Source of the DNA: Thermosipho ferrireducens
GTDB taxonomy: Bacteria > Thermotogota > Thermotogae > Thermotogales > Fervidobacteriaceae
NCBI RefSeq assembly: GCF_017358165.1
Contig: NZ_CP071446.1
Location: 1,302,001 to 1,366,000 of the forward strand
Direction: 5' to 3'
Length of the DNA: 64,000 nt
Of this stretch, positions 1-64,000 are shown one piece after another (the first letter of the stretch is position 1; each line of letters opens with the position of its first letter). Both the position numbers and the translations under genes were made by a program. Under the pieces are notes generated by a model, which did no database searches, was not told the DNA's origin, and saw nothing but the letters and a program-made list of their open reading frames with translations.

Positions 1-466
1 TGATGAACCTACAACAGCTTTAGACGTTACAATTCAGGCTCAGATTCTGGAACTGATGAAGGATCTTCAAAAAGAATTTAGAACAGGTCTTTTGTTTATA
101 ACGCATGATTTGGGTGTAATTGCATCCATGGCTGACAGAATAAATGTTATGTATGGAAGCAGACAAATGGAATTAGGTACAGCAGAAGATATATTCTATA
201 GGCCAATGCATCCGTATACACATATGTTATTAAGGGCAATCCCAAGGCTGGATAAGAAACTTGATAAGCTGGAAGCTATTCCTGGACAACCTCCAAGAAT
301 GATAGATGTTCCAGACGTTTGTCCGTTTGCCCCAAGATGTCCAAGGAGATTAGATAAGTGTACGAAAGAGTTGCCAAAATTAGAAGAACTGGAACCAAAC
401 CATTTTGTAAGATGTTTTAATCCTGTTGAACCAGAAAATAATCTGGAGGCGATGAACAATGAGTGA
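1..466 (+). CDS. oppD: Oligopeptide-type ABC transporter ATPase, OppD/DppD family (5' end outside window)
   Basis: This is the C-terminal part of one of the two nucleotide-binding subunits that power a family-5 (peptide or oligosaccharide) importer at the inner face of the membrane. The frame is open from base 2 and begins inside Walker B and the D-loop (DEPTTALDV), followed by the H-loop histidine in FITHDLGV. The tail carries the Cys-rich oligo/dipeptide C-terminal motif [14 protein letters not shown], which is typical of OppD/DppD. Walker A and the signature motif lie upstream of the window. The stop overlaps the start of the next ATPase by 8 bases, so the two are translationally coupled. 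Confidence 0.93.
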
Positions 467-1451
467 AACCATTATTCGCGTTCAAAATTTAAAAAAATAT
501 TTTCCGATAATGAAAGGTTTTCTTGTTAAAAAGCGTGTTGGGGATGTTAAAGCAGTAGATGATGTCTCTTTTGATGTAAAACGAAAAGAAACGTTCGCTT
601 TAGTTGGTGAATCAGGTTGTGGGAAAACAACGACAGCTCGTACAATGCTAAAGTTAATAGAACCAACTGAAGGAAAAGTAGAAATTCTTGGGGAAGACAT
701 ATCTCAACTTACTCGAAAAGAAATGTTACCTTTTAGAAGAAAGATGCAAATAGTTTTCCAGAATCCAATAGGTTCATTAAATCCGAGGATGACAATAGGT
801 CAAATATTAACAGAACCATTGTTGTTTCACAATATAGTGAAAACAAATAAAGAGGCTTATGAGAGAGCAGTTGAACTTTTGAGGATGGTTGGTTTAAAAC
901 CATATCATATGGATAGATATCCACACCAATTTAGCGGGGGACAAAAGCAAAGGATCGCTATAGCTCGCGCGTTATCAGTTGGTCCAGAAATAATATTCCT
1001 TGATGAGCCTACCTCAGCACTTGATGTGTCTGTGCAGGCGCAAATTGTTAACCTTTTTCAAAGATTTCAGGAAGAATTGAATTTAACTTACATATTCATA
1101 TCCCACGATCTCTCTTTAGCCCGATTCATAAGCAACCGTGTTGCTGTAATGTATCTGGGGAGAATTGTGGAGATGGGGGATGTGAACGAGGTATTTGATC
1201 ATCCCGTACATCCTTACACAAAAGCATTACTATCTGCTTCGCCTGTGCCGGATCCAAAAGTTGAAAAACAAAGAAAAAGAATAATTTTAACAGGAAGTGT
1301 ACCAAGTCCTATTGCAAGACCAAGTGGATGCTTCTTCCATCCACGATGTCCTTATAAAATGAACATATGTGATAAAGAATATCCAAAAATGTCGAATGTT
1401 TCTGAAAATCACCAGGTAGCATGTTACCTGGTAGAAAAAGAGGGGGTGTGA
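459..1451 (+). CDS. oppF: Oligopeptide-type ABC transporter ATPase, OppF/DppF family
   Basis: Second ATPase subunit of the importer, 330 aa, the normal length. Walker A is GESGCGKTT (about residues 50-58), the signature is FSGGQKQR, Walker B is [12 protein letters not shown] and the H-loop is ISHDLSL. The C-terminal oligopeptide domain again has spaced cysteines ([14 protein letters not shown]). The gene overlaps oppD by 8 bases and is followed 4 bases later by the binding-protein gene, so all belong to one operon. The transported substrate cannot be read from the ATPase. In Thermotogota such systems import peptides or oligosaccharides. Confidence 0.95.
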
Positions 1452-1455
1452 GTTT

Positions 1456-3198
1456 ATGAAGAAACTTGCAGTGATGTTGTTGGCTTTGATAGTAGTATTT
1501 GCCTTTGCTGCTCCAAAACTACCGTGGATTGGTGCGGATGCAAACGGTAAAGCTGGAGGACAGTTTGTGGTAGGAACGCTTAGCGGTCCAAAGACGGTGA
1601 ACGACATTGTAGCAAAAGAAACAAGCTCTACCGATGTCATTGATATGTTCATGGGATATGGTGGAACCCTTATTGAGCGCCATGGAGTAGATATGGAATT
1701 CTATCCAGCAGTTGCTGAAAGCTGGGAAGGTCCAAGGCTCACAGCTGATGGTGGAATGGAAGTTATCTGGCATTTGAGAAAAGGAATTAAATTCAGTGAT
1801 GGGCAACCTCTTACAGCAGATGATGTGGTATTTACTTTAAATGAAATTTACACAAATCCAGATATTCCAAGTTCCATGCAGGATGTATTGAAGAGTACAA
1901 ACGGGTATCTTCCAAAAGCGGAAAAAATAGATGATTACACAGTAAGGATGTATTATCCAGAACCATTCAGGCTTGCTTTCAGATACCTTGGCGGTATGTA
2001 CATTTTCCCAAAACACATAGCTGAAAAATATGTAAAAGAAGGTAACTTTGAAGAATTCTGGACAGTTGATGCAATAAACAATGGTGAAATAGTTGGTCTT
2101 GGTCCATATATTCCTGTAGAATATGTTCCGGATCAGTATGTAAGATTTACAAAAAATCCATACTATTACAAAAAAGATGCAAATGGAAATCAACTTCCAT
2201 ACTTTGATGAAGTAGTATTTAAGATAATTTCCAATCAGGATGCCATGAGACTAGCATTTGAAAATAAGGAAATAGATGTTTATGCACCACGTGGTACAGA
2301 ATATGCAGAGTTGAAAGAAAAAGAAAAAGACCTTAATATTGTGGTAACAACGGCAGGTCCAGCATATGGTACAGCGTTTATTACCTTTAACTGGAACACC
2401 CCGGATCCTGTAAAAAGAAAATGGTTTAGAAATGACTACTTTAGAAAAGCCGTTGCATATGCTATAGATAAAAATTCTATAATAGATACTCTTTATAACG
2501 GACTTGGCATTCCTCAATGGTCTCCAGTTTCTATGAATTCTCCATATTATAACGAAGATGTTGTAGTAAAGTATGAATTTGATCTTGATATGGCAAGAGC
2601 GATGCTTGAACTTGGTGGTTTTACATGGGATGAAAATGGTCAACTTGTTGATGAGGATGGAAATCCTGTTAAATTCCTTCTTACAACAAACGCAGGAAAC
2701 AGAGTTAGAGAAGGTATTGCGAATATCATTTCTGATGCTCTTAAACAGCTTGGAATGGAAGTTACATTCAGTCCGATTGATTTCAATACACTCGTTCAAA
2801 AACTTCTTAATACAGGCGATTGGGAAGCTGTTATAATAGGTCTTACCGGTGGTGACGAACCACAGAGTGGTGCAAATGTCTGGAAAGTTGAAGCAGGTCT
2901 CCACTTCTGGAACTACAGTCCAAAAGTTGCAGAATACGTTGATGCAAACGATTATTACCTGCCAGATTGGGAATTAGAAATCGATAGTATTTTCAAAGAA
3001 AATGTTAGAATTCTTGATGAAAATATAGTAAAAGATTACTTCGCAAGATTCCAGCAATTGGTATCTGAACATTTACCACTTATCTATACAGTTAATACTT
3101 TAAGACTTTATGCTTATGACGCGTCATTGAGAAATGTAAAAATAGGACCACTTGGTGGAACCTGGTGGAATGTCTACGAAGAATGGAAAGAACAATAA
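1456..3198 (+). CDS. Extracellular solute-binding protein, family 5
   Basis: Exported substrate-binding subunit of 580 aa. It starts with a signal peptide (MKKLAVMLLALIVVFAFAA) without a lipobox cysteine, so it is probably a secreted or periplasmic-type protein. It has the SBP family-5 hallmarks: WHLRKGIKFSDGQPLTADDV near residue 100, and a later FRKAVAYAIDK segment. The start follows a good GGGGGTG site. It sits between the ATPase and permease genes. Family 5 includes peptide-, cello-oligosaccharide- and nickel-binding proteins. The sequence resembles the long oligosaccharide/peptide binders of Thermotogota, but the ligand is not determinable here. Confidence 0.93.
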   Translation: MKKLAVMLLALIVVFAFAAPKLPWIGADANGKAGGQFVVGTLSGPKTVNDIVAKETSSTDVIDMFMGYGGTLIERHGVDMEFYPAVAESWEGPRLTADGGMEVIWHLRKGIKFSDGQPLTADDVVFTLNEIYTNPDIPSSMQDVLKSTNGYLPKAEKIDDYTVRMYYPEPFRLAFRYLGGMYIFPKHIAEKYVKEGNFEEFWTVDAINNGEIVGLGPYIPVEYVPDQYVRFTKNPYYYKKDANGNQLPYFDEVVFKIISNQDAMRLAFENKEIDVYAPRGTEYAELKEKEKDLNIVVTTAGPAYGTAFITFNWNTPDPVKRKWFRNDYFRKAVAYAIDKNSIIDTLYNGLGIPQWSPVSMNSPYYNEDVVVKYEFDLDMARAMLELGGFTWDENGQLVDEDGNPVKFLLTTNAGNRVREGIANIISDALKQLGMEVTFSPIDFNTLVQKLLNTGDWEAVIIGLTGGDEPQSGANVWKVEAGLHFWNYSPKVAEYVDANDYYLPDWELEIDSIFKENVRILDENIVKDYFARFQQLVSEHLPLIYTVNTLRLYAYDASLRNVKIGPLGGTWWNVYEEWKEQ

Positions 3199-3217
3199 TT
3201 TGTGATGTAAGAGCAAA

Positions 3218-3241
3218 GCGGGTGGATTTGTATCCGCCCGC
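3218..3241 (+). terminator. Intra-operon hairpin between binding protein and permease genes
   Basis: A 10-base-pair stem (GCGGGTGGAT / ATCCGCCCGC, one G-T pair) with loop TTGT is followed by an AT-rich but not pure-T stretch. It lies after the binding-protein stop and before oppB. Such hairpins in ABC operons commonly stabilise or partly terminate the transcript, so that the binding protein is made in excess. That role is inferred here. Confidence 0.65.
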
Positions 3242-3273
3242 ATTATTTAAATTTTTGAAGAGAGGTGAATAGG

Positions 3274-4239
3274 TTGCTAAGGTATATAGCACGTAGATTG
3301 ATAATAATGATTCCAGAACTCTTCATAATAACATTTATTGTTTTTACAATTATGTATGCAGCCCCAGGTGATTTTTTAGATCAATATAGACTCGATCCAT
3401 CAGTTTCCCAGGAATTTTTGGATCATCTTTCAAAGCAATATGGTCTTGATAAACCTATGATAACTCAATATTTTTTATGGCTAAAACAGGTTCTTAAAGG
3501 TGATTTTGGTTATTCTTTCTATTATAGAAGACCTGTGACTGGTCTTATTGGTGAGAGAGTTCTTGCTACGTTGATTTTATCTTTGTATTCATTTGTTATA
3601 TCATGGATTGTGGGTATAATATTGGGCGTTGTTTCTGCGCTCAAAAAATATACATTCTGGGATAAGTTTTTGACTGTGATAGCATTCAGTGGAATAGCCG
3701 TACCAGGATTTTTCCTTGCGCTGTTGTTGCTCTATTTTGCAGCCAAAACTGGATGGTTTCCTGTAGCGGGTATGTACGATGTCAACCATGGACGTATGTC
3801 TGTATGGCAGGGATTTAAAGATATTTTCTGGCATTTGCAATTACCTGCGTTTACTTTAAGTTTTGGAGCTTTCGCTGGGTTAATGAGATATATGAGAGGA
3901 ACTTTGTTAGATGTTCTTAACGAAGACTATGTCGAATTTGCAAGAGCAAAGGGAATGCCAGAACGAGTTGTTATATACAAACATGCTGTGAGAAATGCAA
4001 TCAACCCATTGGTTACAATGTTTGGATATAGTTTGTCAGGACTTCTTGGTGGAGCTGTTATAACTGAGACAATATTCTCCTGGCCAGGACTTGGGAGACT
4101 CGTTTATCAGGCTTTTATACAGCAGGATATTTATGTGGTTATGGCGAGTATAGTAATAAGTGTTATAATGCTGATTGCTGGAAATCTTGTTGGCGATATT
4201 CTTCTCGCTGCAGTTGATCCAAGAATTAGACTTGAGTAA
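3274..4239 (+). CDS. oppB: ABC transporter permease, OppB/DppB family
   Basis: First membrane subunit of the family-5 importer, 321 aa from the chosen TTG. An in-frame GTG at 3265 overlaps the AGAGGTG ribosome site, so the TTG 8 bases downstream (MLRYIARRL) is preferred. The N-terminal membrane segment (IIMIPELFIITFIVFTIMY) leads to the family signature AAPGD, then five more hydrophobic segments and the EAA loop (EFARAKGMPERVVIYKHAVRNA... region) that contacts the ATPases. It ends in VDPRIRLE, as usual for OppB. It lies 14 bases before oppC. Confidence 0.93.
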   Translation: MLRYIARRLIIMIPELFIITFIVFTIMYAAPGDFLDQYRLDPSVSQEFLDHLSKQYGLDKPMITQYFLWLKQVLKGDFGYSFYYRRPVTGLIGERVLATLILSLYSFVISWIVGIILGVVSALKKYTFWDKFLTVIAFSGIAVPGFFLALLLLYFAAKTGWFPVAGMYDVNHGRMSVWQGFKDIFWHLQLPAFTLSFGAFAGLMRYMRGTLLDVLNEDYVEFARAKGMPERVVIYKHAVRNAINPLVTMFGYSLSGLLGGAVITETIFSWPGLGRLVYQAFIQQDIYVVMASIVISVIMLIAGNLVGDILLAAVDPRIRLE

Positions 4240-4253
4240 GGAGGGCGTAGTGA

Positions 4254-5879
4254 ATGGCTAAAGAAAAAGAAAAAAAGCAAAAAAAGAATAATGAAAACAT
4301 AGATTTCGAAGAAGTATACCTGACACGTGGCCAGTTAATGTGGCGAGCCTTTAAAAAGAATCGACTTGCAGTTGTTGGGATGTGGGTACTAATTATATTG
4401 TATATAATGATGTTTGCAGCTGACTTTTTGGCTCCTTACAACCCATTTGAACAAAGCTTAAAACATGCGTACGCTCCTCCAACAGATATTAAAACAAAGT
4501 ATAAGGTAGGGGATTTTGAAACAAAAGTCAAACCTCATGTGCTTCCATGTACAAGTTATGTTGATAAACTCGACTATACAAGGAAAATTCGAGAGCTGCT
4601 TTATCCAAGCAGATTAACGGTTGAATATAATGGTAAGTTAATGACTATAGTGTTAAATGATGCTAAATATTTTCCACGAAAAGATTTTAGCGGCGAAATT
4701 ATTAATGCGAAAAGTTTGGAATTCTCCCTGAAAAGGGAAGAATATGCAAAGATAAATGGAAAGTGGATACGAGTTTCCAGCGCTGCTGAAAAAGCACCTT
4801 ATCTTGTTTTTAATTATAATGATGAGGTTCTTACTAAAGGAGAAGCATTTGTCACTACAAAAACAAATACGGCAAAGTCTGTTATTTTTGGGAAGTACAA
4901 TTTTAAGCTTAAAGTAGATTCCGAAGATGCTATTGAAGAGGTAGGGCTAAAATATACAATAAATTACATCAAATATAGAGATGAAAGCGGGAAACTTCAT
5001 TTGTTAATGGGGAAAAATTTAAAAGTAGTTGGATATGACTATAAGTATTATCCTATTAAGTGGTTTGTAAAAAGCTGGGGTCCGAAAGCAAAGGACTATG
5101 GTAGAGTGGGCTATGTTCTCTGGGTTATTCCTTTGAAATACCACCTTTATGGTGTGGACAATTATGATAACAACAAATTTGTAAAAGTTTTTATAATGGG
5201 AGCAGATGAATTTGGAAGAGATGTATGGAGTAGATTAATCTTTGCTTCTCGAATATCGCTATCTATAGGTTTTATAGGATTAACTATAACTTTATCTTTA
5301 TCACTTTTATTTGGTGGAATTTCAGGATACTATGGTGGCATGATTGATGAATTTATGATGAGATTTGCTGAGATTATAATGTCAATACCAGGTTTTTATC
5401 TTCTTATATTGCTAAGGTCATTGTTGCCGATGGACATACCATCGTCGCAGATTTACATTCTTTTGGTATTTATTCTTTCATTTATAGGTTGGGCTGGTCG
5501 TTCAAGAATTATAAGGGGTATGGTTTTATCTATAAAAAGGATGGAGTTTGTTGAAGCTGCAATTGCTTTAGGTTACCCTGATAGAAAAATTTTGTGGCGT
5601 CATGTGATTCCAAATACAATGACTTATATGATTGTAAATGCGACTCTGGCAATACCTGCGTATATTCTCGGTGAGGCTGGTCTTTCTTTCCTTGGACTTG
5701 GAATAAGAGAACCTTCCGCTTCCTGGGGATTGATGATGGCAAGAGCTCAGGATATATACGTTTTGCAAAGCGCCCCATGGTTGCTTATACCTGGAATCTT
5801 TATTTTTGTAACAGTTATAGCATTTAATTTCGTTGGTGATGGCTTGAGAGATGCGCTGGATCCAAGGGCTCTGGGATAA
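4254..5879 (+). CDS. oppC: ABC transporter permease, OppC/DppC family, with a large insertion after the first membrane helix
   Basis: Second membrane subunit, 541 aa, against about 280-320 aa for ordinary OppC. After a cytoplasmic Lys-rich start and the first helix (VVGMWVLIILYIMMFAADFLA), the usual PYNPF loop is followed by about 240 extra residues, rich in Lys, Tyr and beta-type sequence, before GADEFGRDVWSRLIFASRISL, where the standard permease resumes. The EAA loop (EAAIALGYPDRKILWRHVIPN) and the end VGDGLRDALDPR are intact. The insertion should sit outside the membrane and could contact the binding protein or cell wall; this is inference. It is the last gene of the operon. Confidence 0.92.
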   Translation: MAKEKEKKQKKNNENIDFEEVYLTRGQLMWRAFKKNRLAVVGMWVLIILYIMMFAADFLAPYNPFEQSLKHAYAPPTDIKTKYKVGDFETKVKPHVLPCTSYVDKLDYTRKIRELLYPSRLTVEYNGKLMTIVLNDAKYFPRKDFSGEIINAKSLEFSLKREEYAKINGKWIRVSSAAEKAPYLVFNYNDEVLTKGEAFVTTKTNTAKSVIFGKYNFKLKVDSEDAIEEVGLKYTINYIKYRDESGKLHLLMGKNLKVVGYDYKYYPIKWFVKSWGPKAKDYGRVGYVLWVIPLKYHLYGVDNYDNNKFVKVFIMGADEFGRDVWSRLIFASRISLSIGFIGLTITLSLSLLFGGISGYYGGMIDEFMMRFAEIIMSIPGFYLLILLRSLLPMDIPSSQIYILLVFILSFIGWAGRSRIIRGMVLSIKRMEFVEAAIALGYPDRKILWRHVIPNTMTYMIVNATLAIPAYILGEAGLSFLGLGIREPSASWGLMMARAQDIYVLQSAPWLLIPGIFIFVTVIAFNFVGDGLRDALDPRALG

Positions 5880-5905
5880 TAAGTAGAGATCATACAATAA
5901 ATAGA

Positions 5906-5931
5906 AAAAGCGGGACAGATGTCCCGCTTTT
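5906..5931. terminator. Bidirectional intrinsic terminator between the opp operon and tRNA-Ser
   Basis: An 11-base-pair stem (AAAAGCGGGAC / GTCCCGCTTTT) with loop AGAT has T-rich sequence on both strands. It can end the rightward opp transcript and the leftward tRNA-Ser transcript. Confidence 0.9.
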
Positions 5932-5943
5932 AATTTTTATTAC

Positions 5944-6033
5944 TGGCGGAGGCGGTGGGACTCGAACCCACACGGGGGTGTAACCCCCACCGGTTTTCAA
6001 GACCGGCTCCTTAGCCAATTCGGACACGCCTCC
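5944..6033 (-). tRNA. tRNA-Ser (anticodon TGA), CCA encoded
   Basis: Reverse-strand cloverleaf of 90 nt with a 7-bp acceptor stem (GGAGGCG / CGCCTCC), discriminator G, and encoded CCA. The anticodon loop CTTGAAA gives TGA for serine. There is a class II long variable arm (GGGGGTTACACCCCC) and the T-loop GGTTCGAGTCC. The bidirectional terminator lies directly after its 3' end. Confidence 0.97.
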
Positions 6034-6040
6034 GTGAAAT

Positions 6041-6068
6041 ATTATACCATAGCTTTTAACATTTTCAA
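6041..6068 (-). promoter_or_regulatory. Promoter for tRNA-Ser(TGA), inside the 3' end of yqeG
   Basis: On the reverse strand there is TTGAAA, 16 bases, then TATAAT preceded by TGG (extended -10). The -10 ends 7 bases upstream of the mature tRNA 5' end. The promoter overlaps the last codons and stop of yqeG, so the tRNA can be made independently of the operon. Confidence 0.75.
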
Positions 6069-6509
6069 GACTAATTTTTCGAAAAAACGCAGGATTTTAG
6101 TCCCCCAAAACTCATGTTTTTTATCAAGAGGTTCTACTTTTATTGTGTATGCTTTTATAAATTTTCCAAATAAAACATCCGTAAATAATTGATCACCTAT
6201 GACCACAACAGTTTTAGGGTCTATATTGTTATTTTTTAACCATTTTCTCACTTTAAAAGCGAAAGGTTTTCTGGCAAGCCAGATGCATTCAACATCAATC
6301 TCAAGCTTTCTTGGATGTCCGTTAGAAACTATTAATATTTTTACACCTTTTGAGTTAAGTTTTTTGAAAAGTTCTATTATTGGTTGATCAACGTGAGATT
6401 CACGCCATCTGTTTAACGTATTATCAAAGTCGTAGATGAAACATTGCTTTCCATTTTTTATGAGCTGGTCGTAATTTATATCAAAAATTGTTTTGTGCAT
6501 TTCATCCAT
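6042..6509 (-). CDS. YqeG-family HAD phosphatase
   Basis: A 155-aa HAD superfamily subclass IIIA protein. Motif I is FDNTL within YDFDNTLN (nucleophile and acid Asp), motif II is IVSNG, motif III is the Lys in ARKPFAFK, and motif IV is GDQLFTD. Length and motif spacing match YqeG, a phosphatase family common in Firmicutes and Thermotogota. Its substrate is uncertain, though a phosphatidylglycerophosphate phosphatase role is known for relatives such as plant and yeast PTPMT/Gep4-type HAD proteins. The start has GAGGTG 7 bases upstream. It is the last protein gene of a long leftward run. Confidence 0.88.
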   Translation of the reverse strand: MDEMHKTIFDINYDQLIKNGKQCFIYDFDNTLNRWRESHVDQPIIELFKKLNSKGVKILIVSNGHPRKLEIDVECIWLARKPFAFKVRKWLKNNNIDPKTVVVIGDQLFTDVLFGKFIKAYTIKVEPLDKKHEFWGTKILRFFEKLVLKMLKAMV

Positions 6510-6520
6510 GAATTTTCACC

Positions 6521-7045
6521 TCAATTAATAGGTTCGAGCAAGCCGACTCCTACAAAAATTTTTGATTTGCTATAGTCAGTTATTAAATAAAGTTTATCTC
6601 GCATTTTCATGTTTTTTGGTGGTGGTATAAAGTATCTTGCCTGTATATGAATAGCTTCTGAAAAGTTAAATACGCCAGAAATAGGATATCCCATTCCTAT
6701 TGAAAAATTCAAGTTTTGCAGAGAGATTTTTATAGTTATTCCAAGTTCATATATGGGAGAAGTAGTCTCTGAAGAAAAATTAGTATTTTCGATGAACAGC
6801 ATTGGTCCAATTTTAAGTTGTGAAGTTTTATAAAGACTATAAGAAAAAGTTATCCTATGATTATATTTTTCAAACCCTTGAAAACTGTATATCCAATTTG
6901 TGGAAAAAGTTTCGTCTGAGTATCCAATAATTACAGAAAAAGCGTTTACAGAACCAAAATTCCATCCCGCTCCCATGTCAAAGCTGGAAGAAAGTAGCAT
7001 GACGGGTATCAAAGTTACGAAAAATAAAATAGCAGTTTTTTTCAT
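6521..7045 (-). CDS. Exported protein of unknown function, beta-rich
   Basis: A 174-aa protein with a clear signal peptide (MKKTAILFFVTLIPVMLLSSS). The mature part has alternating polar and aromatic/hydrophobic residues in short stretches (FSVIIGYSDETF, HRITFSYSLYK, IYELGITIKISL, LNFSIGMGYP), as in small beta-barrel or beta-sandwich envelope proteins. I do not recognise the family. It has a good GGAGG site 7-8 bases before ATG and sits just downstream of a second exported protein. A role in the outer sheath (toga) is possible but only inferred from signal peptide and context. Confidence 0.72.
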   Translation of the reverse strand: MKKTAILFFVTLIPVMLLSSSFDMGAGWNFGSVNAFSVIIGYSDETFSTNWIYSFQGFEKYNHRITFSYSLYKTSQLKIGPMLFIENTNFSSETTSPIYELGITIKISLQNLNFSIGMGYPISGVFNFSEAIHIQARYFIPPPKNMKMRDKLYLITDYSKSKIFVGVGLLEPIN

Positions 7046-7052
7046 AGAGTGA

Positions 7053-7652
7053 TTACCTCCTTATTATTTCAAATTGCTTGAAAAGGATGATTACACTTTC
7101 TGTACTTTCTTCGGTGGTAAATGTTATTTTTTCTATTTTGTTTTCTTTTAAATATATATCGATTTTTGTAGGTTCAAGGCCTAATCTTTTTAAAAAGGAA
7201 TATCCAGAAGGTATAAATGTTAATCCTGTTTTAGTTTCATGAACTTGAAATATTGGTGAAGTCAAAAAACCTACAGCTGTATTGATAAACTCGTATACAA
7301 TTTCCATATCATAGTTTGAGATTTCGGTTATAGTATAATCACTATATGTATAGTTTATTAAGTTGTTTATTGTGTCTAAACTTATTTTTATTCCTTTTAA
7401 AAATTCCGGCTCTCTAAATTCTATAATAAATTTTTCGAGATTTATTATTGTCCCATCAATGGTGAATTTTGTGATCAATTCATTGTTATCGGGAGAGTAA
7501 ACATCAAAAACTATATCGGCAGAGAATTTAAAATCTCTTGCACCAGCTGTGTTTTCTACAAATTCAAAAATAGATGTACCACAAAATAGAAGCGTTGAAA
7601 ATAAAATGATAGCCAAGCTTATTGCCTTTTTTATGTTTTTCACCTCCAGCAA
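7053..7652 (-). CDS. Exported LolA-like protein of unknown function
   Basis: Up to 199 aa with a signal-type N-terminus (KKAISLAIILFSTLLFCG) and a mature domain resembling the LolA/LolB lipoprotein-carrier fold: repeated amphipathic strands such as DFKFSADIVFDVY, FTIDGTIINLEKFIIEF and KIDIYLKENKIEKITF. The match is by pattern, not by a decisive motif. The start is unclear. The open frame reaches a TTG at 7652, and a GTG at 7643 lies in the GGAGGTG site. An ATA at 7634 has the ideal 8-base spacing and begins exactly at the MKK-type signal peptide. It lies downstream of the permease gene and upstream of another exported protein. Confidence 0.72.
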   Translation of the reverse strand: MLEVKNIKKAISLAIILFSTLLFCGTSIFEFVENTAGARDFKFSADIVFDVYSPDNNELITKFTIDGTIINLEKFIIEFREPEFLKGIKISLDTINNLINYTYSDYTITEISNYDMEIVYEFINTAVGFLTSPIFQVHETKTGLTFIPSGYSFLKRLGLEPTKIDIYLKENKIEKITFTTEESTESVIILFKQFEIIRR

Positions 7653-7665
7653 ATTGAATAATGCA

Positions 7666-8937
7666 TTATACAGTTAAAGCTTCTTTTATAAAAAGGTAAA
7701 CCGTAGCAATTATTCCACAGGCAAGTGTTGGAACAATTGAGATTTTTATATATTTACCAAATGATAATCTCTTTTCAGTGTGTTTTTCAAGTAATGAAAC
7801 ACTTACAATATTAGATGCGGCACCTATAGGAGTTAAATTGCTTCCAAATCCAGCTCCCAATGCTAACGACCACCAGAGATTGAAAGACATTCCAGAGTTT
7901 ATTAAACCCTCTATTATAGGAATAAATATCATTGTACTTGGTACAGCTCCCACTATTCCTGAAAAAAGAAATACAGCCCAGAACATTATGATTGTAAGAA
8001 ATTTTGGATGAATTTCTAATAAAAGAAATTGATGTGTTATAAGTTCTGTTAATCCACTAACTTCTAAAGCGTAAGTTAGCGAAAATAGCCCAATAAAAAA
8101 GAATAAGGTATCCCACTCTATATCTTTGCTTGTATTTTCAAAGTTTTTTCCTGATAGTAGAAGTATTAAAGCTGCACCTGTAAGAGAAATAAGAGACATT
8201 TCATAATCAATGTATTCATGAACAACGAAACCTATTACTACTCCTAAAAAAATAATCAGAGTTTTAATCATAAGTGGATAATTTGAAATAAGTGTGGTAG
8301 CGTCAACCTGAATAAAATTTTTTAGTTTTTGATTTACATCCCCGGGAAATTTCATGATTTTAAAAAAATAAAACGATACGGTAATAAACGCAATTATAGA
8401 AGGAATTATCATATTTTTTAGAAACGTTAAAAAGCTGATTTTCGCTGCACTTCCAATGATTATATTAGGAGGATCACCAATCAGTGTAGCCGAACCTCCA
8501 AGGTTTGCAGAAAGAATAGCGGTGAATATTAGTATATTTGGTGGTATATCTGCAGTGTCGGATATCAACAAAAGCAAAGGTATAAAGAGAAGAATGGTTG
8601 TTACATTATCAAGTAGCGCAGAAAACACAAATATAATAGAATTCATTAGTAGTAAAAGTTTAAAAATATTTGATCCACTTATTTTAACAGTTTTGACTGC
8701 TATGAACTGAAAAAAACCCGTACTTTTTAATACAGAAATTATTATCATCATACCTACAAGTAAAGAAATGGTGTTAAAGTCGATAAATTCAGAAGCATTT
8801 TCTATTTTCAAATTTCCAACTTTAAAGATTCCAACCATTAAACCTATGAGAAAAGTTGTGACGGAAGACTTATCCTTTTTAAAGATTATAAAATAATAAG
8901 CTATGAAGAAGAGAAGTAACACAATGTAACGGGACAT
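7666..8937 (-). CDS. Ion transporter-superfamily permease (ArsB/NhaD/P-protein type)
   Basis: A 423-aa polytopic membrane protein with about 10-11 hydrophobic segments. It has the two hallmark motifs of the ArsB/NhaD/citrate-permease superfamily: SALLDNVTTILLFIPL in the first half and SANLGGSATLIGDPPNIIIG after it, with a mirrored GSNLTPIGAASN in the second half. The family includes arsenite, sodium/proton and dicarboxylate transporters, and I cannot assign the substrate. The start codon is 1 base from the stop of the upstream TPR gene, inside its tail, so the two are coupled. Confidence 0.88.
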   Translation of the reverse strand: MSRYIVLLLFFIAYYFIIFKKDKSSVTTFLIGLMVGIFKVGNLKIENASEFIDFNTISLLVGMMIIISVLKSTGFFQFIAVKTVKISGSNIFKLLLLMNSIIFVFSALLDNVTTILLFIPLLLLISDTADIPPNILIFTAILSANLGGSATLIGDPPNIIIGSAAKISFLTFLKNMIIPSIIAFITVSFYFFKIMKFPGDVNQKLKNFIQVDATTLISNYPLMIKTLIIFLGVVIGFVVHEYIDYEMSLISLTGAALILLLSGKNFENTSKDIEWDTLFFFIGLFSLTYALEVSGLTELITHQFLLLEIHPKFLTIIMFWAVFLFSGIVGAVPSTMIFIPIIEGLINSGMSFNLWWSLALGAGFGSNLTPIGAASNIVSVSLLEKHTEKRLSFGKYIKISIVPTLACGIIATVYLFIKEALTV

Positions 8938-8938
8938 T

Positions 8939-10087
8939 TTAACTCAATCTCTCCTTAATTATATGTGAAATTGTTTTTATATCATCTTCTGTGATTTCTT
9001 CTGGAGATTTTTCGTCAAGAGTTTTTAAAATATCTTCTTCTGTTGTTTCAGAAGTCTCGCTTTCAAGAGCCTCAGCTTCTTCAATGGAAATTTCCATTTC
9101 TTCTTGTTCTTTTTTATCTGAAATTTCTTTTTCAGTGGCTTTATTAACTTCTATATATGTTTTGAGTTTTTCTATTAGTTCTTTTTCAATAGTTTCTTTT
9201 TCGTCTTTTAGGTCCGCTTTTTCTGACAGCTTTTCTTCCGTCTTTTCAGATGTAATTGGTTCCTCTTCCTCTTCTTTCTGGTTTTTTTCAACTTTTTCTT
9301 TATTTTCTTCGATAGTTTCGGTTAATTCTTCCAGAACTTCGTTTATTTCTTCAGTTATCTCTTTTTCAAACTCATTTTCTTTTTCTTCCTTATCTTCCAA
9401 AGTTTTCGATACTTTTTTTGTGTCTTCGTTTGATTCTCCAATAAGGCTGGTGATCATGTCAAGTTCAGAATTTAACAATTCCTCGACATTAACAATTTTT
9501 GTGCTTTCCTGCAATAAATCTGTTTGCCCTTCTTCTACGATTAGCGAAGGTTCTTCAACAACAGACATGGGATGCGCTGTCTCAGATGAAGGTAACAGTT
9601 TTTTCGCCTTATACACTCGATATTCCATAAATCCAAGAACGGCAAATGAAATAGCAAATGTTATGAGGAACAAAAATAACTTGTTGGAACTTTTTTTGGT
9701 TTCAGTTGGAGTGGCTTCTTGAGAGGTTGTTGGAGTGTACTTATCTATCCAGTTTTTCCACTCATCACTTTTTTCTTTGCTTTCTAATTCTTTGAAAATA
9801 TTTGAAATAAGAGGGTTGTCCTTGTAAGAAGATAAATAAGCTTTTGCCCTGTCATAATCTCCTATCATATACGCAGATATTCCAGCTTTAAACTTTATGT
9901 TTGGATCGTATCCTTCTATAGATGGGTCTTCTATTAGCGATTGCTCGAAATAATACAACGCATCTTTATAATTTTCCTGTTGATATGCGTTTAATCCAGA
10001 CTGATAAAATTCTAAGGCTTTAGGACTTAAGCCAAAAGTTAACAATGTGAAAGCAATTAACATTAGTATAAAAATTTTCCTTAACAT
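8939..10087 (-). CDS. TPR-containing membrane protein with long Glu/Lys-rich tail
   Basis: A 382-aa protein with a signal peptide or N-terminal anchor (ILMLIAFTLLTFGLS). It has two to three TPR-like units (AYQQENYKDALYYFEQSLIEDP; ISAYMIGDYDRAKAYLSSY) in residues 25-95, a Thr/Ser linker, and a transmembrane helix near residues 138-156 (FLFLITFAISFAVLGFM). A highly charged Glu/Lys-rich coiled-coil-like region then runs to the end. If the first segment is cleaved, the TPRs are outside and the acidic tail is in the cytoplasm. The function is unknown; a scaffold is plausible. The start has GGAGG 7 bases upstream. It sits between rho and the permease gene. Confidence 0.8.
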   Translation of the reverse strand: MLRKIFILMLIAFTLLTFGLSPKALEFYQSGLNAYQQENYKDALYYFEQSLIEDPSIEGYDPNIKFKAGISAYMIGDYDRAKAYLSSYKDNPLISNIFKELESKEKSDEWKNWIDKYTPTTSQEATPTETKKSSNKLFLFLITFAISFAVLGFMEYRVYKAKKLLPSSETAHPMSVVEEPSLIVEEGQTDLLQESTKIVNVEELLNSELDMITSLIGESNEDTKKVSKTLEDKEEKENEFEKEITEEINEVLEELTETIEENKEKVEKNQKEEEEEPITSEKTEEKLSEKADLKDEKETIEKELIEKLKTYIEVNKATEKEISDKKEQEEMEISIEEAEALESETSETTEEDILKTLDEKSPEEITEDDIKTISHIIKERLS

Positions 10088-10095
10088 TTTTCCTC

Positions 10096-11367
10096 CTAAG
10101 CCTTTTTTTGCATATCAATAAGGGCTAAAAATTCTTCGTTACTGTGAGTTTCGCGTAACTTATTGGAAATTAATTTTAATCCTTCTTCTTCACTCATAGA
10201 AGCGAGCATTTTTCTTAAAATCCATACTTTCTTCAAAGTTTGTTCATCAAGTAAGAGTTCCTCGCGCCTTGTTCCCGATAAAGAGAGATTGATAGCCGGA
10301 AATATTCTTTTATTGGCTAATTGCCGTGATAAGACCAGTTCCATGTTGCCTGTTCCCTTGAATTCTTCAAATATTACTTCATCCATTTTAGACCCTGTTT
10401 CTATAAGAGAAGTTGCTATTATAGTTAAACTTCCACCCTCTCGAGTATTTCTGGCCGCTCCGAAAAAGTGTTTGGGTTTGTACAGAGCCGCTGGGTCAAC
10501 CCCTCCACTTAATAATTTTCCACTTGGTGGCACATGAATATTATACACTCTCGCGAGTCTTGTTAAACTATCGAGCAAAATAACCACATCATATCCGTAT
10601 TCTACTAATCTTTTCGCCATATCCAGGGTTAACTCTGCTATTTTTATTTGTTTATCTGGAGGCATATCAAAGGGAGCAGCTATTACATGAGCATCAACAG
10701 ATTCTTTTATGTCAGTAACTTCTTCAGGCCTTTCATCTATTAAAAGTACTATTCGAATTGTTTCAGGATGATTTTTGGCTATTCCATTAGCAATCTCTTT
10801 TAAAATAGTTGTTTTACCAGCTTTTGGAGGGGCAACTATCATTCCCCTCTGACCTTTTCCTATAGGCGAAAAAAGGTCTATAAGTCTTGTAGACAAAGTG
10901 TACTTGTCTGTTTCTAAAATATACTTTGCTTTTGGATAATCCGGCGTTAAATTCTCAAAGTTAACTCTTTCGTTTGCCAATTCTGGGGTTTTGTAATTTA
11001 CTGCTTCTATTTTTATCATGGCAAAAAATCTTTCTCCTTCTTTTGGAGGTCGTATAACACCTGATATAATATCACCGGTATTCAGATTAAATTTTCTTAT
11101 CTGTGAATTTGATAGATAAATGTCCTTAGAACTGGGTAGCATACTTTCCCGACTTCTGAGAAAACCAAAGCCATCGGGATGAACTTCTAAAACTCCTTCA
11201 CCAAAAAAATAGCCCTCAGATTCTGCTTTTGCTTCCAGAATAGCAAAAATTAAGTCATGTTTTCTTAAAGAGGTATATCTTGGAATATCGTATTGTTTTG
11301 CTAATTTGTACAATTCTTTTATTGTCATTTGTTCGAGCTCTTTGATGTTTAATGTGTCTGTGTTCAA
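10096..11367 (-). CDS. rho: Transcription termination factor Rho
   Basis: Hexameric RNA helicase that ends transcription at Rho sites, 423 aa. The N-terminal Rho domain is ELEQMTIKELYKLAKQYDIP, followed by the cold-shock-type RNA-binding domain (GEGVLEVHPDGFGFLRS). The P-loop is APPKAGKTT, then LLIDERPEEVTDI, the Q-loop and R-loop region, and the end LRETHSNEEFL. An in-frame GTG at 11376 is buried in the AGGAGGTG site, so I choose the TTG 8 bases downstream of AGGAGG. It lies 12 bases after upp in the same leftward operon. Confidence 0.96.
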   Translation of the reverse strand: MNTDTLNIKELEQMTIKELYKLAKQYDIPRYTSLRKHDLIFAILEAKAESEGYFFGEGVLEVHPDGFGFLRSRESMLPSSKDIYLSNSQIRKFNLNTGDIISGVIRPPKEGERFFAMIKIEAVNYKTPELANERVNFENLTPDYPKAKYILETDKYTLSTRLIDLFSPIGKGQRGMIVAPPKAGKTTILKEIANGIAKNHPETIRIVLLIDERPEEVTDIKESVDAHVIAAPFDMPPDKQIKIAELTLDMAKRLVEYGYDVVILLDSLTRLARVYNIHVPPSGKLLSGGVDPAALYKPKHFFGAARNTREGGSLTIIATSLIETGSKMDEVIFEEFKGTGNMELVLSRQLANKRIFPAINLSLSGTRREELLLDEQTLKKVWILRKMLASMSEEEGLKLISNKLRETHSNEEFLALIDMQKKA

Positions 11368-11379
11368 AAATTTCACCTC

Positions 11380-13060
<1,681 letters not shown>

Positions 13061-13073
<13 letters not shown>

Positions 13074-14122
13074 CCTATCTTTTTAGCCACCTCCTCAGGA
13101 TTTCTGGCATTTTCAATTAAAACATCGCGTTCAATTATACCTTCTAAATAGGCGCTAATAAGAGCCTCATCAAACAAAACATTACCGTATTTTTGACTTG
13201 CCTGCATTACTCCTTCAATTTGGTGTAGCTTGTTTTCTCTTATAAGATTTCTTATCGCAGGTGTAGCTACCATAATTTCTATTACAGGATAAACTCCATA
13301 TTCTTTTTTAGGGACAAGCCTTTGAAATACCACAGCGACGAGAGTATTGGCAAGTTGCAAAGAGATTTGCCTTTGTTGATGCGAAGGAAAAACATCTATG
13401 ACTCTTTCAGGAGCAGTGGAAGCTGAATTGGTATGAACTGTTGCAAATACAAGATGTCCAGTTTCTGCTGCAGTAAGTGCCAAAGCCATTGTTTCAAGGT
13501 CACGCATTTCACCGACGAGAATGACATCTGGATCCTGTCTTAAAGCGTATTTTAGCCCCGCTGAAAAGCTGTTTGTATCGGTTCCCACTTCACGTTGGTG
13601 AATAAGACATCTTTTGCTTTCGAAAACATATTCTATAGGATCTTCAATTGTAATTATGTGTTTTGCAAAGCGATTGTTTATGTGTTCAATCATTGCAGCC
13701 AGAGTTGTAGATTTTCCACTACCTGTAGGACCAGCTACCAATACTAACCCATGATCCCTTTCGGCAAAATCTTTCAGTAATGAGGGGAGTTTTAGTTCTT
13801 CTATTGAACGTATTCTCTTTGTAATTAACCTTAAAGCAAGTGCGGGATTTTTCCGCTCATAGTATAGATTTGCTCTTATTCTCAAATCTTCGATTGAGAA
13901 CGAAAAATCAATCTCTTTTGCTCCTTTATCCACTTCCAATTCTGAAAGCATGGCATCTAAAGCTTCCTCTAATTCCTCTCTGCTTATAATTGAAAAACCT
14001 TGAATTTTTGTAAGGTTACCATCGACACGAGCTATTGGTGGCATTCCCACTGATAGGTGGATATCCGATGCCCTTAGTTCTTTCGCCTTTAGAATAATTT
14101 CTCTTATATTCAACCCAATCAT
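13061..14122 (-). CDS. pilT: PilT/VirB11-like twitching motility ATPase
   Basis: Hexameric cytoplasmic ATPase that retracts type IV pili in motility and DNA uptake, 353 aa. Walker A is [10 protein letters not shown] (about residues 131-140), the Asp box is [10 protein letters not shown], Walker B is [12 protein letters not shown], the His box is [13 protein letters not shown]-like ([14 protein letters not shown]), and the AIRNLIRE motif near the C-terminus is the PilT retraction signature. No other pilus gene is adjacent. With comEC further on, it fits a competence or pilus system encoded elsewhere. Confidence 0.93.
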
Positions 14123-14128
14123 GATTTG

Positions 14129-15583
14129 TCACTCCTCTACCACAAAGTCATCTCCAAAGATGGATTTGAGTTTATCCAGCACGTCAGTGTCAATATCTTT
14201 TCCTATTTTGATACTTATAGGTTTTAATATACCGCTTTTTGTGGCGTACATTTTTTCCAGCTCTTCTTTTTTGCTTTTTATCAGTTCGTAATGAATTTTT
14301 TTATCAGGTGTAAATGAAATAGTTATTTCATTTTGTTTTTCCACAACATCTGCCAGGGAAAGGCCAACATATAAAGAGAGATCTCCATATAATTTTAGTT
14401 CTTCCATAATTTCTGAAAAAGCAGATTGCATTTTTTGAGTTAGTTCCTCTGTGCTTTCAGATGTTATTTTTTCAGTTTCAAAAGTTGTCTGTGCTTTTTC
14501 ATCATTGTTATCTGGATGGGTAAATTGCATTTCTTCTGACTTTGTCTGATTTTTTTGAAAGTTGTTTTTGCTGTAAGATTCTATGTATTTATGGGAAACA
14601 TTTACAATACCTATCTTTGCAATGAGTAATTTTTCATTAACATATTTTATATCTTTTGCTATTTCTGATAACGGTTTTAAAAGTTGAATGTACTTAATTT
14701 CTCCTTTTTCAATGTTTTCTACTAAATAGTTTAGAGTTTGTTGAAAGAAGACTTCTATGTCTTTTCCTGAAGAATAGATATCATCGATTTGTTTAAGTAA
14801 ATCCTGAACTTTTCCAGAAAGTATGTTAGATATAAATTCTTCAATAATTTCGTCTGGAACCATTCCTAATACTTCTTTGACAGTGGAAGAGGAAATACTA
14901 CCTTCGGAAAATCTAACTACCTGTTCAAGTATTGTTAAAGCATCTCTGAGGCCTCCGTTTGCTCTTTTTGCTATTTCATTCAATGCGTCTATAGAAATGT
15001 CAAGGTTTTCAATTTCAGAGACATACTTCAGCCTTTCTATAATATTTTTTATATCTATGTTTCTAAAATCTATAACCTGGCATCTCGATAAAATTGTAAG
15101 AGGAACTTTTTCTGGGTTTGTGGTGGCCAGAACAAACACAACGTTTTCAGGGGGTTCTTCCAATGTTTTTAACAGGGCATTAAAGGCTTCCTTTGTAAGC
15201 ATATGTACTTCATCAATTATGTATACTTTGTATTTCCCATGAACCGGGTGATAGCCCACTGCCTCTCTAATTTTTCTAATTTCATCTATTCCACGATTTG
15301 AAGCAGCGTCTATTTCTATAACGTCTATAAAATTTCCGTTATCAATTGCTTTACACGAAAAGCACTCGTTGCAGGGTTCGTAATCTTTTCTATTTTCACA
15401 GTTAAGAGCTTTCGCAAGTATTCTTGCCACTGTAGTTTTCCCGGTTCCTCGTGGACCGGCAAATATATAAGCATGAGCTAACCTATTTTGAGTTAAAGCG
15501 TGTGAAAAAAGTGTTTTGACGTGTGTCTGCCCAACAACTTCTGAAAATCTTTTTGGTCTGTATTTTCTATACAGTGTTTCCAT
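14129..15583 (-). CDS. dnaX: DNA polymerase III subunit gamma/tau
   Basis: Clamp-loader ATPase of the replisome, 484 aa from the ATG in METLYRKYRPKRF. Upstream in-frame codons overlap miaA and are not needed, since GAGGGTG sits before this ATG. Walker A is GPRGTGKTT (43-51), zinc cysteines are at 62, 71, 74 and 77, and the DEVH box is IIDEVHMLT, followed by the sensor and lid regions. The tail is charged and ends in VVEE. I did not find an obvious programmed frameshift. It lies 4 bases downstream of miaA. Confidence 0.95.
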   Translation of the reverse strand: METLYRKYRPKRFSEVVGQTHVKTLFSHALTQNRLAHAYIFAGPRGTGKTTVARILAKALNCENRKDYEPCNECFSCKAIDNGNFIDVIEIDAASNRGIDEIRKIREAVGYHPVHGKYKVYIIDEVHMLTKEAFNALLKTLEEPPENVVFVLATTNPEKVPLTILSRCQVIDFRNIDIKNIIERLKYVSEIENLDISIDALNEIAKRANGGLRDALTILEQVVRFSEGSISSSTVKEVLGMVPDEIIEEFISNILSGKVQDLLKQIDDIYSSGKDIEVFFQQTLNYLVENIEKGEIKYIQLLKPLSEIAKDIKYVNEKLLIAKIGIVNVSHKYIESYSKNNFQKNQTKSEEMQFTHPDNNDEKAQTTFETEKITSESTEELTQKMQSAFSEIMEELKLYGDLSLYVGLSLADVVEKQNEITISFTPDKKIHYELIKSKKEELEKMYATKSGILKPISIKIGKDIDTDVLDKLKSIFGDDFVVEE

Positions 15584-15587
15584 TGTA

Positions 15588-16505
15588 TCACCCTCGCATG
15601 GAATATTTTTCATAAATTTCGTTTAATTTTTGAAGAATATCCTTTCGTTTCAATTCAGACAAATTTAACCATAATGCATCTTTGTATCTTTTTAGCCATA
15701 TTATTTGTCGTCTTGCATATCTTCTTGTATTTCTTTTTATGAGATGTATAGCGTGCTCTAAATTGTATTTTCCTTCAAAATACTCTATGAGTTCTTTATA
15801 ACCTATAGTTTGAAACGCATTAATATCTTTTGGATACTTTTTAATAAGAGAACTTACTTCACTTAATAAACCAACTTCTATCATTTTTTCGACTCGTTCA
15901 TTAATCCTTTCATACAATTCATCCCGGTTTCTTGTAAAGATCACTATAAAATACTCAGAAGACACTTTATTTTGATTTTGTAGCTCTGATATCCTTTTCC
16001 CGGTTTTCATGTAAACTTCAAGCGCACGAATCGTTCTTTTTAAATCTGATGGATGTATTTTCATAGCAGATGCGGGATCAAATTTTTCCAGCATGTTTCT
16101 TAAGATTCCAGGTTGCTTTTTTTCCAGTTCGCTGAGTTCTTTTCTTAAGTTCTCATCTCGTGGTACACCTTCAAACAGTCCTTTTATCAGGGCATCAATA
16201 TAAAGTCCTGTACCGCCTACAAATACAGGAATAATACTATTTTTAATCAGCTTTTCTCTTATTTTTAAAGCATCTTGCCTGTACTTAAAAGCGTTATAAT
16301 CAGTGGATGGATCTAAGAAATCTATTAAATAGTGAGGAACTTTTTTTCTTTCTTCTACAGTGGGTTTTGCTGTTCCTATATCCATGTATTTGTATATTTG
16401 CCGTGAATCAACAGAAATTACTGCACTATTTTTTGTTTGGCAAAATTCTATTACAAGATCAGTTTTCCCTACCCCAGTTGGTCCACTTATTATGAGGTAT
16501 TTCAT
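15588..16505 (-). CDS. miaA: tRNA dimethylallyltransferase
   Basis: Adds the dimethylallyl group to A37 of tRNAs reading UNN codons, 305 aa. Walker A is SGPTGVGKTDLV (7-18), then the conserved SVDSRQIYKYMDIGTAKPT, VGGTGLYIDALI, DLKRTIRALEVY and QTIGYKELIEYFEGK, and the RNA-binding RRYARRQIIWLKR near the end. All family motifs are intact. The start is 2 bases after the stop of the LptA-like gene. Confidence 0.96.
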   Translation of the reverse strand: MKYLIISGPTGVGKTDLVIEFCQTKNSAVISVDSRQIYKYMDIGTAKPTVEERKKVPHYLIDFLDPSTDYNAFKYRQDALKIREKLIKNSIIPVFVGGTGLYIDALIKGLFEGVPRDENLRKELSELEKKQPGILRNMLEKFDPASAMKIHPSDLKRTIRALEVYMKTGKRISELQNQNKVSSEYFIVIFTRNRDELYERINERVEKMIEVGLLSEVSSLIKKYPKDINAFQTIGYKELIEYFEGKYNLEHAIHLIKRNTRRYARRQIIWLKRYKDALWLNLSELKRKDILQKLNEIYEKYSMRG

Positions 16506-16507
16506 AG

Positions 16508-17128
16508 TTATTTCACCACTATTTCCACTGTTACATTTTCGCCTTTCATGTTGTTATTTTCTGTATTGATTATAATTTTTGAAGCTGTAAGAGTAATATC
16601 TTTTTCCTGATCTTTTAGTTTGACATTTCCTTCAAGAATAATTTTTCCGTTTTTTCTGTCGTAGACAAATTTTTTAGCGTTTGCCCTAATTTTTCCTTTT
16701 TCGATCTGAACTCCATCGCTATCTTCGCCGCTGAACTTATCGTTCTTTAAGTCGAAATTCAAGACCTGACATTGAATTTTTATTATGTCTTCACTTTTTG
16801 AATCGTTAATTGTGATAGATGCGTTTTTGATATTTCCAGCTTTTGAGTCAATATTATAAACTAACTCATTTCCCTGAACCTTCCCGTTTTCAAAAGTAAA
16901 TGTAACATTTGTGGACGCTTCTAATAATTTCCACTTGTTTTCCTGCTTTTTTATGAGCATACTTTCTGATATTAATACTATATTATCTTCCTCAATTATA
17001 ACCTGAATATTTCCCTTGTAAGTTATGAGAGTATCCGTTGGTTCAACGTAATCGGCAGTTATATGAATAGTTTTTGGAAAAGCGTAAACGATAATTAATA
17101 ACATAAAAAACGCAATTAATCTTTTCAT
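16508..17128 (-). CDS. LptA/OstA-like exported protein
   Basis: A 206-aa protein with a signal peptide (MKRLIAFFMLLIIVYAFP) and repeated short beta strands of the OstA/LptA type: HITADYVEPTDTLITYKGNI, VQGNELVYNIDSKAG, IRANAKKFVYDRKNGKIILEG, ITLTASKIIINTENN. In diderm bacteria this fold forms the bridge that carries lipopolysaccharide to the outer membrane. Thermotogota have no known LPS, so the cargo here is open. The call rests on repeat pattern only. The gene is in the leftward operon between a patatin-like gene and miaA. Confidence 0.72.
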   Translation of the reverse strand: MKRLIAFFMLLIIVYAFPKTIHITADYVEPTDTLITYKGNIQVIIEEDNIVLISESMLIKKQENKWKLLEASTNVTFTFENGKVQGNELVYNIDSKAGNIKNASITINDSKSEDIIKIQCQVLNFDLKNDKFSGEDSDGVQIEKGKIRANAKKFVYDRKNGKIILEGNVKLKDQEKDITLTASKIIINTENNNMKGENVTVEIVVK

Positions 17129-17138
17129 GTAAAACCTC

Positions 17139-17888
17139 CTATTCTTTATTTTTAAAATGTTCTTGAAAAAATTTTTTTGTTTCTTTGTAAAGCTTTGGTG
17201 CTACTATTATAGGATCAATAGATGTGAAAGTTGCTTTTAAAACATGCTTTGCTTTTTTGGAACGTAATTCTATAATTTTTTTCGTCCTTGCAATTGTAGC
17301 GGCAGTCATATAATCCAACGCATTTTTTGGAGCAATTTCAGTATTTTTTTCAAGGAGTACTATAAGATCGCCGTTGGGAACCCCGTATGCCCATGAACCT
17401 GTAATGCAATTTTCATATGGAGAATAATCCAAAGGAAAACTCAGGGTTTTCATTAATGCTTCGTGAAATCTTCCTGTAACAATTTCTTCGGTAGCTGTTT
17501 CTAAATTGAACACGTGAATTTTTAAAGCTGGAACTTTTTCAGTAGTTATATCTGGAAAATTTTTGGTTATGAAATCTTTTAATAATTTTTGATTTTTTAC
17601 ACCATGCATGCTTCTGGAAGCTTTGTATAACATTCTAAATTGTCTTACAATTCCTAATAAATTAACTCCTTCATAAAAATTAAAAATGTTTTTCAATTCA
17701 TCAAAAATGTTTCTTGAAATGAGATATGCTCTATCAACAGAATTAAAATAAGTTATATAAAAAGCGGGTATACATGAGAAACCTGTACAATGTATTTCTT
17801 CAAATCTTATGTTTTCTTCATAAGCTGCCTTGAAAAAGGCGGGAATAGAAAGATACAGAGCAGAGTCACCACCAAGCGAGAGGTTCAA
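17139..17888 (-). CDS. Degenerate patatin-like protein, tandem partner of the next gene
   Basis: A 249-aa protein from a TTG at 17888, which has AAAGGAG 7-8 bases upstream. The open frame extends further upstream inside the neighbour but has no better start. The N-terminus aligns by pattern with the patatin-like protein encoded just before it: the Gly-rich oxyanion loop AAGGVKG becomes SLGGDSA, and the nucleophile elbow GSSAG becomes GFSCI. The serine is kept but the flanking glycine is lost, and the usual DGG is absent. It is therefore probably a low-activity or non-catalytic paralogue. It overlaps its neighbour by 23 bases. Confidence 0.75.
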   Translation of the reverse strand: MNLSLGGDSALYLSIPAFFKAAYEENIRFEEIHCTGFSCIPAFYITYFNSVDRAYLISRNIFDELKNIFNFYEGVNLLGIVRQFRMLYKASRSMHGVKNQKLLKDFITKNFPDITTEKVPALKIHVFNLETATEEIVTGRFHEALMKTLSFPLDYSPYENCITGSWAYGVPNGDLIVLLEKNTEIAPKNALDYMTAATIARTKKIIELRSKKAKHVLKATFTSIDPIIVAPKLYKETKKFFQEHFKNKE

Positions 17889-18660
17889 TATTTTCTCTCC
17901 TTTCAAAGATAAACCGCAAAGCCTCTTCGTATATCTGTTTATATTTATGAAATTCAAACCAATGCGCTGAAATCATATAATATATTACCACATCAGCATA
18001 ATTTAAATCAACTTTTTCGATCTCGATTTCTTTCCATTTATCTACACAAAGTATAATTTCCAGTTGATCTTCTGGAATTTTCCTGGGAGTCCTTTGAAAG
18101 GTGCTTGCGACAACGAATTCAGCTCCCATACTTATGGCTTCACTGACTGGTGTTGGTGATAAAACACCTCCATCGGTATTTTGTGTGCCGCCAATCCATA
18201 GTGGCGAAAAAACACCTGGAACTGAAGAGCTTGCCATTACAGCATCGACAAGATATCCTTCGGTGATAAGGATTGATTCCATATTTAAAGTATCGAAAGT
18301 AACTATCCCAATATTTTTTATACAATCGCTGAATTTCTTTTTACCAAAAAGATATTTGAAAAACGGGTAATATTCTTCAATTGTGACTAACGATCTTTGA
18401 AGAATGCTCCATACTCCGGATTTTTCAACTTTTTCCATATGGCCTTTAAACATTGGTAAAAATTCTTCTATAGCATCAAAAAACTTTTTGCGTACAATAT
18501 CGCTATTTCCATAGAGCCCATACAATGCGGCTACGATAGCTCCAGCAGATGAACCTGTTATTATTTGAAAGTCTAATTTTTTCTTTTCTAAGTATTTTAA
18601 TGTGGCAATGTGAGCTATTCCTTTGACGCCACCTGCTGCAAGTGCAACTCCTCTAATCAT
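17866..18660 (-). CDS. Patatin-like phospholipase
   Basis: A 264-aa RssA-type serine lipid hydrolase. The Gly-rich oxyanion segment is ALAAGGVKGIAHI (about 6-18), the nucleophile elbow is ITGSSAGAIVAAL with Ser near 39, and the catalytic Asp is in NTDGGVLSPTPV. Length fits cytoplasmic bacterial patatin proteins acting on membrane lipids. The start ATGA overlaps the nfo stop, with a GGAGG site upstream, and the gene overlaps the degenerate partner downstream. The two may form a hetero-oligomer; that is inference. Confidence 0.9.
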   Translation of the reverse strand: MIRGVALAAGGVKGIAHIATLKYLEKKKLDFQIITGSSAGAIVAALYGLYGNSDIVRKKFFDAIEEFLPMFKGHMEKVEKSGVWSILQRSLVTIEEYYPFFKYLFGKKKFSDCIKNIGIVTFDTLNMESILITEGYLVDAVMASSSVPGVFSPLWIGGTQNTDGGVLSPTPVSEAISMGAEFVVASTFQRTPRKIPEDQLEIILCVDKWKEIEIEKVDLNYADVVIYYMISAHWFEFHKYKQIYEEALRFIFERRENIEPLAWW

Positions 18661-19520
18661 TTTTTGTGATCCTCCAGATCATTTATAAGTTTTTTAACTA
18701 ATTTGATATCCTCGGCATGTGCATGATTGCTACCAGGTGTCTCCAAGATCCACGGTATCTTTTTTATAATTGGATGGTTTAGGAAGCGTGTGAATCCCTC
18801 TATGCCGATTTCGCCTTTTCCAATATTTTCATGTCTATCTTTGTTTGATCCAAGTCCGTATTTTGAATCATTTAAATGGATAAATTTCAATTTTTTAAGT
18901 CCAATGAGAGAATCTATGTTTTTTAAAAGTTTGTCTAATTCTTTCAAATTTGTAATGTCATATCCTGCATCAAATCCGTGACAGGTGTCAAAAGTTATTC
19001 CTAAACGTTCAGGATATTTACTCAGCGAAATTATTTTATCAAGTTGTTCAATGGTATATCCTATATTTCCACCTTTTTTTGTTACGTTTTCTAACAATAT
19101 TATCACATTATTTTCTTCTTCGAAAATCTCATTGAGAGCCTGAACTATTCTTTTTATACCACCTTCTTCTCCAGTTCCAAGGTGACTTCCCGGGTGAATG
19201 TTTAAATATTTTATACCTAATTCACTGCATATTTTCATTTCCGTTTTTAATAACTCAAGGGATTTTTTCCATATTTCATCCCTTGGGCTGGCAATATTTA
19301 TTAGATAACCACTATGACAAAGCATACTTTCTTCATTTAAAGTGTATTTTTTTACCCTTCTTTTAAACTCGAGGACATCTTCTGCTTTTGGAGTATTGGC
19401 TTTCCATTGTCTGGCATTGTGAGGAAAGATTTGAAAGGCATTACCCCCTATTTCGTAAGTTTCTTTTGGAACTCTTTTGAATCCCCCACCAATGGGCATA
19501 TGAGCACCTATTAGTATCAT
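18657..19520 (-). CDS. nfo: Endonuclease IV (AP endonuclease)
   Basis: Zinc-dependent TIM-barrel enzyme that cuts DNA at abasic sites in base-excision repair, 287 aa. Metal-site motifs are visible: NIHPGSHLGTG, VIILLENVT, GITFDTCHGFDAGYD, FIHLNDSKYGLGSNKDRHENIGKG and WILETPG. Start and stop both overlap neighbours by 4 bases (ATGA type), so it is coupled to the GNAT gene upstream and the patatin gene downstream. Confidence 0.96.
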   Translation of the reverse strand: MILIGAHMPIGGGFKRVPKETYEIGGNAFQIFPHNARQWKANTPKAEDVLEFKRRVKKYTLNEESMLCHSGYLINIASPRDEIWKKSLELLKTEMKICSELGIKYLNIHPGSHLGTGEEGGIKRIVQALNEIFEEENNVIILLENVTKKGGNIGYTIEQLDKIISLSKYPERLGITFDTCHGFDAGYDITNLKELDKLLKNIDSLIGLKKLKFIHLNDSKYGLGSNKDRHENIGKGEIGIEGFTRFLNHPIIKKIPWILETPGSNHAHAEDIKLVKKLINDLEDHKK

Positions 19521-19969
19521 AGATTTATCACCTTCTCCATCTTTATGTGTGGGATTCCTGCTTCGTAAAATACAATATTGTTCGTATCTGAAATAAATCC
19601 CAATTGTTCATAAAAATCTTTTACGTGTAACTGCGAATTTAGAACTAATTTTTTTATTTTATTTTCCCTGGAATATTTTTCTACATATTTCATTAGAAGT
19701 TTCCCGTAACCAAGACCTCGATATTCTTTTATTATGGCGACGCGTTCGACTTTCAGAACAAATGGTGCTATATGACGAACCCTGCATGTTCCAATATCTT
19801 TTTCGTTTGCAGTCAATAAAAAATGAACAGCCTCGTTGTCTCTACTATCTAACTCTTCTTCTTCAGGCACGTTTTGCTCTTCAATAAATACTTTTTTTCT
19901 AATAGCCCAGCATCGTTTTAGTAAGTTTAAAGAATTTCTACCTTTAAAAGTTAGTATTTGAGAGGACAT
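19517..19969 (-). CDS. GNAT-family N-acetyltransferase
   Basis: A 150-aa acetyl-CoA-dependent acetyltransferase of the ElaA/YjcF-like branch. It has the segment RKKVFIEEQNVPEEEELD near the N-terminus, CRVRHIAPFVLKVERVAI, the acetyl-CoA pyrophosphate loop EYRGLGYGKLL, and a final FYEQLGF. I chose the ATG at 19969 (MSSQIL), which has AAGGTGG 5 bases upstream, over a GTG at 19978 lying inside that site. The acceptor is unknown. It is the first gene of the leftward run that follows the repeat island. Confidence 0.88.
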   Translation of the reverse strand: MSSQILTFKGRNSLNLLKRCWAIRKKVFIEEQNVPEEEELDSRDNEAVHFLLTANEKDIGTCRVRHIAPFVLKVERVAIIKEYRGLGYGKLLMKYVEKYSRENKIKKLVLNSQLHVKDFYEQLGFISDTNNIVFYEAGIPHIKMEKVINL

Positions 19970-20010
19970 CACTACCACCTTTTTCTGTTTTTATGAAATT
20001 TTCTAAATTT

Positions 20011-20296
20011 GCCAACCCTCGCTAACTCTCGCTAATACTCGCCAATCGTGCCAACCTCGCTGTCCTCTGTCATCCCGAGGAATGTAATGACGAAGGATCT
20101 TATCCCCTGTCATTCTGAGCAAAGCGAGGAATCTTGATCTTTTACCAACCTCGCTAACTCTCGCAAGATCCTTCGCACTCCGTGCTCAGGACAGGCCTTG
20201 CTAACCTCGCTAAATCCTCACCCTTTGGGTTCGGAATGACATGAGTAGGAACCAACTCTCACTAACCCTCGCCAACTCTCGCTAACTCTCGCCAAT
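20011..20296. repeat. Repeat island: decamer arrays GCYAAYYCTC around four copies of a TGTCATTCYGAG...GGATCTT element
   Basis: This 328-base gap between two leftward genes has no plausible gene but is full of repeats. Decamer units of the form GCYAAYYCTC, all in one orientation, occur at about 20011-20058, 20145-20164, 20199-20219 and 20251-20296. Between them are four imperfect copies of a roughly 30-base element. Two are forward (20067-20101, 20106-20135; for example CTGTCATTCTGAGC...GAATCTT) and two are inverted (20165-20195, 20213-20242). The inverted pairs could fold into a long hairpin. Base composition is clearly more GC-rich than the surrounding DNA. It resembles dispersed, mobile-type intergenic repeats. 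Confidence 0.85.
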
Positions 20297-20297
20297 T

Positions 20298-22025
20298 TTA
20301 CCATTCTCTATATTTATTTGTTATAGGCATTCTTCTATCTTTTCCAAAAGCTCGTTTTGAGATTTTAATTCCTATTGGTCCCTGCCTTCTTTTGTACTCG
20401 TTTTTATCCACAAGGCGAGCAACATATTTAACAGTTTCTTTTTCAAAACCACGTTCGACTATTTCTTCCACTGCTCTTTCTTCTTCTATATATAACCTTA
20501 AAATTTCATCTAAAATTTCATATGGTGGAAGTGTGTCTTGATCTGTTTGGTCTGGTCTTAATTCAGCACTTGGAGGTTTAATAAAAATATTCTCAGGTAT
20601 TATTTCACTGCCTTTCCAGGAGTTATACCATGCAGCAATTTTGTATATATCAGTTTTATAAACATCCTTTATGACAGACAGGCCCCCTGCCATATCGCCA
20701 TATAAAGTAGCATATCCAGTTGCTGTTTCACTTTTGTTACCGGTTGTTAAAACGAGGTATCCAAATTTATTTGAAAGAGCCATTAGATAATTTCCTCTTA
20801 TTCTTGCCTGAATGTTTTCTTCAGTTATATCTCTGGGATAATTTTTGAAGATGTTTTCCAAAGCTTCTTCATAGGAATGATATACTTCAGAGATGGAAAT
20901 TATATGGTGTTCTATTCCAAGATTTTCTGAAAGTTTTTTCGCATCGTTTATACTATGTTCAGAGCTGTACATTGATGGCATAAGAATGCCAACTACATTT
21001 TCTTTTCCAAGAGCTTCTACAGCTATTACAGCTACAAGAGATGAATCCATACCGCCACTAAGGCCTAAAACTACCTTTATAAATCCGTTTTTTCTTACAT
21101 AATCTTTTAGTCCTAATACAAGTGCTTTGAAAATTTCTTCTTCTTTTGTCATGTTATAACTAATTTTACCTGTTACCTTTAAATTTTTGTGTTGAAAATT
21201 CCCTTCGGCTTTTATAAACACTGGAGGAGAAAAATATCCTTTTTCAATATGTCTTCTTCTGGGATCGTGTAAATTGGAGCGCAAGTTTTCTTCTATTTCA
21301 AGATCAACTGTTATAATATCCTCTTCAAAAGGTTTCCCTTCAGCTACAATATTACCATTAGAATCAACAACTATACTTCCTCCATCAAATACTAATTCAT
21401 CCTGTCCTCCTATTAGATTGCAATATACAATGGGACAATGATAATCATAAGCTTTTTGTGAGACATAATTTTTCCTTAACTGTCTTTTACCATAGTAATA
21501 CGGCGAGGCTGAAAGATTCATTATAATTTGAGCACCTTCGAGGACCTCTTCATGCATGGGGCCTATGGGGCTCCATATATCTTCGCAAATTGTTATACCT
21601 ATCTTTGCCTCTTTTAATGAGATAATTGTTGGAGAGTCGCCTGGTGCAAAATACCGGCGCTCATCAAATACACTGTAGTTTGGGAGCAAATGTTTATGAT
21701 AAACTCCGAGTAGTTTTCCGTTTTGTATTATGGCAGCGGCGTTATGTGCATCAGTGTCTACGTTTATAAACCCCAATAGAACTAATGTATTTTTATTTTT
21801 TGTATAATTAATAACATTGTTTAGAGCCTGCATATTTCTTTTTAGGAAAGATGTTCTTAGAATCAAGTCTTCTGGAGGATATCCAGTTAAAAACAATTCC
21901 GGGAAAATGAGTATGTCTGATCTTTCCAATTCGGCAATATCTATTGCTTTCTTTATTTTCTCTACATTATGATCAAAGTCACCAAGTACAGCATCTAATT
22001 GGGCTAAAGTGATCCTTAAATACAT
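20298..22025 (-). CDS. nadE: Glutamine-dependent NAD+ synthetase
   Basis: Two-domain enzyme making NAD+ from nicotinate adenine dinucleotide with ammonia from glutamine, 575 aa. The N-terminal nitrilase-type glutaminase has the Glu-Lys-Cys triad (FPELFLTGYPPED, HKHLLPNYSVFDE, TICEDIW). The C-terminal synthetase has the P-loop VLGLSGGMDSSLVAVIA, TTGNKSETATGYATLYGDMAGG, and the KPPSAELRPDQTDQD segment. Start ATG has GGAGG 9-10 bases upstream. It has its own promoter, divergent from the next gene. The repeat island lies directly after its stop. Confidence 0.97.
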   Translation of the reverse strand: MYLRITLAQLDAVLGDFDHNVEKIKKAIDIAELERSDILIFPELFLTGYPPEDLILRTSFLKRNMQALNNVINYTKNKNTLVLLGFINVDTDAHNAAAIIQNGKLLGVYHKHLLPNYSVFDERRYFAPGDSPTIISLKEAKIGITICEDIWSPIGPMHEEVLEGAQIIMNLSASPYYYGKRQLRKNYVSQKAYDYHCPIVYCNLIGGQDELVFDGGSIVVDSNGNIVAEGKPFEEDIITVDLEIEENLRSNLHDPRRRHIEKGYFSPPVFIKAEGNFQHKNLKVTGKISYNMTKEEEIFKALVLGLKDYVRKNGFIKVVLGLSGGMDSSLVAVIAVEALGKENVVGILMPSMYSSEHSINDAKKLSENLGIEHHIISISEVYHSYEEALENIFKNYPRDITEENIQARIRGNYLMALSNKFGYLVLTTGNKSETATGYATLYGDMAGGLSVIKDVYKTDIYKIAAWYNSWKGSEIIPENIFIKPPSAELRPDQTDQDTLPPYEILDEILRLYIEEERAVEEIVERGFEKETVKYVARLVDKNEYKRRQGPIGIKISKRAFGKDRRMPITNKYREW

Positions 22026-22069
22026 TTTGTTTTCGCCTCCGTAATATTTTTATGGAACATTACAACTAA

Positions 22070-22078
22070 ATTATATCA
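22070..22078 (-). promoter_or_regulatory. Extended -10 promoter of nadE
   Basis: The reverse strand reads TGATATAAT, an extended -10 element, about 45 bases before the nadE start. No strong -35 is seen at 17 bases. Confidence 0.6.
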
Positions 22079-22090
22079 TAAGGTAATTCG

Positions 22091-22099
22091 TGGTATAAT
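22091..22099 (+). promoter_or_regulatory. Extended -10 promoter of the rightward regulator operon
   Basis: The sequence TGGTATAAT is an extended -10 located about 34 bases before the TTG start at 22133. It is back to back with the nadE promoter. Confidence 0.65.
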
Positions 22100-22132
22100 T
22101 TTGACTGGAGGGGCGGGAGGAGGTGCAATGTT

Positions 22133-22765
22133 TTGATAAAATTAAAGGAACTCCATTTTTTTATTCCATCGACTGTATATAGAAAATTGTTAATACTCTC
22201 GTATATAAATAAAAATCAAAAAGCATCCCAGATGGAGATCTCTCAATATGTTGGGATAGTACCTTCTCTGGTTAACAAGTATATAGCAGACTTTGAGAAA
22301 GATAGATTATTGGTTAAGCGAAAAGAAGGGAAACACTATGTTTATGAACTGACTCTGGAAGGTTTATCGGAAATGAATTATTTGAGGTTGCTTTTCTTTG
22401 ATGAAATAAGTAAGCTTTATGGAATGATTAATTCTCAGCTTGAAAATATATTTCTCAAACTCAAAGGAAAGAAACTAATCGGTATATATGGTGCAGGTTT
22501 GGTTGGCAATATATTGGCAGATTTGTTATCGCAGAAAAATTATATTGTTTCTGTCTTTTTCGATGACGATATCGAAAAAATAGGGAATAGGATCAACGGA
22601 ATTCCGGTTGTTAAATTGGGAGATTTTGCAAAAATAGAAGCCCTGGTAATAGCTTCTTTTAAAAATGGCGAGAAAATGGTAGAAAAAGCGTTGAAAAAAG
22701 GTTATAGGGATATTTACAGGTTTAAAATAGAGGAGGATTTTATAAAACTCATATGGGTTGGATAA
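22133..22765 (+). CDS. Winged-helix regulator with C-terminal Rossmann (nucleotide-binding) domain
   Basis: A 210-aa protein. Residues 15-75 form a MarR/winged-helix type unit (ILSYINKNQKASQMEISQYV ... VNKYIADFEKDRLLVKRKEG ... YELTLEGL). From about residue 115 there is a Rossmann-like start (LIGIYGAGLVGNILADLL) followed by FFDDDIEKIGNRINGIPVV and a final strand-helix pair, similar to NAD- or CoA-binding domains such as those in sugar-acetyltransferase or Rex-like proteins. It may sense a nucleotide cofactor; that is inference. The start is a TTG 10 bases from GGAGGAGG. An ATG with better spacing at 22128 runs into a stop after two codons. Confidence 0.78.
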   Translation: MIKLKELHFFIPSTVYRKLLILSYINKNQKASQMEISQYVGIVPSLVNKYIADFEKDRLLVKRKEGKHYVYELTLEGLSEMNYLRLLFFDEISKLYGMINSQLENIFLKLKGKKLIGIYGAGLVGNILADLLSQKNYIVSVFFDDDIEKIGNRINGIPVVKLGDFAKIEALVIASFKNGEKMVEKALKKGYRDIYRFKIEEDFIKLIWVG

Positions 22766-23364
22766 AAGTTTTTAAAATATTATCTTTCGTTTTGATTTTC
22801 TTTTTTTTGATGATGTTAATTTTTGAGAAATCCAATTACTATGTGGATTTTTCTTATTTTGGCAGTGTTCCAAATATGGTGACAGAAATTTATTTGAAAA
22901 ATAGACTTTACGATACTATTTTTGAGGTGATTATTTTTTCAATAGCAGCTTTAGGTGTTTATATATTCAATTTTTCTATGGAGATAAGAAGGAGTTTTGT
23001 TCACGATGAGCACATAAGATTATTTTTGAGATTTTCCAGTTATTTAACTCTTCTCGCTTCCTTTTACCTTGCGATGTTTGGACACAAATCACCTGGTGGT
23101 GGATTTTCAGCGGGAGTTGCAGGTGGAACTGGACTTCTTTTATTTGCGCTGAGTACAACATTTCAGGAATTTGAACATATGTTTGTTAGTTTAAAAATTA
23201 GAACAGTTGAGAAAGTGTTTTTAATAATAATTTTTGTAATTTCACTTTTGACTTTTCTGGAAAATTATCATATAGTTCTTTTGAATTTGTTAATTTACTT
23301 TAAAGTTATGTTGGGTACCTGGATAATTCTTTATAGTTTTATAAAACATAGAGGAATAATATGA
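22753..23364 (+). CDS. Orphan MbhE/MnhB-like antiporter-subunit membrane protein
   Basis: A 203-aa protein with about six hydrophobic segments. Its middle (RLYDTIFEVIIFSIAALGVYIF) resembles the MbhE/MrpA-tail module of Mrp antiporters and membrane hydrogenases. The second half has the MnhB signature, with GHKSPGGGFSAGVAGG here (family form GHxxPGGGF). These modules normally sit in 6-14 gene Mrp, Mbh or Mbx clusters, but here no partner subunit is adjacent. The gene overlaps the regulator upstream by 13 bases, so it is coupled to it. Its role as a stand-alone protein is unknown. Confidence 0.75.
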   Translation: MGWIKVFKILSFVLIFFFLMMLIFEKSNYYVDFSYFGSVPNMVTEIYLKNRLYDTIFEVIIFSIAALGVYIFNFSMEIRRSFVHDEHIRLFLRFSSYLTLLASFYLAMFGHKSPGGGFSAGVAGGTGLLLFALSTTFQEFEHMFVSLKIRTVEKVFLIIIFVISLLTFLENYHIVLLNLLIYFKVMLGTWIILYSFIKHRGII

Positions 23365-23376
23365 AGACGAAAGGAG

Positions 23377-24693
23377 ATGATTCGTATAGAGTTTGTCGAA
23401 AAACTTTTAAAAGGTGTCGATAAAGAACTTGCAATGCGTTTTCTTGAAATAAAAATGAAGTTCGAAAAAGAATTTTCAAATAGTAAGTTGAAAAGAGAGT
23501 TTGTGGAAGTGTTCTGGCAGCTTTACGATTTTATAGCTGATAATATTTCTGAGGATTCAGAGATAGAAAAGAGGTTATTTCTGAGATACGGGCTTGTGGA
23601 TACCAAATATTTATTAAAAGCTGATCTTGAAAAGTTAAAAAACATTCCATTTTCAGAGCAAGAAGAAGATTTTTTTTATGTTGATGAATGGTTGATAGCA
23701 GTTAAGTCTGGAAAAGTAACTCCGAGTAGTTTTGAAGAACTTAGAGAAACAAAGAGAGTCGTTGCACCGTTAAATATAACCCAGATAAAAAAAGTTTATG
23801 AAGAGAAATTACAAGAAAGACAAACTCTGGAAGAAAAGTTAAAAGAGCTTGTGAAAGGTATCGAAAGTGATGGTCCGTATCATAGTGGAATATTGATGAT
23901 TATTCAGCAGGTTACTGATACGTGTAATGCTTTAAGGCAAATTGATAAAGAGATACATATTATTTTCAATAAATTGAAAGATGCTGAAAATAAACTTGGC
24001 TCAAGAGAATTTCATTCACAGAATAAAGAGGAAGTTTTTACTGAACCACTTGTTATAAAGCAAATGGTAAAGAAATCTATAGGAAGACTTGGGAATAATT
24101 TTCCGGCGCTTGCTACTCTGTATTTAAGGAATGTTCAAAAGTGGGGAACGAAGGCAGAAGTTAGACGTGTTGTATCTGAGATTGAGTCCATCGATTATAC
24201 TATATTTATGCGAAAATTGGATAGAGTTCCTGTGAGATTTCCGCCATATTTTATTTTGATTCCTGGGTATGGTGATATTGGTTTTTGCTGGGAACCTTTT
24301 GAGGGTATGAATTTTAGTACTGGAAGAGGCCGTGTTGTTATTCCTATGTTTGGCAAAAATTTATGGGTTTCTGTGGTTCAGGCGTTAGGTGATTATAGAT
24401 GGAAAGCATCAAAAGAATTAGCTTTTGGACATTGGATGGAAGAAGGATTAACTGGTGAAATATATAACTACCTTGTTAATAATAAGATAAAAGAACGGCC
24501 TGATGATTATTTCATAAAGAATTATATTTTGTGGTTGGCAAAAGAGGCAAAAGGTGTTCAAAAACTTGAAAAAGAGATTAGAGAAATATTCTGGAGGTAT
24601 ATAGAATTTCCCGAAGAACTCAAGACAAAACTTTCTAAAGTGAGTTATGTATATTCCATTCTTTATGAAAAAGATAAGAGACGGAGAAAATAG
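23377..24693 (+). CDS. Conserved-looking protein of unknown function with central coiled coil
   Basis: A 438-aa soluble protein without a signal peptide or membrane helix. It has a helical N-terminus, a long charged coiled-coil region around residues 140-230, and a C-terminal half rich in aromatic residues (RFPPYFILIPGYGDIGFCWEPFEG; AFGHWMEEGLTGEIYNYL). I do not recognise it and see no catalytic motif I can name. The AAGGAG site directly abuts the ATG with no spacer, which is unusual. It lies 12 bases after the MnhB-like gene and 11 before lgt, so the order suggests one operon. Confidence 0.75.
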   Translation: MIRIEFVEKLLKGVDKELAMRFLEIKMKFEKEFSNSKLKREFVEVFWQLYDFIADNISEDSEIEKRLFLRYGLVDTKYLLKADLEKLKNIPFSEQEEDFFYVDEWLIAVKSGKVTPSSFEELRETKRVVAPLNITQIKKVYEEKLQERQTLEEKLKELVKGIESDGPYHSGILMIIQQVTDTCNALRQIDKEIHIIFNKLKDAENKLGSREFHSQNKEEVFTEPLVIKQMVKKSIGRLGNNFPALATLYLRNVQKWGTKAEVRRVVSEIESIDYTIFMRKLDRVPVRFPPYFILIPGYGDIGFCWEPFEGMNFSTGRGRVVIPMFGKNLWVSVVQALGDYRWKASKELAFGHWMEEGLTGEIYNYLVNNKIKERPDDYFIKNYILWLAKEAKGVQKLEKEIREIFWRYIEFPEELKTKLSKVSYVYSILYEKDKRRRK

Positions 24694-24704
24694 GAGGGAT
24701 TTGT

Positions 24705-25589
24705 TTGAAAAGGTTAATGAGATTATTTGTTTTAGTTGTGGGGATTGTTGCACTAATTGGATTATATATTTTTCTTGGCAAGGTGTTTTCAGGGCAAATT
24801 CTTTTAAAAAGGTATATATTCAAGTTGGGCTGGTTTGAACTAAGATGGTACAGTTTATTGATAGTCAGTGGGATTTTATTGGGATATGCGCTTGTGAGGA
24901 GAAGACTTGAGCGTTACAAAATAAATCCTGACCATGTCGACGAGGCAATATTCTGGGGAATTATAGCTGCCATAATAGGTGCAAGAACTTACTATGTCAT
25001 ATTTATGTGGGGTGATTTCTATTCAAAATATCCCGGAGAGATATTTAAGATATGGCATGGAGGACTTGCTATTCACGGAGCCATTATAGGAGCTATTTTA
25101 TCTACGTTTTTATATACAAGATTAAAGAAAAATTGTACATTTACTTTTTTACAGGGTCTCGATTTGTTTACAAGTGTACTACCCTTAGGTCAGGCTATTG
25201 GAAGATGGGGTAACTTTTTTAATTACGAAGCTTTTGGATCTCCAACAGATTTACCGTGGGGTATGTATATTCCACCTGCAAATCGACCTCTTGGGTTGGA
25301 AAACTTTTCTAAGTTTCATCCTACTTTTTTATATGAAAGTGTTGGAAATTTTATTATCTTTTTAGTGCTTTATAATTATGATTTAAGAAAAAAAAGCAAT
25401 GGTGAAACAACAGCTCTGTATTTTATACTGTATTCAGCAAATAGATTCTGGATAGAAGGATTGCGAACTGACAGTTTATATCTTGGCAACATGAGAATTG
25501 CGCAACTTGTGAGTATTGTTCTTATTGTTTTAGGATTAATTATGTTTCTTTATTTGCGAAAAAACAAAAAAGCTGCGATAGATAAATGA
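24705..25589 (+). CDS. lgt: Prolipoprotein diacylglyceryl transferase
   Basis: Integral membrane enzyme that moves a diacylglyceryl group from phosphatidylglycerol to the lipobox cysteine of prolipoproteins, 294 aa. It shows family motifs WYSLLIVSGILLGY, HGGLAIHGAIIG with the catalytic His, and the Lgt signature GRWGNFFNYEAFG, then FLYESVGNF and NRFWIEGLRTD. The start is a TTG with GGAGG 7 bases upstream. An extra N-terminal helix (about 25 residues) precedes the usual start of the family. Confidence 0.95.
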   Translation: MKRLMRLFVLVVGIVALIGLYIFLGKVFSGQILLKRYIFKLGWFELRWYSLLIVSGILLGYALVRRRLERYKINPDHVDEAIFWGIIAAIIGARTYYVIFMWGDFYSKYPGEIFKIWHGGLAIHGAIIGAILSTFLYTRLKKNCTFTFLQGLDLFTSVLPLGQAIGRWGNFFNYEAFGSPTDLPWGMYIPPANRPLGLENFSKFHPTFLYESVGNFIIFLVLYNYDLRKKSNGETTALYFILYSANRFWIEGLRTDSLYLGNMRIAQLVSIVLIVLGLIMFLYLRKNKKAAIDK

Positions 25590-25609
25590 TTTTTTTAGGA
25601 GGTGAACTT

Positions 25610-26818
25610 ATGGTAGATAGGCATGAGTTTATAAAGAGTCTGATATCGCCAAATAACTCGAAAATTGTTTTACTTGTTATGGATGGTATAGGGGATATCC
25701 CTGATGAATCTGGTTTAACTCCTCTTCAGAGAGCTAATACACCGAATCTTGACGCTATAGCAAGAGAAAGCGAACTGGGTCAATCTATTCCTGTACTTCC
25801 TGGAATAACTCCTGGGAGTGGACCAGGACATCTGGGGATTTTTGGTTATGACCCAATAAAGTACCAGATAGGAAGAGGTATATTAGAAGCTCTTGGTAGT
25901 AATGTGGAAGTGGGACCAAAAGATGTAGTTGCGCGTGGAAACTTTGCTACAATTAAAGATGGTATAGTAATAGATCGAAGAGCCGGGAGACCAAGTTCAG
26001 AAGAGAGTGCCAAAATTGTTGAGCTTTTAAATGAAAAAATAACAAAAATAGAAGATGTGGAAATAAGGTTTTTTCCGGGAAAGGAACATAGATTTGTATT
26101 AAAATTGACAGGAGAGGGATTGGGAGATAATCTGGAAGATGCAGATCCTCAAAAAGAAGGAAAGCCTATTAAGTACACTTCAGCTCTTTCTTCTGATTCT
26201 GAAAAAACGGCTAAAATAATAAATATATTACTGGATAAAATAAAAGAAGTATTAAAAGAAGAGTCAAGAATGAATTTCGCTCTTGTTAGAGGTTTTTCAA
26301 AGCATCCTCATCTTCCTCAGTTCGGAGAAGTATTTAAATTAAAAGCTGCCGCTGTTGCTGTGTACCCTATGTATAAAGGAATAGCCAAACTTGTTGGAAT
26401 GGATGTAGTTTCAACCGGGCAAACTGTGGAAGAGGAATTTGATACTGTAGCAAAATTGTGGAAAGAATACGATTTCTTTTATATACATGTAAAAAAGACA
26501 GATTCTTATGGTGAGGATGGAAATTATGACTCGAAAGTAAAAGTTATAGAAGAAGTTGATAGTGTACTTCCAAAACTTTTGAGCCTTAAACCTGATGTAT
26601 TAATAGTTACAGGTGATCATTCTACACCATGTCTTATGAAATCTCATTCTTTCCACCCAGTTCCTGTTATGATAAAAGCAAAATTTGTACGCAGAGGCCT
26701 TTCAGATAGATTTAATGAATACGAATGTGCAAGAGGAACACTTGGTACTATTAAAGCGGTGGATATTATGACGCTTGCTCTTGCTTACGCTGGTAGACTC
26801 AAGAAATTTGGGGCATAA
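25610..26818 (+). CDS. apgM: Cofactor-independent phosphoglycerate mutase, archaeal type
   Basis: Glycolytic enzyme that interconverts 3- and 2-phosphoglycerate, alkaline-phosphatase superfamily, 402 aa. The N-terminal metal and nucleophile region is KIVLLVMDGIGDIPDESGL, followed by RANTPNLDAIA and PGSGPGHLGIFGYDP. Late metal ligands are in VLIVTGDHSTPCLMKSHSFHPVP. The ATG at 25610 has AGGAGGTG 7 bases upstream; in-frame codons before it overlap lgt. Length and motifs fit the ApgM family found in archaea and Thermotogota rather than GpmI. Confidence 0.94.
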   Translation: MVDRHEFIKSLISPNNSKIVLLVMDGIGDIPDESGLTPLQRANTPNLDAIARESELGQSIPVLPGITPGSGPGHLGIFGYDPIKYQIGRGILEALGSNVEVGPKDVVARGNFATIKDGIVIDRRAGRPSSEESAKIVELLNEKITKIEDVEIRFFPGKEHRFVLKLTGEGLGDNLEDADPQKEGKPIKYTSALSSDSEKTAKIINILLDKIKEVLKEESRMNFALVRGFSKHPHLPQFGEVFKLKAAAVAVYPMYKGIAKLVGMDVVSTGQTVEEEFDTVAKLWKEYDFFYIHVKKTDSYGEDGNYDSKVKVIEEVDSVLPKLLSLKPDVLIVTGDHSTPCLMKSHSFHPVPVMIKAKFVRRGLSDRFNEYECARGTLGTIKAVDIMTLALAYAGRLKKFGA

Positions 26819-26825
26819 AGGCGAT

Positions 26826-28067
26826 ATGCTCGTAATTTATTTTTTGATTTCTATTTTAGGGGCGCTTTCAAGCGCCCTTTTTATAATGCCAAAAATTTTT
26901 TTGATCGTTCCACTTTTTTTGTACAGACATCCTAAGATAGCCCTGGCACTAACTTTTTATTTAGTTGTTAATATTGTTTCAGGTCCACAAATAACAGATG
27001 GGCAATATGAGTTTGTTGGTAGGGTTGTCCAAGCTAAGGGAAATTTGTCAGTTGTATACGGAAAAGTTTATTTGAGAAAATGGCAAAAGTTAAGAAAAGC
27101 GGTTGGAATATATAAAAAAATACCTTTGGGATGGATTGTATATTATAACGGAAAGTTTCTGAAAGGAAATGGCTATCCAAAAATAATACTGGATAAGGAA
27201 AAAATTCTTACTTCTCCTTATCCAGTATCTTTGTTTTCAAAAATTTATGAAAGAGCAGAAAAATTCCGTAATTATTCATCCACGATAAATCCCGTTTATC
27301 CAGGATTGTACGGTGGTAAGATAGCTTCTGAAATATTTTCTGAAAGTGGGTTGTATCATTATTTCAGTATTTCAGGCGCTCATGTAAGTATCATGTACAG
27401 TTTTTCTTTGTTTTTTGTATCTTCTATTTTGTATCATAAAAGATTAAAAAAACTGCTTGCTTTAATATTGCCAACTTTTTTTGTCATAGGAACAGGATTA
27501 AATTTACCTTCTATCAGAGCACTTATTTTTCTTTATTTTGCTATTTTTATAGAAATTTTGGAATTTAAATTTGACGTTCTGGAAATCCTTTCTTTTGTCG
27601 GAATTGTCCTTATATTTTTTGAACCAGACATTGTATACTCTCTTTCTTTCTATATGACCTTTTTTGCAACATTTGGTGTATTGAGTGTACAAAACAAATA
27701 TCTTTCACCCTTAGGTGGTTTTTTAGGTAGTGCTCCATATTTAGCACTATTTTCAAATGTGAATCCTTTTTCAATCCTTGGCACGTTAATTGTAATGATA
27801 CCAGTTCAAATAACTCTTTACGTTCTTACTTTTGCTTTTATTTTTTATCAATTAGGTTTAAATGCAATGTCGTTGCTTATTTTAAAAGCTGGTGAACCAT
27901 TTGTGATATTTCTTGAGGGTGTTTCTTACATATTGTCAAAGTTTCCAAAAATTCCTGGAAATATTTTTACTTATTTTCTCCTGAGTGGATTCTTTTTGCT
28001 TTTTCTCGCACATTTTGGACAAATTCCATATATTTTTAAATCAAAATTTTCGAAAACGAACCCCTGA
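26826..28067 (+). CDS. comEC: ComEC/Rec2-like competence membrane protein
   Basis: A 413-aa polytopic membrane protein that would form the channel for single-stranded DNA uptake. The Competence domain core is present: GLYHYFSISGAHVSIMY (family form GL.H..aISG.H), LNLPSIRALIFLYFAIF with the conserved Arg, and YSLSFYMTFFATFGVL. It has a short N-terminal extracellular part but no C-terminal metallo-beta-lactamase-like domain. The start at 26826 has AAGG just upstream. Its last 97 bases overlap the end of fur on the other strand. Confidence 0.85.
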   Translation: MLVIYFLISILGALSSALFIMPKIFLIVPLFLYRHPKIALALTFYLVVNIVSGPQITDGQYEFVGRVVQAKGNLSVVYGKVYLRKWQKLRKAVGIYKKIPLGWIVYYNGKFLKGNGYPKIILDKEKILTSPYPVSLFSKIYERAEKFRNYSSTINPVYPGLYGGKIASEIFSESGLYHYFSISGAHVSIMYSFSLFFVSSILYHKRLKKLLALILPTFFVIGTGLNLPSIRALIFLYFAIFIEILEFKFDVLEILSFVGIVLIFFEPDIVYSLSFYMTFFATFGVLSVQNKYLSPLGGFLGSAPYLALFSNVNPFSILGTLIVMIPVQITLYVLTFAFIFYQLGLNAMSLLILKAGEPFVIFLEGVSYILSKFPKIPGNIFTYFLLSGFFLLFLAHFGQIPYIFKSKFSKTNP

Positions 28068-28423
28068 TTTTCAAGTGAGTTTTTAAGATTTTCAAGGTAA
28101 CTTTCCTTTATTTCGTATATTTTTCCACATATTTTGCAGACAAAGTGATGATGTAATTTATCTTTTTTGGCAAGCTCGTACCTATATATACCTTCACCAA
28201 ACTCGAGTCTTCTTAGAAAACCAAATTCAACCAGGAGATCAATGGTTCTATAAACGGTTGCTTTACTTACAGAATGCTTTTTTGAAAATAAAATTCTGTA
28301 AACATCATCGGCTCCAAGATGCTCTGCATCGTGTTCCATGAAAACTTTTAATACTAATTCTCTTTGTGGTGTCATTCTATATTTTCTTTCTTTGAGCTCT
28401 TTTTTAAGTGTTTCTATGTACAT
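27971..28423 (-). CDS. Fur-family metal-dependent repressor
   Basis: A 150-aa winged-helix regulator. It has RMTPQRELVLKVF and the recognition helix VSKATVYRTIDLLVEFG. The metal region is KLHHHFVCKICGKIYEI, and a second CxxC is in GICPKCARK, giving a structural zinc site. Whether it senses iron, zinc or peroxide (Fur, Zur, PerR) cannot be told. The start has AAGGAGG 7 bases upstream. It lies 29 bases after nusA in the same direction, and its 3' end overlaps comEC tail to tail. Confidence 0.92.
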   Translation of the reverse strand: MYIETLKKELKERKYRMTPQRELVLKVFMEHDAEHLGADDVYRILFSKKHSVSKATVYRTIDLLVEFGFLRRLEFGEGIYRYELAKKDKLHHHFVCKICGKIYEIKESYLENLKNSLENQGFVFENFDLKIYGICPKCARKSKKNPLRRK

Positions 28424-28452
28424 TTTTCTTCCTCCTTAAGTTATAACTTTGT

Positions 28453-29487
28453 TTATATATTCATTATTGGCTTTATATCTATTTTCCATCCTGTGAGTTT
28501 TGCCGCAAGTCTTGCATTTTGGCCGCCTTTTCCTATAGCAAGTGATAACTGATTTGGCGGAACTATCACACGGGAGGCTTGATTTTCTGCATCTAAAATG
28601 TCAACTTCTATTACAGAAGCGGGCTGTAACGCACTTGCGATGAGTTCTTTAGGATCATCTGACCATTTTACTATATCAAGTTTTTCACCTTTCAATTCTT
28701 TTAATATGGCAGATATACGTATACCTTCTTCACCTATACATGCACCCACTGGATCAACTTTTGGATTGTTTGAACGCACAGCTACTTTTGTTCTGATTCC
28801 AGGTTCTCTAACAATTTTTACAATTTCTACAACACCATTTTCTATTTCGGGAACTTCAAGTTCTAACAACCCAGCTACAAATTCTTCACATGTTCTACTT
28901 ACCATAATTTTTGGTCCTTTTTTATCTTTTTTGACTTCTTTTATATAGACCTTTATTAGAGAACCATGTTCAATTTCTTCGCCAGGAATCCATTCCTTTT
29001 TCGGAAGTCGAGTCTCAAGTTTTCCTATTCTTATATCAGCCCAGTCTGGAGTGACTCTTACAACTTCAGCAGTGGTTATTTTTCCGACAAGTTCTGAATA
29101 TTTTTCATATTGTTTTTCTTTTTCTATTTCTCTAATTTTTTGAATTAAAACCTGTTTGGCTGTTTGTGCAGCTATTCGTCCAAACTTTTTTACATTTAAT
29201 CTTTTTTTTACTATGTCTCCGATATTTACATCTGATTTTATTTTCAAGGCTTCCTCGAGTGAAATTTGTTTTTTCTCATCTTCAACATTATCAACAACTT
29301 CAAGAAGCTGGTATGCTTCTATTTCTCCTGTTTGTCTATTAATTATTATTTCCACGTTTTTTTCCCCGCCATAGTCTTTTCTATATGCACTTATGAGGGC
29401 TTTTTCTAATATTGGAATTATTTCGTCTACTTTTATACCTTTTTCTTCTTCAAGTTGTTCTAATGCTTCCAGTAACCCTAAATTCAT
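28453..29487 (-). CDS. nusA: Transcription termination/antitermination factor NusA
   Basis: RNA polymerase accessory factor, 344 aa. It has the N-terminal RNAP-binding domain (ISAYRKDYGG), an S1 domain (KYSELVGKITTAEVVRV), then two KH domains (ARTCEEFVAGLL-type segment; VDPVGACIGEEGIRISAILKEL; IGKGGQNARLAAKLTGWKI). It ends after the second KH domain without the acidic repeats of enterobacterial NusA, as is usual outside Proteobacteria. It forms the classical rimP-nusA pair. Here fur follows instead of ylxR-infB. Confidence 0.96.
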   Translation of the reverse strand: MNLGLLEALEQLEEEKGIKVDEIIPILEKALISAYRKDYGGEKNVEIIINRQTGEIEAYQLLEVVDNVEDEKKQISLEEALKIKSDVNIGDIVKKRLNVKKFGRIAAQTAKQVLIQKIREIEKEKQYEKYSELVGKITTAEVVRVTPDWADIRIGKLETRLPKKEWIPGEEIEHGSLIKVYIKEVKKDKKGPKIMVSRTCEEFVAGLLELEVPEIENGVVEIVKIVREPGIRTKVAVRSNNPKVDPVGACIGEEGIRISAILKELKGEKLDIVKWSDDPKELIASALQPASVIEVDILDAENQASRVIVPPNQLSLAIGKGGQNARLAAKLTGWKIDIKPIMNI

Positions 29488-29522
29488 TACTTCACCTCCT
29501 ATATTTCCACGTATTATTAAAA

Positions 29523-29975
29523 TTAAAATTCTATCTCTAAATTTGCTTTTTTTATATTTTTAAATTCCACTACAATTTCTCCTTGTTTCTGGTTTTTTAA
29601 TACAACTCTTTCATCATTTACGTCAACTATTTTTCCGATATATGTTTTTTCATTAGTCTTTATTTTAGCAAGATGATTTTTAAAACGCTCAAAATCTTTT
29701 TTATTTCTCAAGGGTCTATCAAGACCAGGCGAAGATACTTCGAGGTAATATCGTTTGGTAATAAGATCCAGATTGTCGAGTTCTACTTCTAAAGCTCTGG
29801 ACACTTTTTCACAATCTAAGTGATTTATATATCCAGAAGGATTATCTATTATTACTTCAAGGATCCATCTTCCTGATTTATTATAGAATCTTACATCAAA
29901 TAGTTCCAATCCAACCTCTTTGACAATTTTGTCTGCAATTTTTGTTACCTGTTTTTTTATATGAGCTATATTCAT
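29523..29975 (-). CDS. rimP: Ribosome maturation factor RimP
   Basis: Helps assemble the 30S subunit, 150 aa. The family core is ELFDVRFYNKSGRWILEVIID, DCEKVSRALEVELD, and YYLEVSSPGLDRPLRNKKDFERF, followed by the C-terminal SH3-like domain. The ATG at 29975 has GAGGTG 6 bases upstream; an in-frame GTG at 29984 lies inside this site. It lies upstream of nusA and downstream of a tRNA-Ser gene. Confidence 0.95.
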   Translation of the reverse strand: MNIAHIKKQVTKIADKIVKEVGLELFDVRFYNKSGRWILEVIIDNPSGYINHLDCEKVSRALEVELDNLDLITKRYYLEVSSPGLDRPLRNKKDFERFKNHLAKIKTNEKTYIGKIVDVNDERVVLKNQKQGEIVVEFKNIKKANLEIEF

Positions 29976-30006
29976 AATATTCACCTCTTTTTACGATAAA
30001 TATTAA

Positions 30007-30026
30007 ACCGGGACCCAAGTCCCGGT
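30007..30026 (-). terminator. Hairpin after tRNA-Ser(GGA)
   Basis: A perfect 8-base-pair stem (ACCGGGAC / GTCCCGGT) is followed on the reverse strand by TTTAATATTTA. It is probably the tRNA terminator or a leaky attenuator before rimP-nusA. The T-run is weak, so readthrough into rimP is possible. Confidence 0.65.
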
Positions 30027-30040
30027 ACCATTCTCCGTTT

Positions 30041-30131
30041 TGGCGGAGAGGGTGGGATTTGAACCCACGGACGTCTTTCGGACGTCACACGCTCTCCAGG
30101 CGTGCGCCTTCGACCCCTCGGCCACCTCTCC
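30041..30131 (-). tRNA. tRNA-Ser (anticodon GGA), CCA encoded
   Basis: Reverse-strand cloverleaf of 91 nt. The acceptor stem is GGAGAGG / CCTCTCC with discriminator G and encoded CCA. The anticodon stem is CACGC / GCGTG with loop CTGGAGA, giving GGA for serine. It has a long class II variable arm (GACGTCCGAAAGACGTC) and T-loop GGTTCAAATCC. Confidence 0.97.
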
Positions 30132-30149
30132 ATTTTAAAACCGTCTAAT

Positions 30150-30178
30150 ATTTTAACATAGAACTTTTAAAATTGCAA
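30150..30178 (-). promoter_or_regulatory. Promoter of the tRNA-Ser(GGA)-rimP-nusA transcript
   Basis: The reverse strand has TTGCAA, exactly 17 bases, then TAAAAT with TGT before it (extended -10). The -10 ends about 19 bases upstream of the mature tRNA. Confidence 0.75.
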
Positions 30179-30214
30179 TAGGCAGAAGGTACAACCTGGA
30201 AAGTTTGAAATTTG

Positions 30215-30991
30215 TCAGTTTACATTGTAATCAATATTTAGGACGAAAATAACTGTAGATTTTTTACTTAACAAGTTGTACGCGGTTGGTGAAACCTCTT
30301 TTAAATTTACTTTTGGGTATTGATAAATGGGTTCCAGATTTTTGATTAATTTAAAAAACATTTCCAGGGAATCTAATAGTAATATGTCTTTCTTTGTATA
30401 AATACTGTGTTTGTGTTTTAAATTATTAAAATTAAAGAGTTTTAGATTTTTTAAAATATCTTCTGGAATTTTAAATTTCATGGTGTTTTCAGTGTATTTT
30501 TCTATTTTAAATCTGCTATATATCGTTCTGGTGACAAAAAGGTTATAGAATAAGGAAAAATCTTTTCCTCTTTTGTTTTTTAAAACAATCTCTAAATTGA
30601 AATTTAAAATTTGCTGTGATAATTTTTCGCGGATAATACCTGGTTTTGAAAGTGTAAATGAACTTCTTGTTTTTAAAAATTTTGCTTCTATGAGTGCAAA
30701 AGAATTATAAGTCTTACTATTACCTGGTTTGTTAAAGAGCCGTTGAGAATTTTCATCTTTGATATTGAAAAACATTTCTAAAATTAGTTTCAAAAACTGT
30801 AATTCTGCATTGTTTTCGGAGTTAATTTTCTGTTCATTTTTTAAAATCATCTCAATTTTAAGCTTTTTTGAGAACTTGTTACCTTTTAAAGAGAAGTTTC
30901 TTCTGTTTTTTTCTGGAGAAATGACATTTGTAAAATGAACTTTTGTCTGGTAAAACATGTTAAGTATTTCTTTACTAATTAACATGTTCAT
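30215..30991 (-). CDS. Orphan protein of unknown function
   Basis: A 258-aa protein, very rich in Lys, Asn, Phe and Leu and poor in Gly, with no signal peptide or membrane helix. I recognise no motif. Starts further upstream are possible, but the ATG at 30991 (MNMLISKEI) has GGAGGTG 5 bases upstream, so I use it. The region is unusually AT-rich compared with its neighbours, and the gene stands alone between a tRNA promoter and a divergent binding-protein gene. The good ribosome site supports a real gene; the function cannot be inferred. Confidence 0.6.
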   Translation of the reverse strand: MNMLISKEILNMFYQTKVHFTNVISPEKNRRNFSLKGNKFSKKLKIEMILKNEQKINSENNAELQFLKLILEMFFNIKDENSQRLFNKPGNSKTYNSFALIEAKFLKTRSSFTLSKPGIIREKLSQQILNFNLEIVLKNKRGKDFSLFYNLFVTRTIYSRFKIEKYTENTMKFKIPEDILKNLKLFNFNNLKHKHSIYTKKDILLLDSLEMFFKLIKNLEPIYQYPKVNLKEVSPTAYNLLSKKSTVIFVLNIDYNVN

Positions 30992-31227
30992 ACTATCACC
31001 TCCAGAAATTTTATCGGACATTTGAGACGTGGATATAAGTTTTTTGTTAAGTTGAAGTTTTGCAAATCTTATATAAATGTATACTTTAATAAATCCTATT
31101 TACAATTTGGTAATTTTTAGAGAAGCTAAATAATCAAAATATCAAGAAAATACCAATTATTTGTGACTACACGTGATTTTCGTGTGGATAATTTGCCTGT
31201 AGCAAAGTTGATGTATTTGTAAAATGG

Positions 31228-31257
31228 TTGATTTTATTGTAAAACGTGTGGTATAAT
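31228..31257 (+). promoter_or_regulatory. Promoter of the solute-binding protein gene
   Basis: TTGATT, 18 bases, then TATAAT preceded by TGG (extended -10), about 44 bases before the GTG start. Upstream, at 31169-31185, an inverted repeat ACACG / CGTGT with a 7-base spacer could be an operator; nothing else is evident between 31022 and 31227. Confidence 0.75.
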
Positions 31258-31301
31258 AACCAATGTGTGGCTTTAACTACTCCAGAAGAGGGGGGATTTT
31301 T

Positions 31302-33146
31302 GTGAAGAAGGTATTGGTGTTTTTAGCGGTATTGGTAGCAGTTGTATTGTTTGCAGCAGACCCAAACGTGCTTGTTGATGCTACCATAGGTGAACCAGAC
31401 ACACTTGATCCTCATCTTGCATATGACACAGCAAGCGGAGAGGTTATTTATCAGGTGTATGAAAACCTAATCCAGTACAAAGGTTCAAGCCTCAGTGAAT
31501 TTTTGCCAAGGCTTGCTACAGAGGTACCAAGTGTTGAAAACGGCCTTATCACCGATGGTGGCAAAACTTACATTTTCCCAATAAGAAAAGGCGTTAAGTT
31601 CCACAATGGTAACGATCTTACACCGGAAGATGTTGAGTACAGTTTCGAAAGAGGTCTTCTCTACAGTCCTGCAGGTGGTCCAATGTGGATGCTCTGGTAT
31701 GCTATATTTGGAAAATACAGTGTGGCTGATTTAGTAGAAGAAGTAGCAGGCAAACCTTACGATGAACTTGTAGATGAAAATGGAGAGCCTCTTCCAGAAT
31801 ACAAAGATGTGTTTGTTAAAGTTTATACTGACTATATAGACCCTGCTATAGAAGTTGATGGAGATAACGTTGTGTTCCATCTTGTGAGGCCATACTCTCC
31901 ATTCCTTAATATTCTTGCACAGGGTTCAAGCTGGAGTGCAATTCTTGACAAAGAATGGAGTATAGAAGTTGGATTATGGGATGGTAAGGCAGACACATGG
32001 TGGAAATGGTATGATCAGAGAAAAGAAGAATCACCAATTTACGACAAGGCAATGGGAACTGGACCATACAAATTCGTGGAATGGGATAGAACACAACAAA
32101 AAGTTGTTCTTGAAGCAAATGAAAATTACTGGAGAGAGCCTGCAAAGATTAAAAAGGTTATAATCTGGGGTATCGACGAGTTCTCAACAAGAAAAGCCAT
32201 GCTTGAAAAAGGCGATGCTGATATAGCATACATTCCAACACAGTATCTTGATCAGGTAAGAGGAAATCCAGACATTGAAATAATTGAAGGACTTCCAACA
32301 CTTTCCGTAACGGTTCTTGCGTTTAATTGGACTATAAGAGAAGGAAGTAAGTATGTAGGCAGTGGAAAACTCGATGGAAATGGTATACCACTTGATTTCT
32401 TCAACGATGTTCACGCAAGAAAGGCCATTGCATACGTTATAAATTATGATGCCATTATAAGTGATGTGCTTAAAGGTTTTGGTAAGAGAGTTCCAACGGC
32501 ACTTCCAGAAGGATTACTCGGATATGATCCTACACTTCCACTTTACAATTTCAATCTGGTTAAGGCAAGGCAGGAACTTATGCAGGCGTGGAATGGAGAG
32601 GCATGGAAAAAAGGATTCAAGTTTGGAGTAGCGTACAACCTTGGAAACGAAGCACGTCAGAGAGCAGCAGAAATGGTTAAGATGTATCTTGAAATGCTTT
32701 CACCAAAAATTAAGATAGACGTTGTTGGATTACAGTGGCCAACATTCCTTGATGCTACAAAACGTGGGGAACTTCCAATATTCATTCTCGGCTGGCTTGC
32801 AGACTTCCCAGACCCAGATAACTTCATTTTCACATACTATGATTCAAAAGGTGACTACAGCGGAAGACAGGGTGCAAAATTTAGAGAATTTGTAAGTACT
32901 CCAAGACCGGAACTTGGCGGTAAAAGTCTCGACGAACTTATCGAAACTGCTTCTGCAGAAATTGATTCTGCAAAGAGGGCAGAATTGTACGCAAAGGTCC
33001 AAAAGTTTGTTGTTGAAAATGCTATAAGTGTACCACTTTACCAGCCAATTGCAGTTCGTGTACACAGAAAATGGCTCAAAGGTTGGTATCATAATCCGAT
33101 GAGACCAGGTGATGACTACTACGCATATTATTTCGAAGGTAAATGA
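31302..33146 (+). CDS. Extracellular solute-binding protein, family 5 (monocistronic)
   Basis: Exported binding protein of 614 aa from the GTG at 31302, which follows GAGGGGGG. In-frame codons upstream lie at the promoter and are not used. The signal peptide is MKKVLVFLAVLVAVVLFAA. Family-5 features are GEPDTLDPHLAYDTASGEV, FPIRKGVKFHNGNDLTPEDV, a GTGPYKFVEW segment and FPDPDNFIF, as in peptide-binding OppA/DppA proteins. No ATPase or permease gene is adjacent, and a strong terminator follows directly, so it must work with a transporter encoded elsewhere. The clean promoter and terminator suggest high independent expression. Confidence 0.93.
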   Translation: MKKVLVFLAVLVAVVLFAADPNVLVDATIGEPDTLDPHLAYDTASGEVIYQVYENLIQYKGSSLSEFLPRLATEVPSVENGLITDGGKTYIFPIRKGVKFHNGNDLTPEDVEYSFERGLLYSPAGGPMWMLWYAIFGKYSVADLVEEVAGKPYDELVDENGEPLPEYKDVFVKVYTDYIDPAIEVDGDNVVFHLVRPYSPFLNILAQGSSWSAILDKEWSIEVGLWDGKADTWWKWYDQRKEESPIYDKAMGTGPYKFVEWDRTQQKVVLEANENYWREPAKIKKVIIWGIDEFSTRKAMLEKGDADIAYIPTQYLDQVRGNPDIEIIEGLPTLSVTVLAFNWTIREGSKYVGSGKLDGNGIPLDFFNDVHARKAIAYVINYDAIISDVLKGFGKRVPTALPEGLLGYDPTLPLYNFNLVKARQELMQAWNGEAWKKGFKFGVAYNLGNEARQRAAEMVKMYLEMLSPKIKIDVVGLQWPTFLDATKRGELPIFILGWLADFPDPDNFIFTYYDSKGDYSGRQGAKFREFVSTPRPELGGKSLDELIETASAEIDSAKRAELYAKVQKFVVENAISVPLYQPIAVRVHRKWLKGWYHNPMRPGDDYYAYYFEGK

Positions 33147-33171
33147 TAATTATTATAATTGTGTTTGGAAG

Positions 33172-33198
33172 GCGGCCCGGTTGTGGGCCGCTTTTTTT
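33172..33198 (+). terminator. Strong intrinsic terminator
   Basis: Perfect 7-base-pair GC stem GCGGCCC / GGGCCGC with a 6-base loop, followed by seven T. It ends the binding-protein transcript. Confidence 0.93.
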
Positions 33199-33201
33199 AT
33201 A

Positions 33202-33210
33202 TGGTATACT
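33202..33210 (+). promoter_or_regulatory. Extended -10 promoter upstream of rqcH
   Basis: TGGTATACT directly after the terminator T-run, about 27 bases before the ATG at 33237. No convincing -35, because that region is the terminator hairpin. Confidence 0.5.
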
Positions 33211-33236
33211 TTTTTATCAGGAGGGTGAAAAGTGGT

Positions 33237-34901
33237 ATGGCATACGATGGTTTTGTTATGAAAAGGGTACAGGAAGAAATTCACAGGATTATGCGGTTTC
33301 CGTTAAGAAATGTATTCGCTGTTAAGAATATAGTTTATTTTAGTTTTCAGAATATGGATTTAAAAGTATCATTGAATCCTAATTATTCATATATTACTGT
33401 TGAAAAAAGAAATATCCCCGATAATCTTAAACTCACTTCGTTTGTAAGTTTTTTGAGAAGTAGATTGAAAAATGCTCGAGTGGAAAAATTGCTTCAATAT
33501 GGATATGAAAGGACGTGGAAAATGGTTTTGACAAAATTAGATGAAATAGGTGAAAGTCATCGATATGAACTTTACATAGATATAATGGGAAAACATTCAA
33601 ACATTATATTAGTTGAAAATGGTATAATCCTTGAAGCTTATAAAAAAGTAAGAACAAAATACAGAAATATTTACCCTGGAGAGCCGTTTCTGGTATTTCC
33701 TCTTCAAAAGCTCAATCCTGAAAATATAACACATAAGTTGTTTGAAAATTCGGATAATAACAACAAAGCTCTTTTGAATTTTATTTATGAGAATATTCAG
33801 GGATTTTCAAAATTAACATCTATGGAAGTGCTCCATAGGGCAGGTCTGGAAAACAAGCCCGTTTCCCAACTTAACGAAAAAGAAAAGGAAATAATTATAC
33901 ATGTAATAAAACAATTAATTGATGAGTTTAAGAAGGGAAAGTTGTATTTGTACTATGCTGATGATAAGCCATATGAAATATCGGCCTTTCCTTTAAAAGC
34001 ACTGAATCTGGATTATGAAATTTTTTCAGACGTTTTTGAAGGAATTAATGTATTTTTTCAATGGAAAGAAAGAAAGAGTATTTTTATTCAAAAACAACTC
34101 CAGCTTGAGAAAGCAGTTATAAAAAACATCGATAAATTGGAAAATGTAAAGGATAAACTTTTAAAAGAATTGTCTGAAACTGAAAATATGGAAAAATACA
34201 AAAAATGGGGAGAACTATTGAAAGCGTATTTTTATCAAATAAAAGAAAATCAAAATATGGTAACGCTTTATGATTGGGAAACTGAAGATTATGTGAAAGT
34301 TCCTCTGGAAAGAAATCTTACGATTATAGAGAACTTACAGCATTATTTTAGAAAATACAATAAATTTAAGACTAAAAGATCAGGGATCACAAAAAGACTT
34401 GAAGAGATTGAAAAAGAACTGGAATATTTATACCAGCTCTGGTATACGATTTTGGAAGCGGAAACAGAGCAGGAAATGGAGGAAATTAGGGGTGAAATGA
34501 TAAGTTCAGGAATTTTAAAATCAGCAAAGCACAGAAAACAAAAAGATGCAATTTCTAAACCGAGGGAAATTATACATAATGGTTTTAAAATACTAATAGG
34601 AAAAAACAACAAACAAAATGATAAAATTGTAAAATTATCTTCAGATAATGACATATGGCTCCACGCTCATGAGATACCGGGAGCACACGTTTTGATTAAA
34701 ACAGGTGGCCAGAAACTTGATGATGATACACTGCTATTTGCCGCTTCGCTTGCAGCGGGTTATAGTAAAGGAAAAGATTCGGCAAAAGTTCCAGTGGATT
34801 ATACAAAAGCAAAGTATGTGAAGAAAATAAAAGGGCTTAAACCTGGTATGGTGTTTTACGAAAATTACAAAACTTTAATGGTAAGCCCAAGGAGGCTTTA
34901 A
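33237..34901 (+). CDS. rqcH: RqcH / NFACT-family ribosome quality control protein
   Basis: Family member of the NEMF/Rqc2/RqcH group that binds stalled 50S-peptidyl-tRNA complexes and adds alanine tails, 554 aa. The N-terminal NFACT-N domain begins [15 protein letters not shown] and continues with [23 protein letters not shown] coiled coil spans about residues 280-430. The C-terminal NFACT-R domain has [20 protein letters not shown] and [14 protein letters not shown]. Older annotations call it fibronectin-binding protein FbpA. The ATG has GGAGGGTG upstream. It lies 1 base from uvrB. Confidence 0.93.
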
Positions 34902-34902
34902 C

Positions 34903-36897
34903 ATGTTATTTAAGTTAGTTTCTGACTTTGAACCCTCAGGCGATCAGCCTGAAGCTATAAAAAAACTGGTTAATGGTTTGAAGAATAATTATCGTGTGCA
35001 AACATTGCTCGGAGTTACAGGAAGCGGGAAAACATTTACAATGGCTAATGTTATTGCTCAGGTTGAGCAACCAACTCTTATTATTTCTCCTAATAAAACG
35101 CTTGCTGCGCAGCTTTATTCAGAATTTAAGTCTTTTTTCCCGGAAAACAGAGTAGAATTTTTCATTAGTTATTATGACTATTATCAACCGGAAGCATACA
35201 TTCCTACAAAGGATTTGTACATAGAAAAAAATGCAGATATAAACGAAGTAATAGCGAGGATGAGAATGAGTGCTATAAAATCTATAATCACTCGAAAAGA
35301 TGTAATAGTTGTTGCAAGCGTTTCAGCTATTTATAATTGTGGGGATCCTCGTGATTTTAGTGATTTAAATTACACAATAAAGATTGGTGATGTTTTAGAC
35401 ATAGGTAAATTTACCAGGCATTTAGCTAAAATAGGTTATGAAAGAAAAGAAGATGCTTCTTTGACAGGAAGTTTTAGAGTTCGTGGAGATGTTATCGAGA
35501 TATTTCCTACATATCAGGATGAAGGTATAAGGATAGAACTTTTTGGCGATGAAATAGAAACTATTTATCATTTTGATCCTATAGACAGACATGTTTTAGA
35601 AAAACTTGATAGAGTTATCATATATCCAGCTAAAGAATTTATCACTACTGAGGAAAAAATAAGAAAAGCTATAGAAAACATAAAAGAGGAATTAAACAAT
35701 CAACTGGAGCATTTTAGAAAACTTGGAAAAAATCTTGAAGCAGAAAGATTAAAACAAAGGACGTTAAATGATTTAGAATTACTATCAGCTATAGGTTATT
35801 GTAATGGTATAGAAAATTATTCGCGACATTTTGATGGAAGACGTCCAGGTGAAGCTCCGTATACTCTCCTGGATTATTTTGGAGAAGATTTTTTAGTTTT
35901 CATAGATGAATCACATATTACCGTCCCTCAGTTGCGTGCCATGTATAATGGTGATTATTCACGAAAGAAGAACTTGGTAGAGTATGGATTCAGGTTACCA
36001 TGTGCTTTTGATAATCGACCACTAAAATTTGAAGAATTTTGGAGAAAGGTTAATAAAATTATATTTGTTTCTGCTACTCCTGGAGATTTTGAAATAAAAA
36101 ATTCCCAGCAAATTGTTGAGCAAATTATAAGGCCTACAGGACTTGTTGATCCTGAAGTTGAAGTACGCCCTACAAAAAATCAAATAGATGATCTAATTAA
36201 TGAAATTGTAAAATTGAAAAGAAATGATGAAAGAGCTATTGTAACAGTGCTTACGAAAAAGATGGCAGAACGTTTGGCGGAACATCTTATTGAAATAGGA
36301 GTAAATGCACTTTATATTCATTCTGAGCTGGATACGATAGAAAGAGTAGAAGTGCTGAAAAAACTTAGAAGAGGAGATGTAGATGTGGTAGTGGGTGTGA
36401 ATCTTTTAAGAGAAGGGCTCGATTTACCGGAAGTTTCGCTTGTAGCAATTCTTGATTCTGATGTGGAGGGTTTTTTACGAAGTGAAACAACTCTTATTCA
36501 AATCATAGGAAGAGTTGCAAGAAATGAAAATGGGAAAGTTCTGATGTATGCTGATAGAATAACACCTTCTATGAAAAGAGCTATAGATGAAACTAATAGA
36601 AGACGAAAGCTTCAACTGGAATACAATAAAAAACATGGAGTAATTCCAAGAAGTATAGTGAAGGCACTTTCAACTGAGATATTTAAACCATTTATGGAGG
36701 AAGAAGAGCAATATAAAGAAGAAATGAAACAGGTGCTGTCACTTAAGGAATCTTTGTCTCTCGAAGAATATGCTGCTGTTCTTGAGGAAGAAATGTACAG
36801 AGCAGCTGCGGATTTGAGATATGAAGATGCTGCAAGGTTACGTGACGAGTTATTTGAAGTGCGTGAAAAATTAAAAATATTGCGTAATAGTCGATAA
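34903..36897 (+). CDS. uvrB: Excinuclease ABC subunit B
   Basis: DNA-damage recognition helicase of nucleotide excision repair, 664 aa. Walker A is GVTGSGKT (37-44), the beta-hairpin region is [25 protein letters not shown]-like, with [16 protein letters not shown] and the later helicase motifs [28 protein letters not shown] and QIIGRVARN. The UVR coiled coil that binds UvrC is at the C-terminus ([16 protein letters not shown]). It follows rqcH with a GGAGG site inside the rqcH tail. Confidence 0.97.
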
Positions 36898-36950
36898 ATA
36901 ATTAAGGAAAGCTTTGCAAAGAAATTTGTTAAAGAAATCAGGTGATTAAT

Positions 36951-37763
36951 ATGGAGAAAATAGGAGAAATAATATTACAGGCTTCTGAAAAGTTGAAAGA
37001 TAAAGCACTATTGTCGTTGTTTTCTATGTCGGTTGTAGATCTTATAGGTGTATTGGAAGTAGAGGAGTTTTTAGATAAATTGGTACGTACCATTTATAAT
37101 ATCGTTCCTTCTGTGGAAGGGGTTGAAGTTAAGAGTGTTGATAAGAATTTAAAATACGGTGCTTTAAATAATGTATGGGAAATTTATGAAATGGAAAGAA
37201 TTAAAATATTAATATATGCAGCTTCTTTAAGTGACTTTGAAAAAACTCTTTTGAAATTTATTTTTGGTGTCGCAGAACTTCATGTGAGGAACGTGTATAA
37301 ATATCAATCTTTAAAAGAGAGGGCTTCTCATGACGAGTTAACTGGAGCATTGTCCCGCCAGGTTGGTATAGAATTTCTTGAAAAAAGATTTAGCGATTTA
37401 AAAAGATACTCTCAAGTTGCATCATTAGTTTTTGTAGATTTAGACGGTTTAAAAATGATCAATGATAAGGAAGGTCATCTGGCAGGAGATAAAAAGCTAC
37501 AGGAGTTTGTATTTGTATGCAAAGAATTTATCAGAAAAGGTGACTTCGTTATAAGATGGGGTGGAGATGAATTTGTATTATTTCTCAATACCTCTCGAGG
37601 AAAGGAAGTTATTGAGAGAATTAAAGCAGTTGTAAGTATGAGTTTTTCATACGGTGTGGTAAACATTCCAGATGGTTTTGAGAGTGTAAAGCAGGCAATT
37701 GATAGAGCAGACAAGTTGATGTATCAGCAAAAGTTTATGAAAAAGTTTAAAAAGAGTAATTAA
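36951..37763 (+). CDS. Diguanylate cyclase (GGDEF) with N-terminal sensor-like region
   Basis: A 270-aa soluble protein. Residues 1-125 form a GAF-like helical and beta region (LDKLVRTIYNIVPSVEGVEV) without membrane helices. The GGDEF domain follows: ASHDELTGALSRQVG, FVDLDGLKMIND, and the active site WGGDEFVLF. An RKGD inhibitory site lies five residues before it, so the enzyme should make c-di-GMP and be feedback-inhibited. The ATG at 36951 has AGGTGA 6 bases upstream. The stop overlaps the coaE stop on the other strand by 4 bases. No EAL or PilZ gene is nearby. Confidence 0.92.
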   Translation: MEKIGEIILQASEKLKDKALLSLFSMSVVDLIGVLEVEEFLDKLVRTIYNIVPSVEGVEVKSVDKNLKYGALNNVWEIYEMERIKILIYAASLSDFEKTLLKFIFGVAELHVRNVYKYQSLKERASHDELTGALSRQVGIEFLEKRFSDLKRYSQVASLVFVDLDGLKMINDKEGHLAGDKKLQEFVFVCKEFIRKGDFVIRWGGDEFVLFLNTSRGKEVIERIKAVVSMSFSYGVVNIPDGFESVKQAIDRADKLMYQQKFMKKFKKSN

Positions 37764-38299
37764 AAATTCATAGATTTTTTGATGAAATGATAGATACACT
37801 CTAATTTTTCAGTAAGTTTTTCTAAGGAGGAAGAATTGTCTATAATAAGGCCTTCGGGGAGAATATCACGTTGAGCAGATAATATTTTTTCAATAGTTGA
37901 TACGGTAAGTCCTTTTCTTTTTAATCTTTCGATTATGACCTCTTTTTTTGCAATTACTGTTATAGTTAAATCACATTGAATTTTAAGACGCCTTTTTATC
38001 GCAGCTTCAACTATGTACAATTTTTCTTCTTTTGTTTTGATATTTAGTATTTGCAGCATTTTCGGATGTAGAATCTCTTCTAATTTCTTTAGTTTTTCTG
38101 GATCGTTGAACACAATATTTGAAATTTCTTTTCTTTCGAGAGTTCCAAATTCTTTTTTTATAGTTTCTTTTAGTTGACTAAATACATGATGACCAATTTC
38201 ATCCATGTTTAAGTATTCAAATCCCTTTTTTTCAAAAAAAGATGAGACGGTGCTTTTTCCCGTCCCAATTTTTCCTGTTATACAAACTACAAATTTCAA
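37760..38299 (-). CDS. coaE: Dephospho-CoA kinase
   Basis: Last step of coenzyme A synthesis, 179 aa. The P-loop is ITGKIGTGKSTVS (7-19), then the CoA-binding YLNMDEIGHHVF, a HPKM segment, and the LID-type region KRKGLTVSTIEKILSAQRD. It is slightly short for the family (about 195-205 aa). The start overlaps the next upstream small gene by 4 bases. Convergent with the diguanylate cyclase gene, the two stop codons sharing TTAA. Confidence 0.93.
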   Translation of the reverse strand: MKFVVCITGKIGTGKSTVSSFFEKKGFEYLNMDEIGHHVFSQLKETIKKEFGTLERKEISNIVFNDPEKLKKLEEILHPKMLQILNIKTKEEKLYIVEAAIKRRLKIQCDLTITVIAKKEVIIERLKRKGLTVSTIEKILSAQRDILPEGLIIDNSSSLEKLTEKLECIYHFIKKSMNF

Positions 38300-38523
38300 A
38301 GTATTTTTTCCCCCAGCTCTCCTTTTTTAATGTGTTCATACTCTTTTTTAGTCATAACGGCAATACTTAAATTTTCTTCCAATCCGGATATTGTTTCTGC
38401 AAAAAATCCAAGTTTTTCTCTAATTCCTTTATCATCTTCAACTATAATAGTATATCTATTTTCTTTGAAGTAAATTTCAAGAGGATTGAAGATTTCTTTG
38501 ATGTAATCTTTTATGGTTTTCAT
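38296..38523 (-). CDS. Small protein of unknown function
   Basis: A 75-aa acidic/basic mixed protein (MKTIKDYIKEIFNPLEIYFK...) with a predicted alpha-beta mix and no membrane helix. It overlaps coaE by 4 bases and lies 15 bases after pgi, so it is translated in that operon. AAAGGAC lies about 10 bases before the ATG; a TTG one codon earlier is an alternative start. I do not recognise it. Confidence 0.65.
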   Translation of the reverse strand: MKTIKDYIKEIFNPLEIYFKENRYTIIVEDDKGIREKLGFFAETISGLEENLSIAVMTKKEYEHIKKGELGEKIL

Positions 38524-38538
38524 CAAATATCAGTCCTT

Positions 38539-39885
38539 TCAACCATTTTGATTATCTTGTTTCATATTGAATTTTTCAAAACCAGGTCTCCCCATAAGAG
38601 CATAAGTAATCTTTTTTCCAAGTTCAACTCCAGGTTGATCGTATGGATTTACGTTGAATAACTCGCCCGCAATTGCCGTTGCAAGCTCGTAATACATGAA
38701 AAACTCACCTACGTGAAATTCATTTATTTCTGGAAAAATGACCTTTAAAGATGGTCGACCATTTTTTGCCAGAGCTGATTCTGTTCCTGATAATTCGCTA
38801 TTTAGTAATTGTGATAGGTATTTACCCTGAAGGTAATTAAGGGATTCTTCGTTATGAACATGAGGAATTTTTATATCTCTCTCAAATTTTTCTGTTTTTA
38901 GGAATGTTATTATTTTGTCATCTGGTCCTTCGTTATACAGCTGGATTTGTGAGTGTTGATCTACAGCTCCAAGAGCTTTTACAGGGGTTTGGCCAACATT
39001 TATAAGTTTTCCATCTTTTGAATACGCCTTTCCTAAGCTTTCAGCCCACAATTGTCTATACCAATCTGCAAGATAGTAGAGTTTATTGGAATATGCCATC
39101 ATAACGGAAATATTTCTTCCATTTAGGTAATGTAAATAATGTATTAGAGCAATGAGAGCGCCTGGATTATTCCACAGAGATTCCTTTATGGTTCGATTAT
39201 AAGCTGTACGCGCTCCATCGTAGAGTTCTTCTATATCTATGCCTGCAGCCATGGCGGAAACCAGTCCTACGCAGGTCAGAACACTGAATCTTCCCCCAAC
39301 TTCAGGAGGTATGTCAAGAGTTCTTATATTTTCTGAAGTAGCGATTTTTCGCAATACACCTTTTTCTGGATCAGTTGTGAATATTATGTGTTTGTTTGGT
39401 TTTAAGCCATAACTTTCAAGCAATCCTCTTATTATGAGGTAGTTTGCCATAGCTTCTGCTGTGGAACCAGATTTTGAAATTACATTAAAAAGTGTTTTTC
39501 TAATGTCAATACGATCTAAAACTGATGCGACAAAATCTGGATCGACATTATCTATAACAAAAACTCTTAAAAATCCATTTCGTTCCTCTTTCGATCTATA
39601 ATTCCAATCACTTGGGCGGAGAGTATTTTGTAAAGCAATGTTTCCAAGCGCTGATCCACCAATGCCTACTACAACTAAATTTTCAAAAGAGTGAACAAAA
39701 TCTTTAATATCCAGAACAGAATCAATCCACTTTCTATTAAAAACAATGTTTACAAAACCAGGCCTTTCTTTATCTATTAAACTCAATATGTCATTAATTT
39801 TGTTTTCATAAGAGTTTATTTCTTCTCTTTTTATACCCCCGGTGACATTTTCTTTTAAAGTATTTGAGAAATCAAATTTTAGCAT
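38539..39885 (-). CDS. pgi: Glucose-6-phosphate isomerase
   Basis: Converts glucose-6-phosphate to fructose-6-phosphate, 448 aa, the short bacterial form. Family motifs are VVGIGGSALGNIAL, NVISKSGSTAEAMANYL, the PGI signature region GGRFSVLTCVGL, the active-site QLWAESLGKAYSKDGK, and DQHSQIQLYNEGP with the catalytic His, then the QPGVELGKK end. The ATG at 39885 has AAGGGGTG upstream; a GTG at 39894 lies inside this site. Confidence 0.96.
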   Translation of the reverse strand: MLKFDFSNTLKENVTGGIKREEINSYENKINDILSLIDKERPGFVNIVFNRKWIDSVLDIKDFVHSFENLVVVGIGGSALGNIALQNTLRPSDWNYRSKEERNGFLRVFVIDNVDPDFVASVLDRIDIRKTLFNVISKSGSTAEAMANYLIIRGLLESYGLKPNKHIIFTTDPEKGVLRKIATSENIRTLDIPPEVGGRFSVLTCVGLVSAMAAGIDIEELYDGARTAYNRTIKESLWNNPGALIALIHYLHYLNGRNISVMMAYSNKLYYLADWYRQLWAESLGKAYSKDGKLINVGQTPVKALGAVDQHSQIQLYNEGPDDKIITFLKTEKFERDIKIPHVHNEESLNYLQGKYLSQLLNSELSGTESALAKNGRPSLKVIFPEINEFHVGEFFMYYELATAIAGELFNVNPYDQPGVELGKKITYALMGRPGFEKFNMKQDNQNG

Positions 39886-39916
39886 TTTAAACACCCCTTA
39901 ATGTGCTTTTTTTTAA

Positions 39917-40429
39917 TTAATAGGTTATAAGAGAAATGACTTTTTCATCTTTTAATAATTTTCTTGGATTTAAATAAGTCAGTTCTATGAGAAATGCCAT
40001 CCCTGCTACTATTCCCCCGGTCTTTTCTATCAGACTTTTCAAAGTTTTTGCAGTACCACCTGTTGCAAGTACGTCATCAAAGATAAGTACTTTTTCCCCT
40101 TCATTAATAGCATCCTCGTGTATTTCTAACTCTGCTGTACCATATTCAAGCTGATACTTTTCTGATAATGTTTTATATGGCAATTTCCCTGGCTTTCTTA
40201 TGGGAACGAAAGACTTTCCAAGATTGTATGCCAGAGCTCCACCGAATATGAATCCTCTCGCTTCTGGAGCAGCTATAACATCAAAGTCGATACTTTTTAA
40301 AGCTGTTGTCATTTCATTGATTGCATATTGGAAGGCATTTTTATCTTTTAATAAAGGTGTTATATCTCTGAATATGATCCCTTTTTCTGGAAAATCTGGA
40401 ATATCCCTTATAAATTTTTTTAAATCCAT
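39917..40429 (-). CDS. apt: Adenine phosphoribosyltransferase
   Basis: Salvages adenine to AMP, 170 aa. The N-terminus is IRDIPDFPEKGIIFRDITPLL, the hood and base site is APEARGFIFGGALAYNLG, the PRPP loop is VLIFDDVLATGGTAKTL. The ATG at 40429 gives the normal length. Its GGAGG is 11 bases away, longer than usual, and upstream in-frame TTG or GTG codons are alternatives. Confidence 0.95.
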   Translation of the reverse strand: MDLKKFIRDIPDFPEKGIIFRDITPLLKDKNAFQYAINEMTTALKSIDFDVIAAPEARGFIFGGALAYNLGKSFVPIRKPGKLPYKTLSEKYQLEYGTAELEIHEDAINEGEKVLIFDDVLATGGTAKTLKSLIEKTGGIVAGMAFLIELTYLNPRKLLKDEKVISLITY

Positions 40430-40466
40430 TTTTATCAGCACCTCCAAATAAATTTTTTTAATTTTT

Positions 40467-42077
40467 CTATTTCACACCAAGCCCCACAGGTATTCCCCGC
40501 TGAATTTCACCATCCTGATTAACAACCTCGTTGTTTATTACCATAGCACTTGAACCGCCACCATCTAACATCATAGCAGAATAGTAACCTTTTTCAAGCA
40601 AAAATTTTGTAGCAATATCATAATCCATTCCAGATTTATTGTTGTACCCTTCTATTACTATAAAATCGACTTTTCCATCTTTTGTGATTGCCAATATAGT
40701 TCGTGATGTTTTTGATAGTGCAAGGCCATTTCCGTATCTCATCTTTTCTTCTTCGCTATCAATTATCTCTTTGCCATTTTCAATTAATAGGGGACCTCCG
40801 CCTATAGCGTGTTTTATAGGAAGTGGAAAATCTGTGTTGCTCACAAAATCAACTTTCGTACCGATTTTTATATTGGTTAAATATTTTTCATACTTTTTAT
40901 CTATAGAAATTACTACTGAATTTTCTGGAACTTTTTCCACATAATTTTCTGAAATAATTTTTCCATTTTTGACAACGTAATATATTTTATCTTCAGATAA
41001 TGGAATTTTCAATGAAAACTCACTGGTATACACTAATACTTCTCCTTTTGCTGTGGTGTTAACTCCTTTTACCAGGAAAAGTAGATCTCCTATATAAACA
41101 TTTAACTCTAAGGTAATCCTTTTTATGAAAACATCGTTAGAGTAGGTGATAATAAAAACAGGTCTTAAGCTGAATTTGTCCGAAAGTATTTTCCCATTAA
41201 TTATTACCAGATCTATAGGAAGATTTGTTGCAGGATCAAAGTAGTTTCCATTTATACCGGCAATGCAGTTGTTATCTTTTAATATATTTCGCAAATCGTC
41301 GCGTGTGCCTATTCCTTTTGAGCTTATTATTGGTGTTATTTCAACCTTTTTTGGATCGATGTGAAGGTAGTTAACAAGGTATTTATTGTTATTAAACGTC
41401 TCGATTTTTCTTTCCCATAGAATGCCTTCTTTAATTTTTTTTGACTCTTCTTCGGTAAAATTTAAAGTAATTCTCATAACATTTTTTTGGATAGTTATTA
41501 TTGGAATAGGCTTTAACCTATTATTTGTAATGGATATGAGAAATCCTTTGGCTTGTTTTTGAACACTTACATTACCATTGACAGTAGGGTTCCCTATACA
41601 AGGTTCTATATTTATATACAGATCTCTGTCAATTATTTCGACATTGACTATTTCTTTTGTAATTTCTTTGCTAAAAACCAGATTTAAAGTGTTGTCTTTA
41701 AACTGAATATTTTTAAGCTCCGGGAGATGATCGTAAAAGATTTTTGTACCATTTTCGAGCCTATATTCGTATAATCCAAAATAATTTTTTAAAAAAAGTA
41801 CATTTATATAAAGTTTGTCATTTTCTATTTTAAATGCATTTTCGAATTTTTGTTCAAAGTTCAAAGTAAAAGTACCTTCTTTGCCGATAAACAGATCGTT
41901 TTTATATACCATGTATACCTTTTCGTTAAGTACATAACGAAAACCGAGTGTATTTATTAATTTACTTGGCAGCCATTCAGTGGTTGTTTGGAAAGCCTGG
42001 CCGTTGATCAATATGGTAGTTGAGAATAATATGGATATTAAAGAAAAACTCAAAAAAATTACTATAATTTTTTTCAA
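40467..42077 (-). CDS. Exported phosphodiester glycosidase-domain (NAGPA-type) protein
   Basis: A 536-aa protein with signal peptide (MKKIIVIFLSFSLISILFST). The N-terminal part (ILINGQAFQTTTEWLPSKLI; KLYINVLFLKNYFGLY) resembles copper-amine-oxidase-N/stalk-type domains, followed by a beta-rich linker. The C-terminal 270 residues are a phosphodiester glycosidase domain: NCIAGINGNYFDP, AIGGGPLLIENG, MRYGNGLALSKTSRTILAI and MMLDGGGSSAMVIN. Relatives remove terminal GlcNAc-phosphodiesters or act on exopolysaccharide. The target here is probably in the cell envelope. TTG start. It lies between apt and the pyrimidine phosphorylase gene. Confidence 0.88.
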   Translation of the reverse strand: MKKIIVIFLSFSLISILFSTTILINGQAFQTTTEWLPSKLINTLGFRYVLNEKVYMVYKNDLFIGKEGTFTLNFEQKFENAFKIENDKLYINVLFLKNYFGLYEYRLENGTKIFYDHLPELKNIQFKDNTLNLVFSKEITKEIVNVEIIDRDLYINIEPCIGNPTVNGNVSVQKQAKGFLISITNNRLKPIPIITIQKNVMRITLNFTEEESKKIKEGILWERKIETFNNNKYLVNYLHIDPKKVEITPIISSKGIGTRDDLRNILKDNNCIAGINGNYFDPATNLPIDLVIINGKILSDKFSLRPVFIITYSNDVFIKRITLELNVYIGDLLFLVKGVNTTAKGEVLVYTSEFSLKIPLSEDKIYYVVKNGKIISENYVEKVPENSVVISIDKKYEKYLTNIKIGTKVDFVSNTDFPLPIKHAIGGGPLLIENGKEIIDSEEEKMRYGNGLALSKTSRTILAITKDGKVDFIVIEGYNNKSGMDYDIATKFLLEKGYYSAMMLDGGGSSAMVINNEVVNQDGEIQRGIPVGLGVK

Positions 42078-42100
42078 AAGCTTTGCACCCCTTCATAGGT

Positions 42101-43405
42101 TTATTTTACAACTTCTAATATAGTATTCCATTTTTCTCCTGGATGATTGGTTATAGTGTAAGCATCGTTTAAAAGTTTTAAAGAAGTTTCAAGATCACTT
42201 TTTTCACTTATGTATAGTTTTGCAATAATATCATCCTTATGCACAGGATCTCCTATTTTTTTCAATATTTCTATTCCAACACTGTGATCTATTTTATCTT
42301 CTTTCTTGCTTCTTCCCGCTCCTAAATAGTTACAGGCGATTCCTACTTTTTCAGTGTCTATAGTTGATATATAACCTTCTTGTTTTGCCTTGAATTCGAC
42401 AATCTTACCGGAAATTGGAAGAATTTCTTCAGGTCTTTCTATAACTTCACCTTCTCCTTCCTGAGCTGTCACAAAATCTCTAAACTTTTCTAACGCTTTT
42501 CCACTAATTAAAGAATCTTTTGCCATTTCCAGACACTTCTCAAACGAACCCTTTTCAGCAAGATAGCACATCCATGCAGCTAACGTGATGCACAATTCCA
42601 CAAAATCTTCTTCGCCCTTTCCTTTTAAAGTGTAAATAGCTTCCAGAACTTCTAATGAATTGCCCACAAATCTTCCAAGAGGCTGGTTCATGTTAGTTAA
42701 AACAGCAACTGCCTCTTTGTTGTGAGACTTTGCAATTCCAACCATAGCTTCTGCAAGTTCTTTTGCGCTTTTTAAATCTTTCATAAATGCGCCACTTCCG
42801 ACTTTTACATCGAGAACAAAAGCATCTGCTCCTCCAGCAAGTTTTTTACTCATGATACTTGATGCTATCAGGGATATTTCATCTACAGTTGCTGTGGCAT
42901 CTCTTAATGCGTATATTTTTTTATCAGCAGGGGCAAGATTCGCTGTCTGACCAACAACTGCTATTCCATATTTGTTAACATTTTCAAAAAACCTTTCCAG
43001 ACTTAAACTTGTTTGAAAGCCAGGAATCGACTCGAGTTTATCTATGGTTCCACCAGTATGCCCAAGGGCTCTTCCAGACATTTTTGCAACAGGAACACCT
43101 AATGAAGCAACTATAGGTGCCACCACCAGAGTCGTTTTATCACCGACCCCACCTGTTGAATGTTTATCGACTTTTTTACCTTTTATTGGACTGAGGTCTA
43201 TCATATCACCAGAATGCGCCATTATTTCTGTAAACATTGCTCTTTCTTCTTTGTTCATATGTTGAAAATATACAGCCATTAAAAAAGCAGACATCTGGTA
43301 ATCAGGGATCTCGCCCTTAACAAATCCTAAAACCATGTATTCCATTTCTTCTTTTGAAAGAGCATTTCCATTTCTTTTTTTAAGTATAATGTCATACGCT
43401 CTCAT
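42101..43405 (-). CDS. Pyrimidine-nucleoside/thymidine phosphorylase
   Basis: Cleaves pyrimidine nucleosides with phosphate, 434 aa. The N-terminal helical domain and signature are present: MRAYDIILKKRNG, the phosphate site KVDKHSTGGVGDKTTL, SGRALGHTGGTIDKLE, ALRDATATVDEISLIASSIMSKK, and a C-terminal domain with GAGRSKKEDKIDHSVGI. Length fits the Pdp/DeoA group; Bacillus-type Pdp accepts uridine and thymidine. The start overlaps the histidine-kinase end by 14 bases, linking salvage and signalling genes in one transcript. Confidence 0.94.
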   Translation of the reverse strand: MRAYDIILKKRNGNALSKEEMEYMVLGFVKGEIPDYQMSAFLMAVYFQHMNKEERAMFTEIMAHSGDMIDLSPIKGKKVDKHSTGGVGDKTTLVVAPIVASLGVPVAKMSGRALGHTGGTIDKLESIPGFQTSLSLERFFENVNKYGIAVVGQTANLAPADKKIYALRDATATVDEISLIASSIMSKKLAGGADAFVLDVKVGSGAFMKDLKSAKELAEAMVGIAKSHNKEAVAVLTNMNQPLGRFVGNSLEVLEAIYTLKGKGEEDFVELCITLAAWMCYLAEKGSFEKCLEMAKDSLISGKALEKFRDFVTAQEGEGEVIERPEEILPISGKIVEFKAKQEGYISTIDTEKVGIACNYLGAGRSKKEDKIDHSVGIEILKKIGDPVHKDDIIAKLYISEKSDLETSLKLLNDAYTITNHPGEKWNTILEVVK

Positions 43406-44675
43406 TTTTTACATCCTCCTGTTTTACATAATCTTTTGGTAAAATTACTTTGAACATTGTTCCAACTCCAGGTTTACTTGAAAATTCTATAGTTCCATTA
43501 TGCCTTTCCACAATAGTTTTTACAATAGAAAGGCCAAGCCCTGTTCCGCCCATTTTCCTGCTTCTTGCCTTATCAACTCTATAAAATCTTTCAAAAAGTC
43601 TTTTTTGAGCTTCTTCTGGAATACCCACACCTGTGTCTTTTACTATGAAGATGACGTTTCCATTGTCGTTATAACTACGCACTGTTACTTTCTTTTCTCC
43701 TTTTTCTTTCAAAGAAGTATATTTAACAGCGTTATCCACAAGATTTAATATCATCTGTATAAGTCTATCATGATCACCTACTAAATCCAACTCGTCAGGA
43801 TATTCGAATTCCACTTCTACTCCGTAATCTTCAGCCAATGGTTCTATAATATGTCTTACATGCTCGAGAACATCAGCAAAATTCAATTTTTCAAATTCAA
43901 AGCTCGTTTCTCCAGATTCAAGTTTTTCCAGATCAAGAAGATCGTTTATCAGTCGAGTCATTCGTGCTGCTTCTGATTCAATTATTCTCAAAAACCTTTT
44001 AACAAGTTTTTTATTACTTAAATCATCATCAATTAAAGCCTCTGCATAACCGTGTATAGAGGTAAGAGGTGTTCTCAGTTCATGTGATACATTGGAAATA
44101 AATTCGTGCCTTATCTTTTCGAGGGTACGTTCTTTTGTAATATCATACAGCACTATAATGTATCTATCGTTGTTCCCTTCAAGTTGAACAGGAACAATTT
44201 TAACAACGTAATATCTTTTTTCACCATCAACATAAAGTGTAATTTCACCCGATTGTAATTGCTTGGTCTTGACAGCTTCATCAAACATTTGATTAACAAA
44301 ATACTCTTCGAAAACCTCGTAGATTTTCCTTCCTTCTACTCCAGGTCTTGTGATATCTCTTCCAGCTATGTTTGCAAATGTTATTGTACCATCACTTTTG
44401 GCTATTATAATAGGATCAATTATATTGTTAAGAATTGTTAATTGATTTCTTCTTGAAATGTCGAGTTCATAATTTTTTTCTTCGAGTTCCTTGATTCTTT
44501 TCTTTACTTTTTCAGCAATATAAAGGTGGGGAGAATCTACATCCTCCCCAATTACCTCTGCCACTTTTCTAAAACTATTTTTGTACTCTTTTAATTCTTT
44601 AAGCGCTTTTCGATAAAATGTAAAGAGTGTAAAAGAAATTGTTCCAAGAAAAATTAGCCAGAAATACAGCTTCAT
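43392..44675 (-). CDS. Sensor histidine kinase with PAS domain
   Basis: A 427-aa membrane kinase. There is one N-terminal membrane helix (WLIFLGTISFTLFTFY), a coiled linker, a PAS domain (LNNIIDPIIIAKSDGTITFANIAG), then HisKA with the phospho-acceptor His in FISNVSHELRTPLTSIHGY, and the HATPase domain: N-box NLVDNAVKYTS, G1 DTGVGIP, G2 GGTGLGLSI. The single helix and lack of an outer loop suggest it senses something inside the cell, as PhoR/WalK relatives with PAS can. It is 3 bases downstream of its partner regulator. Confidence 0.94.
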   Translation of the reverse strand: MKLYFWLIFLGTISFTLFTFYRKALKELKEYKNSFRKVAEVIGEDVDSPHLYIAEKVKKRIKELEEKNYELDISRRNQLTILNNIIDPIIIAKSDGTITFANIAGRDITRPGVEGRKIYEVFEEYFVNQMFDEAVKTKQLQSGEITLYVDGEKRYYVVKIVPVQLEGNNDRYIIVLYDITKERTLEKIRHEFISNVSHELRTPLTSIHGYAEALIDDDLSNKKLVKRFLRIIESEAARMTRLINDLLDLEKLESGETSFEFEKLNFADVLEHVRHIIEPLAEDYGVEVEFEYPDELDLVGDHDRLIQMILNLVDNAVKYTSLKEKGEKKVTVRSYNDNGNVIFIVKDTGVGIPEEAQKRLFERFYRVDKARSRKMGGTGLGLSIVKTIVERHNGTIEFSSKPGVGTMFKVILPKDYVKQEDVKNESV

Positions 44676-44678
44676 TCA

Positions 44679-45398
44679 TTAATCTTCCTTTCCAGGGTCT
44701 CTGAATTTGTACCCCTTTCCACGTACGGTAACAATGTATTTTGGGTTTGATGGGTCCTCTTCTATTTTTGTTCTCAACCTTCTTATGTGAACATCAACTG
44801 TTCGTGTGTCCCCAAAATAATCGTATCCCCATAGTTTGTCGAGAAGAACATTTCTGGAAAATACTTTACCTTCATTTTCTGCAAGAAATCTTAACAGGTC
44901 AAATTCTAATGGGGTTAAATTTACCTTTTTACCTTTGATTTTAACTTCGTATTTGTCAACGTCTATTTCTAAATCTTTCGCGGTTATCTTTTTCGGTTTT
45001 TCTTCTTTAACCTGAGCAGACATTTGCATTCTTCTAAACACAGCTTTGATTCTTGCAAGCAATTCCCTTATACTGAACGGTTTTGTAATATAATCGTCTG
45101 CGCCAAGTTCAAGACCCAAAACTTTATCGAACTCTTCTCCTTTTGCACTTAAAAAGATTACAGGTGTTAATTTGTACTTTTCCTGACTCCTGATGTTTCT
45201 AACAAAGTCAAAACCATCCATCCCTGGAAGCATTATATCAACCAAAAACATGTCTACTTCTTTATCTTTCAATTCTTCCAATGCTTTTTCAGCATCTTCA
45301 ACTGGTATTACTTCATAGCCTTCTTTTTCTAAACTAAAACTTACAAGCTCAAGAATTTCAGGCTGATCGTCAATTACCATAATTCTTCGCTTTCCCAT
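44679..45398 (-). CDS. OmpR/PhoB-family response regulator
   Basis: A 239-aa transcription factor. The receiver domain has the acidic pair in MVIDDQPEIL, the phospho-acceptor Asp in DMFLVDIMLPGMDGF, and the conserved Thr/Ser and Lys (VIFLSAKGEE; YITKPFSIREL). The C-terminal winged helix has LTPLEFDLLRFLAENEGKVF and GYDYFGDTRTVDVHIRRLRTKIE. It is first in an operon with its kinase and the pyrimidine phosphorylase. Promoter divergent from hppA. Confidence 0.95.
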   Translation of the reverse strand: MGKRRIMVIDDQPEILELVSFSLEKEGYEVIPVEDAEKALEELKDKEVDMFLVDIMLPGMDGFDFVRNIRSQEKYKLTPVIFLSAKGEEFDKVLGLELGADDYITKPFSIRELLARIKAVFRRMQMSAQVKEEKPKKITAKDLEIDVDKYEVKIKGKKVNLTPLEFDLLRFLAENEGKVFSRNVLLDKLWGYDYFGDTRTVDVHIRRLRTKIEEDPSNPKYIVTVRGKGYKFRDPGKED

Positions 45399-45453
45399 AA
45401 AAAAACCTCCCCTCGTTCTAATAATTAAATGTTAACTGATATATCTGTGAAAC

Positions 45454-45462
45454 ATTATATCA
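45454..45462 (-). promoter_or_regulatory. Extended -10 promoter of the two-component operon
   Basis: The reverse strand reads TGATATAAT about 55 bases before the response-regulator start. No strong -35 at normal spacing. Confidence 0.55.
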
Positions 45463-45513
45463 TACTTTTTAACAAAACGGAAATACTTTTACTGAATTTT
45501 GGAACAAAATTTA

Positions 45514-45522
45514 TGCTAAAAT
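45514..45522 (+). promoter_or_regulatory. Possible extended -10 promoter of hppA
   Basis: TGCTAAAAT about 60 bases before the hppA start. It fits an extended -10, but the -35 region is weak. Confidence 0.4.
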
Positions 45523-45582
45523 CAAATTAAGATACGGTTTCACAATTTATCTCTACAATTTCTTACAAAGGAGGGAAAATGT

Positions 45583-47721
45583 ATGATATATTTTATACCA
45601 CCAGTTTTAGCTATTTTCTTTGCTTTGTTAAACTATTCTCTTGTGGTGAAACATTCAGAAGGTACCGATAAAATGAAAGAAATTTCACAAGCTATACGTA
45701 AAGGTGCTGACGCCTTTATTTCTCATGAGTACTCTGTTGTTTTTAAATTGGCAGTTCCAATTGCTATTGTTATAGGAATACTAACAGCATGGTATGTGGG
45801 AGTTTCATTTTTAATAGGGGCAATTATGAGCTCTCTGGCAGGATTTATTGGAATGAAAATAGCAACTCGTGCAAATGTCAGGGTTGCTAATAAAGCACGG
45901 ACTACGAAAGATATATCTCCCACTCTTAAATTAGCTTTCCAGGGTGGTTCAGTAATGGGACTTTCAGTTGGTGGATTTGCCTTGCTGGGATTAGTTATTG
46001 TGTTTTATCTCTTCAGACACCAGTTAGAACCTGATCAGCTTGTAATAGTAAAAAATTTTCTGGGAGTTAATTTCATTCCATTTGCCATGACTGTATCAGG
46101 TTATGCTCTTGGATGCTCTATAATTGCCATGTTTGATAGGGTTGGTGGAGGTGTTTATACAAAAGCAGCAGATATGGCAGCTGATCTGGTTGGAAAAACA
46201 GAACTCAAGCTTCCAGAAGATGACCCGAGAAATCCTGCCACCATTGCTGATAACGTCGGTGATAATGTAGGTGATGTTGCCGGATTAGGAGCAGATTTAT
46301 TGGAGAGTTATGTTGGTTCAATTCTTTCAGCGATTGTTCTTGCGTCTTATATTTATGCTCTTTCTGGTTCTAAATTTTACGATACGGCGAAAAAATTAAT
46401 TTATTATCCACTCAGTTATACAATGATAGGACTTTTAGCGAGCATAATTGGAATTTATTACGTTATTTTGAAAAAGGGTACCAAAAAACCCCACAGGGAT
46501 CTGAACGTTGCCCTTTTTACTTCAGCTGCTTTAAGTTTATTGGGGAATTTAATTTTTACCATCCTGTTCTTTAAAGATGTGAAAAATCTTGAGGTATTTG
46601 GTTTTAAATTTGGAGCACTTTCACCTTATGCGGCTTCTGTCCTTGGTGTATTCTCAGGTATAATAATAGGACTTTTAGCTGAGTATTACACATCTGATGA
46701 TTTTAAACCTACCAGAATACTTAGTGAAAAATCGAAACAGGGTACAGCAATTGTTATAAGTGGTGGAATGGCCCTGGGCATGAGAAGTGTGTTTTTGCCA
46801 TCCCTTTTCTTATTCTTTGCAATTTTACTTGCGGACTACTTTTCAGGGATTTACGGAGTGGCCATGGCCTCTGTAGGTATGCTTTCATTTGTTGCGACAT
46901 CAGTTTCAGTGGATTCGTACGGTCCTATAGCTGATAATGCTGGTGGTATAAGTGAAATGGCCGAGCTTGAGCCTCAGGTCAGAGAAATAACAGATAAACT
47001 GGACATGGTCGGGAACACCACCGCAGCCATAGGAAAAGGATTTGCCATAGGTTCAGCCGCACTTGCAGCTTTGTCTTTATTTTCATCGTACATCTTTTCT
47101 CAAGCTTCTCCCGGCCAGGTAGCTGCTGATGTTCTTGGTCTTTTGAAATTGAACATGATAAATGCACGAACTCTTTCTGGAGCCATTGTTGGTGCTGCTC
47201 TTCCATACATGTTCAGTGGTATACTTATAGAATCTGTAGTGAAATCTGCAGCTATTATGGTGGATGAAATTAGAAGACAGTTTAGGGAAATACCAGGTAT
47301 TTTAGAGGGAAAAGCAAAACCAGATTATGAAAGGTGTATCACTATAAGCGCATCTGGGGCGTTAAAACAGATGGTTACACCTACGCTTATAGCAGTTACA
47401 ACACCATTAATTTCCGGATTTTTGTTTGGCACAGAATTTGTTGGTGGTGTGCTTGTTGGAACTACATTAAGTGGAATAATGCTTGCCTTGTTTTCTGCAA
47501 ATTCTGGTGGAGCATGGGATAATGCTAAAAAGCATCTCGAGCAGGGAAGACTTGAAGGTTTGGGAAAAGGAACACCTGAGCACAGTGCTCTTGTTATAGG
47601 GGATACAGTTGGTGATCCTTTGAAAGATACAGTGGGACCAAGTCTTGATATTCTTATAAAAATCATGTCTGTTGTTTCGTTGATAATGGCTCCACTATTT
47701 ATGGTTTATCATTTGTTCTAA
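45583..47721 (+). CDS. hppA: Membrane ion-pumping pyrophosphatase, K+-dependent type
   Basis: A 712-aa membrane protein with about 16 helices that hydrolyses pyrophosphate and pumps Na+ and/or H+ outward. The catalytic segments are [59 protein letters not shown] and [16 protein letters not shown]. The GNTTAA sequence has Ala where K+-independent enzymes have Lys, so this is the K+-dependent group, which includes the Na+-pumping enzyme of Thermotoga maritima. Na+ pumping is therefore likely but not proven. SD GGAGGG precedes ATG. Own transcription start is likely, divergent from the two-component genes. Confidence 0.96.
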
Positions 47722-47772
47722 AATCGTTTCACTATTAACTAAAATTGATTTATTGGGAGGAATATTACTAAA

Positions 47773-48507
47773 TTGAGATTTGCTGTAGGTAAATTTGTTC
47801 CAGTAGATTCGTATGTACACAGGCTTGATCCAAGGTCTAAAATATTGGCGACTTTTATTCTTGTTACTATGGTTCTTTTAGTACAGAATATACGGGGATA
47901 TCTTATCCCCGGTTTTTTGTTTATATTAATTTCTTTTCTTTCGAAGGTGAATTTGATACTTTATTTAAGAAGTGTCAAAAATATGTGGGTTCTCATTACT
48001 TTTGCATTCATTATTCAATATATTTCTACAAACATTACTATGGCAGTATATATTACATTAAGATTAGTTTTCGTGATTATTTTTGCGTCTGTTTTAACGT
48101 ATACAACTTCGCCGCTTCTTATTGCGAAAGGGCTTTCTGATATCATGAAATGGTTCGGGATAAAAGAAAGGCATAGGGAAGATTTCAGTATGATAATGAC
48201 TATTTCCATGCGGTTTATTCCTATTCTTTTCGATGAGGCAGACAGAATAATAAAAGCTCAAATAGCAAGAGGTGCAAGATTTGATCAACCAGGAATAAAA
48301 CATAAAATTAAAGCACTTATAGTGATAGTGATTCCTCTTCTTATTTCAGCTATTCGAAAAGCAGAGGAGCTTTCAATAGCCCTTCAAGCAAGAAAATATG
48401 GGGTAGGTCCAAGGACAAGTTATTATGAACTTCAGTGGAACGTTAAAGATACTATATTTATAATAATATCAATTTCAGGGCTTATGTTTGTAATTTTTTG
48501 GGGGTGA
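47773..48507 (+). CDS. ecfT: Energy-coupling factor transporter transmembrane protein EcfT
   Basis: A 244-aa membrane subunit (CbiQ/EcfT family) that links vitamin-binding S components to the ECF ATPases. The N-terminus HRLDPRSKILAT is typical. Four to five hydrophobic segments follow, and two coupling helices carry the Ala-Arg signatures (AQIARGARFD and ALQARKYG). No EcfA ATPase or S component is adjacent, so the partners must be elsewhere. The start is a TTG 12 bases from GGGAGG, slightly far. It lies 4 bases before the fruK-type gene. Confidence 0.92.
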   Translation: MRFAVGKFVPVDSYVHRLDPRSKILATFILVTMVLLVQNIRGYLIPGFLFILISFLSKVNLILYLRSVKNMWVLITFAFIIQYISTNITMAVYITLRLVFVIIFASVLTYTTSPLLIAKGLSDIMKWFGIKERHREDFSMIMTISMRFIPILFDEADRIIKAQIARGARFDQPGIKHKIKALIVIVIPLLISAIRKAEELSIALQARKYGVGPRTSYYELQWNVKDTIFIIISISGLMFVIFWG

Positions 48508-48511
48508 TTTA

Positions 48512-49447
48512 ATGATCTTTACACTTACAATGAATCCCTGTCTTGATAGATATATATATCTGGATAAACTGGTAGTTGATGATACAATAAGGGCAAGAAA
48601 AGTGGTTGATTACCCTGCGGGTAAAGGAATAGATGTTTCACGCGTTATAAAGGAACTTGGAGGTGTTTCCATAGCGGTTGCTTTAGTTGGTGGTGATACT
48701 GGTCGCAAGTTAGAAGAAATGCTTGATAAGGAAGGTGTTATATACAGTTCTATTCGAGTAAATGAAGAAACAAGGATGAACGTTATTCTTGAATCAAAAA
48801 ATGGTCAGTATAGAATCAGCATGCCTGGCAAAAGAATTAGCAAGAAAAAATTACAGACAGTTCTGGAAGTGTTAAATGCTCTTGTTAGAGAAAATGATAT
48901 TGTTGTTGTTTCAGGCAGTTTACCCAAAGGAATCTCACCTGACTTTTATACAGGTATAATTTTTGCTTTAAAACAGTGGGGAGCGAAAGTTTTCTTTGAC
49001 GCAGATGGTGAGAAACTCAAAGCAGGGTTAATAGCTTCACCAGATGTGATTAAACCTAATATTCACGAATTTTCAAGAATAGCAGGAGAAAAATTCTCAA
49101 TAGAAGATAAAAGAACCTTAATAAAAGAGGCGAGAATCTTTTTAGAAAAGTATGAGTTAAGTGAAATATTATTAACCCTTGGAGCAAAAGGTTCATTGCT
49201 TATTTCATATGATAAAGTATATTTTTCACCACCGTTAAAATTACCGGTGAAGAGCGCAGTTGGGGCGGGGGACTCGTTTCTTGCTGCGTATGTGTTGAAA
49301 ATTGCGGAAGGTTTTGGACGTAAAGAAGCGTTCAAATGGGCAAATGCGGCGGGGAATGCTGCTGTCATGACGCCTGGAACACAACTTTGTAGAAAAAGGG
49401 ATGTTGAAGAATTATTATCAAAAATAGAAATTTATGAGCTGAATTGA
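48512..49447 (+). CDS. fruK: 1-phosphofructokinase family (PfkB-type) kinase
   Basis: A 311-aa sugar-phosphate kinase. The start FTLTMNPCLDRYIYLD is typical of the FruK/tagatose-6-phosphate kinase branch, with YPAGKGIDVSRVIKELGG, VVVSGSLPKGISPDFY, and the catalytic motif VGAGDSFLAAYV near the C-terminus. It most likely phosphorylates fructose-1-phosphate, but tagatose-6-phosphate kinase or 6-phosphofructokinase activity is possible. No PTS gene is nearby. Last gene before a strong terminator. Confidence 0.88.
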   Translation: MIFTLTMNPCLDRYIYLDKLVVDDTIRARKVVDYPAGKGIDVSRVIKELGGVSIAVALVGGDTGRKLEEMLDKEGVIYSSIRVNEETRMNVILESKNGQYRISMPGKRISKKKLQTVLEVLNALVRENDIVVVSGSLPKGISPDFYTGIIFALKQWGAKVFFDADGEKLKAGLIASPDVIKPNIHEFSRIAGEKFSIEDKRTLIKEARIFLEKYELSEILLTLGAKGSLLISYDKVYFSPPLKLPVKSAVGAGDSFLAAYVLKIAEGFGRKEAFKWANAAGNAAVMTPGTQLCRKRDVEELLSKIEIYELN

Positions 49448-49481
49448 AAATTTATTCAAAATGTTAAAATTCAAAAAATCC

Positions 49482-49510
49482 ATGCGCTGTCAAAAGACAG
49501 CGCATTTTTT
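49482..49510 (+). terminator. Intrinsic terminator after the hppA-ecfT-fruK group
   Basis: Perfect 10-base-pair stem ATGCGCTGTC / GACAGCGCAT, loop AAAA, then six T. Confidence 0.95.
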
Positions 49511-49559
49511 CTGTAAATAAATATAATTTCGTTTAATGCTAATTTTTAAGCTTAGTTTT

Positions 49560-49587
49560 TTGAAAGCGAAAAGTATTACAATTTAAT
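49560..49587 (+). promoter_or_regulatory. Candidate promoter of the hydrolase-thiolase-Liv operon
   Basis: TTGAAA, 16 bases, TTTAAT. This places the transcription start near 49594, at the edge of the inverted repeat that follows. Another TATAAT at 49522 has no -35 because the terminator lies there. Confidence 0.5.
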
Positions 49588-49592
49588 CGCTA

Positions 49593-49612
49593 ATATGATA
49601 GGTGAATCATAT
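49593..49612 (+). promoter_or_regulatory. Inverted-repeat operator candidate (ATATGAT-N6-ATCATAT)
   Basis: Perfect 7-base arms with a 6-base spacer, just downstream of the candidate -10 and 20 bases before the first gene of the operon. Position and symmetry suit a TetR-type repressor, and the operon encodes one made of two fused TetR units. The link is inference. Confidence 0.55.
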
Positions 49613-49632
49613 ATATTATCGAGGTGAAGAGA

Positions 49633-50412
49633 ATGCCTGTTTATAAAGGAATATATTATGAAGTTTATGGGAAAGGTGAACCAGTTGTACTAACGAACGG
49701 GATAATGATGAGTACAGATAGCTGGAAATGGCATATTGAAAAATTGTCGAAATACTTTACGGTTATAGTCTTTGATTTTATTGATCAAGGAAAAAGCAAG
49801 AAAATGGAAAGGTCATATAAAATAGATTTGCAAGTAAAAGTACTGAAAGAACTTTTATATTTTTTGAATATGAAAGCGTACAACATTGTGGGGTTAAGCT
49901 ATGGAGGTCAGGTGGCGTTAAAATTGGTTATAGATTTCCCTGATATTGTAAAAAAATTAGTACTTTCTAATGTAACTGCTAAAGTTGATAATTTTTTATT
50001 GTGTGTTGGAAATGTATGGGATTTTGCATGTAAGTTGAATGAAGGCGAAATATTTTATAACCTTGCACTTCCTTTTATCTACGGAAAATCATTTTACAAT
50101 GACAATATTGAATTCTTGCTTCAGAGGAAAGAATTATTCAAAGAATATTTAACAAAAGAGTGGTTTGAAGGTGTTAGACGATTAATTAAATCAAATGAAG
50201 ATTTTAACGTAACTTCTAAGCTGAAGAGTATTAAAGTTCCAACTTTATTGATTTGTTCTGATGAAGATTTTATTACCCCGTATCAGGATATGCTGGAAAT
50301 GTCAAAAAATATTAAAAATTCTGAGGTTGTGACAGTTCATGGAGCCGGACATGGCCTTTTCCTGGAGAAAAAAGAATTATGGGTTAATTTAATTAAAGGT
50401 TTTTTAATGTGA
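49633..50412 (+). CDS. Alpha/beta-hydrolase, first gene of the operon
   Basis: A 259-aa cytoplasmic serine hydrolase. Oxyanion region VVLTNGIMMSTDSW, then TVIVFDFIDQGKS, the nucleophile elbow VGLSYGGQVA with Ser near 91, the acid in LLICSDEDFITP and the His in VHGAGHGLFLEKKE: a complete Ser-Asp-His triad. Fold and length match esterases, C-C bond hydrolases and lactonases; substrate unknown. I chose ATG 49633, 6 bases after GAGGTG, over the GTG within that site. It opens the operon for an acyl/keto compound, so a first cleavage step on an imported ester or lactone is plausible. Confidence 0.88.
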   Translation: MPVYKGIYYEVYGKGEPVVLTNGIMMSTDSWKWHIEKLSKYFTVIVFDFIDQGKSKKMERSYKIDLQVKVLKELLYFLNMKAYNIVGLSYGGQVALKLVIDFPDIVKKLVLSNVTAKVDNFLLCVGNVWDFACKLNEGEIFYNLALPFIYGKSFYNDNIEFLLQRKELFKEYLTKEWFEGVRRLIKSNEDFNVTSKLKSIKVPTLLICSDEDFITPYQDMLEMSKNIKNSEVVTVHGAGHGLFLEKKELWVNLIKGFLM

Positions 50413-50446
50413 GAAGTGATTCATTAAGATGAAAGGGGACGGAAAC

Positions 50447-51460
50447 ATGCACATTGGAATAATAGGATTGGGCGTATACGTTCCGGAGAATTACATGACA
50501 TATAAAGATATATCGCAGATAACAGGTATACCAGAAAATGTTGTCAGAGATAAAATGGGAATTGTAAAAAAGCCGATTCCTTCGCAAAAAGATACCACAA
50601 GCTTTATGGGAATAATGGCTGCAAAAGAAGCTATTGAAAATGCAGGGATTTCCCCTGGAGAGATAGATGTTGTTATATGGAATGGGGCGCAACACAAAGA
50701 TTATCCTAACTGGCTTGCAGGAGTTAAAGTTGCTTACGAGATAGGCGCATTTAATTCGTGGAGTTTTGATATGGAAGCGATGTGTGGTTCTATGATTGTG
50801 GGAATGGAAGTGGCGAAATCTTTAATGATGGCTAATTCTGATATAAATACAGTTTTACTGGTTAGCGGATATAGAAACGTTGATATGATCAATTATAATC
50901 ATAAACCAACTTCTTTTATGTTTGATGTGGGAGCCGGGGGTTCTGCTGTTATCTTGAAAAAAAATGCCAGAAAGAATGTAGTTTTTTCAACTCATTCAAT
51001 TGTTGATGGTAGCTTTTCAGAAGATGTTATTGTACCGGTGTTTGGTTCTAAAAAGTGGCCTCCAAAACGTGAAGATGTTGAAAACTTTTATTTTCACATT
51101 TACCAGCCCGATGTTTTTAAAGAAAAACTTTCGAAAGTGACTCTTAGTAATTTTTATGATGTGATTGATAAAGCTCTTGAAAAAAGTGGTTTTACACGTA
51201 AAGACATAGGATATCTTGCTATTTTGCATATTAAAAGGTCTGCACATATAGAAGTTTTGAAAACGCTTAAGCTGTCAGAAAACCAAACAACTTACCTGGA
51301 AAACTACGGTCACATTGGGCAAAATGATCAAATAATTTCCATTGTGGAAGGTTTAAGCTCTGGAAAAATAAAAAATGGAACTCTTATAGTAATGGTAGGT
51401 GCAGGTGTTGGCTGGACGTGGAATGCAGGAGTAATAAAATGGGGTGATTATAGAGAATGA
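50447..51460 (+). CDS. Divergent 3-oxoacyl-ACP synthase III-like (thiolase-fold) enzyme
   Basis: A 337-aa protein of the FabH/HMG-CoA-synthase-like branch: start MHIGIIGLGVYVPENYMT, SFMGIMAAKEAIENAG, VVIWNGAQ, and the active Cys in MEAMCGSMIVGMEVA. Downstream, LHIKRSAH provides a His at the FabH His position. Where FabH has the Asn motif GNTSAAS, this protein has YGHIGQND, so a His replaces the Asn. A C-H-H set is unusual for the KAS III group. It may condense or cleave a beta-keto acyl-CoA rather than start fatty acid synthesis. The start of the next gene overlaps its stop by 4 bases. Confidence 0.82.
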   Translation: MHIGIIGLGVYVPENYMTYKDISQITGIPENVVRDKMGIVKKPIPSQKDTTSFMGIMAAKEAIENAGISPGEIDVVIWNGAQHKDYPNWLAGVKVAYEIGAFNSWSFDMEAMCGSMIVGMEVAKSLMMANSDINTVLLVSGYRNVDMINYNHKPTSFMFDVGAGGSAVILKKNARKNVVFSTHSIVDGSFSEDVIVPVFGSKKWPPKREDVENFYFHIYQPDVFKEKLSKVTLSNFYDVIDKALEKSGFTRKDIGYLAILHIKRSAHIEVLKTLKLSENQTTYLENYGHIGQNDQIISIVEGLSSGKIKNGTLIVMVGAGVGWTWNAGVIKWGDYRE

Positions 51461-52590
51461 GACGAAATCCGGTAAGAATAGATGGAAAGCTCACAAAGGA
51501 TAAAATAATAAAAGCTTCTTATGAACTTTTTTCTTCGTTAAATTACAACGATGTTTCTGTTTCAAAAATAGTAAAAAAAGCAGGGATAAGTACAGGAGCG
51601 TTTTATCAGTACTTTTCCAATAAAGAATCATTGTTCAAAACAATAGTTCAGAAAATATTAAAAGATATGGCTGAATTTTTAAAGAAAGACACAGTAGAGA
51701 ATGTAGTAGAAACTTACATAAATTATGCTTTAAAAAACAAGAAGAAAGTGAAAGTACTTCATGAAGCTGAATTTATTCATAATTGGGTTAGTGAAAGCTA
51801 TGAGATGATTTTGAGAAACGTAACAGAGAAGTTTGTTTCAGATGATGCAGGTTATGTATTTTTTTGGGGATCTTTAAGGTTTTATGTTATTTATAACATT
51901 TTGTGGAAAGAACAGAGTGTTGATAATAAAGATCTTGTTACTTTTTTGAAAGTAGGTTTTGGGAAGCCAGATTATTCGGTTTCACCGGAAGTTTATGACT
52001 ATAAATATACACCTGTGGCAATTGATCTGGAGAATACGAAATTAAAGCTCTTGATAAGCGCGGAAGAATTGTTTGGCAGAAAAGGTTATTCAAAGACTCA
52101 AATTTCCGAAATTACTCAAAACGCTGGAGTAGCTCAAGGAACGTTTTATATATATTACAAAAGAAAGAAAGAAATTTTAGAGGAGCTTGTAATGAAAACA
52201 AATAGAAATTTAAGACTTTCTGTAAAGCTGGCCGTTCAGAAATTTGAGAATAGAATTGACGCAGAAATAGCCGGTTTTTATGCTTTTTTAAAGTTTTTCA
52301 GTCACCATATTAACATGTACAAGATTGTTAGAGAAAGTGAATTTGTGATTCAAGAAAAGGTTCTGGAGTATTATGAAAAAATAAAAACTTCTTATCTTTT
52401 GCCATTAGAGCGGGCAATGGAAAAACAAGAAATTGTGAAATACGATGCTCATAATTTAGCAGTTTTTTTGATGGGTATAGGACATTTTTTAGGAATTGAA
52501 CTACTATTAAAGAGAAAGGCAAATGATGCAGATATGATTCGTTTTTTAATAAAACTTTCAAAATATATAACAGGTGGTCTGGAGGTGTAG
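51457..52590 (+). CDS. Double TetR regulator: two fused TetR/AcrR units
   Basis: A 377-aa protein, twice the usual TetR length. The first DNA-binding domain spans about residues 13-60 (IIKASYELFSSLNYNDVSVS; GISTGAFYQYFSNKESLF). After about 130 residues of helical ligand-domain sequence comes a second complete TetR N-domain at about 194-241 (LLISAEELFGRKGYSKTQIS; GVAQGTFYIYYKRKKEI), then a second helical region with the start of a ligand-domain pattern. Both recognition helices keep the G-x-F-Y-x-Y-x-K/R pattern. It is probably the local repressor, released by a pathway intermediate. It overlaps the synthase gene and precedes the CoA-transferase gene by 2 bases. Confidence 0.85.
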   Translation: MRRNPVRIDGKLTKDKIIKASYELFSSLNYNDVSVSKIVKKAGISTGAFYQYFSNKESLFKTIVQKILKDMAEFLKKDTVENVVETYINYALKNKKKVKVLHEAEFIHNWVSESYEMILRNVTEKFVSDDAGYVFFWGSLRFYVIYNILWKEQSVDNKDLVTFLKVGFGKPDYSVSPEVYDYKYTPVAIDLENTKLKLLISAEELFGRKGYSKTQISEITQNAGVAQGTFYIYYKRKKEILEELVMKTNRNLRLSVKLAVQKFENRIDAEIAGFYAFLKFFSHHINMYKIVRESEFVIQEKVLEYYEKIKTSYLLPLERAMEKQEIVKYDAHNLAVFLMGIGHFLGIELLLKRKANDADMIRFLIKLSKYITGGLEV

Positions 52591-52592
52591 TC

Positions 52593-53888
52593 ATGGATTG
52601 GAAAGAAGTGTATAATAGAAAAAAAGCTGATATTGAAAATATTATAAAGTTAGTTCATTCTAACTCTGTAATAGTCGTTGGTATGACACCCATGGAACCG
52701 AAAGTATTTTTACGAAACCTCCATAAAGCAGAAGCATCGAATGTGGATGTTTTCACATGTTTAAATACGGAAGAGTATGATTTTTTTATGGATGAAAAAT
52801 TTGGTGGCCTTTTTAGAAACAATTCATGGTTTTTCGGAGCGTCTAATAGGAAAGCCTGGAAAGAAAAATATAAGACGGTATTTTATGTTCCAAACAATCT
52901 ACATCAAGCGGGAACGAATTTACTTGAAACGCGTGATGTAGATCTATACATAGGCGTTGCTTCTCCTATGGATTCGAAAGGTTTTTTGACATTGTCTGCC
53001 AGTGTGGTATATGAAAAAGACGTTGTTGAAAAAGCAAAAAAGGTTGTTCTTGAGGTCAATCCGAATGCACCGAGAACGCACGGAGATACTCAAGTTCATA
53101 TTTCTGATGTGGATTATATTGTGGAGGTAAACTACAAACTTCCGGAAGTGGAGCTTTTAGAACCTTCTGAACTTGAGAAAAGGATAGCTTTTAATATAGT
53201 AGATTTAATTCAGGATGGTTCAACTATTCAATTAGGAATAGGTGGAATACCAAATGCTGTAGCAAAATTTTTAGTTGAAAAGAGAGATTTAGGTGTTCAT
53301 ACAGAAATGTTTACAGAAAGTATGGTAGATCTTTTTGAGGCAGGAGTTATTAACAACAAAAGAAAAACATTATGGCCCGGGAAATTTGTTTGTACATTTG
53401 CATATGGGACCGAACGAATGTATCAATTTATAGACGATAATCCAGCTGTTTTTTTCTTGAGAGGAAGGTATGTTAATGATCCTTATGTGATCAGTCAAAA
53501 TGAAAAAATGGTAAGTATTAATACAGCGTTGATGGTGGATTTAACGGGAAATGTATGTTCTGAGGCGATTGGTACCAATCATTATAGTGGAACAGGAGGT
53601 CAGCTTGACACACATCGTGGAGCTGTAAAAAGTAGGGATGGAAAAGGAATAATAGCCATAAGATCAACAGCAAAAAATGGGACTATTTCTACTATAGTTC
53701 CGTTGTTGCCAGAAGGCTCTCCTGTTACTATTCCAAGACAGGAACTTGATTATGTGGTAACTGAGTGGGGAGTAGTACAGTTGAGAGGTAAATCTGTTAA
53801 AGCAAGAGCAGAGGCTTTAATATCAATTGCTCATCCAGAATTTAGAAAGTATTTAAAAAAAGAAGCACAAAAGCTTGGATTAATTTGA
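52593..53888 (+). CDS. Acetyl-CoA hydrolase/CoA-transferase family protein (4-hydroxybutyrate/butyrate CoA-transferase type)
   Basis: A 431-aa enzyme that moves CoA between an acyl-CoA, usually acetyl-CoA, and a carboxylate. It has the family's N-domain, then DVDLYIGVASPMDSKGFLTLS, the motif IQLGIGGIPNAVAKFL, the conserved catalytic-type Glu in LGVHTEMFTESMVDLFEAG, and GTGGQLDTHRGAVKS in the C-terminal half. Size and motifs fit the single-chain 4-hydroxybutyrate / butyryl-CoA:acetate CoA-transferases rather than the two-chain SCOT/AtoDA type. In context it would activate a short-chain acid produced by the hydrolase. GGAGGTG 7 bases before ATG. Confidence 0.9.
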   Translation: MDWKEVYNRKKADIENIIKLVHSNSVIVVGMTPMEPKVFLRNLHKAEASNVDVFTCLNTEEYDFFMDEKFGGLFRNNSWFFGASNRKAWKEKYKTVFYVPNNLHQAGTNLLETRDVDLYIGVASPMDSKGFLTLSASVVYEKDVVEKAKKVVLEVNPNAPRTHGDTQVHISDVDYIVEVNYKLPEVELLEPSELEKRIAFNIVDLIQDGSTIQLGIGGIPNAVAKFLVEKRDLGVHTEMFTESMVDLFEAGVINNKRKTLWPGKFVCTFAYGTERMYQFIDDNPAVFFLRGRYVNDPYVISQNEKMVSINTALMVDLTGNVCSEAIGTNHYSGTGGQLDTHRGAVKSRDGKGIIAIRSTAKNGTISTIVPLLPEGSPVTIPRQELDYVVTEWGVVQLRGKSVKARAEALISIAHPEFRKYLKKEAQKLGLI

Positions 53889-53900
53889 GGGAGGGATAAG

Positions 53901-55106
53901 ATGGTTTACATTTTAGGTGCTAAAAGAACAGCTATAGGAACGTTTGCAGGATCATTGAAAAGCATTCCTGCTCCAAAATTGGGAGCTATAGCAGCAAAAG
54001 CTGCTATTGAACAAGCAGGAGTTCCGGCCCGGGATTTTGATGAAACTATTATAGGTTCAATACTTACTGCAGGCCAGGGGATGGGACCTGGCAGACAGGT
54101 TGGAATTTACGCAGGAATTCCTGAAGAAAAGCCGGGATATACGGTTAATATGCTTTGTGGAAGCGGTATGAAAGCAGTAATGATAGGAGCTGTAGATATT
54201 GTCTCAGGGGAAGCTGACCTTGTTTTGACTGGTGGAATTGAAAATATGTCTTTGGCGCCATATTTGATACCACCTTCCGCAAGATATGGATTAAAATTTG
54301 GAAATTTTGAGGTTATTGATCATATGGTGTTAGATGGTCTAACAGATGTATTCAATAACGTTCATATGGGTATAACAGCTGAAAATCTTGCAGAGAAATA
54401 TAATATTACCAGAGAAGAGCAGGACAGGTTTGCTTTTGATAGTCAGCTGAAAGCAAAAAAGGCTATAGAAGCTGGAAGATTCAAAGATGAAATTGTACCT
54501 GTTGAAATTGTCACCAGGAAAGAAACAAAGATTTTTGACACAGATGAGCATCCACGATTCGATATAACACTGGAAAAACTTGCTAAATTAAGACCGGCTT
54601 TCAAAAAAGACGGGACGATAACAGCAGGTAACGCAAGTGGTATAAACGATGGAGGAAGTGCGATAGTTCTTGCAGGTGAAAAGTATGTTGAAAAGAATAA
54701 TTTAAAACCACTTGCTAAAGTGGTTGCATGGGCTCAAGCAGGTGTTGATCCTATGGAAATGGGGTTGGGCCCTGTTCCAGCTACTGAGAAGGTTTTAAAG
54801 AAAGCAGGATTAAAGATAGACGATATAGGACTTATAGAATTAAACGAAGCTTTTGCCGCACAAAGTCTTGCTGTTATAAAACTTTTAAGTGAAAAATTCG
54901 GAGTAGCAACGGAATGGATTCTGGAAAGAACCAATGTAAATGGCGGGGCAATAGCTCTCGGTCATCCAATAGGTGCAAGTGGTAACAGGATAATCGTGAC
55001 ACTTTTATATGAAATGATGAAGAAAAATGTAAAATATGGCCTTGCAACACTTTGTATAGGTGGAGGAATGGGAACGGCGGTTATAATTGAAAATTTAAAT
55101 ATTTAA
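53901..55106 (+). CDS. Thiolase (acetyl-CoA acetyltransferase type)
   Basis: A 401-aa thiolase. The first catalytic Cys is in [15 protein letters not shown], followed by [15 protein letters not shown], and the late motifs [17 protein letters not shown] with the catalytic His and [16 protein letters not shown] with the second Cys. Length matches biosynthetic/degradative acetoacetyl-CoA thiolases. With a CoA-transferase and NAD-type dehydrogenase beside it, splitting of acetoacetyl-CoA or another 3-oxoacyl-CoA into acetyl-CoA is the likely direction. Confidence 0.94.
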
Positions 55107-55120
55107 AAGGAGGGATTTTT

Positions 55121-55864
55121 GTGAGGTTAAAAGATAAAGTCTGTCTTATAACAGGAGCAGCAAGTGGTATTGGTCGCGCGGCGAGTCTGTTATTTTCAAA
55201 AGAAGGGGCAATTGTAGTAGCATGTGATTTGTCTTCTGAACTCCTTGAAAAGTTGAAAGGGGATAACCCGGGACCGGGTGTCATTGAAACTTATGTTTTA
55301 AATGTTACAGACAGAGAACGAATAAAAGAAGTGGTCAGTGAAGTTATCGAAAAATTTGGGAAAATAGACGTTCTTGTAAATAACGCGGGTATAACAAGAG
55401 ATTCTCTTTTACAACGAATGTCTGAGGAAGCCTGGGATGCAGTGATAAATGTAAATTTAAAAGGAGTTTTCAATATGACTCAGGCTGTGGCACCTCACAT
55501 GCTTAGAGCAGGTAAAGGCAGCATAATTAATACTTCCTCTGTTGTGGGAGTTTATGGGAACATTGGTCAAACCAATTATGCTGCTACAAAAGCGGGAGTT
55601 ATTGGTATGACGAAAACGTGGGCAAAAGAATTATCAAGAAAAGGTGCTCAAATAAGAGTTAATGCTGTAGCTCCTGGATTTATAAAAACACCGATGACGG
55701 ATAAAGTTCCAGAAAAAATAGTTGAGGCTATGGAAGAAAAAACACCATTGAAAAGAATGGGGTTACCTGAAGAGGTTGCTTATGTATACCTATTTCTCGC
55801 CTCCGATGAATCATCATATGTAACAGGTCAGGTTATAGGAGTTGATGGGGGATTGACTATTTAA
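55121..55864 (+). CDS. Short-chain dehydrogenase/reductase, NAD(H)-type, FabG-like
   Basis: A 247-aa SDR. The cofactor loop is [10 protein letters not shown], the NNAG motif is [12 protein letters not shown], and the catalytic Ser and YxxxK are in [11 protein letters not shown] and NYAATKAGV. The Asp ending the second strand (VVACDLSSE) favours NAD over NADP, unlike biosynthetic FabG. It is thus more likely a 3-hydroxyacyl-CoA or 3-hydroxybutyrate dehydrogenase working in the oxidative direction. The end [10 protein letters not shown] is typical. GTG start 8 bases from GGAGG. Confidence 0.93.
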
Positions 55865-55905
55865 GTGTAAGGAGAAAGTCAAAATTTTAGGGGAGGTGGC
55901 TGCTC

Positions 55906-57072
55906 ATGCGTAAATTTTTTGCGATTTTTGTTTTGATGATAGCGGTTTTAATTGTTGCCGAAATAGGAGTTTATCCTGAAAAAGTGGTTATAGGTAGTTT
56001 TCAGGCACTATCCGGTCCTTACGCAATAATTGGCCAGGAAATGACAAAAGGAATGAAAGCTTATTTCAACTGGATTAACAACAGGGGAGGATTATACGGC
56101 AGAAAAATAGAACTTATTGTCGCAGATGATCAATTGAATCCTTCAAAGACAGTTGTTGAGGTTAAACGTTTAGTTGAGCAGGATAAAGTTTTTGCTATTG
56201 TTGGAGGACTTGGAACTTACGGTTGCTTGGCAGTAATGGATTACTTAAATGAAAAAGGTGTGCCTTTTGTCTATCAAGGAGCCGGAACATCAAAGTTAGT
56301 TGTTCCACCAAAAAAATATATATTTGGGGTACAGCCAGACTATACATTGGAGGGTCATATCATAGGCAAATATCTTATAGAAGCACAAGATGCAAAAAAG
56401 ATTGCTATTTTGTACATGAACAATGATATAGGAATAGAAGGTTACAATGCTGTAAAGGATCAACTTTCAAAGTATGGCATAGAACCTGCTTTTGAAGTTT
56501 CTTACAATCCTCTTGAAACTGATTACAGCGCACAGGTCTTAAACTTACTTGATGTGAATCCAGAATTTATCGTTATATATGGATTGATTACAGATACTAT
56601 TAGATGGATTAAAACAATAAGAGATTATGGATTAGAAAGCAGGATAATAACAATATATCCAAATGCTGATCCAAATTTCATACGTCTTGCCGGAGACTAT
56701 GCTGAAGGAATAATATTCACTGGTTGGGTACCATTACCAACCCCAGATAAACCTGAATATGTTAAAGATTTTGAAAGATATGTGAGAATTTTTCAGGAGA
56801 CATATCCAGACCAGGTGCCTTCTTCTTATGCAGCGGCTGGTTTTATTGCAGCGGAAGTCTTTGTAGAAGGTTTGTTGAGAGCAGGAGAAAATCTTACAAG
56901 GGAGACACTTGTGAAAGCGCTTGAAAGTTTTGACCACTGGAGTGGAATTCTTGCAAAAGATATCACATGGAATCAAAATAGAAGACGTGGAAAAGATTCT
57001 ATGTATTTATTAATAGTAAAAGATGGAACATTTACACCTTTGACAGAACTAATAACCTGGGATGGTAAATAA
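55906..57072 (+). CDS. Branched-chain amino acid-type ABC transporter, substrate-binding protein (LivK family)
   Basis: A 388-aa exported binding protein. Signal peptide MRKFFAIFVLMIAVLIVAE without lipobox. The type I periplasmic-binding fold shows KVVIGSFQALSGPYAIIGQEMTKGMKAYFNWINNRGGLYG, LIVADDQLNPSKTVVEVKRLVEQD and FAIVGGLGT. Family members bind leucine-type amino acids, but many bind aromatic acids, short-chain amides or other carboxylates. Because the surrounding genes process acyl-CoA, the ligand is probably a carboxylate or ester rather than an amino acid (inference). GGGGAGGTGG precedes ATG. Confidence 0.93.
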   Translation: MRKFFAIFVLMIAVLIVAEIGVYPEKVVIGSFQALSGPYAIIGQEMTKGMKAYFNWINNRGGLYGRKIELIVADDQLNPSKTVVEVKRLVEQDKVFAIVGGLGTYGCLAVMDYLNEKGVPFVYQGAGTSKLVVPPKKYIFGVQPDYTLEGHIIGKYLIEAQDAKKIAILYMNNDIGIEGYNAVKDQLSKYGIEPAFEVSYNPLETDYSAQVLNLLDVNPEFIVIYGLITDTIRWIKTIRDYGLESRIITIYPNADPNFIRLAGDYAEGIIFTGWVPLPTPDKPEYVKDFERYVRIFQETYPDQVPSSYAAAGFIAAEVFVEGLLRAGENLTRETLVKALESFDHWSGILAKDITWNQNRRRGKDSMYLLIVKDGTFTPLTELITWDGK

Positions 57073-57082
57073 GAGAATAGCT

Positions 57083-57105
57083 GGGAGGCTTTTGCCTCCC
57101 TTTTT
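57083..57105 (+). terminator. Intra-operon terminator-like hairpin after livK
   Basis: Perfect 7-base-pair stem GGGAGGC / GCCTCCC, loop TTTT, then TTTTT. Being 15 bases before livG, it is probably a partial terminator that lets the binding protein be made in excess of the membrane subunits. Confidence 0.8.
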
Positions 57106-57119
57106 GTGAGGTGAATCTG

Positions 57120-57881
57120 GTGTTATTAGAGATTGAAAGGTTGACAGTCCGGTTTGGAGGGTTAGTAGCAGTTGACAATTTTAATATGGAAGTGAACAAG
57201 GGAGTTATACATTCTTTGATTGGTCCAAATGGTGCGGGGAAAACCACTGTTTTTAATGCTATATCAGGACTTGTTAAAAGTTATGGAAAAATAATACTGG
57301 ACAATCATGATATAAGTAAGGTTCCAGCATATAAAAGGGCTTTGTTTGGACTTGGAAGAAGTTTTCAAAATATAATAATTTTTAAATACATGACAGTGTT
57401 GGAAAATCTACTTGTAGGGTATCACCCTCATTTGAATTATTCTTCCTGGGATCAAATTTTCAAAACAAAAAGAGTGAATGCCCTGGAAAAAGAAGCCTGG
57501 GATTTGTCTGTTGAGGTTGCCGATATTGTGGGATTAAAAAACAAATTGGGACTTTTTGCAGGGAATTTGCCTTATGGAATACAAAAATTAATCGATGTTG
57601 GAAGGGCATTGATGTTGAAACCAAAGTTGCTACTTCTTGATGAACCTGCTGCAGGACTCACGGAAGCGGAAACTGAAAAATTCAAAGAAGCTCTTTATAG
57701 AATCAAGAATAAAGGGATAACTGTTTTGCTGGTTGAACATGATATGAATCTTGTAATGGATATTTCGGATAAGATAACGGTTTTAAACTTTGGAAAAAAG
57801 ATAGCTGAAGGTGTTCCAGCGGAAATAGCAAATAATCCAGAGGTTATAAAAGCATATTTAGGAGATGAAATTAGTGCTTAA
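57120..57881 (+). CDS. livG: Liv-type ABC transporter ATPase LivG
   Basis: A 253-aa ATPase. Walker A is LIGPNGAGKTTVFNAISG, the Q-loop and LivG-type GLGRSFQNIIIFKYMTVLENLL are present, and Walker B is LLLLDEPAAGLTEAE. The signature is degenerate: instead of LSYGQ, the segment reads NLPYGIQKLIDVGRAL, keeping the Y-G-x-Q core. H-loop VEHDMNLVM. The GTG at 57120 lies 6 bases after GAGGTG; another GTG at 57111 is inside that site. Overlaps livF by 8 bases. Confidence 0.93.
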   Translation: MLLEIERLTVRFGGLVAVDNFNMEVNKGVIHSLIGPNGAGKTTVFNAISGLVKSYGKIILDNHDISKVPAYKRALFGLGRSFQNIIIFKYMTVLENLLVGYHPHLNYSSWDQIFKTKRVNALEKEAWDLSVEVADIVGLKNKLGLFAGNLPYGIQKLIDVGRALMLKPKLLLLDEPAAGLTEAETEKFKEALYRIKNKGITVLLVEHDMNLVMDISDKITVLNFGKKIAEGVPAEIANNPEVIKAYLGDEISA

Positions 57882-58578
57882 AATAACTAATTTGAAAGTA
57901 AATTATGGACCCATACAGGCTGTGAAAAGTATATCTTTAGAAGTTAAAAAAGGCGAGATTGTATGCCTTTTGGGGCCGAATGGTGCAGGTAAAAGTTCAA
58001 CTTTAAAAGCAATAATGGGAACGGTAAAATCGAAAGGGGAAATAATATTTGAAAAAGAAGATATATCTGGCATTAAAACGCATGAAAGGGTAAGAAAAGG
58101 AATTGTTCTGTGCCCTGAAGGCAGAGGTATTTTTATGGGATTGACTGTATATGAGAATCTTATAGCTGGAGCTTATCTTGTTAATAAATCAAAAATAAAG
58201 GAAAATTTGGAATACGTTTACTCACTTTTCCCAAGACTAAAAGAAAGAAAAAAGCAAGTAGCAGGAACATTGTCAGGTGGAGAACAGCAAATGCTTGCAA
58301 TAGCGCGAGCTTTGATGGCTTCACCAAAATTACTTTTGCTTGATGAGCCTTCCTTGGGACTTGCTCCTATAATTGTTTCTGAAATAGCTAAAATTATAAG
58401 AGATATTAATAAAAAAGGGATTTCAGTGTTACTTGTAGAACAAAATGCCTCGCTTGCTTTGAAGATATCCACATATGGTTATGTGCTTGAAACTGGCAGG
58501 TTAATGCTGCAGGGGAATTCAGAGGAGTTATTAAATAGTGAAGAAGTCAAGAATAAATATTTGGGGGTAAAGAAATGA
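57874..58578 (+). CDS. livF: Liv-type ABC transporter ATPase LivF
   Basis: A 234-aa ATPase. Walker A is LLGPNGAGKSSTLKAIMG, the LivF signature segment is LCPEGRGIFMGLTVYENL, the ABC signature is LSGGEQQMLAIARAL, Walker B is LLLLDEPSLGLAP. The GTG at 57874 (MLKITNLKVNYG) is 9 bases from AGGAG. An ATG at 57865 directly abuts AGGAG and is less likely. Ends overlapping livH by 4 bases. Confidence 0.93.
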   Translation: MLKITNLKVNYGPIQAVKSISLEVKKGEIVCLLGPNGAGKSSTLKAIMGTVKSKGEIIFEKEDISGIKTHERVRKGIVLCPEGRGIFMGLTVYENLIAGAYLVNKSKIKENLEYVYSLFPRLKERKKQVAGTLSGGEQQMLAIARALMASPKLLLLDEPSLGLAPIIVSEIAKIIRDINKKGISVLLVEQNASLALKISTYGYVLETGRLMLQGNSEELLNSEEVKNKYLGVKK

Positions 58579-59450
58579 TAAATCAGATATTATTGGGGCT
58601 TTCCACTGGCGCTATTTATTCTTTAGTGGCTCTTGGACTTGTGATGATTTATAAAATAACAGGTGTGGTGAACTTTGCATTTGGAAACATGGGGATGTTT
58701 TTTGTATATATAGCTTACTGGTTTATTTCCATGAATGTTAATTTCTGGATAGGAATTATTTTTTCGCTTATTCTGGCAGGTGTTATGGGATATTTTCTGG
58801 AAAAATTTGGGCTTAGGTCGATTAGACATCTGTCACATGGTTCTATGCTGATAGTCACCTTTGGTGTACTGATGGTTCTTGAAGGACTTGCTGTGCAGAT
58901 CTGGGGTACTGATTATAAAACTTTTCCAGAAATTATAAAAGGAAGGCCATATGTGTTTAGAGGAGATTTTGGAATTCTGGTTTTAAGAAAACAGGATGTG
59001 TTAATATTTGCACTGTTGATAATGGTTTCTATTTTGATATTTTTTCTGATGAAATACACAAAGTTTGGAATCGCAATTAGAGCAGTATCGGAAAATGAAG
59101 AAATATCAAGTTATATGGGGATTAATGTGGGGAAAATCTTTTCATTTTCGTGGATATTTGGAACAGTTGTTGCCACGGGAGTTGGTATTCTTGTTGCGCC
59201 GAAAACTTTTGTTTCACCTTCCATGCTCCTGTTCTACCAGCTTGAAGGGTTTACTGCTGCTGTTCTCGGGGGATTTGAAAGCTTTACAGGGGCTATATTT
59301 GGTGGCTTATTACTTGGAGTTTTAGAAAATCTCGTTGGAAAGTACATATCAAATGATTTGAAATCGACGTTTTCTTTATTACTCATTATTGTTGTTTTAC
59401 TTTTATTTCCTAACGGAATATTTGGAATGAAAAAGAGGGAAAGAGTATGA
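58575..59450 (+). CDS. livH: Liv-type ABC transporter permease LivH
   Basis: A 291-aa membrane subunit with about eight hydrophobic segments. Family pattern: GLSTGAIYSLVALGLVMIYKITGVVNFAFGNMGM at the start, FGIAIRAVSENEEISSYMGINVGK (the ATPase-contact loop), and GGFESFTGAIFGGLLLGVLENLVG at the end. Overlaps livF and livM by 4 bases each, so the importer genes are tightly coupled. Confidence 0.94.
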   Translation: MINQILLGLSTGAIYSLVALGLVMIYKITGVVNFAFGNMGMFFVYIAYWFISMNVNFWIGIIFSLILAGVMGYFLEKFGLRSIRHLSHGSMLIVTFGVLMVLEGLAVQIWGTDYKTFPEIIKGRPYVFRGDFGILVLRKQDVLIFALLIMVSILIFFLMKYTKFGIAIRAVSENEEISSYMGINVGKIFSFSWIFGTVVATGVGILVAPKTFVSPSMLLFYQLEGFTAAVLGGFESFTGAIFGGLLLGVLENLVGKYISNDLKSTFSLLLIIVVLLLFPNGIFGMKKRERV

Positions 59451-61150
59451 AGAAGATTGTATGGATTTTGATATTGTTGATTCTTCCTGTTTTGCTTTTA
59501 AAATTAACGTTTGTTCTTACAATAATAACGCTGGTGATGATATACTCTATTGCTGCCATTGGTTTGAATTTAATAATGGGTTATGTAGGACAAATTTCTA
59601 TAGGTCACGCAGCATTTATGAGTATTGGCGCATATACATCGGCGATTTTTGTTTTAAGATTCGATGTTCCGATCCTGGTAGGGGTTATTTTAGGAACATT
59701 GCTTTCTTTTATATTTGGTATAATTCTTGGATTTCCCGCTTTAAGACTTTCCGGTTTTTATCTTGCAATTGCAACAATGGGGTTTGGAATAGCTGTTGAG
59801 CAAATAATGGGAGCCTGGGAAAATGTTACAGGTGGACATATAGGGATTAGAAATATTCCGTTTTACGATTTTGCTAATAATGATCTTTTAAAATATTATT
59901 TTGTTTTTGCAATTCTTTTTATTTCCTATTATATATTTGATTCGCTGATAAATGGGAAATATGGAAGAGCATGGAAAACAATTCGAGAAAATGAGAAAGC
60001 AGCTGTTGCAATGGGAATAAATCTTTCAAAATACAAGGTTCTGGGGTTTGCAATAGGTTCAGCGTTTTCTGGACTTGCGGGTGCACTTTATGCACATGTG
60101 GTTGGTTATATTTCACCTGCAGATTTTGGACTTGCAAAATCTCTGGATCTTCTCACGATAGTCGTAATAGGAGGTCTTGGATTAAATTTTGGTCCATTTT
60201 TTGGCTCAATTATTTACACAGGATTACCATTTTTTCTCAGCAGAACAGAAATTTCACTTTCAATAGTGTTTGGTTCATTATTGATAGTAGTTGTTTTATT
60301 TATGCCAAGGGGTATAGGGTACTACGTATATCTTCTTGAACTAAAATATTTGTCTAAGATCTCTGCATGGATTAGAAGGGGGAGAAAAATGCGCGGAAAG
60401 TTAATTAAAACTCGTATAGGAAATATTCATTATCTTGAATCGGGACAGGGTGAAAACAATATCCTTTTTGTTCATGGAAATTTTGCAAGTTCTCTGTGGT
60501 ACAAAGAACTTATGAATCTACTCCCTGAAAATTATAAAGCATTTGCTCTTGATCTTCCAAATTTTGGGTATTCTGATCCAATTGATAATATTAGTATTCA
60601 TTCTTATGCCGAAGCTCTAAATGCCTTTGTAGAAGCAGTTAATCTTGATAAATTTATCCTTGTTGGTCATTCACTTGGTGGTGCTGTAGTAATTGATTAT
60701 TTGATAAATTACAGTGAAAAAGTGGAAAAGTTGATTCTTGTCGATCCAGCTCCAATTGACGGTTTAAAAACACCTGAAGAAAGCTACCCAATACTCGAGT
60801 TGTACAGAAATAATCCTGAGCTTCTTAAAAAAGCTATTAAAGCTATAGCACCGACATACACTAACGATAATTTTTTTGATGAAGCAGTTTCAGATGCTTT
60901 GAGAATGAATCCAAAGTGCTTTACAGAAAATGCAAGAGCATTAGAAAAAATAAATTATACAAAAGAAGTTAAAAAAATAAATACACCGGTTACTGTTATA
61001 TGGGGAGATAAAGATATAATTCTTTCAAAAGAACAAATGGAAAAGACTTCAAAAGCTTTTAAAAATGGTAAATTGATAACTCTATCCGGGATTGGACATA
61101 GTCCGATTTTAGAAGCCCCGGATAGAGTTTTAAATGTGGTAATCCAGTAA
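59447..61150 (+). CDS. livM: LivM permease fused in frame to an alpha/beta-hydrolase
   Basis: The frame of 567 aa has two parts. Residues 1 to about 314 are a full LivM permease (LNLIMGYVGQISIGHAAFMS, GFPALRLSGFYLAIATMGFG, AWKTIRENEKAAVAMGINLSKYK, VIGGLGLNFGPFFGS). Residues about 315-567 are a full alpha/beta-hydrolase (VHGNFASSLWY, nucleophile in LVGHSLGGAVVIDYL, acid in VIWGDKD, His in LSGIGHSPILE). At the junction lies an internal AAGGGGGAG, 4 bases before an in-frame ATG at 60389. The hydrolase could thus be made as a separate protein, as a fusion, or both. LivM's usual cytoplasmic C-terminus would place the hydrolase inside the cell. Confidence 0.9.
   Translation: MKKIVWILILLILPVLLLKLTFVLTIITLVMIYSIAAIGLNLIMGYVGQISIGHAAFMSIGAYTSAIFVLRFDVPILVGVILGTLLSFIFGIILGFPALRLSGFYLAIATMGFGIAVEQIMGAWENVTGGHIGIRNIPFYDFANNDLLKYYFVFAILFISYYIFDSLINGKYGRAWKTIRENEKAAVAMGINLSKYKVLGFAIGSAFSGLAGALYAHVVGYISPADFGLAKSLDLLTIVVIGGLGLNFGPFFGSIIYTGLPFFLSRTEISLSIVFGSLLIVVVLFMPRGIGYYVYLLELKYLSKISAWIRRGRKMRGKLIKTRIGNIHYLESGQGENNILFVHGNFASSLWYKELMNLLPENYKAFALDLPNFGYSDPIDNISIHSYAEALNAFVEAVNLDKFILVGHSLGGAVVIDYLINYSEKVEKLILVDPAPIDGLKTPEESYPILELYRNNPELLKKAIKAIAPTYTNDNFFDEAVSDALRMNPKCFTENARALEKINYTKEVKKINTPVTVIWGDKDIILSKEQMEKTSKAFKNGKLITLSGIGHSPILEAPDRVLNVVIQ
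61078..61129 (+). repeat. Nested inverted repeat in the 3' end of the livM-hydrolase frame
   Basis: Perfect 13-base arms AACTCTATCCGGG (61078-61090) and CCCGGATAGAGTT (61117-61129) enclose a smaller hairpin GGAC-ATA-GTCC. It is within coding sequence 21 bases before the stop. With T-rich sequence after it, it may act as the operon's terminator. Confidence 0.6.
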
Positions 61151-61157
61151 TCTTTAC

Positions 61158-62486
61158 TTATTTAAGCGCTTGCAATGCAACTGTGTTCAAAAAATTCCAG
61201 GGTTTATTAAAGTGCGGCTGAAAGAAAAAGTCTGCAAAAGCCAGATCCTCTATTTTCATTTTAGTTTTAATAGCAAGTGACATAGTGTTTATCGCCTCTG
61301 TGATATTTGCTCTTGATATAATTTGTGCTCCAACTATTACCTTATTATCTTTTCTATAAACAAGTTTCACAATAACTTCCCTGTAATCTGGCATGAATTC
61401 AGGTTTGTTGTTTTCTTTTATAACAACTGATTCAACATCTATATTTTTACTATTTGCTAATGTTTCGCTTAAACCTGTGGATGCAACATTATACTCATAT
61501 ATTTTTACTCCGGATGTTCCTTGCGTTCCCTGGTATTTGACTTTTTCATCAAATAAGTTGTATGCGATAATTGTTCCCATTCTAACAGCATTTGTTGCGA
61601 GGGGAATATATTCGTAAGAATTTGTAGGTGTAAATTTGACTGCACAACAATCACCGGCAGCATACACGTCTTTAATATTTGTCTGCAAATAATCATCTGT
61701 TATTATTGCGCCATTGGGAAGCATCTTCAAATTTTCTCTGAAAAGTTCAGTATTTGGTTTGAATCCTACACAAAGAATGACAAGATCTGCTTTATATTCG
61801 TTTTTGTCGGTCCTTAATTTTTCAACTTTCCCATTTCCAATTATTTCGATGACTCTTTCACCCAGTGCAAAATTTATTCCTGCTTCTTTCATCCTTTTTT
61901 CTAAAACATCTGTAAATTCTTTATCAAGATACTTTGAAAGTATTCTTTTTTCAATATCGATTAGTGTCACATTCTTACCGTTTAATTGAAACGCTTCTGC
62001 AAGTTCCACTCCTATATAACCTGCCCCAATTACAACAATGTTTCTGGCATTTTTAGAAGAATTTATTATATCCTGCGCATGGTTAAAATTTTTTGACAAT
62101 TTTACTCCTGGAAGATTTATACCTGGAATATCCGGAATAATTGGCCATGAACCTGTAGTTATAATAAGTTTGTCATAATTATCTTCGAATATCTCTCCAC
62201 TTTTAAGGTTTTCAACTATCACTTTTTTATTTTCGAAGTCAATCTTTTTTACATTGTGTAACATTTTCGTCGCTACTTTCATTTCTTTAAGCTTTTCTGG
62301 AGATGAATAAAAAAGTTTTTGTGGATCTTTTATTACTCCGCCAACGTGAAGAGCGATTCCGCAAGAAAGAAAAGATATGTTGTCATTTCTCTCATACACG
62401 GTGATTTCAATATCTGGATAAAGCTTCTTTGCTGTGGTTATAAATGCGGTGCCCGCGTGTGTACATCCAATAACAATAATTTTCAT
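61158..62486 (-). CDS. NADH oxidase / CoA-disulfide reductase-like flavoprotein
   Basis: A 442-aa FAD-dependent pyridine-nucleotide disulfide oxidoreductase. FAD motif VIGCTHAGTAFIT at the start, the single active-site Cys in NISFLSCGIALHVGG near residue 43, the NAD(P)H site VIGAGYIGVELAEAF, and the second FAD motif VYAAGDCCAV. The SFLSCG type marks the Nox/Npx/CoADR group, which reduce O2, H2O2 or CoA disulfide. It is convergent with the CoA-linked operon, 7 bases apart. A protective or CoA-thiol role fits an anaerobe. Confidence 0.93.
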   Translation of the reverse strand: MKIIVIGCTHAGTAFITTAKKLYPDIEITVYERNDNISFLSCGIALHVGGVIKDPQKLFYSSPEKLKEMKVATKMLHNVKKIDFENKKVIVENLKSGEIFEDNYDKLIITTGSWPIIPDIPGINLPGVKLSKNFNHAQDIINSSKNARNIVVIGAGYIGVELAEAFQLNGKNVTLIDIEKRILSKYLDKEFTDVLEKRMKEAGINFALGERVIEIIGNGKVEKLRTDKNEYKADLVILCVGFKPNTELFRENLKMLPNGAIITDDYLQTNIKDVYAAGDCCAVKFTPTNSYEYIPLATNAVRMGTIIAYNLFDEKVKYQGTQGTSGVKIYEYNVASTGLSETLANSKNIDVESVVIKENNKPEFMPDYREVIVKLVYRKDNKVIVGAQIISRANITEAINTMSLAIKTKMKIEDLAFADFFFQPHFNKPWNFLNTVALQALK

Positions 62487-62530
62487 TTTTCCCCCTCCTT
62501 TTCAAGCAAATAATGCTCTTTCCTGATTAT

Positions 62531-62559
62531 ATTATATTTCAGAAAACTTAGTTAGTCAA
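62531..62559 (-). promoter_or_regulatory. Strong promoter of the Nox/CoADR-like gene
   Basis: The reverse strand has TTGACT, exactly 17 bases, TATAAT, close to consensus, about 45 bases before the start. A perfect 10-base palindrome AGGTATACCT lies just upstream at 62569-62578 and may be an operator. Confidence 0.85.
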
Positions 62560-62637
62560 TATATAATAAGGTATACCTAATATATGAAATAGTACATAAT
62601 GTAGAATTTTTCAAGATAACTACTTAAAACTCTCAGT

Positions 62638-62666
62638 TTTACAAAATAATGTAAGTTTGATAGAAT
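62638..62666 (+). promoter_or_regulatory. Promoter of the DUF1648-type membrane protein gene
   Basis: TTTACA, 17 bases, TAGAAT preceded by TGA (extended -10), about 41 bases before the ATG at 62707. Confidence 0.7.
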
Positions 62667-62706
62667 AGTGAAAAAGAACAGTTTAGCAATAGACGGAGGT
62701 GAGGTA

Positions 62707-63255
62707 ATGAAAGTACCGATGAAACCTTTTTCTGCTATGGGGAAGTTTTTGTTAACAATGTTGGTTATTGGGGCAACACTTATGTGGATAACATTTGTTT
62801 ATTTTTATTATTCTTTACCTGAACAGATAATCACAAAATTTAGTTTTAAAGGAGAGCCACTTAACTATGGAAGTAAAATATCTCTCTGGTTTTTTCCTGT
62901 AAGTTTTTCTATAACACCTTTGCTTATATTTTTTCTGTCCATATTTAGATTTTCTATTTTTAACAAAGCTCCTTACATAATGAATTTACCAGCTTTTTAT
63001 ACAAATTTGAATAAGATGCCTCTTGAACAACAATCAATATGGTTAAATAAAGCGTTTGAAATTGTTTTAATTATAGGTAATGCGGTCACTTATTTGCTTT
63101 TAGCCCTTGAATATGGAACACTTGTTGGCATTAAAACTCAGGAATTACCTTCATGGTATGTACCTGCCGTATTTTTGCTACCAATTTTATTGGTTCCTTT
63201 AGTTATATGGTTGTTGTATAGATTAAATAAAAAAATGGAAAAAGAGATTGAGTAG
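62707..63255 (+). CDS. DUF1648-type membrane protein
   Basis: A 182-aa protein with four hydrophobic segments. The start of the family's domain is visible after the first helix: YSLPEQIITKFSFKGEPLNYGSKISLW resembles DUF1648 (P-x-x-I-x-x-H/K-F-x-x-x-G-x-P-x-x-Y/W-G-S-K), seen in SdpI-like and other regulators and membrane proteins. An earlier in-frame start at 62668 is near the promoter; ATG 62707 has GGAGGTG 8 bases upstream. Function unknown. Convergent with the ribokinase-like gene, 20 bases apart. Confidence 0.78.
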   Translation: MKVPMKPFSAMGKFLLTMLVIGATLMWITFVYFYYSLPEQIITKFSFKGEPLNYGSKISLWFFPVSFSITPLLIFFLSIFRFSIFNKAPYIMNLPAFYTNLNKMPLEQQSIWLNKAFEIVLIIGNAVTYLLLALEYGTLVGIKTQELPSWYVPAVFLLPILLVPLVIWLLYRLNKKMEKEIE

Positions 63256-63275
63256 GCGAAAATATAAATACTAAA

Positions 63276-64000
63276 TTATCTTAGAATTTGTTTCTCCTTC
63301 AGATTCTTTTCTAAAAATCTTTCGACTTCTTTTCTTTCTGGAATAGAAGTTTGAGCACCACTTCTTGTAACAGATATTGCTGATGCGGCGCATGCGAAAA
63401 TTAAACTGTATTCTATATTCTTTGTCTCAAATAGTGCAACAGCAAAAGCTCCGTTGAACACATCTCCGGCTGCTGTGGTATCTTTTGCTTTAACTTTGAA
63501 TGCAGGAATTTTTACTTTTCTGGAACCATCGAAATATAAGACGCCTGCTTCTCCGAGCTTTATTATCATTCTTTTTAAACCAAACTCCTGGAAATTTTTA
63601 AAACTTTCATCAAAAGAAATAAATTTTCCGAAAAATTTATTAGATAGTAATTTTGTTTCTTCCTCGTTAGGTGTTAAAAAATCGACGTACCTGAAAATTT
63701 CTTTTTCGATACCTTCAACAGGAGCAGGATCAAAAATAACAAGCTTTCCGTTTTCTTTAAAAAGTTTTGCAACCTCCAGACTGGTTTTAAATGGTATTTC
63801 GTTTTGTAAAAGCACAATATCGTTTTTTAATAACATTTCTTTTTTCTTCAATACTAAATCAATACTGAGTTTCCTGTTTGCTCCAGGGTAAATTATTATT
63901 CTATTTTCCCCTTGCTCTGTAACTTCAATAAAAGCAAGTCCATTATAATCATTTACAATTTCATATCCTCTAATTTTCAACAGGTTATAACTTTCCCTAA
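63276..64000 (-). CDS. Ribokinase-family sugar kinase (5' end outside window)
   Basis: A PfkB-type carbohydrate kinase lacking roughly its first 65-75 residues, because the frame stays open to the window edge. It has GENRIIIYPGANRKL (substrate region), LLQNEIPFKTSLEVAKLF, VIFDPAPVEGI, DFLTPNEEETKLLS, and the catalytic signature DTTAAGDVFNGAFAVAL with Asp base, ending SAISVTRSGAQTSIP. This pattern matches ribokinase (RbsK) best. The in-frame TTG at 63980 is not the real start. Confidence 0.9.
   Translation of the reverse strand, partial: RESYNLLKIRGYEIVNDYNGLAFIEVTEQGENRIIIYPGANRKLSIDLVLKKKEMLLKNDIVLLQNEIPFKTSLEVAKLFKENGKLVIFDPAPVEGIEKEIFRYVDFLTPNEEETKLLSNKFFGKFISFDESFKNFQEFGLKRMIIKLGEAGVLYFDGSRKVKIPAFKVKAKDTTAAGDVFNGAFAVALFETKNIEYSLIFACAASAISVTRSGAQTSIPERKEVERFLEKNLKEKQILR

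Follow-up and report, generated by a model that had tools for sequence, protein, structure and literature searches.

Analysis of the window, a stretch of 64,000 nucleotides from Thermosipho ferrireducens, revealed a 377-aa regulator with two TetR units in one chain (51457–52590, + strand, ATG start), which is likely to be a single-chain, acyl-CoA-responsive repressor that reads an asymmetric operator and senses mainly via its C-terminal half. TetR units normally pair as homodimers of single-unit chains. The Pfam TetR_N profile (PF00440) matched the 377-aa chain at 1.1e-27 in two stretches, the helix-turn-helix of the N unit at residues 17–61 (51505–51639, + strand; 54.6 bits) and that of the C unit at residues 201–244 (52057–52188, + strand; 50.1 bits), and the C-terminal half by itself matched at 1.8e-12. 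The initial annotation had read the chain as two TetR units, each with a helical domain. This was borne out by the TetR_N profile search, in which both N-domains proved TetR-like and scored far higher than the curated cut-off of 24 bits, and by the AlphaFold2 model, whose secondary structure, together with Foldseek matches to TetR chains, placed a full TetR-type all-helical ligand/dimerisation domain after each helix-turn-helix. A genome search with PF00440 detected four TetR-type genes in the 1.98-Mb genome, and only the product of 51457–52590 contained two units.

A chance read-through of two genes was ruled out, since the double TetR was matched (E ≤ 1e-10) in 71 of 103 Thermotogota genomes and 27 of 38 genera, with both units within one open frame in nearly all of them. 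Doubles also occurred outside Thermotogota, in Blastocatellia, deltaproteobacteria, Caldisericum, a spirochaete and others. Judged from these sequences, the fusion is old within Thermotogota. A tree built from single TetRs and both kinds of unit placed the C units with the singles (100/98) and the N units apart; thus the C unit is the half most like the widespread single-unit TetRs. When long and distant outgroup rows were left out, all N units fell on one side of a branch (99% SH-aLRT) of the tree, which is unrooted. One ancient fusion event would be the simplest reading, which the unrooted tree fits but does not prove. Single-unit relatives of the C half in several phyla adjoin PRK06840-like KAS III genes, hydrolases and Liv-type importers.

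The AlphaFold2 model of the 377-aa protein, computed from an alignment of 40 sequences, showed an intramolecular pseudo-dimer (mean pLDDT 95.5, pTM 0.91). A Foldseek search of the PDB returned Sulfolobus FadR as the top match for one unit, and Mce3R of Mycobacterium tuberculosis (PDB 9b7y) as the sole whole-chain match within the best 50, with a TMq of 0.61 over 410 columns, compared with at most 0.46 for single-unit TetR chains; the rmsd of 8.4 Å indicates an arrangement that is similar to that of Mce3R, not identical. A second double, from a deltaproteobacterium and modelled with an alignment of doubles from the genome-contig scan only, gave the same picture (pLDDT 88.1, pTM 0.86, Mce3R TMq 0.56). 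Because the models of both doubles are confident and Mce3R aligns over the whole chain, the two units are predicted to pair within the chain, and at the level of structure prediction the pairing proposed in the initial annotation held.

Mce3R is the solved precedent for this architecture, which is therefore not new: it is a double TetR with intrachain pairing seen by cryo-EM, and 204 putative double TetRs have been predicted in Actinomycetes (PMC11667970). The Thermotogota protein shares with it two TetR units per chain, the intramolecular pseudo-dimer (by prediction) and lipid/CoA-type gene surroundings, in addition to the whole-chain Foldseek alignment, and its predicted operator, going by comparative sequence, would resemble that of Mce3R in being nonpalindromic in most Thermotogota, but identity in the structural alignment was 15% and each has its own operator and gene set. 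The profile match to Mce3R covered only positions 2–130 and a helix-turn-helix stretch at 207–259, and the neighbouring genes differed, a pattern that does not indicate orthology. A literature search for double TetRs beyond mycobacteria found nothing useful; GplR1, encountered in that search, showed no sign of a double unit in the accessible portion of its source. Engineered single-chain Tet transactivators (PMC1797012), as far as the accessible part of that paper describes them, are also covalently joined TetR pairs, but they are man-made, whereas the fusion in Thermotogota is natural and its two units differ.

The best match of the C unit in both sequence and fold was FadR of Sulfolobus acidocaldarius (PDB 6el2/6en8; PMC6449355), with 156 residues aligned without gaps at 1.8e-26. 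In FadR, R73 and R86 contact CoA, and mutating them weakens the acyl-CoA response (PMC6449355). In the ungapped alignment these residues correspond to R253 and R266 of the C unit (codons 253–266, 52213–52254, + strand), and column counts showed Arg in 32 of 34 C units at each position and in 21/21 and 19/21 single TetRs, respectively. The N units had no conserved Arg in these columns, where that of the 377-aa protein has A72 and a gap, so that the FadR-type pair of CoA-contacting arginines was found in the C unit alone. Mce3R, by comparison with Fad35R and KstR2, keeps its CoA-contacting residues only in part (PMC11667970), unlike the FadR-type pair, which is kept in the Thermotogota double, in the C unit only. 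FadR also belongs to a CoA-linked catabolic gene cluster, but it is a single unit that forms a homodimer on a semi-palindromic 16-bp operator and has no counterpart of the N unit. Since the arginine pair is kept in C units, analogy with FadR supports acyl-CoA as the ligand of the C unit, with the acyl group left unspecified. The N unit may have some ligand of its own. The annotation's overall picture of a two-unit regulator was thus supported in its two units, their predicted intrachain pairing and its two half-sites, but not in its two different ligands, because recognised acyl-CoA-contacting arginines were present in the C unit only.

The regulator gene lies inside an operon, as indicated by a 4-nt overlap with the preceding KAS III-like gene and a distance of 2 nt to the next gene. 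All genes of this operon are on the + strand. A terminator-like hairpin (49482–49505, + strand) is located ahead of it, and the first gene encodes an alpha/beta hydrolase (49624–50412), followed by the KAS III-like enzyme (50429–51460; NCBIfam PRK06840, 467 bits against a cut-off of 315). Downstream of the regulator are an acetyl/butyryl-CoA:acetate-type CoA-transferase (52593–53888), an acetyl-CoA C-acyltransferase (thiolase; 53901–55106), a FabG-type short-chain dehydrogenase/reductase (SDR; 55121–55864), and a complete branched-chain-type ABC importer that comprises a LivK-type substrate-binding protein (55906–57072), LivG-type (57111–57881) and LivF-type (57865–58578) ABC ATPases, a LivH-type permease (58575–59450) and a LivM-type permease fused to an alpha/beta hydrolase (59447–61150). 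We infer that the operon serves to import a carboxylic acid, activate it with CoA and cleave it thiolytically, in the catabolic direction. Olefin (OleABCD) biosynthesis, prompted by the combination of KAS III, hydrolase, AMP-ligase and SDR, was considered and set aside, as the importer, CoA-transferase and thiolase indicate a catabolic role and other KAS III models match far worse than PRK06840.

Among 40 neighbourhoods of the regulator, a CoA-transferase was present in 33, a substrate-binding protein in 30, a thiolase and a reductase in 22 each, KAS III in 17 and a hydrolase in 9. Across the 103 Thermotogota genomes, the KAS III orthologue occurred in 55, all of which contain the double TetR, and in none of those without it (Fisher test). 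In three loci of one genus (L206, L207 and L208; g2), the PRK06840-type gene is replaced, ahead of the regulator, by a distant KAS III paralogue that shares about 22% identity with the KAS III-like enzyme of 50429–51460. In the LivM–hydrolase fusion, BPD_transp_2 spans residues 23–262 and the alpha/beta hydrolase residues 338–558; the 40 neighbourhoods gave a count of 20 long counterparts (>500 aligned residues), and a Trueperaceae cluster (L116) encodes a separate hydrolase that is 41% identical to part of the fusion. The joining of a hydrolase to the importer suggests that the substrate is perhaps an ester, a lactone or similar. Elsewhere, a CRISPR-like array with the repeat GTTTCCATCTCTTTCAGAGAGAACCTTCTTTCGGAC is located upstream of the cluster at L069 (G064:C1:1099000-1117000), and 45583–47721 of the window encodes a 712-aa membrane protein that, judged by eye, resembles an ion-pumping pyrophosphatase.

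Comparison of upstream regions across Thermotogota revealed a common 14-bp box, TGAAAGGTGATTCA or near variants (TGAnAGGTGAwTCA). With up to one mismatch, the 14-mer was found at 17 sites in 41 loci, against 0 in three shuffled sets; the two-mismatch class of these loci contained 17 sites against 9 expected, a class in which chance matches occur. Upstream of the T. ferrireducens operon, predicted operator 1 (TGATAGGTGAATCA; 49596–49609, + strand) has two mismatches from the plain consensus, as does possible operator 2 (TGAGAAGTGATTCA; 50410–50423, + strand), which overlaps the hydrolase gene at its end, immediately ahead of the KAS III-like gene. The first is an exact fit to the relaxed pattern TGANAGGTGAWTCA, and the single exact match to TGAWAGGTGAWTCA in the whole genome is at 49596–49609. 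The repeat at 49593–49612, which the initial annotation had named for a check of DNA binding, therefore holds the predicted box at the genome's only exact match. The second copy is a possible site, weaker by its sequence yet well placed. A −10-like hexamer (49589–49594) ends one base before predicted operator 1, and across sites a TATAAT-like hexamer ended at this offset with a mean of 3.9 of 6 matches, compared with 1.6–2.5 at other offsets, so that the transcription start would lie under a bound chain.

The pattern TGANAGGTGAWTCA was detected in 37 of the 103 genomes, each of which has the double TetR (37 of 71, against 0 of the 32 that lack it; Fisher p = 2e-8, shared ancestry ignored); a reversed-pattern control gave 1 match. 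The exact 14-mer was absent from 34 of the 71 double-TetR genomes, and in one family (f2) variants such as TGATAACTGATTCA, seen by eye only, lie ahead of KAS III. A minority of exact box matches sit within unrelated genes, probably by chance. The box also precedes thiolase and reductase genes that are encoded apart from the regulator in ten genomes (two genera); one genome has it ahead of a separate KAS III gene, and five have it ahead of hydrolase genes. That the box accompanies these genes even away from the regulator is the strongest sign, at the level of comparative sequence, for its predicted role. At L205, position 1861 (G074:C133), an exact operator match lies directly ahead of a 289-aa ORF, possibly another member of the regulon. 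The sharing of the core box by single-unit TetRs of other phyla would fit a box that belongs to a different regulator, with the double TetR merely travelling with the operon. We regard this as very improbable, since within the phylum the exact box is confined to double-TetR genomes and the single-unit TetRs that have it are close relatives of the C unit, several of them beside KAS III-like genes.

Two copies of the box in the same orientation were spaced by exactly 23 bp in eight distinct loci and by 25 bp in two. Operators that often come in two copies would suit a conventional homodimer, in which N pairs with N and C with C across chains, giving two pairs with separate operators and separate ligands; this is the usual mode of TetR pairing, and Mce3R chains do associate further into dimers (PMC11667970). 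However, the paired operators of the eight loci are direct repeats of nearly one sequence, not two different palindromes, and the packing was confidently intramolecular in two independent double-TetR models, and we judge such a homodimer improbable.

The symmetry of the operator differed between single-unit and double regulators. Single-unit TetRs beside PRK06840-like KAS III genes in other phyla (L106, L116, L127 and L145) are about 39–44% identical to the C unit and share with the double the core operator box in several loci, as well as KAS III, a hydrolase and a Liv-type importer; where examined, an AMP-binding acyl-CoA synthetase replaces the CoA-transferase. Their operator, unlike that of most Thermotogota doubles, retains both outer arms, the box extending to a 21-bp dyad, TGAnAGGTGAwTCAnnTnTCA. 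Because these relatives match the first 14 bases too, the 14-mer by itself is no proof of a double reader. CA was present at positions 20–21 in 12 of 14 single-unit loci but in only 3 of 21 Thermotogota double loci (really 20, because L046 and L075 are from the same genome), and in 0 of 17 once L044, L045, L060 and L066, members of one family (tentatively Kosmotogaceae), were set aside; non-Thermotogota doubles were intermediate (5/10). The number of outer-arm matches also differed between singles and Thermotogota doubles (Mann–Whitney p = 4e-4). Thus, judged by comparative sequence, in most Thermotogota doubles the predicted operator appears nonpalindromic and lacks the outer right arm, whereas it is more symmetric in L044, L045, L060 and L066, which, as well as half of the non-Thermotogota doubles, retain this arm whole or in part. 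A perfect 14-bp palindrome, TGAATCATGATTCA, was not favoured as the single-unit operator, as many matches fit the 21-bp dyad better. The 21 bp may be occupied by a single dimer of the single-unit relatives or by two that overlap, as described for Sulfolobus FadR.

Sites in all groups were picked and oriented by the same left-hand core, which makes the comparison between groups fair but overstates the absolute asymmetry. Orientation by the better left arm, the non-independence of the loci and the right arm retained in some doubles all leave room for the asymmetry to be an artefact of site choice and AT-rich flanks, the site being in fact symmetric and read as by the single-unit relatives. We consider this unlikely, since the same selection applied to singles gave the sharply different CA counts and outer-arm matches above, and since the direct-repeat pairs are all in one orientation. 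The two different half-sites proposed in the initial annotation are accordingly supported by the asymmetry of the conserved operator in most Thermotogota.

In the single-chain mechanism that we favour, the N unit would pack against the C unit of its own chain, as subunits do in ordinary TetR dimers, so that one polypeptide would have two different recognition helices. The chain would bind the asymmetric 14-bp site TGAnAGGTGAwTCA at 49596–49609, just past the −10 element of its own operon, and perhaps also the second site before the KAS III-like gene (50410–50423), and when bound would block transcription of the gene set for import, CoA activation and thiolysis. An acyl-CoA of the pathway would then bind the C unit and release the chain from the DNA. 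The N unit, with no recognisable CoA site, would serve mainly in DNA recognition and pairing.

We further propose, tentatively and as one plausible history, that throughout the phylum a TetR homodimer became a covalent heterodimer whose units share out the work. Acyl-CoA sensing and the original half-site would have stayed with the C unit, the N unit would have no sensor and would read a diverged half-site, and from an ancestral 21-bp palindrome the operator would have shed the outer arm. If this is true, singles with symmetric operators and doubles with partly symmetric ones represent stages from homodimer to covalent heterodimer, a plausible path along which operator symmetry was lost. Double TetRs have so far been described mainly in actinobacteria, with one solved example found; here they form a large family in thermophiles, for which our analysis adds the size and spread, a predicted operator and regulon, a one-sided CoA site and close single-unit relatives for comparison. 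With this set it becomes testable how a reader of palindromes can evolve into a reader of asymmetric sites. Single-chain biosensors in which the two recognition helices differ could be built on this natural scaffold, and an uncharacterised CoA-linked operon of Thermotogota gains a likely regulator.
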